A DNA stretch of 35,646 nucleotides from Alphaproteobacteria bacterium (GTDB lineage Bacteria; Pseudomonadota; Alphaproteobacteria; Rhizobiales; Beijerinckiaceae): the NCBI GenBank assembly GCA_021325385.1, contig JAJPHH010000182.1, positions 1-35,646 on the forward strand, written 5' to 3'. Each line of letters begins with the position of its first letter. The stretch's first letter is position 1. Position numbers and translations under genes: made by a program. Below, piece after piece: positions 1-35,646 of the stretch. The notes below the pieces were generated by a model. It saw nothing but the letters and a program-made list of their open reading frames with translations, was not told where the DNA came from and did not search any database.

Positions 1-1053
1 GTCATCGCCCGCAATTCGAGCTTCATCTACAAGGGCAAGGCGGTGGACATCCGCCAGGCCGGGCGCGAGCTCGGCGTGCGCTATGTGCTGGAAGGCAGCG
101 TGCGCAAAGCGGGCAACCGCGTGCGCATCACCGCGCAACTGATCGAGGCGGAAACCGGCGCCCATCTCTGGGCCGACCGCTATGACGGCGCGATCGAGGA
201 CGTATTCGATCTCCAGGATCAGATCACCGACCGCATCGTCGGCGTGGTCGAGCCGAGCCTCCGGCAATCGGAAATCGAGCGCTCGCGCCGCAAGCGGCCG
301 GACAGCCTCGGCGCCTACGATTTGTATTTGCGGGCCTTGGCCCATGTCGCCTTGCTTCATCCGAAAGAGGTCGAGGCGGCGCGGCCGCTCCTCGAACAAG
401 CGCTGAAGCTCGATCCCGGTTACGCCGCCGCGCATGCGCTGATCGCGCGCTGCCACGAGATGCGCTATATGTCGGCCGGATTTCAGGAAGAAGAGAAAGC
501 GGCGGCGCTTCGCCACGCGCACGCCGTCATCGCCTCCGGCGCCGACGATTCGACCGCGCTCGCTATCTCAGCTCAGATCATCGCGCAATTGGAGCGCGAC
601 TATCGAACCGCGCGGCGCGTCATCGAGCGCGCCTTGTCGCTCAATCCTTCCTCGGCGATGGCTCATTTTTACGCTGCGCGCGTTCTCGCGTTCAATGGCG
701 ATGCGGGCGCTGTTCTTCACGCCCAAAGGGCGCTTCGCCTCAGCCCCTTCGATCGGATGGCCTATGAAGCGTACGGCTCGCTCGGCGTCGTCGCCGTTCA
801 CGAAGGCCGGTATGATGACGCCGCCGCCTGCGCTGCTCAGGCGGCGCAAGTCGTCGGCTTCAGCTCGTTCTATATCTTCCAGGCGATTGCGCTGGCGCTG
901 GCGGGGCGGATGGCCGAGGCGAAGCCCGTTCTCGCGCGAGGCTTGGCGCTCGAGCCGAATTTCCGGCTCAGGCTCTTTACCGAATTCGGCCTCGAAGAAT
1001 CGATCGTCGACAGAATTCTGGCTGGCGGCCGCTTGCTCGGGCTACCGGAATAG
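1..1053 (+). CDS. TolB-like/TPR signalling protein, C-terminal part
   Basis: The frame is open from base 1, so this is the 3' part of a gene that begins outside the window; 350 codons are visible. The first ~75 residues match the TolB-like segment found in many rhizobial class III adenylate/guanylate cyclases and winged-helix regulators, with the signature GVRYVLEGSVRK, ITAQLIEAETGAHLWADRYD and a following DLQDQI stretch. The rest is helical with TPR-like units (LLEQALKLDPGYAAAHALIA, RVIERALSLNPSSAMAHFYA, AQRALRLSPFD). In this family an N-terminal cyclase or DNA-binding domain precedes the segment; which one applies cannot be told here. It is probably cytoplasmic signalling or regulation. The family call is firm, the exact function open. 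Stop is TAG at 1051, 41 bp before the next gene. Confidence 0.8.
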   Translation, partial: VIARNSSFIYKGKAVDIRQAGRELGVRYVLEGSVRKAGNRVRITAQLIEAETGAHLWADRYDGAIEDVFDLQDQITDRIVGVVEPSLRQSEIERSRRKRPDSLGAYDLYLRALAHVALLHPKEVEAARPLLEQALKLDPGYAAAHALIARCHEMRYMSAGFQEEEKAAALRHAHAVIASGADDSTALAISAQIIAQLERDYRTARRVIERALSLNPSSAMAHFYAARVLAFNGDAGAVLHAQRALRLSPFDRMAYEAYGSLGVVAVHEGRYDDAAACAAQAAQVVGFSSFYIFQAIALALAGRMAEAKPVLARGLALEPNFRLRLFTEFGLEESIVDRILAGGRLLGLPE

Positions 1054-1094
1054 GTTCGGACGTCTCGCAAACGCAGCGCGATGGGGATCAGATC

Positions 1095-2252
1095 ATGGCG
1101 CGCATTCTGTTTCTGGTCTTTTCCGGCGGCGGCAATCTTCCACCGAGTCTCGGCATCGCCCGAGCGTTGACCGAACGCGGCCACGAGGCGGTTTTCGCCG
1201 GCGATCCGGAGATGATCCCGCGCATGAAGCCGACGCCGTTTTGCGCCATCGAATTCACTGACGCTTATGCGCAGCTCGATCTCTATAGACAATCTCCATT
1301 CGGGCGAGAGCTGTGTTTCCTTTCTTCGCCGGCCGTCGAATCGCAGGCTCGTACCTTCATCGACGATGAAAAGCCAGATTTCATTCTCGTCGATTACCTG
1401 TTTCTCGCCGCCCGACTGGCCGCTCGGCGCAGCAAGCGGCCAGCAGCCGTGATGGTGCACATGGCTTTGTCTCACGTCGCCGACGCGTTCCGGGGAATCA
1501 TCGAGGACATGAGTTCGTTTCGAGAAAAGGGCGGCTTCGCGCCCTTGCCGCCTTTTGAGGAACATATGTCGTCCGAGGAACGCGTCATCGTCACCTCGCT
1601 CGGGGCCGTCCAGCAGGGCCGAGCGGCGTCCGAAGGCGCTGGCAATATTCGCTATGTCGGCCCGGCGCTGGAAATGGAGGCCGATGCGCGGCCGATCGCG
1701 CTGCCCTGGCGTAAAGACGATCAGCGGCCGCTCGCGCTGATCAGCTTTTCGACCGATCCGATCCAGGCCGCGCCCGATCTCATCCAGCGAACCCTCGACG
1801 CGCTCGCCCCGCTCGATTTGCGCGTCGTGGCGACGGTCGGGCGCGCCATCGACCCCGATCGCCTGACTGTTCCGGCCAATGCCGTCGTCGCGCCGGCGGC
1901 CGATCATGATGCGCTGATGGCGGCGGCGGCGCTGGTCGTCACCCATGGCGGCCATGGAACGGTGATGCGGGCGCTGAAACACGGCGCGCCCACGCTCGTC
2001 CTGCCGGGCTTCATTCCCGACCAGGCGCCCAACGCCGCAATCGTCGCGGAATTGGGCGCCGGCCGCGTCCTTGGCCAGGAATCTGATGCGGCCGCCATCC
2101 GGGCGGCCGCCGAGGACATCCTGAGAAATCCCGATTACCGCGCGAAAGCGCGCCGCGCCGCCGGATTGTTCGGCCCCCGCGACGGCGCGCTCGGCGCGGC
2201 CGACGAGGTCGAAAAGCTGCTCGCCCGAAAGGCCGCCGACGAGCCGGCGTGA
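1095..2252 (+). CDS. GT1-family (UGT/MGT-like) glycosyltransferase
   Basis: A 385-residue protein with the two-domain GT-B layout. The N-terminus is MARILFLVFSGGGNLPPSLG, the usual glycine-rich acceptor-domain start. The C-terminal donor domain carries THGGHGT at residues 283-289 followed by a conserved loop ending PGFIPDQ and NA, the nucleotide-sugar binding region of family GT1 (macrolide, flavonoid and sterol glucosyltransferases). Such enzymes move a sugar from UDP- or TDP-sugar to a small lipophilic acceptor in the cytoplasm. The acceptor cannot be read from sequence. The ATG is preceded by a weak purine stretch (TGGGGATCAG). It follows the TPR gene on the same strand by 41 bp and may share its transcript. 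Confidence 0.85.
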   Translation: MARILFLVFSGGGNLPPSLGIARALTERGHEAVFAGDPEMIPRMKPTPFCAIEFTDAYAQLDLYRQSPFGRELCFLSSPAVESQARTFIDDEKPDFILVDYLFLAARLAARRSKRPAAVMVHMALSHVADAFRGIIEDMSSFREKGGFAPLPPFEEHMSSEERVIVTSLGAVQQGRAASEGAGNIRYVGPALEMEADARPIALPWRKDDQRPLALISFSTDPIQAAPDLIQRTLDALAPLDLRVVATVGRAIDPDRLTVPANAVVAPAADHDALMAAAALVVTHGGHGTVMRALKHGAPTLVLPGFIPDQAPNAAIVAELGAGRVLGQESDAAAIRAAAEDILRNPDYRAKARRAAGLFGPRDGALGAADEVEKLLARKAADEPA

Positions 2253-2352
2253 ACCGGAAAGCATCGCCCGGCTCTTTGCCGGCGCCGATTTCAACCCTAT
2301 ATGTGCTCGCCGCCGCTGCGCTCGCGGCGCGCTCAATGCTGGGGGTCTCTCC

Positions 2353-2952
2353 TTGCCAGTCATCCTCTCGCGCCTGCGCGCGCTCGCCATCCTTTTCGCC
2401 GTCGGGCTGACAGTCTCGGCCTGCGGCTACAATCGCATCCCGACCAAAGAGGAGGCCGCAAAGGCGGCGTGGGCGGAGGTGCAGAACCAGTATCAGCGGC
2501 GCTCGGACCTCATTCCGAACCTCGTCGCCACGGTCCAGGGCTACGCCAAGCAGGAAAAAGACGTGCTGACCGAGGTCACCGAGGCGCGGGCCAAGGCGAC
2601 GTCGATCCATGTCGACGCTTCGCAGCTCACCGATCCGGAAAAGGTCAAGCAGTTGCAGGACGCGCAGAACGCGCTTTCCGGCGCGCTCGGTCGGCTGCTG
2701 GCGGTGAGCGAGAATTATCCGGAATTGAAATCGAACCAGAACTTCCTCGCCTTGCAGGCGCAGCTCGAAGGCACCGAGAACCGGATCGCTGTGGCTCGCC
2801 GAGATTATATCCAGGCGGCGCGCGACTATAATCTCGAATTGCGCACGTTCCCCGGCGTGCTGTGGGCTTCGACCTTCTTCCGCTCCAACCAGCCGATGGC
2901 GGAGTTCACCGCCGATAGCAGCGCGCAGGGCGCGCCAAAGGTGAAGTTCTAA
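2353..2952 (+). CDS. lemA: LemA family lipoprotein
   Basis: A 199-residue LemA-family protein. The start is TTG (no ATG is available in frame), giving a short basic N-region, a hydrophobic stretch and a lipobox VSAC with Cys24 as lipidation site, so it should be a membrane-anchored lipoprotein. The mature part is a helical bundle with the family signature WAEVQNQYQRRSDLIPNLV, followed by regions matching YAKQEKDVLTEVTEARAKA and ending AARDYNLELRTFP. LemA proteins are of unsettled function and are commonly encoded next to TPM-domain proteins, as here. A 15-nt near-perfect palindrome (2951-2965) sits at the stop codon. Confidence 0.92.
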   Translation: MPVILSRLRALAILFAVGLTVSACGYNRIPTKEEAAKAAWAEVQNQYQRRSDLIPNLVATVQGYAKQEKDVLTEVTEARAKATSIHVDASQLTDPEKVKQLQDAQNALSGALGRLLAVSENYPELKSNQNFLALQAQLEGTENRIAVARRDYIQAARDYNLELRTFPGVLWASTFFRSNQPMAEFTADSSAQGAPKVKF

Positions 2953-2983
2953 GCGAAGTTCGCTTCGTTGATCGGCGCGCGCA

Positions 2984-3134
2984 GGCCCCCTCCCGTACCC
3001 TCCCCCGCGCTGCGCGCGGGAGAGGGGGCTTCGACGCCGCGGCTGACGCTGTCGCGCGGCCGAGCGATGACCGTTAAGGCGCGGCGCTGGCCGTTCCCTC
3101 TCCCGCGAAGCGGGGGAGGGTACGGGAGGGGGCC
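2984..3134. repeat. Inverted pair of a GC-rich dispersed palindrome
   Basis: Bases 2984-3008 and 3110-3134 are perfect 25-bp reverse complements of each other. Each copy also leads into its own hairpin: in the second copy CCCTCTCCCGC-GAA-GCGGGGGAGGG forms an 11-bp stem with one G-T pair. The first copy lies between lemA and the TPM gene, the second inside the signal-peptide region of the TPM gene. Proline-rich translations of such elements are a familiar nuisance in high-GC alphaproteobacterial annotation, which suggests a dispersed repeat family; I cannot count other copies from this window. Confidence 0.75.
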
Positions 3135-3903
3135 CGCCGCGGCGTTCTTGCTCGCCCTCGTCGCAACCGCCCTTTTGGCCTGCGCGGCGGCGGCGGCCGA
3201 GCTCAATTTCCCGCCGCTCAGCGGCCGCGTCGTCGATCAGGCCAATATCCTTTCGCCGGACACCCGCGCGGCGCTGACGGCGAAGCTCAAAGATCTCGAG
3301 GACAAGTCCGGCATTCAACTGGTCGTGGCGACGGTCGCCTCGCTTGAAGGCCAAGAGATCGAACCTTACGCCAATCAGCTTTTTCGGACCTGGCGGCTCG
3401 GCGAAGCCAAGAAGAACAACGGCGTCCTGTTCCTGATCGCGCCGAAGGAGCATCGGGTTCGCATCGAGGTCGGCTATGGGCTCGAAGGGACGCTCACCGA
3501 CGCGACTTCGAAAATCATCATCGCCAACGCCGTCGCGCCGCGATTCAAGGCAGGCGACTTCAACGGCGGCGTGACGCGCGGCGTCGACGACGTCATCGCC
3601 GTGCTGACGACCGATTCCGCCGATTGGCAGAAGCGGCCGGCGCTGCGCGAGGAGGACGATTCGAGCTTTCTGGCCCTCCTGCCGCTGCTCTTGTTCGGCG
3701 TTATTTTTCTGCTCGTCTTCATCCAGATCGTCCATCGGCAAGGCGGGATCGGCCGCGCCCTGCTCTTTATGTTGTTGAGCGGCCGCAGTTCGGGCGGCGG
3801 ATTTTCCGGCGGCTTTTCGAGCGGAGGCGGCTTTTCGAGCGGCGGCGGTTTTTCCGGCGGCGGCGGCTCGTCGGGAGGCGGCGGCGCCTCGGGGAGCTGG
3901 TGA
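3067..3903 (+). CDS. TPM-domain (YgcG-type) secreted/membrane protein
   Basis: With the ATG at 3067 the protein has 278 residues. A hydrophobic signal segment (FLLALVATALLACAAAAAE, about 27-45) precedes a TPM domain at about 50-180 (GRVVDQANILSP, ANQLFRTWRLGEAKKNNGVL, VEVGYGLEG-like IEVGYGLEG). One membrane helix follows (LLPLLLFGVIFLLVFIQIV), then a Gly/Ser-rich tail, the usual YgcG layout. TPM domains face the periplasm; their role is uncertain, with links to envelope maintenance and photosystem repair in other groups. The start is unclear because a palindromic repeat is embedded in codons ~10-23: a TTG at 3148 would give a very short N-region, and a TTG at 2968 would translate the other repeat copy. 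It stops in a TGATG overlap with the next gene. Confidence 0.85.
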   Translation: MTVKARRWPFPLPRSGGGYGRGPAAAFLLALVATALLACAAAAAELNFPPLSGRVVDQANILSPDTRAALTAKLKDLEDKSGIQLVVATVASLEGQEIEPYANQLFRTWRLGEAKKNNGVLFLIAPKEHRVRIEVGYGLEGTLTDATSKIIIANAVAPRFKAGDFNGGVTRGVDDVIAVLTTDSADWQKRPALREEDDSSFLALLPLLLFGVIFLLVFIQIVHRQGGIGRALLFMLLSGRSSGGGFSGGFSSGGGFSSGGGFSGGGGSSGGGGASGSW

Positions 3904-4511
3904 TGATCAATCACGACGAGGCCGCCCGCATCGAAGCCGCGCTGCGCGCGGCGCAATCGCGCACCAGCGGCGAGATCGTTTTTGTCCTTGCCCGGGCGTC
4001 GTCGAATTACGAAATCATGCCCTTCGTCTGGAGCGCCCTGCTCGCCCTGATCGCGCCGTGGCCGCTTTTGCAGCTCACCGAGATTTCGGCCGAAAGAATC
4101 TATCTCGTTCAGCTCACGGTCTTTCTCGTCGCCCTCGTAATCCTGACCCTGCCCGCTTTGCGGCTGGCGCTGACGCCGGCGCGGGTCCGCCGCGCCAACG
4201 CCCACCGCGCCGCGCTCGAACAATTCGCCTTGCGGGGCCTCGCCCGCGGCGGGGCGCGCAGCGGCGTGCTTCTCTATGTTTCGTCCGCCGAGCGTTTCGC
4301 CCGCATCATCGCCGACGAAGCGGCGGCGAAGGCGATTCCGCAGAAAGATTGGCAGGCGCTGATCGATCAATTGTTGATCGACATGAAAAGCGGCGCGACC
4401 GCAGAGGCTTTGATTGGCGCGGCGACGCGCTGCGGCGATCTCTTGGCGCAGCATTTTCCGCCTCGCGACGGCGCCGCGCGGCCTTTTCCGCACCGCTTTC
4501 ACATGATCTAA
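3903..4511 (+). CDS. Second TPM-domain membrane protein
   Basis: A 202-residue protein whose ATG overlaps the previous stop by one base (TGATG), implying translational coupling. The N-terminus (AARIEAALRAAQSRTSGEIVFVLA) is the start of a TPM fold, and the later part (VLLYVSSAERFARIIADEA, WQALIDQLLIDMKSG) completes it. Two membrane helices (about residues 37-60 and 65-90) are inserted between these parts. That is the layout of the short TPM partner often found with LemA and YgcG-type proteins, so the three probably act together at the inner membrane. It lacks a cleavable signal peptide. Its stop TAA (4509-4511) overlaps the stop of the convergent DUF1223 gene. Confidence 0.82.
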   Translation: MINHDEAARIEAALRAAQSRTSGEIVFVLARASSNYEIMPFVWSALLALIAPWPLLQLTEISAERIYLVQLTVFLVALVILTLPALRLALTPARVRRANAHRAALEQFALRGLARGGARSGVLLYVSSAERFARIIADEAAAKAIPQKDWQALIDQLLIDMKSGATAEALIGAATRCGDLLAQHFPPRDGAARPFPHRFHMI

Positions 4512-5278
4512 AGCGAAGGCGGCTGCGGCCCCTTGGCCGCGGCGAGAATGGCCGAGGGCGCGCTTCGGTCGCCCTCCTGTACGATCACGGCGTATGAATC
4601 CGCGCCGTTGACATGCGCCTGATCGAGGCTTGCCTTCAGGACGGTGGGCGACCCATTCCACTCGCCGATCTTCGTAACGGCGCGCACGACATTGGAATAG
4701 GTCAGCGTCGCGCCGGCGTTCTCGCCGCGCTGAATGGCGACCGTGCGCCTGCTGGCCAAGGCGATCAGATACACGCCGGCTTTGTACGTTTTCCCCGCTG
4801 GCCCGGCGCCAAGCGAGATGACGACCGCGCCGCCTTGCTCGGAAACCGCGAGCGGCGCCGACAAGACGTCCGGCCGTTCGCGGGTCCGCGCCTCGGCCGC
4901 CTCGATCTGAGCGAGGTCGCTGCCGACCGCGTCGGCGACGCCGTTGACGATCGCTTGCGGCGTGTAGACGACGCCGCGGCCGCTCGATCTGGCGTAAGCT
5001 CGTTGGCGCTGAGTATAACTCGGCTCGGCGAGCGTATCCTTCCAGCCGATATAGTCCCAATAATCGACTGGATAGGAGATCGCGAGCGTTTCGGGGTCGC
5101 GAGCCAATTCGCCCAAAACCCGGTCGGCCGGCGGACAAGACGAACAACCTTGGCTGGTGAAGAGTTCGACGACCGCCTTGACTGGCGGGACCTCGGCCGC
5201 AAGGCTGGGCGCCGCCGCGCAAGCTACGCCGGCGAGGGCCAGCGCCGCCGTCGCGTGCTGGACAGAAACGAAACTCAT
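4508..5278 (-). CDS. DUF1223 secreted thioredoxin-like protein
   Basis: A 256-residue protein with a signal peptide (cleavage near residue 28 after PSLAA) and the DUF1223 core: AVVELFTSQGCSSCPPAD at about 35-52 with a CxxC pair at Cys45 and Cys48, then a YPVDYWDYIGWKD segment and VVYTPQAIVNG. The pattern resembles a thioredoxin fold with a redox-active CxxC and a cis-Pro-like TPQ. The family is common in alphaproteobacteria and has no settled function; a periplasmic thiol role is inference. It is convergent with the second TPM gene, with stop codons overlapping by four bases, so the two messages must overlap at their 3' ends. Confidence 0.88.
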   Translation of the reverse strand: MSFVSVQHATAALALAGVACAAAPSLAAEVPPVKAVVELFTSQGCSSCPPADRVLGELARDPETLAISYPVDYWDYIGWKDTLAEPSYTQRQRAYARSSGRGVVYTPQAIVNGVADAVGSDLAQIEAAEARTRERPDVLSAPLAVSEQGGAVVISLGAGPAGKTYKAGVYLIALASRRTVAIQRGENAGATLTYSNVVRAVTKIGEWNGSPTVLKASLDQAHVNGADSYAVIVQEGDRSAPSAILAAAKGPQPPSL

Positions 5279-5517
5279 CTTCCAGGACCCAATAACGACT
5301 GTTCTTGATAATAGCCGCCTATGGCACTAAGCCAATCAATTCTGGGTTACTCTTCGTGATGGATCGAATCCCTTCAAGGTTTTCGCCCGGGACCGCCCGC
5401 GAGGGATTGGCCATGGACGACCGCTAAGCTTTCGCTTAACTAGGGACGACTGTTCGACCCGCTCGGTTACGCCTTCAAAATCGCGTGGGAGCGCCGCTTG
5501 GAGAAAGAGACGGATTG

Positions 5518-6933
5518 ATGCAGTTTGGCCGCCTGCGCCGTGTCGGGATGCTTGCAACGCTGCTCGCGCTGACTTTCGTCAGCCCCGCCCTCGCCACACC
5601 CGCTCTGGTGATCGACGCCGACAGCGGTCAAGTCCTCTACCAGCGCGAGGCCACAGACAATTGGTACCCCGCCTCGCTGACCAAGCTGATGACGACCTAT
5701 GTCGCGCTCAGCGCCGTGCGCGACGGACGGGTGACGCTCGATACGCCTTTCGTCATGTCGGAGCGCGCGGCGAGCATGGCGCCGTCGAAAATGGGCTTCC
5801 GGCCAGGGACGGAGGTCACGCTCGACAACGCGCTCAAAATGCTCATGGTCAAATCGCCGAACGACATCGCCGTGATGATCGCCGAGGGCGTTTCGGGCTC
5901 GGTCGAGAATTTCGCCGACGAGATGAACGCGACCGCCGTCAAGCTCGGCTTGAAGGAATCGCATTTCGTCAATCCGAACGGCTTGCCGGACGATCGACAA
6001 GTCACCTCCGCCCGGGACATGGCGATGCTCGGTCGCGCGCTCTACAAGGATTTCCCCGAGGAGGCGGGGCTTTTCGGCATCGGCGCTCTGCAGCTCGGCA
6101 ATCGGTACATACCCACGCATAACGGCTTGATCGGCCGCTATCCGGGCGCGGACGGGATGAAGACCGGCTTCACCTGCGCCGCCGGCTTCAATCTCGTGGC
6201 GAGCGCTACTCACGGCGGTCGACGCCTGATCGTCGTCGTCTTGGGGGCGCCGACGGCGCGCGAGCGCACCGCGATGGCGATCGCCTTGTTCGAGCGCGGT
6301 TTTGGACAAGGCGGCGGCCTTGCCGGCCTGTTCGGCGGCGGCGGGAGCGGCCTCGGCCTCGTCGATAATCTCCCCTCGCCCGGAATCGGCCCGGCCCCGG
6401 ACATGCGCAGCCAAGTTTGCTCGCGCCGCGGCCGCGCCGCGTTGCTGGCGGCCGACGAGGAGGACATGCGCGCCGCCGAGCCGCAGCCTGTCGCCTCGGC
6501 CGGCCGCGGCGGCCTCGCCCGCGGCTTGACCGCGGCCGCGAACCCGACGGACCCCGTGCTCATGGCCGCGGCGCCCGCCCCGCATTTTGATCCGGTGCCG
6601 GTCTTTGTCGGACCGAAGCCCGGCTGGACCGGGCCGGTGGCCAAGGCAAAGACCGAGCCCTTCGCCGCGCCGGAAAGCGCCAGCGCTTACGCCGCCTCGC
6701 CGGACAAGCAAGAATCCGGCGAGCCAGGACAGGCGGCCAGCGCGCCGTTGGCCCTGCAAGGCGCTGTGAAGGGCGCGAAGCTCGGCTCGCTCCGCGCGTC
6801 GCATGCGCGATTCGTCAAAAAGCGCGAAGCAAAGCCGATCGAGGCGGAAGCCAAGCCGATCAAGAAAATCGCGGCGGTCGCGCGGCCGAGAAAACCGCTC
6901 GCCCATCCGGCGGCGGAAAAGCAGTCGCGTTAA
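5518..6933 (+). CDS. dacF: D-alanyl-D-alanine carboxypeptidase (DacF-type, S11)
   Basis: With the ATG at 5518 the product is 471 residues and begins with a good signal peptide (cleaved near ALA-TPAL, about residue 27). The serine-protease S11 triad motifs are present: SLTK at 53-56, SPN at 113-115 and KTG at 215-217. It should trim the terminal D-Ala from peptidoglycan pentapeptides in the periplasm. The catalytic domain ends near residue 270. Instead of the PBP5-type C-terminal domain or a SPOR domain there is a ~200-residue Ala/Pro/Gly-rich, apparently disordered tail that ends in a Lys/Arg-rich stretch. An upstream GTG at 5485 would add 11 residues before the signal and is less likely. Confidence 0.9.
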   Translation: MQFGRLRRVGMLATLLALTFVSPALATPALVIDADSGQVLYQREATDNWYPASLTKLMTTYVALSAVRDGRVTLDTPFVMSERAASMAPSKMGFRPGTEVTLDNALKMLMVKSPNDIAVMIAEGVSGSVENFADEMNATAVKLGLKESHFVNPNGLPDDRQVTSARDMAMLGRALYKDFPEEAGLFGIGALQLGNRYIPTHNGLIGRYPGADGMKTGFTCAAGFNLVASATHGGRRLIVVVLGAPTARERTAMAIALFERGFGQGGGLAGLFGGGGSGLGLVDNLPSPGIGPAPDMRSQVCSRRGRAALLAADEEDMRAAEPQPVASAGRGGLARGLTAAANPTDPVLMAAAPAPHFDPVPVFVGPKPGWTGPVAKAKTEPFAAPESASAYAASPDKQESGEPGQAASAPLALQGAVKGAKLGSLRASHARFVKKREAKPIEAEAKPIKKIAAVARPRKPLAHPAAEKQSR

Positions 6934-7039
6934 GGAAGCGCATTCGCACTTTCCGGCCATCACCGAGCCGTGATCGAAGTCATATTTTCGCCCGGATACC
7001 GCCAATTGCGCGCCGCATGGGTCGGTCATGGTGAAGGTC

Positions 7040-7170
7040 TAGCCGCGAAGGAGCGATTTGACCGCTGCTCGGTTTTTCAGCCCCCCAGCCCCCGAGCAAT
7101 CAGTCGAATCGAAACTTGCCTCGCAGGCCAGCGGACCGGCGGAACCCCTCCAGCCGGTCCGCTTTTTTTT
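7040..7170 (+). ncRNA. Candidate small RNA or 3' UTR-derived RNA
   Basis: Two hairpins (7066-7098 and around 7118-7130) lead into a textbook intrinsic terminator at 7131-7170, more than 100 bp beyond the dacF stop. The terminator loop holds CCCCTCC (7145-7151), able to pair with Shine-Dalgarno sequences, a feature known from several alphaproteobacterial regulatory RNAs. The 5' end given is a guess: I see no convincing sigma-70 promoter. The alternatives are a long dacF 3' UTR or a processed RNA from it. No known RNA family is recognised. Confidence 0.35.
7130..7170 (+). terminator. Strong intrinsic terminator upstream of htpG
   Basis: GCGGACCGGC (7131-7140) pairs perfectly with GCCGGTCCGC (7153-7162); one more A-T pair extends the stem to 11 bp. 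The loop is 12 nt and eight T residues follow (7163-7170). This is the clearest rho-independent terminator in the window and insulates htpG from upstream transcription. Confidence 0.9.
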
Positions 7171-7201
7171 GGCCGCCCCAAATTCCGGATCGCCGCCAAG
7201 G

Positions 7202-7230
7202 CTTGCAAGCCGGCCGCTTCCCCGCGATAT
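7202..7230 (+). promoter_or_regulatory. Possible sigma-32 (heat-shock) promoter of htpG
   Basis: CTTGCAA (7202-7208), 14 nt, then CGCGATAT (7223-7230). This resembles the RpoH consensus CTTGAAA ... CCCCATNT with usual spacing, though the -10 box matches only partly. It lies just downstream of the terminator and about 65 nt before the htpG start, the expected place. htpG is a classical RpoH target, so context supports the match. Confidence 0.35.
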
Positions 7231-7295
7231 GAACGCTGACTCCGCCGCCGCATGGCGGAGCGAAACGGGCAATTCGTCATTCAGAAGAGGCTGTT

Positions 7296-9251
7296 GTGAC
7301 CACCGACGTTCATCCGAACGCCAACGAAGCCGAGGCGGCGGCGGGAGCCGACCAAAGCGCGGCCAAGACGCAAAGCTTCGAGGCCGATGTTGCGCGCCTG
7401 CTCCAATTGATGGTCCATTCGGTCTATTCGGACCGCGACATCTTCGTGCGCGAGCTCGTCTCCAACGCCGCCGACGCGTGCGAGAAGCTCCGCTACGAAT
7501 CGCTGGCCAGACCTGATCTCAGCGAGGGCGGGGCGCCTTTCGCCATCACGATCGCCGTCGATCCGGACGCTAAGACTCTCACATTTTCCGATAACGGCGT
7601 CGGCATGAGCCGCGGCGACCTCGCCGAAGGCCTCGGCACGATCGCCAAATCCGGCACCCGCGCCTTTCTCGACAGGCTCAGCGCGGCGGAATCGGAAAAG
7701 GAAGGCGCCAACCTCATCGGCCAATTCGGCATCGGCTTCTATTCGGCCTTCATGGTCGCCGACCAAGTGGTGGTCGAGACCCGCCGCGCCGGATCGAACG
7801 AGGCCTGGCGCTGGTCCTCGGATGGCAAGGGCGCGTACACGATCGCGCCGCTGTCGCTCGAGGCCGCGCCGCAACGGGGTTCGAAGGTCGTCCTGCATCT
7901 CAACGACTCGTCGCACGAATATGCCGAGGCTTATCGCCTCGAACGCATCGTGCGCGAACATTCCGGCGCGGTCGCCGTGCCAATCGATCTGATCGAGAAG
8001 CCCGGCGCAGAGCCGCGCCGCATCGCCGACGGCGCCGCGCTTTGGGCCAAATCGAAATCCGAGGTCAAGCCGGAAGAGTACGCCGAATTCTACCGCGGCC
8101 TCAGCGGCCAGTTCGACGAGCCGGCTTTGACCATCCATTATCGGGCGGAGGGTCGCCACGAATACACGGTCCTCGCCTTCGTTCCCGGCTCGCGTCCTTT
8201 CGATCTCTTCGATCCGGCGAGAAAAGGCCGCAACAAGCTCTACGTGCGCCGGGTCCTGATCAGCCAGGACACCGAGGTTCTTCCCGGCTGGCTGCGCTTC
8301 GTCCGCCTCGTCGTCGACAGCGCCGATCTGCCGCTGAACGTCTCGCGCGAGATGATCCAGGAGAGCCCTGTTTTCGCGGCGATCAAGAAAGGCGTCGCCA
8401 ATCGCATCGTGCAGGAGCTGACCAAGCTGGCGGACAGCCAGGAGGACGGCGACAAGGAGAAATTCGCCAAGATCTGGGAGAATTTCGGCGCGGTGATCAA
8501 GGAGGGTCTCTACGAAGACCCGGAGCGGCGCGACGCCTTGTTCAAGCTCGCGCGCTTCGCCACCTCGACCCATCCCAAGGTCGAGCGCACGCTCGCCGAT
8601 TATGTGAAGGACTTGCGCGAGAACCAGACAGCGATTTTCTATCTCACGGGCGACGATTCGAAGCGCCTCGAGACGAGCCCGCAGCTCGAAGGCTTCCGCG
8701 CCCGCGGCGTCGAGGTGCTGCTGCTCTCCGATCCGGTCGACGCCTTCTGGGTTTCGACCGCGGCGGGGTACGAGGGCAAGCCGTTCAAATCGGTGACGCA
8801 AGGCGCGGCCGACATCAAGACGATCCCCCTGGTCGAGGGCGCCAAGTCGACCGCCGGCGAAGCGCCCTCCGCGGAAGTCGCGACGCTGTTCGCCTTTTTC
8901 AAGCAAACGCTCGGCGAGGAGATCGGCGAAGTGCGCGCTTCCGATCGCCTGACCGACAGCCTCGCCTGCCTGGTCGCGCCGGAATTCGGGCCAGACCGGC
9001 AGCTCGAAAAAATGCTCGCCGCGCATGGCCGGCTCGGGACCCGCGCCAAGCCGATCCTGGAAGTTAATGCCGGCCATCCGCTCGTCGTCTCGCTGGCCAA
9101 GCGCTACAAGGAGCAATCGGACAAGTCGCTGATCGAGGACGCGGCTTGGCTCGTCTTCGACGAGGCGCGGTTGATGGAAGGCGAAACGCCGGTCGACGCG
9201 CAAGCTTTCGCCGGAAGGCTGCGGCGGCTGATGGAGAAGGCGCTGGCCTGA
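7296..9251 (+). CDS. htpG: Chaperone protein HtpG (Hsp90)
   Basis: A 651-residue Hsp90. The start is GTG at 7296 with AGAGG five bases upstream; it gives a ~30-residue acidic/Ala-rich leader before FEADVARLLQLMVHSVYSD, a normal HtpG beginning. The N-terminal GHKL ATPase motifs are present: ELVSNAADACEKLRYE (ATP/Mg contacts), DNGVGM, and IGQFGIGFYSAFMVAD (lid/glycine box). The middle domain includes LYVRRVLI and LPLNVSREMIQES, with the catalytic Arg expected in the latter. The C-terminal dimerisation domain is complete. It is a cytosolic ATP-dependent chaperone. It stands alone, bounded by terminators on both sides, and its promoter region suggests heat-shock control. Confidence 0.97.
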   Translation: MTTDVHPNANEAEAAAGADQSAAKTQSFEADVARLLQLMVHSVYSDRDIFVRELVSNAADACEKLRYESLARPDLSEGGAPFAITIAVDPDAKTLTFSDNGVGMSRGDLAEGLGTIAKSGTRAFLDRLSAAESEKEGANLIGQFGIGFYSAFMVADQVVVETRRAGSNEAWRWSSDGKGAYTIAPLSLEAAPQRGSKVVLHLNDSSHEYAEAYRLERIVREHSGAVAVPIDLIEKPGAEPRRIADGAALWAKSKSEVKPEEYAEFYRGLSGQFDEPALTIHYRAEGRHEYTVLAFVPGSRPFDLFDPARKGRNKLYVRRVLISQDTEVLPGWLRFVRLVVDSADLPLNVSREMIQESPVFAAIKKGVANRIVQELTKLADSQEDGDKEKFAKIWENFGAVIKEGLYEDPERRDALFKLARFATSTHPKVERTLADYVKDLRENQTAIFYLTGDDSKRLETSPQLEGFRARGVEVLLLSDPVDAFWVSTAAGYEGKPFKSVTQGAADIKTIPLVEGAKSTAGEAPSAEVATLFAFFKQTLGEEIGEVRASDRLTDSLACLVAPEFGPDRQLEKMLAAHGRLGTRAKPILEVNAGHPLVVSLAKRYKEQSDKSLIEDAAWLVFDEARLMEGETPVDAQAFAGRLRRLMEKALA

Positions 9252-9276
9252 GCCGCGAAGCGAGGCGCCGCGCCCC

Positions 9277-9320
9277 TCCCGATCGGGCCAAGCCAGCGCC
9301 GATCGGGAATTTCGTTAATA
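9277..9320 (+). terminator. Probable htpG terminator
   Basis: CCCGATCGG (9278-9286) pairs perfectly with CCGATCGGG (9299-9307), extended by one T-A pair, with a 12-nt loop. A broken T-rich run (AATTTCGTTAAT) follows. It begins 26 bp after the htpG stop. Confidence 0.55.
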
Positions 9321-9436
9321 CCGTCGATCCTCCGCAGCTCTAGCTACCCGGCCGCAGATTTCTTTAGCTAGGGCGATGGGTCCCACGCGGAACCCGCCGC
9401 TCGCGGCTAGAGCGAGTTGCTTTGGGTAGACCCACC

Positions 9437-9522
9437 CGTCATTGCGAGCGAAGCGAAGCAATCCATTCGTAAGGCTAGCCCTATGAATGGATTGCTTCGT
9501 CGCTTCGCTCCTCGCAATGACG
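9437..9522. repeat. Dispersed palindromic repeat
   Basis: The left arm (9437-9468) starts CGTCATTGCGAGCGAAGCG and the right arm (9485-9522) is its reverse complement, apart from two 3-nt insertions in the right arm; the loop is 16 nt. All 32 left-arm bases can pair. This sequence type is a well-known intergenic repeat in rhizobial genomes. Here it lies between two convergent genes, where it could act as a bidirectional transcription stop. Confidence 0.8.
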
Positions 9523-9559
9523 TCTCGAGCGATTCGGCCTAAACGCAGTTCTCTCTAGT

Positions 9560-9964
9560 CTAGAGGTGACGAGTTTCGGCGGGCGGGTTCGTCCAGTTGT
9601 TGTTGCGTCCGTCGCAATAGCGAACCGGCCCGCTCAAGAGCTCTTCCGGCGAGGCATCGTCGAGCGTGGCCACGAATATCTGGACGAAAGCGCCGCCCAT
9701 ATAGTCGGCGTCGCCGCGCGCATGGGTATGAACGCCGCAAACGCCGCAATGGAATTTCACCGGCGCTTGCTCATGCCGATGATAGGCGACGCCTTCGCCA
9801 GAGCCGGAGATGAGGCGAAACGCCGAGGGCTTGACCGTCGCGGCCCACGCCCGCGCCTTCAGGCAAAAGGTGCAATTGCACTTGGCCGCGCCTTGCGCGA
9901 GGTCGATATCGGCCTCGTATTTCACCGCGCCGCAATGGCAGCTTCCCCTATACGTTTTCAGCAT
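9560..9964 (-). CDS. GFA-family zinc protein (glutathione-formaldehyde-type)
   Basis: A 134-residue protein of the GFA family. Zinc-binding cysteines are all present: CHC at 9-11, CNCTFC at 29-34, and CGVC at 73-76. The family takes its name from an enzyme proposed to speed condensation of formaldehyde with glutathione, a role that has been disputed; most members are uncharacterised, so no substrate is assigned. The ATG at 9964 has an excellent ribosome site (AGGAG at 9970-9974 on the minus strand, five bases away). The open frame continues 49 codons upstream but without family resemblance. It lies downstream of fumC on the same strand, 133 bp away. Confidence 0.87.
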   Translation of the reverse strand: MLKTYRGSCHCGAVKYEADIDLAQGAAKCNCTFCLKARAWAATVKPSAFRLISGSGEGVAYHRHEQAPVKFHCGVCGVHTHARGDADYMGGAFVQIFVATLDDASPEELLSGPVRYCDGRNNNWTNPPAETRHL

Positions 9965-10065
9965 TGTTTCTCCTCGATTTGACGGATCGGAGCCGGTCGG
10001 TCCATAGCGTCGCACAGTCGGCGCAGGCGCCGCAACGACGCGCTTGCGCGACATGGTCACGGCGG

Positions 10066-10090
10066 GCGCAGGCGCGAGGGAAGCCTGCGC
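10066..10090 (-). terminator. Hairpin just after fumC
   Basis: GCGCAGGC (10066-10073) and GCCTGCGC (10083-10090) form a perfect 8-bp stem with a 9-nt loop, beginning 7 nt past the fumC stop on the minus strand. No T run follows, so it may be a weak or rho-assisted terminator, or an mRNA-stabilising hairpin. Confidence 0.3.
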
Positions 10091-10097
10091 GGACGCC

Positions 10098-11498
10098 CTA
10101 TGTCGCGACATAAGGCGTCACCATCTTCGCCGGATCGACAAGACGATCGAATTCCTGCTCGGTGACGAAGCCGAGATCAAGCGCCGCTTCTTTCAAGGTC
10201 ATGTCATGGTCCATCGCGTGATGCGCAATTCTGGACGCCTTGTCGTAGCCGATGACCGGCGCGAGCGCGGTCACCAGCATCAGCGAGCGCTCGACATCCT
10301 CCTTGATTTTCTTCAGGTTCGGTTTTGTCCCCTCGATGAGGTATTTGCGGAAATTGACGCAGCCGTCCGCGAGGATCGTGATCGAATGGGCGATATTGTA
10401 GATCATCAGCGGCTTGTAGACGTTCATCTCCAGATAGCCGCCGGCGCCGCCGAATCCGACCGCGACATCGTTCGCCATCGCCTGGACGGCGATCATCGTC
10501 AGCGCTTCGGCCTGGGTCGGATTGACCTTGCCAGGCATGATCGAAGAGCCGGGCTCGTTCTCGGGGATCATCAATTCCGCAAAGCCGGCGCGCGGCCCGC
10601 ACGCCATCAGCCGAATGTCGTTGGCGATCTTATAAAGCGAGACGGCCAGCGTACGGAAAGCGCCGGAGAGCTGGACAAGCGCGTCATGCGCGCCTTGCAC
10701 CGCGAACTTGTTCGGCGCGCTGACGAAAGGCAGCCCGGTGAGGCGCGCGATTTCCGCGGCCGCGGCTTCGGCGAAGCCCGGCGCGGCGTTTATGCCGGTG
10801 CCGACCGCGGTGCCGCCAAGCGCCAGGCGATAGACGCCCTTCAGCGCGTCGTCGATCCGGTCGATATTGTCGGCCAGCATGCCGACATAGCCCGACCATT
10901 CCTGGCCGAGGGTGATCGGCGTCGCGTCCTGCATATGGGTGCGGCCGATTTTGACGATGTCCCGCCACTCATAGGACTTGGCGTCGATCGCGTCGCGGAG
11001 AGCCGCGACCGCCGGCAGCAGGCGCTGCGTCGTATTCATGGCCGCGGCGATATACATCGCCGACGGGAAATTATCGTTCGTGGATTGCGACATGTTGACG
11101 TGATCGTTCGGATGGACCGGATTCTTGCCGCCGAGCGGCGTTCCGGCGATTTGACAACACCGGTTCGAAATCACTTCGTTGACGTTCATGTTGAACTGCG
11201 TGCCGCTGCCGGTCATCCAGACGTGCAAGGGAAACATGTCCTGATGCCGCCCGGCGAGGAGTTCGTCGCAGACCTTGACGATGAGGTCGCGCTTGGTCTG
11301 ATCGAGCCGCCCGCCGGCGTGATTGACGATGGCCGAAGCCTTCTTCACGATTGCATAGGCCGCGATCATCTCGCGCGGCATCAGGTCCCGTCCGATGCTG
11401 AAATGCTCCAGAGAACGCTGCGTTTGCGCGCCCCAGAGCTTGTCCGCGGGAACCTGAACTTCGCCGAGGCTGTCGGTTTCCGTGCGCATCTTGGTCAT
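10098..11498 (-). CDS. fumC: Fumarate hydratase class II (FumC)
   Basis: A 466-residue class II (iron-independent) fumarase, close to the usual ~465. It interconverts fumarate and L-malate in the TCA cycle in the cytosol. The start chosen is the ATG at 11498 ([12 protein letters not shown]) with GGAG eight bases upstream; a longer frame exists but lies outside the conserved region. Superfamily motifs are intact: [13 protein letters not shown] at 96-108, [14 protein letters not shown] at 129-142, [16 protein letters not shown] at 185-200, and the [11 protein letters not shown] signature loop at 317-327, which carries the catalytic serine. Confidence 0.97.
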
Positions 11499-11673
11499 GT
11501 GTCGGCTCCGCAGGCGTGAAAGCGTTCTCTCGGCGAGGGACCCCAAAGGGCGAGGGCGACGAGCGCAACCATAGCGCGACCGCGACCCGCCGATCAGTCA
11601 AAAGGTCGCTAGGCGAGGCGCCCCAATCGGGCTGCGCCGCCTGAGGCGTTCTCCAAACGCTTGAACAGAAGCG

Positions 11674-14040
11674 TCAGCTTAACCCGATCTCGCCTCGGAC
11701 CGGCGTCTCGCCGACAAAATCGAAGTCCTGGCGCGGATAGGGCACGCGCACCTTGGCCTCTTTGAATCGGCGATGGAGGTCGAACAGGATTTCGCTCTTC
11801 ACCCGATCGGCCATCTCGATCTCGTCGACGAAGCAGATCAATTGGAATTTCATCGCCCATTCGCCGAATTCATTGAACAGAACCAGAGGCGCCGGGATCG
11901 ATAGGACCAGATCCTGCGCCTTGGCTGCGGCGATGAGGATTTCGCGCACCTCCTCCGGATCGGAATCGAAAGCGACATTGAGCGAGATGATGATCCTTCC
12001 GACGCGATCGGCCCGCACCCAGTTCTTGACCACGCCCGAAACGAGATTCGAATTGGGCACGATCACCATCGCCCGATCGAACGTCTCGATCTCGGTCGAC
12101 CGTACGTTGATGCGCCGGACGAAGCCCGAATCCGCGCCGACAACGACCATGTCGCCGACCCGGACCGCGCGCTCCCAGAGTATGATCAGGCCGGAGACGA
12201 AATTGTTGACGACCGATTGCAGGCCGAAGCCGATGCCGACCGACAGCGCGCCGGCGATGAGGGCGAGCTTCTGGAAGTCAAGGCCGACCTGCCCGGCGCC
12301 CAGCGTCAGGGCGAGGACGAAGCCGACATAGCCGAAAATCGTCTTGATCGAATTGCGCAGGCCGTCGTCGAGCCTGGTCCGCGGCAGCAATTGCGCGGCC
12401 AGCCAGTTCTGCACGGTTCTGGTGATCAGCACGCCGATGATGAAGACGAAAGTCGCAGCGAGAATGGACGAGACGGAAATCGTAACGTCGCCGAACTTGA
12501 AGCCGAAATAAGCGGCGCGCAGCGAACCCAGCATGTCTTGCGACTGGATGCCCCACGGGCCGAGAAGCAAGAGAGCGGCGGCGACGATGAGCGTCACCCG
12601 CGCCGCGCCCTGGACGAGCACCGTCAATTGCTCGAGCGATTCCTTACGCAAGGCCGCCATCATCATCAGGCTGCGGCCGATCATCGCCTTCGGCTTCAGC
12701 GCGACCTCCGCGCCTGCGTCGATGAGGACGCCGATCAGATAAAGAACCGCGATCGAGCCGACGTCGCGCACCATCTGGCTGAGCAGGAACGTCGCGAAGG
12801 CGACATAGCCGACGACGACCGACATGAAAATCACGAGGGTCAGCAGCCAGGCCAGCGCGCGCGCCGGCCCCCAGGAATCCTGCGGCGCGACGCCATCGCG
12901 CGGCGAATAGATCCGGCGCAGGGCGTGCGCCATCAGCACGGCGGCGACGATCGCGCAGACGCCGCGTGTCGCGACTGTCACGTTCAGCGAAGCGGAGACG
13001 GCGTCGTCGACCGGCTCGAGCACTTTCTCGAAGGCGACGATCGCGGCGACGCCGAGCCAGACGCGCAGCGCGCGCATGACCGCGGCTTCCGGCAGAGCGA
13101 GCAGGCGCCATTGCGGCAGACCCGGCGCCAACAGCCCATGAGCGATGGCGTTGGCGACGAACAAAATCTTCAGCCCGTCGAAGAACGCCTCCTGGACCCC
13201 CTGCAATTGCGGATAGGAAAGGTCGAACGCGTCGAGCGCGTAGGAGACGGCCAGCAGCGCCAGGATCGGCAAACTGGCGAGCACCAGGGCCGTCCACAAG
13301 GCCGCCAGCGCGCGGCGCAGCCGGCTCGGCTCCTTGAGCTTCGGGTCATGGGCGATGACCCTGAATGTCACCCAGCGCAGAGGCGCGGCGAGAACCGCGA
13401 GCGCCAGGAGAAAGCCGGCGAAGCCCAGCCACTGCCCGGCCGTGACGCGGGCGACGTCGTCGCTCGCCCAGGCTTTGAGGAGCCCGCCCAGCGCGCCGAG
13501 GTCGCGCGGCGTCTCCCGGATCACGCTCGCCCAGAGAATCGGGCTCAAAATGCTGGAAGAGCGGGCGAATGTCTGCTCGGCGAAGAGCGCCCGCCGCGCC
13601 GCGCCGATCCGGGCATTGGTCTCGTCGACTTGGACCGCGAGCGCCCGCGCCGTGCGCACAGCCGCGTCGAGGTCGTCATGGGTTTTCTGCGCGGCGGCGA
13701 TGTCGGCCGCGGCGCCGTCCACGTCCGGCGCCTTCTCCTTCGACTTTGGCGTCAACTCGGCTAAGCGTTTGGCGGAAGCGGCGAGCCGCGGCGTCAACTC
13801 GTCGATGACGCCTTGCAAGATTCCGGCGAGCGGGTCGCATTCCGCCCGCAGCCGGAGCAACTCCGCGTCGGTCAGCGGTCCGTTTTTGAAAGCGGCGTCG
13901 ATCTCGATCAGGGTCGCCTTCGCCGCCTCGATTTGCGAACGCGCAGAATCCAGGCCCTCCGCTCGCGTCTGCTCGCCAAGCGCGAAAAACAGGGCAAAAA
14001 GCGCGAGAAGGAGAACGCGGAGGCGGGCCGAGGCGGTCAT
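11674..14040 (-). CDS. Large mechanosensitive channel (DUF3772-MscS)
   Basis: A 788-residue membrane protein. A signal-like N-terminus (to about residue 27) precedes a periplasmic helical region with coiled-coil character, matching the DUF3772 layout ([30 protein letters not shown]). About ten hydrophobic helices follow. The C-terminal third is an MscS domain: the pore-lining glycine/alanine-rich helix and beta-domain signature ([20 protein letters not shown], from residue 602; [23 protein letters not shown]). MscS-type channels release solutes on hypo-osmotic shock; this large class resembles MscK/YbiO-type proteins. It is upstream of fumC on the same strand, 175 bp away, and divergent from hisZ. 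The channel family is certain; gating and ion specificity are not. Confidence 0.92.
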
Positions 14041-14214
14041 TTTTCCGTAGAGAATCGCCGAAATGCTGCTCCTTGCAGCATTCGACCATGGCGGCCCTGC
14101 GGCGGCAAGGCGACGGCCTGTGGATGGCTCGTTTCGTTCACCCTCGCGCGGGAAAGAGGCTGCGCCCCGGCGCCGGCTTTGTTAAAGGATGCGCCAAATT
14201 CGAAAGATCGAGCT

Positions 14215-15342
14215 TTGGACCCCGCTTTGACCCTCTTGGCGCCCGACAAGGCCGGCGCGCGCGCTCTCGAAAAGCTGATCGCGGCCGGATTCGACCGGAT
14301 CGAGCCGCCCGCGCTGCAGCCGGCCTCGGTTTTCCTCGACATGTCGGGCGAAGAAATCCGCGGCCGGCTTTTCTTGACCAATGGACCCGGCGGCGAAGAG
14401 CTCTGCCTGAGGCCGGACTACACGATCCCAGTCTGCCTCGCTTACCTCGCCTCGCCGGAGGCCGGGCGCGCGGCGCAATATTCCTATCTCGGTCCGGTTT
14501 TTCGGGCCCGCGCCGGCCAGCGCAGCGAATGGCGACAAAGCGGGCTCGAAAGCTACGGCCGCGGCGACGCGGAGGCCGCCGACGCGGAGATTTTCGCTTT
14601 GGCGATAGAGGCGGCCGCCGCCGCCGGCGCCGGCGGACTGGAGGTTCGCTTCGGCGATGCGGGCCTTTTCGACCGGGCGCTGAGCGCGCTCGATCTGCCG
14701 GACGCGCTTCACCGCCGCTTGCGCCGCGGCCTGGCGCAGGGGCGCACGCTCGACGCCATTCTCGACGAAACCGCGAATGGTTCGGCGGCGCAGGCCGGCG
14801 TGCTCGCCGCCCTGGAGCGCGCCGACCATGCCGGCGCCAAGGCCCTGGTCGAGGATCTGCTGGCGATCGCCGGCATCGCCGCAATCGGCGGCCGCAGCGC
14901 CGGCGAAATCGCCGACCGCTTCCTCGAGCAAGCCTCCCTGCGCGCCTCAAGCGCGCCGGCGGAGAAGCGCGAAGCGCTGCGGCGGTTCCTGGCCGTCAAA
15001 GGCGATCCCGATTCCGCCTCGCGGCAATTGCGCGCGCTCGCCGCCGACGCCAAGCTCGATCTCGCGGGAGCGCTCGACTCGTTCGATCAGCGCACCGGCT
15101 TTCTCGCTGCGCATGGCGTCGCGGTGGAGCGCTGCCTGTTCGCGGCCGGGTTCGTTCGCGATCTCGATTATTACACCGGCTTCGTTTTCGAAGCCGTCGA
15201 TCCCAAACGTGGCGACGGCCGGCCGATTATCGGCGGCGGCCGCTACGACCGGCTGGCGCGCCGGCTCGGCGCGGCGCGAGACATACCCGCCATCGGCGCC
15301 GCCATTTGGATCGATCGCATCGCGGAAGGTTCGAGCCGATGA
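14215..15342 (+). CDS. hisZ: ATP phosphoribosyltransferase regulatory subunit HisZ
   Basis: HisZ, a catalytically inactive histidyl-tRNA-synthetase-like protein that activates HisG. Class II synthetase landmarks are visible: the motif 2-like [20 protein letters not shown] (about 53-72), [20 protein letters not shown], and a C-terminal [13 protein letters not shown] near 340-352. No ATG is available near the conserved start. TTG at 14215 ([12 protein letters not shown], 375 residues) fits the family length best; TTG at 14179 or 14227 are alternatives, and none has a strong ribosome site. The stop overlaps the hisG start as ATGA, so expression of the two subunits should be coupled. Confidence 0.92.
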
Positions 15343-16334
15343 ACGGCGCCCCTGACACGCCGCTGGTCCTCGCCGTCCCCTCGAAAGGACGCTTGCAGGA
15401 GAACGCCGCGGCGTTTTTCGCCAGAGCCGGCCTCGATTTCGTGCAAGGGCGCGGGGCGCGCGACTATCGCGGCGCGATCGCCGGCCTGCCGGGCGTCGAG
15501 GTGGCGTTCTTTTCGGCGTCCGAAATCGTCGGGCAATTGGCGAGCGGCGCGGTCCATCTCGGCGTCACCGGCGAGGACCTGGTGCGCGAGCAGGTCGCCG
15601 ACGCGGACGAACGCCTGGCCTTGCTCGCGCCGCTCGGCTTCGGCAGGGCGAATGTCGTCGTCGCCGCGCCGCAGGCCTGGATCGACGTGCGCAGCATGGC
15701 CGATCTCGAGGACGTCGCCGCGAGCTTCCATGCGCGACGCGGCGAGCGGATGCGGGTCGCGACGAAATACGTCAATCTCACCCGCCGCTTCTTCGCCGAG
15801 AAGGGCGTGAGCGACTATCGCATCGTCGAGAGTCTCGGCGCGACCGAAGGCGCGCCCGCCGCCGGCGCCGCAGAGCTGATCGTCGACATCACCACGACCG
15901 GCGCGACCCTCGCCGCCAATGCGCTGAAGCCGCTCGACGACGGCGTCATCTTGCGCTCTCAGGCCAATCTGGTCGCGTCCTTGCGCGCGCCCTGGGGCGA
16001 TGGGCGACGCGAGACCGCCCGGGCCATGCTGATGCGCATCGCTGCGGCGCAGGAGGCGCTCGCTTGCCGCGAATTGCGGGCGCGCCTGCCCGGCGGCGCC
16101 AAGGGCGTCCTCGAAGCCGCGGCCGCCATGTTCGACGCGACGCCGGCTTTCGGCGAAGAGGCCGATTCATCGGGCCGCGTCGTGCTGCACGCGCCGAAGC
16201 AGAAAGTCGCGGAACTCGCCGCCTGGCTTCTCGCTCAGGGCGCCGAGCGCGTCAGCGTCAGCGCGCTCGAGCACGTGTTCAGCGCACGCAATGCGCTCTA
16301 CGAAGCGCTTGAGCAGCGGATCGGGAAAAAGTGA
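15339..16334 (+). CDS. hisG: ATP phosphoribosyltransferase catalytic subunit HisG
   Basis: Condenses ATP with PRPP in the first step of histidine synthesis. Key motifs: VPSKGRLQE at 13-21, GVTGEDLV at 75-82, and the PRPP-binding loop [18 protein letters not shown] at 179-196. The product has 331 residues, longer than the minimal ~210-230-residue short HisG that usually needs HisZ. The extra ~100 residues include a C-terminal part ([17 protein letters not shown]) that looks like a regulatory-type extension. The ATG overlaps the hisZ stop by four bases. The pair is isolated from other his genes in this window. Confidence 0.95.
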
Positions 16335-16468
16335 GTCATAGTCATGCGACGCGGAGAGAAAGCGAGAGGACGCGAGCGCGCCGGACGTACTTTCTGCGTA
16401 TTTGCCTAGATAGAATTAACGGCGCCGTTCTTGCGCTGCGCGCCTGACCTCAGCAACGCGTGTCGCCC

Positions 16469-17437
16469 ATGAAACTCGTCGCCACGCCCGACAATCCGAT
16501 CCCGCCTGGCGCGGTCCTCTCGACCGCGCGGGCGATCGACGGCGCGCCGCTGCGCGCAGCGCGCTGGGTTCCGCCGACCGCCAAGCGCGGCACGGTCGCG
16601 ATCCTGCAGGGCCGGGCCGAATTCATCGAGAAATATTTCGAGGTGATCGGCGAATTGCTCGCACGCGGCTTCGCCGTCGCAACGCTCGATTGGCGCGGCC
16701 AGGGCGGCTCGCCGCGCCAACTTAAAAATCCGCGCAAAGGGCATGTCGACGATTTCTCGCTTTACGAGCGCGACCTTTCCGCGCTGGTCGACGACGTCCT
16801 CGGGCCGCACTGCCCGCAGCCCTGGTTCGGTCTCGCCCATTCGATGGGCGGGGCGATCATGCTTTCCGTCGCTCATGCCGGCCGCTGTCCGTTCGAGCGG
16901 CTGGTCCTGTCCTCGCCGATGATCAGCCTCGCCAATCAACGCTATCCCTGGCTCGTCCAGTTCGCGGCCGAGGCGCTGGACACGCTCGGCTTCGGCGGCT
17001 TCTTCCCGCCGGGCGGCGGCTCGAAGGCCGTCCTGAACATGCCGTTCAAGAACAACGTCCTGACCACCGACGCGAGGCGCTTCGCGCGCACCGCCGGAAT
17101 CATCGCCGCTGCGCCGGACCTGGCGCTGGGCTGGCCGACGGTCGGCTGGCTCCACGCCGCGCTTCGGCGCATGCGCGAATTCGCCGACCCGGATTTCGCG
17201 CGCGAGATCGCGACGCCGATCCTGATCGTCGCCTCCGGCCGCGATCGCGTCGTCGACACGCGCGCCGCCGAGCGCTTCGCTTCCCATTTAAGGACCGGTC
17301 GGCTGATCATCGTCGAGGGCGCGGAGCACGAAGTGCTCGTCGAGCGCGACGCCTATCGCGATCTTTTTTGGACGGCGTTCGATCAGTTCATTCCCGGCGT
17401 CGAGGGCGAACGCGTTCGCGTCCGCGCGTCGGCTTGA
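16469..17437 (+). CDS. Alpha/beta hydrolase (lysophospholipase-like)
   Basis: A 322-residue serine hydrolase of the monoacylglycerol lipase/lysophospholipase L2 type. The nucleophile elbow is GLAHSMGG with Ser125; the acid is most likely Asp259 in SGRDRVVD and the base His287 in GAEHEVL. The oxyanion-region sequence LDWRGQGGS (73-81) is typical of the family. No signal peptide is seen, so it is cytoplasmic or membrane-peripheral. Substrate cannot be assigned beyond a carboxylic ester, probably lipid. ATG at 16469 is preferred to GTG at 16460; neither has a strong ribosome site. It precedes an AhpD-like gene by about 33 bp and may be cotranscribed with it. Confidence 0.88.
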   Translation: MKLVATPDNPIPPGAVLSTARAIDGAPLRAARWVPPTAKRGTVAILQGRAEFIEKYFEVIGELLARGFAVATLDWRGQGGSPRQLKNPRKGHVDDFSLYERDLSALVDDVLGPHCPQPWFGLAHSMGGAIMLSVAHAGRCPFERLVLSSPMISLANQRYPWLVQFAAEALDTLGFGGFFPPGGGSKAVLNMPFKNNVLTTDARRFARTAGIIAAAPDLALGWPTVGWLHAALRRMREFADPDFAREIATPILIVASGRDRVVDTRAAERFASHLRTGRLIIVEGAEHEVLVERDAYRDLFWTAFDQFIPGVEGERVRVRASA

Positions 17438-17470
17438 GCGGACCATCCGGCAGACAGAAAGGGATTGAAA

Positions 17471-17929
17471 TTGCCGTCTCGCATCAGCATGGAGGATTTC
17501 GCCAGTCGCGCCCCCGCGCTGCCGGCGGCTTTGCGCCAGCTCGGCCAGGCGATCGACGCGTCCGGGCTGGAGAAAGCCTTGACCGAGCTCGTCAAGCTCC
17601 GGGCCTCCCAGATCAATGGCTGCGCCTATTGCGTGCAGTTTCATCTCAATCTCTTGCGCAAGCTGGGCGTCGCGCCGGAAAAGCTCGATCTGGTCGCGGT
17701 GTGGCGCGAGGCGGGAATCTTTTCGGAACGCGAGGCTGCGGCGCTCGCCTGGACGGAGGCGCTGACCGAGACGCCGAAAGAAGGCGCGAGCGACGAGGCT
17801 TACGCCGCGCTCCTCGCCGCGTTCACCGAGCAAGAGGCGATCTATCTCACCGCCGCGATCGGACTGATCAACGCCTGGAACCGCATCGGCGTCGGCTTTC
17901 GCTTTGCGCCGCCGATTCCGGAGCGCTGA
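17471..17929 (+). CDS. AhpD-like/carboxymuconolactone decarboxylase family protein
   Basis: A 152-residue all-helical protein with the AhpD-type active-site motif CAYCVQFH: Cys51, Cys54 and His58, set in LVKLRASQINGCAYC. Members with this CxxC-H arrangement act as peroxidases or thiol-disulfide proteins; true carboxymuconolactone decarboxylases lack the pair. No natural partner is encoded nearby. The start used is TTG at 17471 with AAGGGA seven bases upstream; TTG at 17465 is too close to that site, and ATG at 17489 would cut residues usually present in the family. The chosen start is fairly likely, not certain. Confidence 0.85.
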   Translation: MPSRISMEDFASRAPALPAALRQLGQAIDASGLEKALTELVKLRASQINGCAYCVQFHLNLLRKLGVAPEKLDLVAVWREAGIFSEREAAALAWTEALTETPKEGASDEAYAALLAAFTEQEAIYLTAAIGLINAWNRIGVGFRFAPPIPER

Positions 17930-17946
17930 AGTCCGTGTTCGCCCCT

Positions 17947-18369
17947 TTAGGGCAGATGCGCGCCTGGCACGCCGCCGAGCGGGTGACTGGTCGAGGAGCC
18001 GCCAATCTGGCTGGGCGAAGGCGGCGACCCGCCGAGCGCGCCGGGTCCTCGCGTTGGGCCGGCCGGTCCGGTGGTCGGATTCAAGGCGTTGGGCTCGCTC
18101 TTCCAGGTCTGCATTTCGATGCAGGTCAAGAGTTCGACATAGCTGTTGACCAGGCTCGGCCGGTCGGAGACGCATTCGCGACGCGCGAAGGCCGGATAAG
18201 AGCTCCATTCCTTGGCGAGCTTTTTCTTGGTCGCTTCTTCGTCCCGCATGCAGCTCTTGTAATCCATGACCTGCCCCTCGACCCGGCTCTGCGGCTTGCA
18301 CCCGGCCGAGATGTCAAGCGACGGAATGGGGCTGGCCGAGATCGCGGCGGCGAGAATAAACGGCAGCAT
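17947..18369 (-). CDS. Small secreted four-Cys hypothetical protein
   Basis: A 140-residue protein with a short signal peptide (LPFILAAAISA) and four cysteines in the mature part (24, 40, 66, 83). The pattern C-x15-C-x25-C-x16-C, with YKSCMRDEEATKKKLAKEW and VELLTCIEM, resembles a widespread uncharacterised rhizobial periplasmic family; two disulfides are plausible. The tail from about residue 95 is rich in Gly, Pro and Ser and looks disordered. It converges on the AhpD-like gene (17 bp between stops) and is divergent from the GT39 gene. No function is known to me. Confidence 0.7.
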   Translation of the reverse strand: MLPFILAAAISASPIPSLDISAGCKPQSRVEGQVMDYKSCMRDEEATKKKLAKEWSSYPAFARRECVSDRPSLVNSYVELLTCIEMQTWKSEPNALNPTTGPAGPTRGPGALGGSPPSPSQIGGSSTSHPLGGVPGAHLP

Positions 18370-18485
18370 GAACTCCTCCGCATTGCGGCTCGATTGGCGC
18401 TAAACCACAAGCGCCGCCAAAATGTTCTGACCGTTCAGCTGGATTGCGCCGGCCGATTGACAGAGCGCGCCGCGAACTCCATTCC

Positions 18486-20126
18486 ATGCCGCCCGGGCGA
18501 GCCGCCCCGGCTGACCAGGACGGACATTTGCTGCAATCGCCGCGCGCGACGACATTTTCAAACGAGACCGTCGCGCCGGAGCGGAGCGCCGCGCGCGAAA
18601 GCGCCCTGGCGATCGCCGTCATTGTCGGCTTCGCGCTGACGCGTATCGCCTTTGCCTATGCGCTCGATTTCGGCGTTGACGAAGCCTATACGCTCACCGT
18701 CGCGCGGCGCCTCGCCTGGTCCTATTTCGATCACCCGCCGCTGCATCAATGGATCGCGCATTTCGCCGCGCTGGCGCTGGGCGAGAACGCGGCCGCGCGG
18801 CTGCCGTTCATCGTCCTTTTCGCGGCGACCGGCTGGGTTGTTTTCGCCCTCGCCCGAGAGCTTTTCGGCGCCGCGGCCGGGCTTTGGGCGACTTTCGTGC
18901 TCAACGCGACGCCGTTCTTCTTCGCTTCGGCGGGCGCCTGGATCGTGCCCGACGGCCCGCTGCTCCTGGCGCTTGCGGCGGCCGCGTGGGCGCTGAGCCG
19001 GCTTTTTTTTCGAAAGCGGCCGGCAACCTGGCCGCTCTGGCTCGCCGCCGGCTTCAGCCTGGGCCTTGCGGGCCTGTCGAAATACAACGCCGCCTTCTTT
19101 CCGCTCGGCCTGCTCGCCTTCCTGGCGCTGTCGCGCGATCATCGCCATTGGCTCGCCCATCCTGCGCCCTATTGCGCGGCGGCGGTCGCCCTCGCCATGA
19201 TCGCGCCGGTCATTCTCTGGAACGCCGAAAACGGCTGGGTCTCGCTCCTCTTCCAGAGCGGCCGCGGCGCGCCCGCCGGCCATTGGCGCCCGGCGCAGGT
19301 CGGCGCCATGGCGGCGAGCGAAATCGCGCTGTTGTCGCCCTGGATCTTTGCGCCGCTGCTCGCCGGCTTGATCGAGGCCGGCCGGCTTGGCTTGGCCCGC
19401 CCAAAAGACGGCGGCCGCCGTCTCTTTCTGCTCTGCCTGGCGCTGCCCTCGATCGTCGTCTTCACGCTGACGCCGCTTTGGGGCGCGCGCGGTCTGCCGC
19501 ATTGGGCAATGCCAGGCTGGCTCTTCGCCTATCCGCTGGCCGGCGCGTGGCTCGCGGCGCGCGCCTCGGTCTACGCCCGGCGGATCTGGGCGATCGGCGC
19601 CGCCGCGGCTTTGGCGCTGGTCGCCGCGATCGCCGTCGCAGAGGCGCGCACGGGATTCCTCCTCTCCCTCGCGCCGAGCCTGGCCGGCGCCGATCCAAGC
19701 ATCGAGAGTTTGAGCTGGTCGAAACTCCGCCAATCGCCATTGCTCGCCGCGCCCCCCCGCCCCGCCTTTGTCGTCGCGACGAAATGGACGGAAGCCGGCA
19801 AAATCGGCCAAGCGCTCGGCCCGCAAGTTCCGGTCCTGGTCTTTTCGAACGATCCGCGCGGCTTCGCCTTTCTCGACGATCCCCAGTCTTTCGTCGGCGA
19901 GGATGCAATTATCGTGGTCGCGAAAAAGCGCCTGGCGGAATCGCTCGCTGCGGTCGTTCCCTATTTCGCCGCGCTCGGCGAGCCGCAATTCATGAGCCTC
20001 GGCCGCGATGGCCGCGACGAGATCGATCTCGCCCTCGTTCCCGCGCGGCGGCTGTTGCGGCCCTATCCCTTGCCCTATCCTCGCCGCGCCGATTCGGCGT
20101 CGCGATCCGAGAAAGGGGCGCCATGA
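18486..20126 (+). CDS. GT39-family membrane glycosyltransferase (ArnT/PMT-like)
   Basis: A ~546-residue polytopic protein with about ten or more membrane helices. The first periplasmic loop carries the acidic catalytic-type motif GVDEAYTL (Asp65-Glu66) followed by YFDHPPLHQW, as in GT39/GT83 enzymes of the ArnT and protein-mannosyltransferase type. These use polyprenyl-phosphate sugars on the periplasmic face. A soluble C-terminal domain follows. It overlaps the next gene, a dolichyl-phosphate-sugar synthase-like GT2 fused to GtrA, by four bases, so the lipid-linked donor is probably made by that partner. The target (lipid A, glycan or protein) is unknown. The ATG at 18486 is chosen; TTG at 18444 is also open. 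Confidence 0.85.
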   Translation: MPPGRAAPADQDGHLLQSPRATTFSNETVAPERSAARESALAIAVIVGFALTRIAFAYALDFGVDEAYTLTVARRLAWSYFDHPPLHQWIAHFAALALGENAAARLPFIVLFAATGWVVFALARELFGAAAGLWATFVLNATPFFFASAGAWIVPDGPLLLALAAAAWALSRLFFRKRPATWPLWLAAGFSLGLAGLSKYNAAFFPLGLLAFLALSRDHRHWLAHPAPYCAAAVALAMIAPVILWNAENGWVSLLFQSGRGAPAGHWRPAQVGAMAASEIALLSPWIFAPLLAGLIEAGRLGLARPKDGGRRLFLLCLALPSIVVFTLTPLWGARGLPHWAMPGWLFAYPLAGAWLAARASVYARRIWAIGAAAALALVAAIAVAEARTGFLLSLAPSLAGADPSIESLSWSKLRQSPLLAAPPRPAFVVATKWTEAGKIGQALGPQVPVLVFSNDPRGFAFLDDPQSFVGEDAIIVVAKKRLAESLAAVVPYFAALGEPQFMSLGRDGRDEIDLALVPARRLLRPYPLPYPRRADSASRSEKGAP

Positions 20127-21280
20127 TTGTCGCGGGAAGTCCCAGACTCTCGGTGATCGCGCCGACCTATCGCGAAGCGGCGAACGTGCCGGTTCTGTTC
20201 GAGCGGCTCAAAAAGGTCCTCGCCGATCTCGATTGGGAATTGATCGTCGTCGACGACGATTCGCCGGACGGCACGGCGGACGTCGCCTTCGCGCTCGCCC
20301 GCGAGGATCGGCGCATCCGCTGCATCAGGCGGGTCAACCGCCTCGGCCTGGCGGGCGCCGTGATCGAAGGGATTCTCTCCTCCAGCGCCGATTTTGTCGC
20401 CGTGATCGACGCGGATTTGCAGCATGACGAAAAGATCCTGCCGCGGCTGCATCAAGCGCTCGTCGACGGCGCCGACCTTGCGATCGGCGTGCGGGTCGAG
20501 GACAAGAACGTCGAACAGGGCCTCTCGCCGGCGCGCCAGCGCTTGAGCCATGCCGGCGCCGAACTGTTCAAGCGCATGTCGGGGCTCGCCGTTTCCGATC
20601 CGATGAGCGGCTTCTTCATGGTCCGCCGGCACATCGTCGCCGCGATCGCGCCGCGCCTATCGCCCGACGGATTCAAAATCCTCGCCGATATTCTGCTATG
20701 CGCGCCGCCGGGGATCAGGATCGTCGAAGTCCCTTACGTGTTCCGCAAGCGGCAGGCGGGCCAATCGAAACTCTCGGCCGTGGTCGGCCTCGATTTTCTC
20801 GGCCTCATCGCCCATCACGCCACGGCCGGTCTGCTGCCGATCCGCTTCGCGCTGTTCGCGACGGTCGGCGCGTCCGGCCTCGTCGTCCATCTCGCCGTAC
20901 TTAAAATACTGATCGGCCTCTATGGCGCGAGCGAGTTCCGCGCGGCTCAGTTCGTCGCGACTCTGGCGGCGATGACCAGCAATTTCCTGATCAACAACGA
21001 AGTCACCTATCGTGAGAACCGCTATCGCGGCTGGCGCAAGATCCTCGGCCTGTGGGCCTTTATGCTGGTCTGCTCGGTCGGCGCGATCGCCAATATCGAC
21101 ATCGCCTCTTGGCTCTACTACCAGAGCCAGCAGGTCTGGTGGCTCGCCGGAATCTCCGGCGCGCTGGTCGGCGTCGTTTGGAACTATGCGGTCAGCTCCG
21201 CTTTCGTCTGGCGCAAACGCCGCGCGTCGGCGGCGCGCGTCGCCCCCTCGCCCGCTTCGCCGCCGACGCTTGTTTCATGA
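20123..21280 (+). CDS. GT2 polyprenyl-phosphate sugar synthase fused to GtrA
   Basis: A 385-residue fusion. The N-terminal ~230 residues are a GT-A glycosyltransferase of the dolichyl-phosphate mannose synthase type: APTYREAANV at 13-22, DDDSPDGT at 44-51, and DADLQHD at 96-102 (metal/nucleotide-sugar site). It should transfer a sugar from a nucleotide donor to polyprenyl phosphate on the cytosolic face. Residues ~245-370 form four helices of a GtrA domain (FALFATVGASGLVVHL, NFLINNEVTYRENRY), thought to help flip the lipid-linked sugar. ATG is in an ATGA overlap with the GT39 gene and has AGGGG upstream. Its stop is itself in an ATGA with the first unit of a 14-bp tandem repeat. Confidence 0.93.
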   Translation: MIVAGSPRLSVIAPTYREAANVPVLFERLKKVLADLDWELIVVDDDSPDGTADVAFALAREDRRIRCIRRVNRLGLAGAVIEGILSSSADFVAVIDADLQHDEKILPRLHQALVDGADLAIGVRVEDKNVEQGLSPARQRLSHAGAELFKRMSGLAVSDPMSGFFMVRRHIVAAIAPRLSPDGFKILADILLCAPPGIRIVEVPYVFRKRQAGQSKLSAVVGLDFLGLIAHHATAGLLPIRFALFATVGASGLVVHLAVLKILIGLYGASEFRAAQFVATLAAMTSNFLINNEVTYRENRYRGWRKILGLWAFMLVCSVGAIANIDIASWLYYQSQQVWWLAGISGALVGVVWNYAVSSAFVWRKRRASAARVAPSPASPPTLVS

Positions 21281-21314
21281 TCCAAGTCTCATGATCGAAG
21301 TCTCATGATCCAAG
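21277..21314 (+). repeat. 14-bp tandem repeat with three successive start codons
   Basis: Units ATGATCCAAGTCTC (21277-21290), ATGATCGAAGTCTC (21291-21304) and ATGATCCAAG (21305-21314). Because 14 is not a multiple of three, the three ATGs are in three different frames. The first two open five-codon frames (MIQVS and MIEVS) whose TGA stops overlap the next ATG. Only the third ATG leads into the long downstream gene. Confidence 0.95.
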
Positions 21315-21967
21315 ACGCGCTCGACGCTTTCGCGCAGATTTTTACGCCGCCCTTTCGCGCGGTGCTCGTCAAGTCGCTGGCGCTGACGATCGCGATCCTG
21401 ATCCTCGCCTGGTTCGGGTTCGATCGGCTGCTTGTCTCGTTCATCGGCTTCGGTCCGGCCTGGCTGGAGACGATCCTCGCCATTCTCGCCGGCCTCGGCC
21501 TCTTCGTCGGCCTCGCCTTTCTGGTCGCGCCGATCACGTCGCTCACCGCCGGCTTCTTCCTCGACGACATCGCCCTGATCGTCGAGCGCGAAATCTACCC
21601 GTCCGGTCCGCTCGGCAAGCCGGTCGCCTTCGGCCCCGCTCTGCTCTACGCGCTGCGCTTCGCCGGCCTCTCGATCCTGGTGAACCTCTTGGCGCTCATG
21701 CTGCTGCTTGCGCCGGGGGTCAACGTCTTCGCCTTCCTCGCGGCGAACGGCTACCTTCTCGGCCGCGAATATTTCGAGCTTGCCGCGATGCGCTATCGCG
21801 GCTTCGACGAAGCGCGGGCCATGCGCCGCCATTTCGGCGTGCAGGTCTTCCTTGCCGGTCTGATCATCGCCGGCTTCGTCGCCGTGCCGGTGCTGAACTT
21901 ATGCACGCCGCTCTTCGCGACGGCGTTCATGACGCGGCTGCACAAGCGGCTGGCCGCGGGAGCTTAG
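21305..21967 (+). CDS. EI24/CysZ-like membrane protein
   Basis: A 220-residue polytopic protein with the EI24-domain layout: hydrophobic stretches near 22-48, 57-90, 112-150 and 170-205, the motif LTAGFFLDDIALIVE after the second, and GREYFELAAMRY before the last. Related CysZ is a sulfate permease in enterobacteria, but the sulfate-specific role is not implied for distant members, so transport function is left open. It follows the GT2-GtrA gene on the same strand. Its start lies in the third unit of a 14-bp tandem repeat, linked back to the upstream stop by two five-codon frames, so translation may depend on reinitiation. No separate strong ribosome site is seen. Confidence 0.85.
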   Translation: MIQDALDAFAQIFTPPFRAVLVKSLALTIAILILAWFGFDRLLVSFIGFGPAWLETILAILAGLGLFVGLAFLVAPITSLTAGFFLDDIALIVEREIYPSGPLGKPVAFGPALLYALRFAGLSILVNLLALMLLLAPGVNVFAFLAANGYLLGREYFELAAMRYRGFDEARAMRRHFGVQVFLAGLIIAGFVAVPVLNLCTPLFATAFMTRLHKRLAAGA

Positions 21968-21983
21968 CCGGCGCCGCCGAGAT

Positions 21984-22150
21984 AATTTGGAAAATCCTTG
22001 CAGAACGCGAAAAGACGCAAATCCCGCCAAATCGCGCTCGAAAAATCCCTTTCCTATCAAGGACGCTGCCAAGCGTCCGCCAAATTTTTCCAAATTTTTA
22101 TTTGGCCGTTTTGGGCGATTCCAATGGCTTGGAGCGCAAAAAATTTGGAA
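21984..22150. repeat. Low-GC patch with repeated CCAAAT/ATTTGG motifs
   Basis: ATTTGG occurs at 21985, 22100 and 22143, and CCAAAT at 22027, 22080 and 22090. The densest part, 22080-22105, reads as two CCAAATTTTT units followed by ATTTGG and can form an inverted repeat. The base composition is unlike the rest of the window. Confidence 0.6.
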
Positions 22151-22380
22151 ATGCGTTTTTTGAGTTCTTGCATTCGTACGGCCGCGGATCAGCCGTGCAG
22201 ACAACGATATTTCTTTCCGCAACCGCGCATTATATGCGAGAAGGGACATTTGAGGAAGAAATTGTTCGTACCTTTCTCGCAAGTTCATGATCTTACATCG
22301 CTAATCGCCATTTTTTTGCGCTGGACGTCGGCGGCGCGGGATGTGCGAGGTCGTCTTGCTCGGTCGCCTCGAACTTTCTT

Positions 22381-22595
22381 GCCCCTTGTTCGACCCGCCG
22401 GAGGCGACTCGAACTACCCCGAGCGGGAGCGAGGGGCGGACGCCCCTCGCCCCGACACTTCTAGAAGGCCGCCGCGCGCAGCCGGGGTCAAGGGAAGCGC
22501 GCAGCAACCCGCAGCCACGCGCAGCTTCGCTTTGGCGAAGCGAGCAGGGCGAGGATTGCGAGCACTGGACCTTGACGCCGGCGAGCACGGCGGCA
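22381..22595 (+). repeat. Multi-hairpin dispersed repeat, left copy
   Basis: A 215-bp element that is about 85% identical (by eye) to the reverse complement of 22789-23003. Local hairpins in order: GTTCGA...TCGAAC enclosing CGCC-GGA-GGCG; GAGGGGCG-GA-CGCCCCTC; CTTCT-AGAAG; GCTTCGC-TTTG-GCGAAGC (22524-22541); and CGCCG...CGGCG near the end. Single-base indels against the other copy rule out a conserved reading frame. Confidence 0.85.
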
Positions 22596-22788
22596 TGCGA
22601 CGGCTCCGGGTTTCGAAAGGTACGATCATCGCGGGCCTTGGCTGACTGCTGAGCCGCAATGAGAGAGACGCCCGCGTTTCAAGCCAAATTGCCGCCGCAA
22701 GGCGCGGAGGCAAAGGCGTCTATGTCGCTGGGGCGCGTTGGCAAGGGCGTGCCGACTTGGTGAACACGTCCTGTCCTGCACACGCTAA

Positions 22789-23003
22789 TGCCGCCGTGCT
22801 CGCCGGCGTCAAGCTGCGCTCCTCGCAATCCTCGCCATGCTCGCGCGCTGACGCGCGCCTGCGCGTGGCTCCGGGTTGCTCCGGCGCTCGCTTGACCCCG
22901 GCTGCGCTGCGGCGGCCTTCTGGAAGGCGTCGGGACGAGGGGCGTCCGCCCCTTGCTCCCGCTCGGGGAGTTCGACTCGCCTCCGGCGGGTCGAACAAGG
23001 GGC
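22789..23003 (-). repeat. Multi-hairpin dispersed repeat, right copy (inverted)
   Basis: Second 215-bp copy, in opposite orientation to 22381-22595. The same chain of hairpins is kept. At the position of the left-copy stem CTTCGC-TTTG-GCGAAG it has GCGCGC-TGAC-GCGCGC (22843-22858), a different sequence that still pairs fully. The outer boundary on both copies is the same GCCCCTTGTTCGAC sequence, lying at the outer ends of the pair. Confidence 0.85.
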
Positions 23004-23089
23004 GCGACGGATGCCGATACCGTCCCGTTCAATGCGTTTCTTATATTAGGACGGCGCTTGAGCGCATTGTAACGTACCGCGCCCAGCCC

Positions 23090-24112
23090 TCACGCAAACC
23101 TGCTATGCTCGTATTGCCCGCTTTTCCGATAACGAACGAGGTAGCCCGGCGCAATCGCCTCGAAGCCTTGCGGCGTCACGCCGAGCCCGGCCAGCGTCAA
23201 ACCGGATGCGATCGCCTCGGCCGAGACGACATTGTCCGCGCGCAGCAGCGCGACTTCGTCGCGCGTCGTCGTCAGCGCCTTCGGGAAGAGGCCGAACGAG
23301 AGCTTGCTGGCGAACTCGGTCGTAGCGGCGAGCATGGCGGCCAAGCCGAACGGCACGCTCATTAGAATCCGTCGCCGCCCGGTCGTCCGGCAGACATATT
23401 CCACCGCTTGGCGCAGGCTCATCACCTCAGGCCCGCCAAGCTCGTAAGTCGCGCCGGGCTTGGCCTGTCCTTCGAGAGAATTGGCCACGGCCTGAGCGAC
23501 GTCGCCGACATAGACCGGCTGCAGCTTGGTTTCGCCGCCGCCAAATAGCGGCAGGATGGGCGAAAAGCGCGCAAGCTGGCCGAAGCGGTTGAGGAACTTG
23601 TCCTCCGGACCGAACACGATGGAGGGGCGGAGAATCACCGCGTCCGGCTTTTCGTCGCGGGTCGCCTGTTCGCCGAGGCCCTTGCTGGCGATATAGGACG
23701 AGGGCGAATGGGCGTCGGCGCCGATCCCGGAAATATGGACGAGCGGGACGCCGCGCGCGGCGGCTGCTTTGGCGATCGCCCGCGCGCCCGCGACATGGAC
23801 CGCGTCGAACGTCTGCGCGCCGCTTTGCGCGCCGATGCCGACGACATTGACCGCGGCTTGCGCCCCTAGCATCGCCGCCTCGACCGATTCAGCGTACCGC
23901 AAGTTGGCCTGAACCGGGCTGATCTGGCCGACCGTGCCGATCGGCTGCAGGAAAAAGGCGAGATCGGGCCGGCGCACCGCCACTCGGATCCGCCAGCCGC
24001 GCTTGGCCAGCGCGCGCACCACATGGCGGCCGACGAAGCCGGAGCCGCCGAAAACGGTGATCAGCCGGTCGGTCGGATAGGGCCGCTGATTGGCGTAGGG
24101 AAATTCTTCCAT
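23090..24112 (-). CDS. NDUFA9-like NAD(P)-binding atypical SDR
   Basis: A 340-residue protein of the extended/atypical short-chain dehydrogenase class, similar to the complex I NDUFA9-type proteins that are common in alphaproteobacteria. The Rossmann motif TVFGGSGFVGRHVV is at 19-32, and the conserved LRPSIVFGPED segment lies near the middle. The catalytic YxxxK of active dehydrogenases is present in altered context (SYIASKGLGE), so enzymatic activity is possible but not assured. The mitochondrial homologue is a structural subunit of complex I that binds NADPH. ATG at 24112 (MEEFPYANQRPY) is preferred to the upstream ATG at 24160, as the extra 16 residues look unrelated. Confidence 0.88.
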   Translation of the reverse strand: MEEFPYANQRPYPTDRLITVFGGSGFVGRHVVRALAKRGWRIRVAVRRPDLAFFLQPIGTVGQISPVQANLRYAESVEAAMLGAQAAVNVVGIGAQSGAQTFDAVHVAGARAIAKAAAARGVPLVHISGIGADAHSPSSYIASKGLGEQATRDEKPDAVILRPSIVFGPEDKFLNRFGQLARFSPILPLFGGGETKLQPVYVGDVAQAVANSLEGQAKPGATYELGGPEVMSLRQAVEYVCRTTGRRRILMSVPFGLAAMLAATTEFASKLSFGLFPKALTTTRDEVALLRADNVVSAEAIASGLTLAGLGVTPQGFEAIAPGYLVRYRKSGQYEHSRFA

Positions 24113-24254
24113 AAGGGATCGGTCTCCGCAAAGGCGCGGTCGGTTTTGCCGGCCGTGCATAGGCGAAGAGCGCGGTTCTGTATAGTCGCGAGCGCGCGGG
24201 CGCCGCGATCGAACGCCGCGCCGCAGCCGTATTCGGCGGGCGCGGCCGGACCTC

Positions 24255-26330
24255 TCACTGCGCCTGCGCGGAGACCCGTTGCTTGGCGGCGGCGATCACC
24301 TGTTCGGCCGGCCGGCCCGACAATTCGGCGAGGTGGTCGAATTTCATCTCGAAAGCGCCGACGCCGGCGGTGGCCGAGCGCAATTCGACGATGAGGTCGC
24401 CGATCTCGGCCTCTGGAATCTGAGCCCGCAGCACGTCCCAGCCGTCCCAGCCCGGCCGCGGCTCGAATCCCAGAATCTGGCCGCGCCTCGCGCTGACCAG
24501 GGCGCTCGCCCGCGCCATCGCCTCCGAGGGCACATAGATCGACACCGCGAGAATCGGCTCGAGCAGAACCGGCCGGGCTTTCGGCAAGGCTTCGCCGAGC
24601 GCAATCTTGGCGGCGGCCCGGAACGCCATGTCGGAAGAATCGACCGTGTGATAGGAGCCGTCGGTCAACGTGACCGCGACGTCGACCACCGGAAAACCGA
24701 GCGGGCCGCGCGCCAGCGCGTCGCGCGAGCCGGCTTCGACGGAAGAGAAATATTGTCGCGGCACGGCGCCGCCATGAATGCGCTCTTCGAAGGCGAAGCC
24801 CTCGCCCCGCGCGCGGGGGCGGACCTCGACAACGACGTCGCCGAACTGGCCGTGGCCGCCGGATTGTTTCTTATGGCGGCCGCGCGCCGAAACCGTGTCT
24901 CGAATGGTCTCGCGATAGGCGACGGAGGGTCTCGAACTGTCGACGGCGACGCCGAAGCGGGCGGCGAGGCGCTCGATCGTCACCCGTAGATGCATCTCGC
25001 CCTGCCCATAGAGCTTCAGCTCGCCCGCTTCCTGATCGTGCTTGAAGACGAGAGCCGGATCTTCCTCGGCGAGCTTGGCGAGCGCCGCGGTCAGGCGCAC
25101 ATCGTCCTTGCGATCCTTGACATGCAGGGCGACGACTTGCGTCGGCGGCGGCGGCGGGACCTCGATGATGCGGCTCGGCGCCTTCTTGCCGTCGGCGAAC
25201 GTCTCGCCAGTCGCGATATGTTCGAGCCGGCCGAAAGCGACGGTGTCGCCTTCCTCGGCCCGCGGCAATTTCGCGCTGGCCGAGCCCATCAAACGATTGA
25301 GGCCGGCGATCCGCTCCTCGACGCCGCTCGAGGAGATCACGGTCGCGCCATCGGCGAAGGCGCCGCGCAAGACCCTCGCCACGGAAAGCTTGCCGCCGTG
25401 AGCGGTGTGGATCGTGCGGACGACATGAGCGAGCGCCGAACCCTGCGGCTCGACGCCGAGCCGCTCGCGGGTCTGGGCGATTCCCGGGGCCTCGTGGCGC
25501 AGCGCCTTCAGCAGCCGGGTGACGCCATGGCCGCGCTCGGCCGAGCCCATCAGCAGCGGCGCGACATGGCCGCCGCGCAATTCCTTGGCGAGATCGTCGA
25601 AGACCCGGTCCCGCGGCGGCTCGATTTCGCTGATCAGCTCCTCCATCAGCGCGTCGTCGTAGTCGGCGAGGCGCTCGAGCATCGAATAGCGCGCCTCCTT
25701 CTCGTCCGGCTTGTGGCCGTCCGGCATTTCGATCACGACCGACGGCGCATGCTCGCGATAGACGAAGGCGCGTTCGAGGGCGAGATCGATGAAGCCGGAG
25801 GCGACGCCGTTCTCCCAGATCGGGATCTGGCGGAGCAGCAGCGGCGTGCGCGAGGCGGGCTGCAGCATTTGCAGCGTCTCGCGCACGCTGCCGCCGGCAA
25901 GGTCGATCTTGTTGAGAAACAGGAAGCGCGGCACGCGCAATTCTTCGAGTTCGCGCAGCACGACCTGCAAAGCCGGGACTTTGCGCGCGTCGGCCTCGCA
26001 CACGACCACCGCCGCGTCGCAGACCGGCAGGACGTTGCGCATGTCGTGAATGAATTCGACCGAGCCGGGGCAATCGATAAAGGTCATCCGGTCGCCCATA
26101 TAGTCGATATGGGCGATGTTCGGTTCGACGCTCATCACATGGGCGCGGGCTTCGGGGCTCGAATCGCCGAGACAGGTCCCGTCCCGCGTCGAGCCCTGTC
26201 GGGCCAGCGCGCCGCCGCGCGCCAAGATCGCCTCGAGGAGCGTGGTCTTGCCGCCTTGGAAGGGGCCGACGATGGCGATGAGCCGCGGCCCCGCAATCCG
26301 TCTTTCGTTCGCGCCGTTCGGGCCGACCAT
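24255..26330 (-). CDS. EF-G-like translational GTPase paralogue
   Basis: A 691-residue protein with the five-domain EF-G layout, resembling the EF-G-2/FusA-like paralogues rather than canonical FusA. P-loop GPFQGGKT at 22-29 and NKID at 140-143 are intact. The G3 motif is DCPGSVEF: Ser90 replaces the His that positions catalytic water in EF-G and EF-Tu. The switch I RGIT-type threonine motif is not recognisable (the region reads EARAHVMSVEPNIAHID). Domain IV and V landmarks are present (SGGHGQFGDVVVEV, ILEPI-like LLEPILAVSIYVPSE, RRGQILGFE). It probably binds GTP on the ribosome or a ribosomal substep, but is unlikely to be a normal translocase. ATG at 26330 has an ideal GGAGG site five bases away. 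It is divergent from aroKB. Confidence 0.88.
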   Translation of the reverse strand: MVGPNGANERRIAGPRLIAIVGPFQGGKTTLLEAILARGGALARQGSTRDGTCLGDSSPEARAHVMSVEPNIAHIDYMGDRMTFIDCPGSVEFIHDMRNVLPVCDAAVVVCEADARKVPALQVVLRELEELRVPRFLFLNKIDLAGGSVRETLQMLQPASRTPLLLRQIPIWENGVASGFIDLALERAFVYREHAPSVVIEMPDGHKPDEKEARYSMLERLADYDDALMEELISEIEPPRDRVFDDLAKELRGGHVAPLLMGSAERGHGVTRLLKALRHEAPGIAQTRERLGVEPQGSALAHVVRTIHTAHGGKLSVARVLRGAFADGATVISSSGVEERIAGLNRLMGSASAKLPRAEEGDTVAFGRLEHIATGETFADGKKAPSRIIEVPPPPPTQVVALHVKDRKDDVRLTAALAKLAEEDPALVFKHDQEAGELKLYGQGEMHLRVTIERLAARFGVAVDSSRPSVAYRETIRDTVSARGRHKKQSGGHGQFGDVVVEVRPRARGEGFAFEERIHGGAVPRQYFSSVEAGSRDALARGPLGFPVVDVAVTLTDGSYHTVDSSDMAFRAAAKIALGEALPKARPVLLEPILAVSIYVPSEAMARASALVSARRGQILGFEPRPGWDGWDVLRAQIPEAEIGDLIVELRSATAGVGAFEMKFDHLAELSGRPAEQVIAAAKQRVSAQAQ

Positions 26331-26539
26331 GACGTCCTCCGTGAATATTTTTGGCGGGGACTTCGCCGCCCGCCGGCGGCGATCCGCGAATTCACGCTAG
26401 CGTCGCAAAAGCTTTGGGCGAGCGCAAGGCGGCCGCGCGCACGGGTTCGCCGCTCCAGTCGCAATCCTCGCGTTTCCATTGTATGGACATCGCGAATTTG
26501 GCCGGGCGGCGCGCGAACCGACGCGCCGGCGCGGCGATG

Positions 26540-26544
26540 AGGAG
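26540..26544 (+). promoter_or_regulatory. Ribosome binding site fixing the aroKB start
   Basis: AGGAG six bases before the GTG at 26551. No comparable site precedes the other in-frame starts upstream, so it decides the start of the fused aroKB gene. Confidence 0.7.
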
Positions 26545-26550
26545 TTCTGC

Positions 26551-28281
26551 GTGAAGGAATCGACGCGACTGGCGCCGCTTGACCGCGACCGCCTTCTCGC
26601 CGCTTTGGCGGGGCGCTCGATCGTGCTGGTCGGCATGATGGGCGCCGGCAAAACGTCGGTCGGCCGGCGTCTGGCCGCCAAGCTCGGCCTGCCCTTTGTC
26701 GACGCCGACGCGGAAATCGAGGCCGGCGCGCAGATGACCGTGCCGGAAATCTTCGCGCGGTTCGGCGAGAGCTATTTTCGCGACGGCGAGCGTAAAGTCA
26801 TCGCGCGACTGATGGCGGACGGCCAGAAAGTGCTCGCCACCGGCGGCGGCGCTTTCATGAACGAAGCGACCCGCGAGCGCATCGCCGAGCGCGGCGTCTC
26901 CATCTGGCTGAAGCCCGATATCGAGACGCTGATGCGCCGCGTGCGCAAGAGGGGCAATCGGCCGCTTCTACAGACCGCCAATCCCGAAGAGACAGTGCGC
27001 AAGCTGCTCGCCGAGCGCTCGCCCATCTATGGTCTTGCGGATTTCACCGTCGAGTCGCGCGACGGGCCGCACGAAACCGTGGTCGACGCGATCATCTCGG
27101 CTCTGTCGCGCCGCCTGCCGCGCGAAACGAACCGTCATGCGTCGTCGCCGGAGGACACATCGCCGCGCGAACGCCGCGAAATCGACGTGGCGCTCGGCGC
27201 CCGCGCTTATAAGATCATCATCGGCGACGGGCTGACCGGCGAGGCGGGCGCCCATATCGGCCGGCTCGCGCCCGGCGCGCATTGCGCGATCGTCACGGAC
27301 GAACGCGTCGCGCCGCTTCATTTGGAGCCGTTGCAGAACAGCCTCGCCGAAGCCGGTCTGCGCGCCACGACAATCCTCGTTCCGGCCGGCGAAACATCGA
27401 AATCCTTCTCCGAATTCGAGCACGTCTGCGACGCGATTCTCGCGGCGCATATCGAACGACGCGATGTCGTGATCGCCTTTGGCGGCGGCGTGATCGGCGA
27501 TCTCGCCGGCTTCTGCGCAGCGAGCGTCAGGCGCGGTCTTCGCCTGGTGCAAATGCCGACGACCTTGCTCGCCCAGGTCGATTCCTCGGTCGGCGGCAAG
27601 ACGGCGATCAATTCGCGCCACGGCAAGAACCTCATCGGCGCCTTTCATCAGCCTTCGCTTGTCCTCGCCGATACAAGCGTTCTCGATACGTTGAGCCCGC
27701 GCGAATTTCGCGCCGGCTACGCCGAGACGATCAAATACGGCCTGATCGGCGATCGTCCCTTCTTCGACTGGCTTGAGGCGAATTGGCGGGACGTCTTCGC
27801 CGGCGGGCCGGCGCGCCTCACGGCGATCGCGACGAGTTGCGCGGCCAAGGCGGCAATCGTCGCCGCCGACGAGACGGAGCAGGGCGAACGCGCGTTGCTC
27901 AATCTCGGCCATACGTTCGGCCACGCTTTCGAGCGGCTGGTCGGGTATGACGGCGAACGTCTGGTCCATGGCGAAGCGGTGGCGATCGGCATGGTCGCCG
28001 CCTTTCGGTTCTCGCGCCAGCTCGGGCTGTGCCCGGGACAAGACGCGGTTCGCGTCGAGAACCATTTGCGCGCCGTCGGCCTGCCGACCGAGATCGGCGA
28101 CATTCCCGGCCTCGACGCCGCGCCCGACGCGATTCTCGCCGCCATGCGGCAGGACAAGAAGGTCGAGCGCGGCAAGCTCACCTTCATTCTGGCGCGCGGC
28201 GTCGGCGAGAGCTTCATCGCCAAGGACGTCGCCGAAGCCGAGGTGCGCGCTTTCCTCGGCGACGAGATCGCACGCGCCTAA
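26551..28281 (+). CDS. aroKB: Bifunctional shikimate kinase/3-dehydroquinate synthase
   Basis: One 576-residue frame joins two shikimate-pathway enzymes. Residues ~20-190 are shikimate kinase: Walker A GMMGAGKTS at 28-36, DADAEIE at 51-57, RDGER near 77-81, TGGGAF at 97-102, and RNRPLL-like GNRPLLQ. After a ~20-residue polar linker, residues ~210-570 are 3-dehydroquinate synthase: GGGVIGDLAG at 311-320, DSSVGGKT at 344-351, AGYAETIKYG with the metal-ligand Glu, NLGHTFGHAFE at 451-461 and HGEAVAIGM at 473-481 (His454 and His473 as likely metal ligands). Both active sites look complete. The two genes are separate neighbours in most rhizobia; fused forms are known. There is no stop or frameshift between the halves. 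Start GTG with a good ribosome site. Confidence 0.95.
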   Translation: MKESTRLAPLDRDRLLAALAGRSIVLVGMMGAGKTSVGRRLAAKLGLPFVDADAEIEAGAQMTVPEIFARFGESYFRDGERKVIARLMADGQKVLATGGGAFMNEATRERIAERGVSIWLKPDIETLMRRVRKRGNRPLLQTANPEETVRKLLAERSPIYGLADFTVESRDGPHETVVDAIISALSRRLPRETNRHASSPEDTSPRERREIDVALGARAYKIIIGDGLTGEAGAHIGRLAPGAHCAIVTDERVAPLHLEPLQNSLAEAGLRATTILVPAGETSKSFSEFEHVCDAILAAHIERRDVVIAFGGGVIGDLAGFCAASVRRGLRLVQMPTTLLAQVDSSVGGKTAINSRHGKNLIGAFHQPSLVLADTSVLDTLSPREFRAGYAETIKYGLIGDRPFFDWLEANWRDVFAGGPARLTAIATSCAAKAAIVAADETEQGERALLNLGHTFGHAFERLVGYDGERLVHGEAVAIGMVAAFRFSRQLGLCPGQDAVRVENHLRAVGLPTEIGDIPGLDAAPDAILAAMRQDKKVERGKLTFILARGVGESFIAKDVAEAEVRAFLGDEIARA

Positions 28282-28305
28282 AGACGTTCGCATATCGAGG
28301 GAGCC

Positions 28306-29604
28306 ATGAGTTTCCACTTCGCGGCGCTCATCATTCTGGCGAGCTTGATCGCGTCGGCCTTCTTCTCCGGCGCGGAAACCGCGCTGACCGCCGCCTCTCG
28401 CGTGCGCATCTACGCGCTGCAAAAGTCCGGCAATGCGCGCGCGGCCATGGTCAACAGGCTGATTGCGCAACGCGGCCGGCTGATCGGCGCGATGCTGCTC
28501 GGCGGCCAGGTCGTCACGATCGCGGCTTCGTCGCTGACGACCAATGTCCTCGTCAACATTGTCGGCGACCGCGGCGTCGTCTACGCGACCGCCATCATGA
28601 CCGTACTGGTGGTCGTCTTCTGCGAAGTCCTGCCGAAGACCGTCGCCATCGCCTATCCGGACCGCGTCTCGCTCGTCATCGCGCCGATGGTCTCGTTTTT
28701 CGTCGCGATTTTCTGGCCAGTGGTCGCGACGATCGAAACAATCGTCCGCGCGCTTTTGTCGCTCGCCGGCTTGCGCATCGGCGAACGCGCCTCGATGCTG
28801 TCGGGCCATGAAGAGCTTATGGGCGCTGTCGAGCTCCTGCACCGCGAAGGCGGCGTCGCACGCGATGAACGCGACATGTTCGGCGGCCTGCTCGAACTCT
28901 CCGAGCTCGAAGTCTCGGACGTGATGATCCATCGCACCAATATGCGCGCAATCGACGCCGATTTGCCGCCGCCCGACCTGGTGCGCGAGGTGCTCGCTTC
29001 GCCCTATACGCGCCTGCCGCTTTGGCGCGGCGACCCGGACAACATTATCGGCGTGCTGCACGCCAAGGATCTGCTGCGCGCCTTGGCCGCCGCCGGCGGC
29101 GACGCCTCGAAGCTCAATATCGACGACATCGCGCTCGAAGCGTGGTTCGTCCCGGATACGACCTCGGTCAGGGACCAATTGCAGGCGTTCCTGCGCCGCA
29201 AGACCCATTTCGCGCTGGTCGTCGACGAATATGGCGTCGTGCAGGGCCTGGTGACGCTCGAAGACATTCTCGAAGAAATCGTCGGCGACATCCGCGACGA
29301 GCACGACGTCGCCATTCAGGGCGTCCGGCCGCAGCCGGACGGCTCCGTCATCGTCGACGGCTCGGCGCCGGTGCGCGATCTCAACCGGACCATGGACTGG
29401 TCGCTGCCGGACGAGGAGGCGACCACGATCGCCGGCCTCGTCATCCACGAGGCGCGCACCATCCCCGAGCCGAAACAGGTCTTTACGTTTCACGGCTTCA
29501 GGTTCGAAGTGCTGCGCAAGAGCCGCAACCGCATCACCGCGCTCCGAGTCGCGCCCGCGGCGCGGCCCGGCCCGGCCGAGAGCGGCGCAGGCGAGGATCA
29601 ATAA
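28306..29604 (+). CDS. HlyC/CorC-family membrane protein (CNNM-CBS)
   Basis: A 432-residue protein with a DUF21/CNNM transmembrane domain (about 1-190; ASAFFSGAETALTAASR at the start, EVLPKTVA in the third helix), two CBS domains (about 205-325, including FALVVDEYGVVQGLVTLEDILEEIVGDI) and a C-terminal CorC_HlyC domain (about 340-425). Members are linked to magnesium or cobalt efflux/resistance; older notes call them haemolysins, which is not implied here. The ATG follows aroKB by 24 bp and carries a GAGG-type site, so the two are probably one operon. A link between shikimate synthesis and this protein is positional only. Confidence 0.93.
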   Translation: MSFHFAALIILASLIASAFFSGAETALTAASRVRIYALQKSGNARAAMVNRLIAQRGRLIGAMLLGGQVVTIAASSLTTNVLVNIVGDRGVVYATAIMTVLVVVFCEVLPKTVAIAYPDRVSLVIAPMVSFFVAIFWPVVATIETIVRALLSLAGLRIGERASMLSGHEELMGAVELLHREGGVARDERDMFGGLLELSELEVSDVMIHRTNMRAIDADLPPPDLVREVLASPYTRLPLWRGDPDNIIGVLHAKDLLRALAAAGGDASKLNIDDIALEAWFVPDTTSVRDQLQAFLRRKTHFALVVDEYGVVQGLVTLEDILEEIVGDIRDEHDVAIQGVRPQPDGSVIVDGSAPVRDLNRTMDWSLPDEEATTIAGLVIHEARTIPEPKQVFTFHGFRFEVLRKSRNRITALRVAPAARPGPAESGAGEDQ

Positions 29605-29694
29605 GCGCGTCGATCAATAAGCGCGTTGCCGCTCAATTCCTTGTCGCCTATATAGGCGGCCCGCAGCGGCGGGCGCGAAGTCTCAAGAGGGTTC

Positions 29695-30792
29695 ATGTCC
29701 TGGAGCAATCAAGGCGGCCCATGGCGTTCCGGCCAAGGGCCGTGGGGACAGGGTCCAAACGGTCCGCAGCCCCCCGGCGACCTCGAAGAAGTGATGCGCC
29801 GGCTCCAGAACTTCCTGCGCGGGCTGACGCCCGGCGGCGGCTCGACCGGGCGTTGGGCGATTTTCGCCGGCTTGCTGATCGTCATTCTCTGGCTGCTCTG
29901 GGGCTTTTATACCGTCCAACCGAACGAAGTCGGCATCAACCTCGTTCTCGGCCGCTACACCGGCAAGACCGCGGCGGGCCTCAACTACAATTGGCCGCCG
30001 CCGATCGGCGCGGTGATCAAGGTCCCGGTCTGGGTGCAGAAAATCACGCCGGTCGGCCTGCGCACCGAGGCGGAGGAGACCGAGGTCGTCGCCCGCGCCA
30101 GCGCGCCCGAGGAGAGCCTGATGCTGACCTCGGATCTGAACATCGTCGATGTGAAGTTTCGCGTCGTCTGGCAGATCGATCCGGCCAAGCCGGAGGATTT
30201 CGTCTTCAACATCCGCCGGCCTGAAGACACGGTGAAGGCGGTCGCCGAAAGCGTGATGCGCGAAGTGGTCGGCCTGAAGACGATCGACGGCATCCTGACC
30301 ACCGACCGCAAAGTGATCGAGCCCGACGTCCAGCGCCGCATGCAATATGTGCTTGATACGTACAAAGCCGGCGTCCTCATCCGTCAAGTGCAGTTGCAAT
30401 CGGTCGACGCGCCGGCGCAGGTCATCTCGGCCTATCGCGACGTGACGGCCGCGCAACAGGACGAGCAGCGCATGGTCAACGAGGCGGAGACTTACGCCAA
30501 TCGAGTCGTGCCGGAGGCGGAAGGCTCGGCCGCGCGCATCGTCCTCGAGGCGAAGGCCTATCGCGAGCAGACCGTGGCCGACGCCAAGGGCCAGACCTCG
30601 CGCTTCAATCAGGTCTACGAACAGTACAAGAACGCGCCGGCCGTGACCCGCGAGCGCATGTATCTCGAGACGATGGAGCACATTTTCGGCGGCGTGCAAA
30701 AGACGATCGTCGACGTTGCGGGCGCGGCCGCGCCCCTGCCCTATCTGTCGCTCGATCAGCTTCAGGCCAAGCCGGCGGGAGCGTCGAAATGA
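29695..30792 (+). CDS. hflK: FtsH protease modulator HflK
   Basis: A 365-residue SPFH/band 7 protein. A Gly/Pro/Gln-rich cytoplasmic N-terminus (1-50) precedes one membrane helix (about 54-73), then the SPFH domain begins at YTVQPNEVGINLVLGRY. The conserved AVAESVMREVVG and a long Glu/Ala-rich coiled helix (QDEQRMVNEAETYANRVVPE) follow. With HflC it builds a large periplasmic-facing cage around the membrane protease FtsH and limits its access to membrane substrates. ATG at 29695 has AAGAGG four bases upstream. The TGA overlaps the hflC ATG. Confidence 0.97.
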   Translation: MSWSNQGGPWRSGQGPWGQGPNGPQPPGDLEEVMRRLQNFLRGLTPGGGSTGRWAIFAGLLIVILWLLWGFYTVQPNEVGINLVLGRYTGKTAAGLNYNWPPPIGAVIKVPVWVQKITPVGLRTEAEETEVVARASAPEESLMLTSDLNIVDVKFRVVWQIDPAKPEDFVFNIRRPEDTVKAVAESVMREVVGLKTIDGILTTDRKVIEPDVQRRMQYVLDTYKAGVLIRQVQLQSVDAPAQVISAYRDVTAAQQDEQRMVNEAETYANRVVPEAEGSAARIVLEAKAYREQTVADAKGQTSRFNQVYEQYKNAPAVTRERMYLETMEHIFGGVQKTIVDVAGAAAPLPYLSLDQLQAKPAGASK

Positions 30793-31715
30793 GCCGCCCC
30801 GCCAGCCTTTTTGCGCTTCTCGCCGCCGTGATCGTCGCGCTCATCGTCATTCAGGGCTCGTTCTTTATCGTCGACCCGACCGAGCAGGCGCTGGTGCTGC
30901 GCTTCGGCGAGCCGGTCCGCGACGTGATCGGCGCGCCTGGCCTCTACGCCAAATGGCCGCTCGTCGATTCCGTGATTCCGGTCGACAAGCGCATCCTCGA
31001 TCTCGACGCGCCGAAACAGGAAGTGCTGGTGTCCGACAACCAGCGTCTCGAAGTGGACGCCTTCATCCGCTATCGCATCGCCGACCCGCTGAAATTCTAT
31101 CAGTCGGTCGGCACGATCCAGGGCGCCAACGATCAGCTCGACGGCATGCTCAATTCCGCTGTGCGCCGTATCCTCGGCGAGGCGTCGGTTTCCGACATCG
31201 TCCGCGACAAGCGCGAAGCGCTGATGAGCGAAATCCGCGACCAGCTCAAGGCGGCGACCGAGCGCTACGGCCTCGACGTCGTCGATGTCAGGATCAGGCG
31301 CGCCAACCTGCCGCCGGAGAATTCCGAAGCGGTGTATCGGCGCATGCAGACCGAGCGTCAGCAGCGGGCGGCGACGTTCCGCGCGCAAGGCTCGCAGCAG
31401 AGCCAGCAGATCAAGGCCGAAGCCGACCGCAAGGTGACGGTGACGATCGCCCAGGCCCAGCAGGAGGCCGAGCAGATTCGCGGCCAGGGCGACGCGGAGC
31501 GCAACCGCATCTTCGCCGAATCCTATGGCAAGGACCCGGACTTCTTCGCCTTCTACCGCTCGATGCAGGCCTATGAGACGGCCCTGAAAGCCGGCGACTC
31601 GCGCCTCGTGCTCAGTCCGAAATCGGACTTCTTCCGCTTTTTTGCGACGCCGACGCCGCCCCCGGCGCCGGAGCCGAAACCGGCGCCGCCTGCGGCGAGC
31701 CAGCCGACCCAATAG
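30789..31715 (+). CDS. hflC: FtsH protease modulator HflC
   Basis: A 308-residue SPFH partner of HflK. The membrane helix is near the very N-terminus (about 4-24), followed by FFIVDPTEQALVLRFGEPV, the usual SPFH start. LDAPKQEVLVSDNQRLEVDA and RYRIADPLKFYQSVG are conserved, as is a coiled region rich in Gln/Glu/Ala. The C-terminal YRSMQAYETAL and LSPKSDFFRFF are typical; a short Pro/Ala tail ends the protein. It sits in the inner membrane with HflK around FtsH. Start and stop both abut neighbours (ATGA overlap before, one base before the DUF2065 ATG after). Confidence 0.97.
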   Translation: MSRPASLFALLAAVIVALIVIQGSFFIVDPTEQALVLRFGEPVRDVIGAPGLYAKWPLVDSVIPVDKRILDLDAPKQEVLVSDNQRLEVDAFIRYRIADPLKFYQSVGTIQGANDQLDGMLNSAVRRILGEASVSDIVRDKREALMSEIRDQLKAATERYGLDVVDVRIRRANLPPENSEAVYRRMQTERQQRAATFRAQGSQQSQQIKAEADRKVTVTIAQAQQEAEQIRGQGDAERNRIFAESYGKDPDFFAFYRSMQAYETALKAGDSRLVLSPKSDFFRFFATPTPPPAPEPKPAPPAASQPTQ

Positions 31716-31716
31716 G

Positions 31717-31908
31717 ATGCGCGATTTTTCCGCCGCGATCGGCCTCGTCTTCGCGATCGAGGGCTTGCTGCTCGCCGATTTTACCGAGACGATGCGGGAA
31801 AGGATGGCGCAGGCGGCCAAGACCGACGCCAAGCGCCTGCGCCTGTTCGGCCTTTGCGCGGCCATGATCGGGGTGGGGATCGTGTGGGCGGCGCGGCGAA
31901 TTGTTTAG
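31717..31908 (+). CDS. DUF2065 small membrane protein
   Basis: A 63-residue protein (MRDFSAAIGLVFAIEGLLLA at the start) with two hydrophobic helices and a charged loop between, as in the DUF2065/YjeT family. Its ATG is one base past the hflC stop, so it is surely translated from the hfl message. Members are regularly found with hflKC, often right before degP as here; a role beside the HflKC-FtsH complex is a reasonable guess but unproven. Confidence 0.85.
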   Translation: MRDFSAAIGLVFAIEGLLLADFTETMRERMAQAAKTDAKRLRLFGLCAAMIGVGIVWAARRIV

Positions 31909-31976
31909 GATGGCGGCGCGGAATTGCCGCCGTCGCGCCCCAATTTATGGTCAGGGATCGCCCCACGCCGGATGTC

Positions 31977-31981
31977 AGGAG
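31977..31981 (+). promoter_or_regulatory. Ribosome binding site fixing the degP start
   Basis: AGGAG seven bases before the ATG at 31989. The ATG at 31947 in the same frame lacks such a site and would place an Arg-rich stretch before the signal peptide. Confidence 0.7.
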
Positions 31982-31988
31982 AAGACGT

Positions 31989-33503
31989 ATGCGCCTCGCC
32001 CGTTCGCCCCATTCGCCCGCCAGAAGCCGGGGCAGTCGCTTCGCGCTCGCCATGGCTCTCGGCTTAGCCGCGCCTTTCAGCCTCGGCGTCGTCGGAGCGG
32101 AGGCGCCGATCGGCGCCCCGGCCTTCGCCCAGGCCAAGCCGACGAACCTCGCCGATCTCGTCGACAGCGTCGCCGGCGCGGTCGTCAACATTTCGGCGAC
32201 CCAAACTGTCGACGAAAAGAACGCCGAGAACATGCCGCAGCTTCCGCACGGCACGCCCTTCGACGAGATGTTCGAGGAATTCTTCAAGAACCATGGCCAG
32301 TCGGGCCCGATCCCGCGGCACAAGACCAGCTCGCTCGGATCCGGCTTCGTCATCGATCCGTCCGGAATCGTGATCACCAACAATCACGTCATCGCCGACG
32401 CCAACGACATCACCGTGATCTTCAACGACGGCCGCAAGCTCAAGGCCGAGATCGTCGGCAAGGATCCCAAGGTCGACGTGGCGGTGCTGCGAGTCAAAAG
32501 CGACAAGCCGCTGAAATCGGTCAAGTTCGGCGACAGCGACAAGCTGCGCGTCGGCGACGGCGTGATGGCGGTCGGCAATCCGTTCGGGCTCGGCGAAACG
32601 GTGACCGCCGGCATCGTCTCGGCGCTCAATCGCAATATCGACAGCGGACAGTACGACAGCTTCATCCAGACGGACGCGTCGATCAACAAGGGCAATTCGG
32701 GCGGCCCGCTGTTCAACATGGCGGGCGAGGTCATCGGCATCAACACGGCGATTCTCTCGCCGTCCGGCGGCTCGATCGGCATCGGCTTCGCGACGCCTTC
32801 GTCGATGGTGCAGCCGGTGATCGCCCAGCTCGAGCAATTCCATGAGACGCGGCGCGGCTGGCTCGGCGTGCGGATACAGAATGTCGACGATCAGATCGCC
32901 GACAGTCTCGGTCTCGGCCAAGCGCGCGGCGCGCTCGTCGCCGGCGTTGACGAAAAGGGCCCGGCCAAGCCGGCCGGCATCGAATCGGGCGACGTGATCG
33001 TGAAATTCAATGGCAGGGACATCAAGGAATCGCGCGATTTGCCGAAAATCGTCGCCTCGACGCCGGTCGGAACGCAAGTCGACGTGGTCGTCATCCGCAA
33101 GGGCCAGGAGATCACCAAGCACGTGACGCTCGGCCGCCTGGAGGACAGCGAGAAAACGGAGCTCGCCAGCAAGGGCGACGATACGCCATCGGCCGAGCCG
33201 ACCAACGCGCATCTCTTCGGCATGGAGCTTTCCGGACTTTCCGCCGACCTGCGCAAGAGCTTCCAGATCAAGGAGAACGTGAAAGGCGTCGTCGTCTCGG
33301 GCGTCGACGCCAATTCGCCGGCGGCCGAGAAAGGTCTGCGCCCAGGCGACGTTATCCAAGAGGTCAACCAGGTCGCGGTCAACGACCCGAAGGAGGTACG
33401 GCAGCAGATCGACGCGGCGAAGAAGGCCGGCAAGAAGACGGCGCTGCTGCTCGTCTCCAACGCGCAGGGCGACGCGCGCTTCGTCGCCCTCGGGGTCGAG
33501 TAG
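31989..33503 (+). CDS. degP: Do-family periplasmic serine protease (DegP/HtrA)
   Basis: A 504-residue HtrA protease. A twin-Arg-free signal peptide ends near AFA-QAKP (residues ~48). The trypsin-like domain shows the triad: His133 in ITNNHVIAD, Asp163 in KVDVAVLRV, Ser237 in NKGNSGGPLF. Two PDZ domains follow (about 275-365, with RRGWLGVRIQ; and about 400-495, with GVVVSGVDANSPAAEKGLRPGDVI). It degrades or refolds misfolded envelope proteins in the periplasm. It follows the DUF2065 gene by 80 bp on the same strand. The HflKC-FtsH system on the membrane and DegP in the periplasm would form a joint envelope quality-control locus. Confidence 0.97.
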   Translation: MRLARSPHSPARSRGSRFALAMALGLAAPFSLGVVGAEAPIGAPAFAQAKPTNLADLVDSVAGAVVNISATQTVDEKNAENMPQLPHGTPFDEMFEEFFKNHGQSGPIPRHKTSSLGSGFVIDPSGIVITNNHVIADANDITVIFNDGRKLKAEIVGKDPKVDVAVLRVKSDKPLKSVKFGDSDKLRVGDGVMAVGNPFGLGETVTAGIVSALNRNIDSGQYDSFIQTDASINKGNSGGPLFNMAGEVIGINTAILSPSGGSIGIGFATPSSMVQPVIAQLEQFHETRRGWLGVRIQNVDDQIADSLGLGQARGALVAGVDEKGPAKPAGIESGDVIVKFNGRDIKESRDLPKIVASTPVGTQVDVVVIRKGQEITKHVTLGRLEDSEKTELASKGDDTPSAEPTNAHLFGMELSGLSADLRKSFQIKENVKGVVVSGVDANSPAAEKGLRPGDVIQEVNQVAVNDPKEVRQQIDAAKKAGKKTALLLVSNAQGDARFVALGVE

Positions 33504-33511
33504 CGGCTTCG

Positions 33512-33539
33512 TTCAGGCGGCGAATTCCTCGCGCCTGAA
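33512..33539. terminator. Hairpin between degP and serB
   Basis: TTCAGGCG (33512-33519) and CGCCTGAA (33532-33539) form a perfect 8-bp stem with a 12-nt loop between the convergent degP and serB. It covers the last codons of serB. No T run follows on either strand, so it is at most a weak bidirectional stop. Confidence 0.3.
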
Positions 33540-34412
33540 GCCCTGCGCATAGAGAAGCGCGGTCAGATCGGCGTGGTCGATGCGGGCGTGAGCCGCAGCG
33601 GCCACGGCGGGCTTGGCGCGGTAGGCGACGCCGAGGCCCGCGGCGTCGAGCATGGCGAGATCGTTGGCGCCGTCGCCGACCGCCAGCGTCTCGGCGAGGT
33701 CGAGGCCCTCGCGGGCGGCGAGATCGCGCAATGTGGCGAGCTTGGCGTCGCGGCCGAGGATCGGCTCGGCGACCTTGCCGGTCAGCGCGCCATTCTCGAC
33801 GATCAGCCGATTGGCGCGATGCTCGTGCAAGCCGAGCCGGGCCGCGATCGCGCCGGTGAATTGCTGAAAGCCGCCGGAGACAAGCGCGGTCAACGCGCCG
33901 GCCTTGCGCATGGTCTGAACCAGGACGCGCGCCCCGGGGGACAAGCTGATGCGGGTCTCGAGCAGTTCGTCGATGATCGTCGCCGGCAGGCCGGCCAGCA
34001 ACCCGACCCGCTCACGCAAAGCGGGCTCGAAAGCGATTTCCCCGCGCATCGCCCGCTCGGTGATGGCGGCGACCTTGGCGCCGATTCCGGCGCGCGCCGC
34101 AAGCTCGTCGACGCATTCCTGCTCGATCAGCGTCGAATCCATATCGGCGAGCAGCAGGCGCTTGCGCCGCCCGGCGGCGGGCTGGACGATCGCGTCGACC
34201 TTCTCGCCGGCGAGCGCTTCCGCAAGACGCGCCCTGGCCGCGGCGCTTTCGCCCTCCGCCGCCTGGAACAAGAGATCGGCGGCGCCGGCGGCGAGGCGCG
34301 AGATTTGAGCGTCGCCGGGCAAGGCTTGCGCGGCGCGGGCGATGAGCGCATCGCTCAGTTCGAATGATTGCGGCGCGGCGACGAGCGTGGCGACGAAATT
34401 GCGGTGCGGCAT
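33513..34412 (-). CDS. serB: Phosphoserine phosphatase SerB
   Basis: A 299-residue HAD-family enzyme that makes L-serine from phosphoserine, the last step of serine synthesis. An N-terminal ~80-residue ACT-like region precedes the catalytic domain. HAD motifs: LADMDSTLIEQE (Asp90 nucleophile, Asp92 general acid), the second Ser in ALVSGGFQQF, Lys in the GRDAKLATL region, and the acidic metal site VGDGANDLAML. ATG at 34412 fits the family start; the open frame continues upstream into the miaA leader without homology. It is convergent with degP and divergent from miaA. Confidence 0.96.
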   Translation of the reverse strand: MPHRNFVATLVAAPQSFELSDALIARAAQALPGDAQISRLAAGAADLLFQAAEGESAAARARLAEALAGEKVDAIVQPAAGRRKRLLLADMDSTLIEQECVDELAARAGIGAKVAAITERAMRGEIAFEPALRERVGLLAGLPATIIDELLETRISLSPGARVLVQTMRKAGALTALVSGGFQQFTGAIAARLGLHEHRANRLIVENGALTGKVAEPILGRDAKLATLRDLAAREGLDLAETLAVGDGANDLAMLDAAGLGVAYRAKPAVAAAAHARIDHADLTALLYAQGFRREEFAA

Positions 34413-34442
34413 GAAATCCAGGCGCAGGCGGGGCGAAGCGGC

Positions 34443-35396
34443 GTGAGGCGCCGCGCCCTCCTCATTGCAGGCCCGACGGCGAGCGGCAAGTCGGCCGCAG
34501 CGCTGATGCTGGCGCGGCGCTTCGACGCGACGATCGTCAACGCCGATTCGATGCAGGTCTATCGCGATTTGCGCGTGCTCACGGCCCGACCGAGCGAGGC
34601 GGACGAGGCGGTTGCGCCGCACGCGCTGTTCGGAACGGTCGACGGCGCGATCAATCATTCGGTCGGCCTATGGCTTGCCGACGCTCGGCGCGAGGCGGCG
34701 CGCGTCTTCGCCGAAGGCCGGCCGCTCCTGTTCGTCGGCGGCACGGGCCTTTATTTCCGGGCTCTGACCGAGGGCCTCTCGGACATTCCCGAAGTGCCGG
34801 CGCCGGTCCGCGCCCGCATTCGCGCCGCAGCCGAAGGCCGGCCGACGCCTGACCTCCACGCCCAATTGGCCAAAGACGATCCCGAGACGGCCTCGCGGCT
34901 GCGGCCGAGCGATCGGCAGCGGGTGCTGCGCGCGCTCGAAGTCTTCGCCGCGACCGGCCAACCGCTCGCCGCCTTCCAGGGAGCGCGCGGCGCGCCGTTC
35001 CTGGAAACCGGCGAATGGGCCGGCCTATTCCTCGCGCCGGAGCGCGCCGCTCTGAGCGCGGCGATCGATGCGCGTTTCGATGCGATGCTCCGCGCCGGCG
35101 CGCTCGACGAGGCCGCGGCGCTTGCAGCCCGGCGGCTCGACCCCGCCTTGCCGGTCATGCGCGCTCACGGCGTCAGGCCCCTGATCGCCCATCTCGCCGG
35201 CCGCTTCTCGCTCGAAGAGGCGGCGGCGCGCGCCAAGCTCGAGACGCGCCAATACGCCAAGCGGCAATTCACCTGGGCGCGCCACCAAATGAGGGGCTTC
35301 GAATGGGTCGCGCCGAAGGCGGCGGTCGAGGCGGGCGCGAGAGCGCTGGCGGCGCTAGCCGTGAACAGCCGGAACGACGCCGCGTCGCCATGGTGA
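34443..35396 (+). CDS. miaA: tRNA dimethylallyltransferase MiaA
   Basis: A 317-residue enzyme that adds dimethylallyl to A37 of tRNAs reading UNN codons. P-loop GPTASGKS near the N-terminus, NADSMQVYRDL (substrate-site Asp), LFVGGTGLYFRAL, and the C-terminal RQYAKRQFTWARHQ signature are present. The start is taken as GTG at 34443 (MRRRALLIAGPTASGKS); no ATG is available near, and the site before it (GGGGCGAAGC) is weak. It is divergent from serB with only 30 bp between starts, so the promoters must lie inside the neighbouring genes or be shared. Confidence 0.95.
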   Translation: MRRRALLIAGPTASGKSAAALMLARRFDATIVNADSMQVYRDLRVLTARPSEADEAVAPHALFGTVDGAINHSVGLWLADARREAARVFAEGRPLLFVGGTGLYFRALTEGLSDIPEVPAPVRARIRAAAEGRPTPDLHAQLAKDDPETASRLRPSDRQRVLRALEVFAATGQPLAAFQGARGAPFLETGEWAGLFLAPERAALSAAIDARFDAMLRAGALDEAAALAARRLDPALPVMRAHGVRPLIAHLAGRFSLEEAAARAKLETRQYAKRQFTWARHQMRGFEWVAPKAAVEAGARALAALAVNSRNDAASPW

Positions 35397-35415
35397 GACG
35401 GTCGAAACTCTGCCG

Positions 35416-35646
35416 CTATTGCTTGGCGACGGCGCCGAGCGCGCCGCTGACGTCGGCCGCGTTATTGCGGCCGATCGTATTGTCGCCGAAGGTCAGGCCG
35501 AGCCCGCCGCTGATTGTGACGCCATAATTGTTCGCCGTGGCCGCCGACCGGCCGAGTTCGACGATCCCGCCGCTCCCCGATTGATAGAAGCCGATCAGAT
35601 TGTCGCTCGCCGCCACCCGCCGCGCCGCCAGCGCGCTCAAAGCCGA
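35416..35646 (-). CDS. C-terminus of a probable right-handed beta-helix surface protein
   Basis: The frame is open to the window edge, so only the last 76 codons are seen. The sequence (SDNLIGFYQSGSGGIVELGR, NNYGVTISGG, then GDNTIGRNNAADVSG) has the Asn/Gly-rich short-strand pattern of a right-handed parallel beta-helix, and the closing GDNTIGRN...ADVSG phrase resembles the end of rhizobial beta-helix repeat proteins. No autotransporter barrel is visible, but the main part of the gene lies outside the window. The stop is TGA on the minus strand, 19 bp from the end of miaA. Confidence 0.6.
   Translation of the reverse strand, partial: SALSALAARRVAASDNLIGFYQSGSGGIVELGRSAATANNYGVTISGGLGLTFGDNTIGRNNAADVSGALGAVAKQ

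Follow-up and report, generated by a model that had tools for sequence, protein, structure and literature searches.

Related systems

REP sequences and BIMEs are short dispersed hairpins, which also occur as inverted pairs and are moved by RAYT transposases. Integron attC sites are folded sites located behind a gene, with a polarity tied to that gene. The MRSC-65-2 motif is presented, in the accessible part of its source, as a candidate mobile or repeat sequence that is thought to be selfish and whose form, RNA or DNA, is left undecided; it consists of one long stem with a UYCCGG repeat (PMC11109978). Imperfect hairpins on plasmids are also represented by the single-stranded DNA promoters Frpo and ssi (PMC11541004, accessible part).

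The element analyzed here is present as an inverted pair in the window, i.e. the whole stretch of 35,646 nucleotides under analysis. Its family resembles REP/BIME in consisting of dispersed hairpins and inverted pairs, but the element comprises about 200 bases rather than a short hairpin, and the Y1_Tnp domain is absent from the source genome. Like attC, it is a folded site behind a gene with a polarity tied to this preceding gene; unlike attC, it is followed by genes without a preferred direction (13/31). With MRSC-65-2 it shares covarying structure and many copies, whereas several domains and a twin terminal motif distinguish it, a separation made by description only and from the accessible part of PMC11109978. 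In contrast to Frpo/ssi, which it resembles as an imperfect hairpin on plasmids, the element lies on either strand with respect to the relaxase gene, used here as a proxy for the transferred strand. Miniature inverted-repeat elements (MITEs) differ in having target-site duplications, of which none was seen by eye at the six pairs of the source genome. As to internal sequence common to copies, 38 bp are shared by two of the six spacers, and similarity is otherwise weak.

A search of the whole window against Rfam 15 gave no match at curated score, and the three matches obtained at 22300-23100 with E up to 10 were all far below the cut-offs. Over 15 loci with relatives, the only Rfam 15 match was nhaA-I, away from the element. 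A REP/RAYT system was rejected on the basis of 0 matches to Y1_Tnp (PF01797) in the source genome; within the genus sample, this domain had matches in 9 of 11 genomes, in 8 of them over the cut-off. A description of the element was not found in the accessible text of a limited literature search, which included PMC11541004, PMC11109978 and PMC8632094.

The inverted pair in the window

The pair is flanked by convergent genes: the CysZ/EI24-like one has its end at 21967, and the other, NAD-dependent epimerase-like, has its end at 23090. Its parts are as follows.

22381..22595, minus strand: left element copy, type I arm; the folded strand runs right to left
22789..23003, plus strand: right element copy, type II arm; the folded strand runs left to right
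22596..22788, no strand: spacer; over its first 38 bp, 28/38 positions are identical to the C106 spacer
22929..22943, plus strand: inner motif copy of the right element (GTCGGGACGAGGGGC)
22990..23003, plus strand: terminal motif copy of the right element (GTCGAACAAGGGGC)
22442..22456, minus strand: inner motif copy of the left element
22381..22394, minus strand: terminal motif copy of the left element
22831..22872, plus strand: conserved core of the right element, with CTCGCCATGCTCG, the apical hairpin (22843-22858) and CTGCGCGTGGCTCC
22525..22540, minus strand: apical hairpin of the left element

A preliminary description of this DNA had reported two head-to-head copies of equal length, differing by about 15% and separated by a spacer of about 190 bp. 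Both copies indeed measure 215 bp, are inverted and enclose 193 bp; their identity is 86.6% in a MAFFT alignment and 88% by BLAST. The compensatory stem reported there was likewise recovered, as CTTCGC-TTTG-GCGAAG (22525-22540) stands against GCGCGC-TGAC-GCGCGC (22843-22858), both strands of the stem having changed at three base pairs. The double change from CGCAG to CGGAG, described as one change made twice, is real between the two arms of the window, but comparison of all 13 source-genome arms shows these sites to be uncoupled (GG 6, CG 4, CC 2, GC 1). Each window arm folds below 200/200 dinucleotide shuffles (z -6.73 and -5.15).

A different repeat is located in the left flank at about 22080-22151; many further contigs of the source genome carry matches to it, with identities of about 72-83%.

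Copies in the source genome

The element is dispersed in its genome. Searching the source assembly with the window element resulted in 19 matches, including 13 full arms at seven sites; further copies thus exist, namely 11 full arms beyond the two of the window. Of the 13 arms, 12 are arranged as six inverted pairs, in each of which the same ends face outward (C51, which is the window, and C106, C139, C135, C45 and C46), and contig C58 carries one single arm. A fragment at the start of C60 was taken as the same copy as the right arm of C106 because its flank, TGGACG, is identical to the flank of that arm. The remaining five matches are short.

The spacers of the six pairs range from 106 to 213 bp. 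By eye, the arm ends were judged sharp, with flanks differing between the sites, and a loose motif is common to the bases just outside the 5' ends of the arms. Genes adjoining the pairs include typA, uvrC, a ClC channel gene, a Mg-chelatase-like gene and an RNA methyltransferase gene, as well as uvrB according to our reading of a frame. In heuristic gene calls, the gene settings of the six pairs are convergent, tandem and divergent. The congener G010 has both genes that flank the window pair and lacks the inverted pair: its CysZ-like and epimerase-like matches are 232 bp apart, compared with 1,157 bp in the window for the same query positions.

The window spacer, searched against the source genome, matched only itself. 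Compared with the C106 spacer, the 38 bp adjoining the type I arm align without gaps. In 5 of 15 spacer comparisons, including C51/C106, the score was at or above at least 98 of 100 mononucleotide shuffles (local scores 31-36); apart from the 38-bp edge of C51/C106, similarity between spacers is weak. The spacer was also considered as ancestral intergenic DNA and compared with the G010 intergenic stretch. This candidate was rejected, as similarity was weak throughout and the right flank scored best (of 200 shuffles, 2 scored as high for the right flank, 3 for the spacer, 10 for the left flank, and 42 and 57 for the arms).

Relatives in other genomes and on plasmids

The family is common to chromosomes and plasmids of many Alphaproteobacteria, and no Rfam 15 family matched in what was tested. 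Model R1, built from the 13 source-genome arms, matched 18 of 149 family genomes at E 0.001, and BLAST matched 11 of 60 genomes, the source genome being included in both counts; the weakest matches of either search may be due to chance. The core pattern derived from the alignment matches at least 113 stretches of the species collection. Among the 80 matches listed, most are titled Acetobacteraceae, Rhodobacterales or Rhizobiales, and some bins are labelled as other phyla, which may have been mis-binned. Carriage by phages was also considered as a candidate; ten IMG/VR stretches contain the core pattern. Plasmid records of Cereibacter sphaeroides 2.4.1 include a partial match to the core.

R1 was run over 71 of the 118 loci gathered by the core-pattern and plasmid scans and gave 75 matches at E 0.01. 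Of these, 46 were kept as full elements, and 29 were dropped as partial, core-only, weak or duplicate; core-only copies are thus also present among the relatives. Relatives occur on plasmids whose sizes range from 4 to 25 kb and which have rep, par, toxin-antitoxin, mob or traG genes; they come from a plasmid collection, so that the share of plasmids in the family cannot be read from them. The element of locus L190, itself located behind a traG-like frame, has copies of 93-94% identity on Shinella and Jeongeuplla plasmids, there behind a recombinase gene. Model R3, which makes the element searchable, and the exact core pattern each matched 2 of 385 class genomes, the source genome included; as the R3 scan scored at most six candidates per genome and the pattern was an exact one, absence in either says little.

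Fold and covariation

For the left arm the anatomy was read on its reverse complement, and for the right arm on the plus strand (in both cases the named strand). Elements are about 165-235 bases long. The outer helix is formed by TGCCAC..GTGCTCG with CTGCGCGCCGTGGC. Inward of it follow a helix around GTCAAG/CTTGAC, at least one module CTCGCCAT/GTGGCTCC, and a variable apical hairpin. The hairpin is followed by the motif copies, first TCGGGACG-AAGGGC and then, at the very end, TCGAACA-AAGGGC. Members of a longer class have an extra module on both sides of the helix together, as seen by eye. In the relatives L219, L220, L221 and L223 the outer parts are kept and the inner hairpin is different.

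Pairing is kept by double changes. In alignment A6, which comprises 33 elements including six own arms and, being fitted to the model, leans towards it, pairing holds in 92.1% of cells, as against 30-37% when it is slid. Changes on both sides affect 37 of 50 pairs (shuffled 23.0, slid 15-22). The covariation score reaches 0.392 (shuffled 0.137, slid 0.030-0.078), and 0 of 500 shuffles attain any of five measures. The slide control retains relatedness. Covariation, named in the preliminary description as a check, is therefore strong on this model-fitted alignment. Together with the 13 arms and the relatives elsewhere it supports the selection on folded nucleic acid that had been proposed; covariation to this extent in a fold of 200 bases makes neutral debris an improbable explanation. 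Structure-blind alignments gave less. Among the 13 own arms, 5 of 63 pairs had double changes, and three of these five separate the six type I from the seven type II arms. MAFFT with RNAalifold on 41 diverse elements yielded only 11 pairs, which was tentatively put down to unequal insertions; model R2, built from this alignment, was left out of the analysis.

All 13 own arms fold lower on the named strand, with a mean difference of 10.6 kcal/mol; among the other elements this holds for 28 of 46. Conserved C.A mismatches on the other strand are U.G on the named strand, the main alternative being U.U. Counting model pairs together with 1x1 loops, G.U-type cells number 106 on the named strand and 57 on the other. 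For model pairs alone, whose selection had been made on the other strand, the numbers are 19 and 53, respectively.

Gene placement and twin motif

Placement was analyzed with heuristic gene calls for the 46 full elements outside the source genome. A gene within 300 nt before the element is co-directional in 29 of 35 cases (p 1e-4), or 18 to 5 when counted by protein cluster (p 0.011); an earlier rule gave 31 of 36. Genes within 300 nt after the element are co-directional in 13 of 31. On this unbiased following gene, polar integron cassette arrays were rejected. Core-only copies, related copies included, have preceding genes split 32 to 31 and following genes co-directional in 43 of 62. The pairs of the source genome show no tie to a preceding gene, their arms being preceded by the spacer and not by a gene.

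The two motif copies change in step. Over 25 distinct combinations, the six bases behind one copy match those behind the other at a mean of 4.84 of 6 positions; after shuffling, agreement was 2.58 of 6, and 0 of 5000 shuffles were as high. This count covers the 43 of 46 relatives that could be parsed, with own arms left out and kinship between elements uncorrected. Where two candidates existed for the terminal copy, the better match was taken, which biases towards agreement; L140, L180, L193, L147, L159 and L214 were plainly mis-parsed, which lowers it. By eye, the inner copy is positioned in a hairpin loop in many elements. Such change in step points to a specific partner.

Interpretation

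Each arm of the pair is interpreted as a copy of a non-autonomous mobile element, about 165-235 bases long, which would be recognised as one folded strand, either RNA or single-stranded DNA of the same polarity; we hold this reading with about even confidence. The strand would form the outer helix, an inner helix with modules around GCCAUGC/GCGUGGC, the variable apical hairpin and a 3' domain with the twin motif. Copies are located between genes, with ends discrete by eye and, outside the source genome, usually behind a co-directional gene, and would have spread in the source genome as inverted pairs with the motif ends outward. A trans-acting factor, for which no mobilising enzyme was found, presumably recognises fold and motif and moves the element. 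Mobility is suggested by the discrete ends, the differing flanks, the many copies, the absence of the pair in G010 and the close plasmid copies across genera. Of the two alternatives in the preliminary description, a mobile repeat is favoured by dispersal, ends and flanks. The strand-preferring fold, the placement behind co-directional genes and the twin motif suggest that a trans-acting factor recognises a folded strand. The strand preference and the co-directional placement favour RNA or another single-stranded form. Several results stand against this interpretation: target-site duplications were not seen by eye, neither a mobilising enzyme nor a Y1 transposase was found in the source genome, the strand preference is weaker outside the source genome, the tie to the preceding gene weakens when counted by cluster and is missing for the own pairs, the structure-blind yields are low (11 pairs; 5/63), and model pairs alone give G.U-type cells at 53 to 19 for the other strand. 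Should the element be mobile, it would be a hairpin-recognised repeat of unusual size and complexity; should it be an RNA, it would represent a new class.

The bias of preceding genes (29/35) next to unbiased following genes (13/31), and the lower folding of all 13 own arms on that strand, would also fit a transcribed 3'-end RNA element that is carried along with plasmid modules without moving itself and acts in 3' end formation, stability, or factor binding through the twin motif. This is rather unlikely, since genes around the six own pairs are arranged in convergent, tandem and divergent ways in heuristic calls, the arms there are preceded by spacer, and no U-run was seen by eye after the ends. 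The moving unit could instead be the whole inverted pair, a miniature inverted-repeat element with 215-bp ends, as all six pairs have identical orientation and combine one type I with one type II arm. The 38 bp beside the type I arm that are common to the C51 and C106 spacers slightly raise its standing. It is nevertheless improbable: the remaining spacer sequence differs between pairs, arm identities between pairs do not mirror each other, single copies occur (C58, plasmids), and chance alone would combine both arm types in all six pairs with a probability of about 7% (64/924 by our own arithmetic).

Co-change of the inner and terminal motifs might mean that one recognises the other, so that the RNA or single-stranded DNA fold would specify its own junction; such an undescribed nucleic-acid-guided mobile element is a speculative and very improbable case. 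Still more remote is a single-stranded DNA conjugation signal like Frpo or ssi. Elements do occur on plasmids with relaxase and traG genes, and the genes after core-only copies lean to one direction (43/62, related copies included), but relative to the nearest relaxase gene full elements are 7 same and 8 opposite and core-only copies 3 same and 7 opposite, chromosomal copies are frequent in the source genome, and no -10/-35 pair was recognised by eye. Annotated plasmids had suggested a common strand for element and relaxase gene, which the same count, 7 to 8, did not bear out.

Paired copies and associated sequences

In L103 of G010, two relatives in the same direction (2442-2600 and 5212-5368) flank look-alikes of a TetR-type regulator and an MFS transporter, both of which, in our reading, run in the direction of the element. 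On two plasmids, L257 (17188-17393 and about 21946) and L098 (2885-3090 and 17004-17209), pairs of elements point inward from both sides at a module with replication, partition and toxin-antitoxin genes, and each element is located behind a recombinase, traG or transposase gene. L097 carries identical inverted copies at both tips of an 8461-bp contig (1-203 and 8259-8461), as if a small circular plasmid had been opened during assembly in the middle of its inverted pair. A common palindrome, GGCCGGGCTTGTCCCGGCCATCCACG plus its reverse, was seen by eye inside the C46 spacer (L013 2861-3072) and again in L235, the G010 intergenic stretch between the two genes that flank the window pair.
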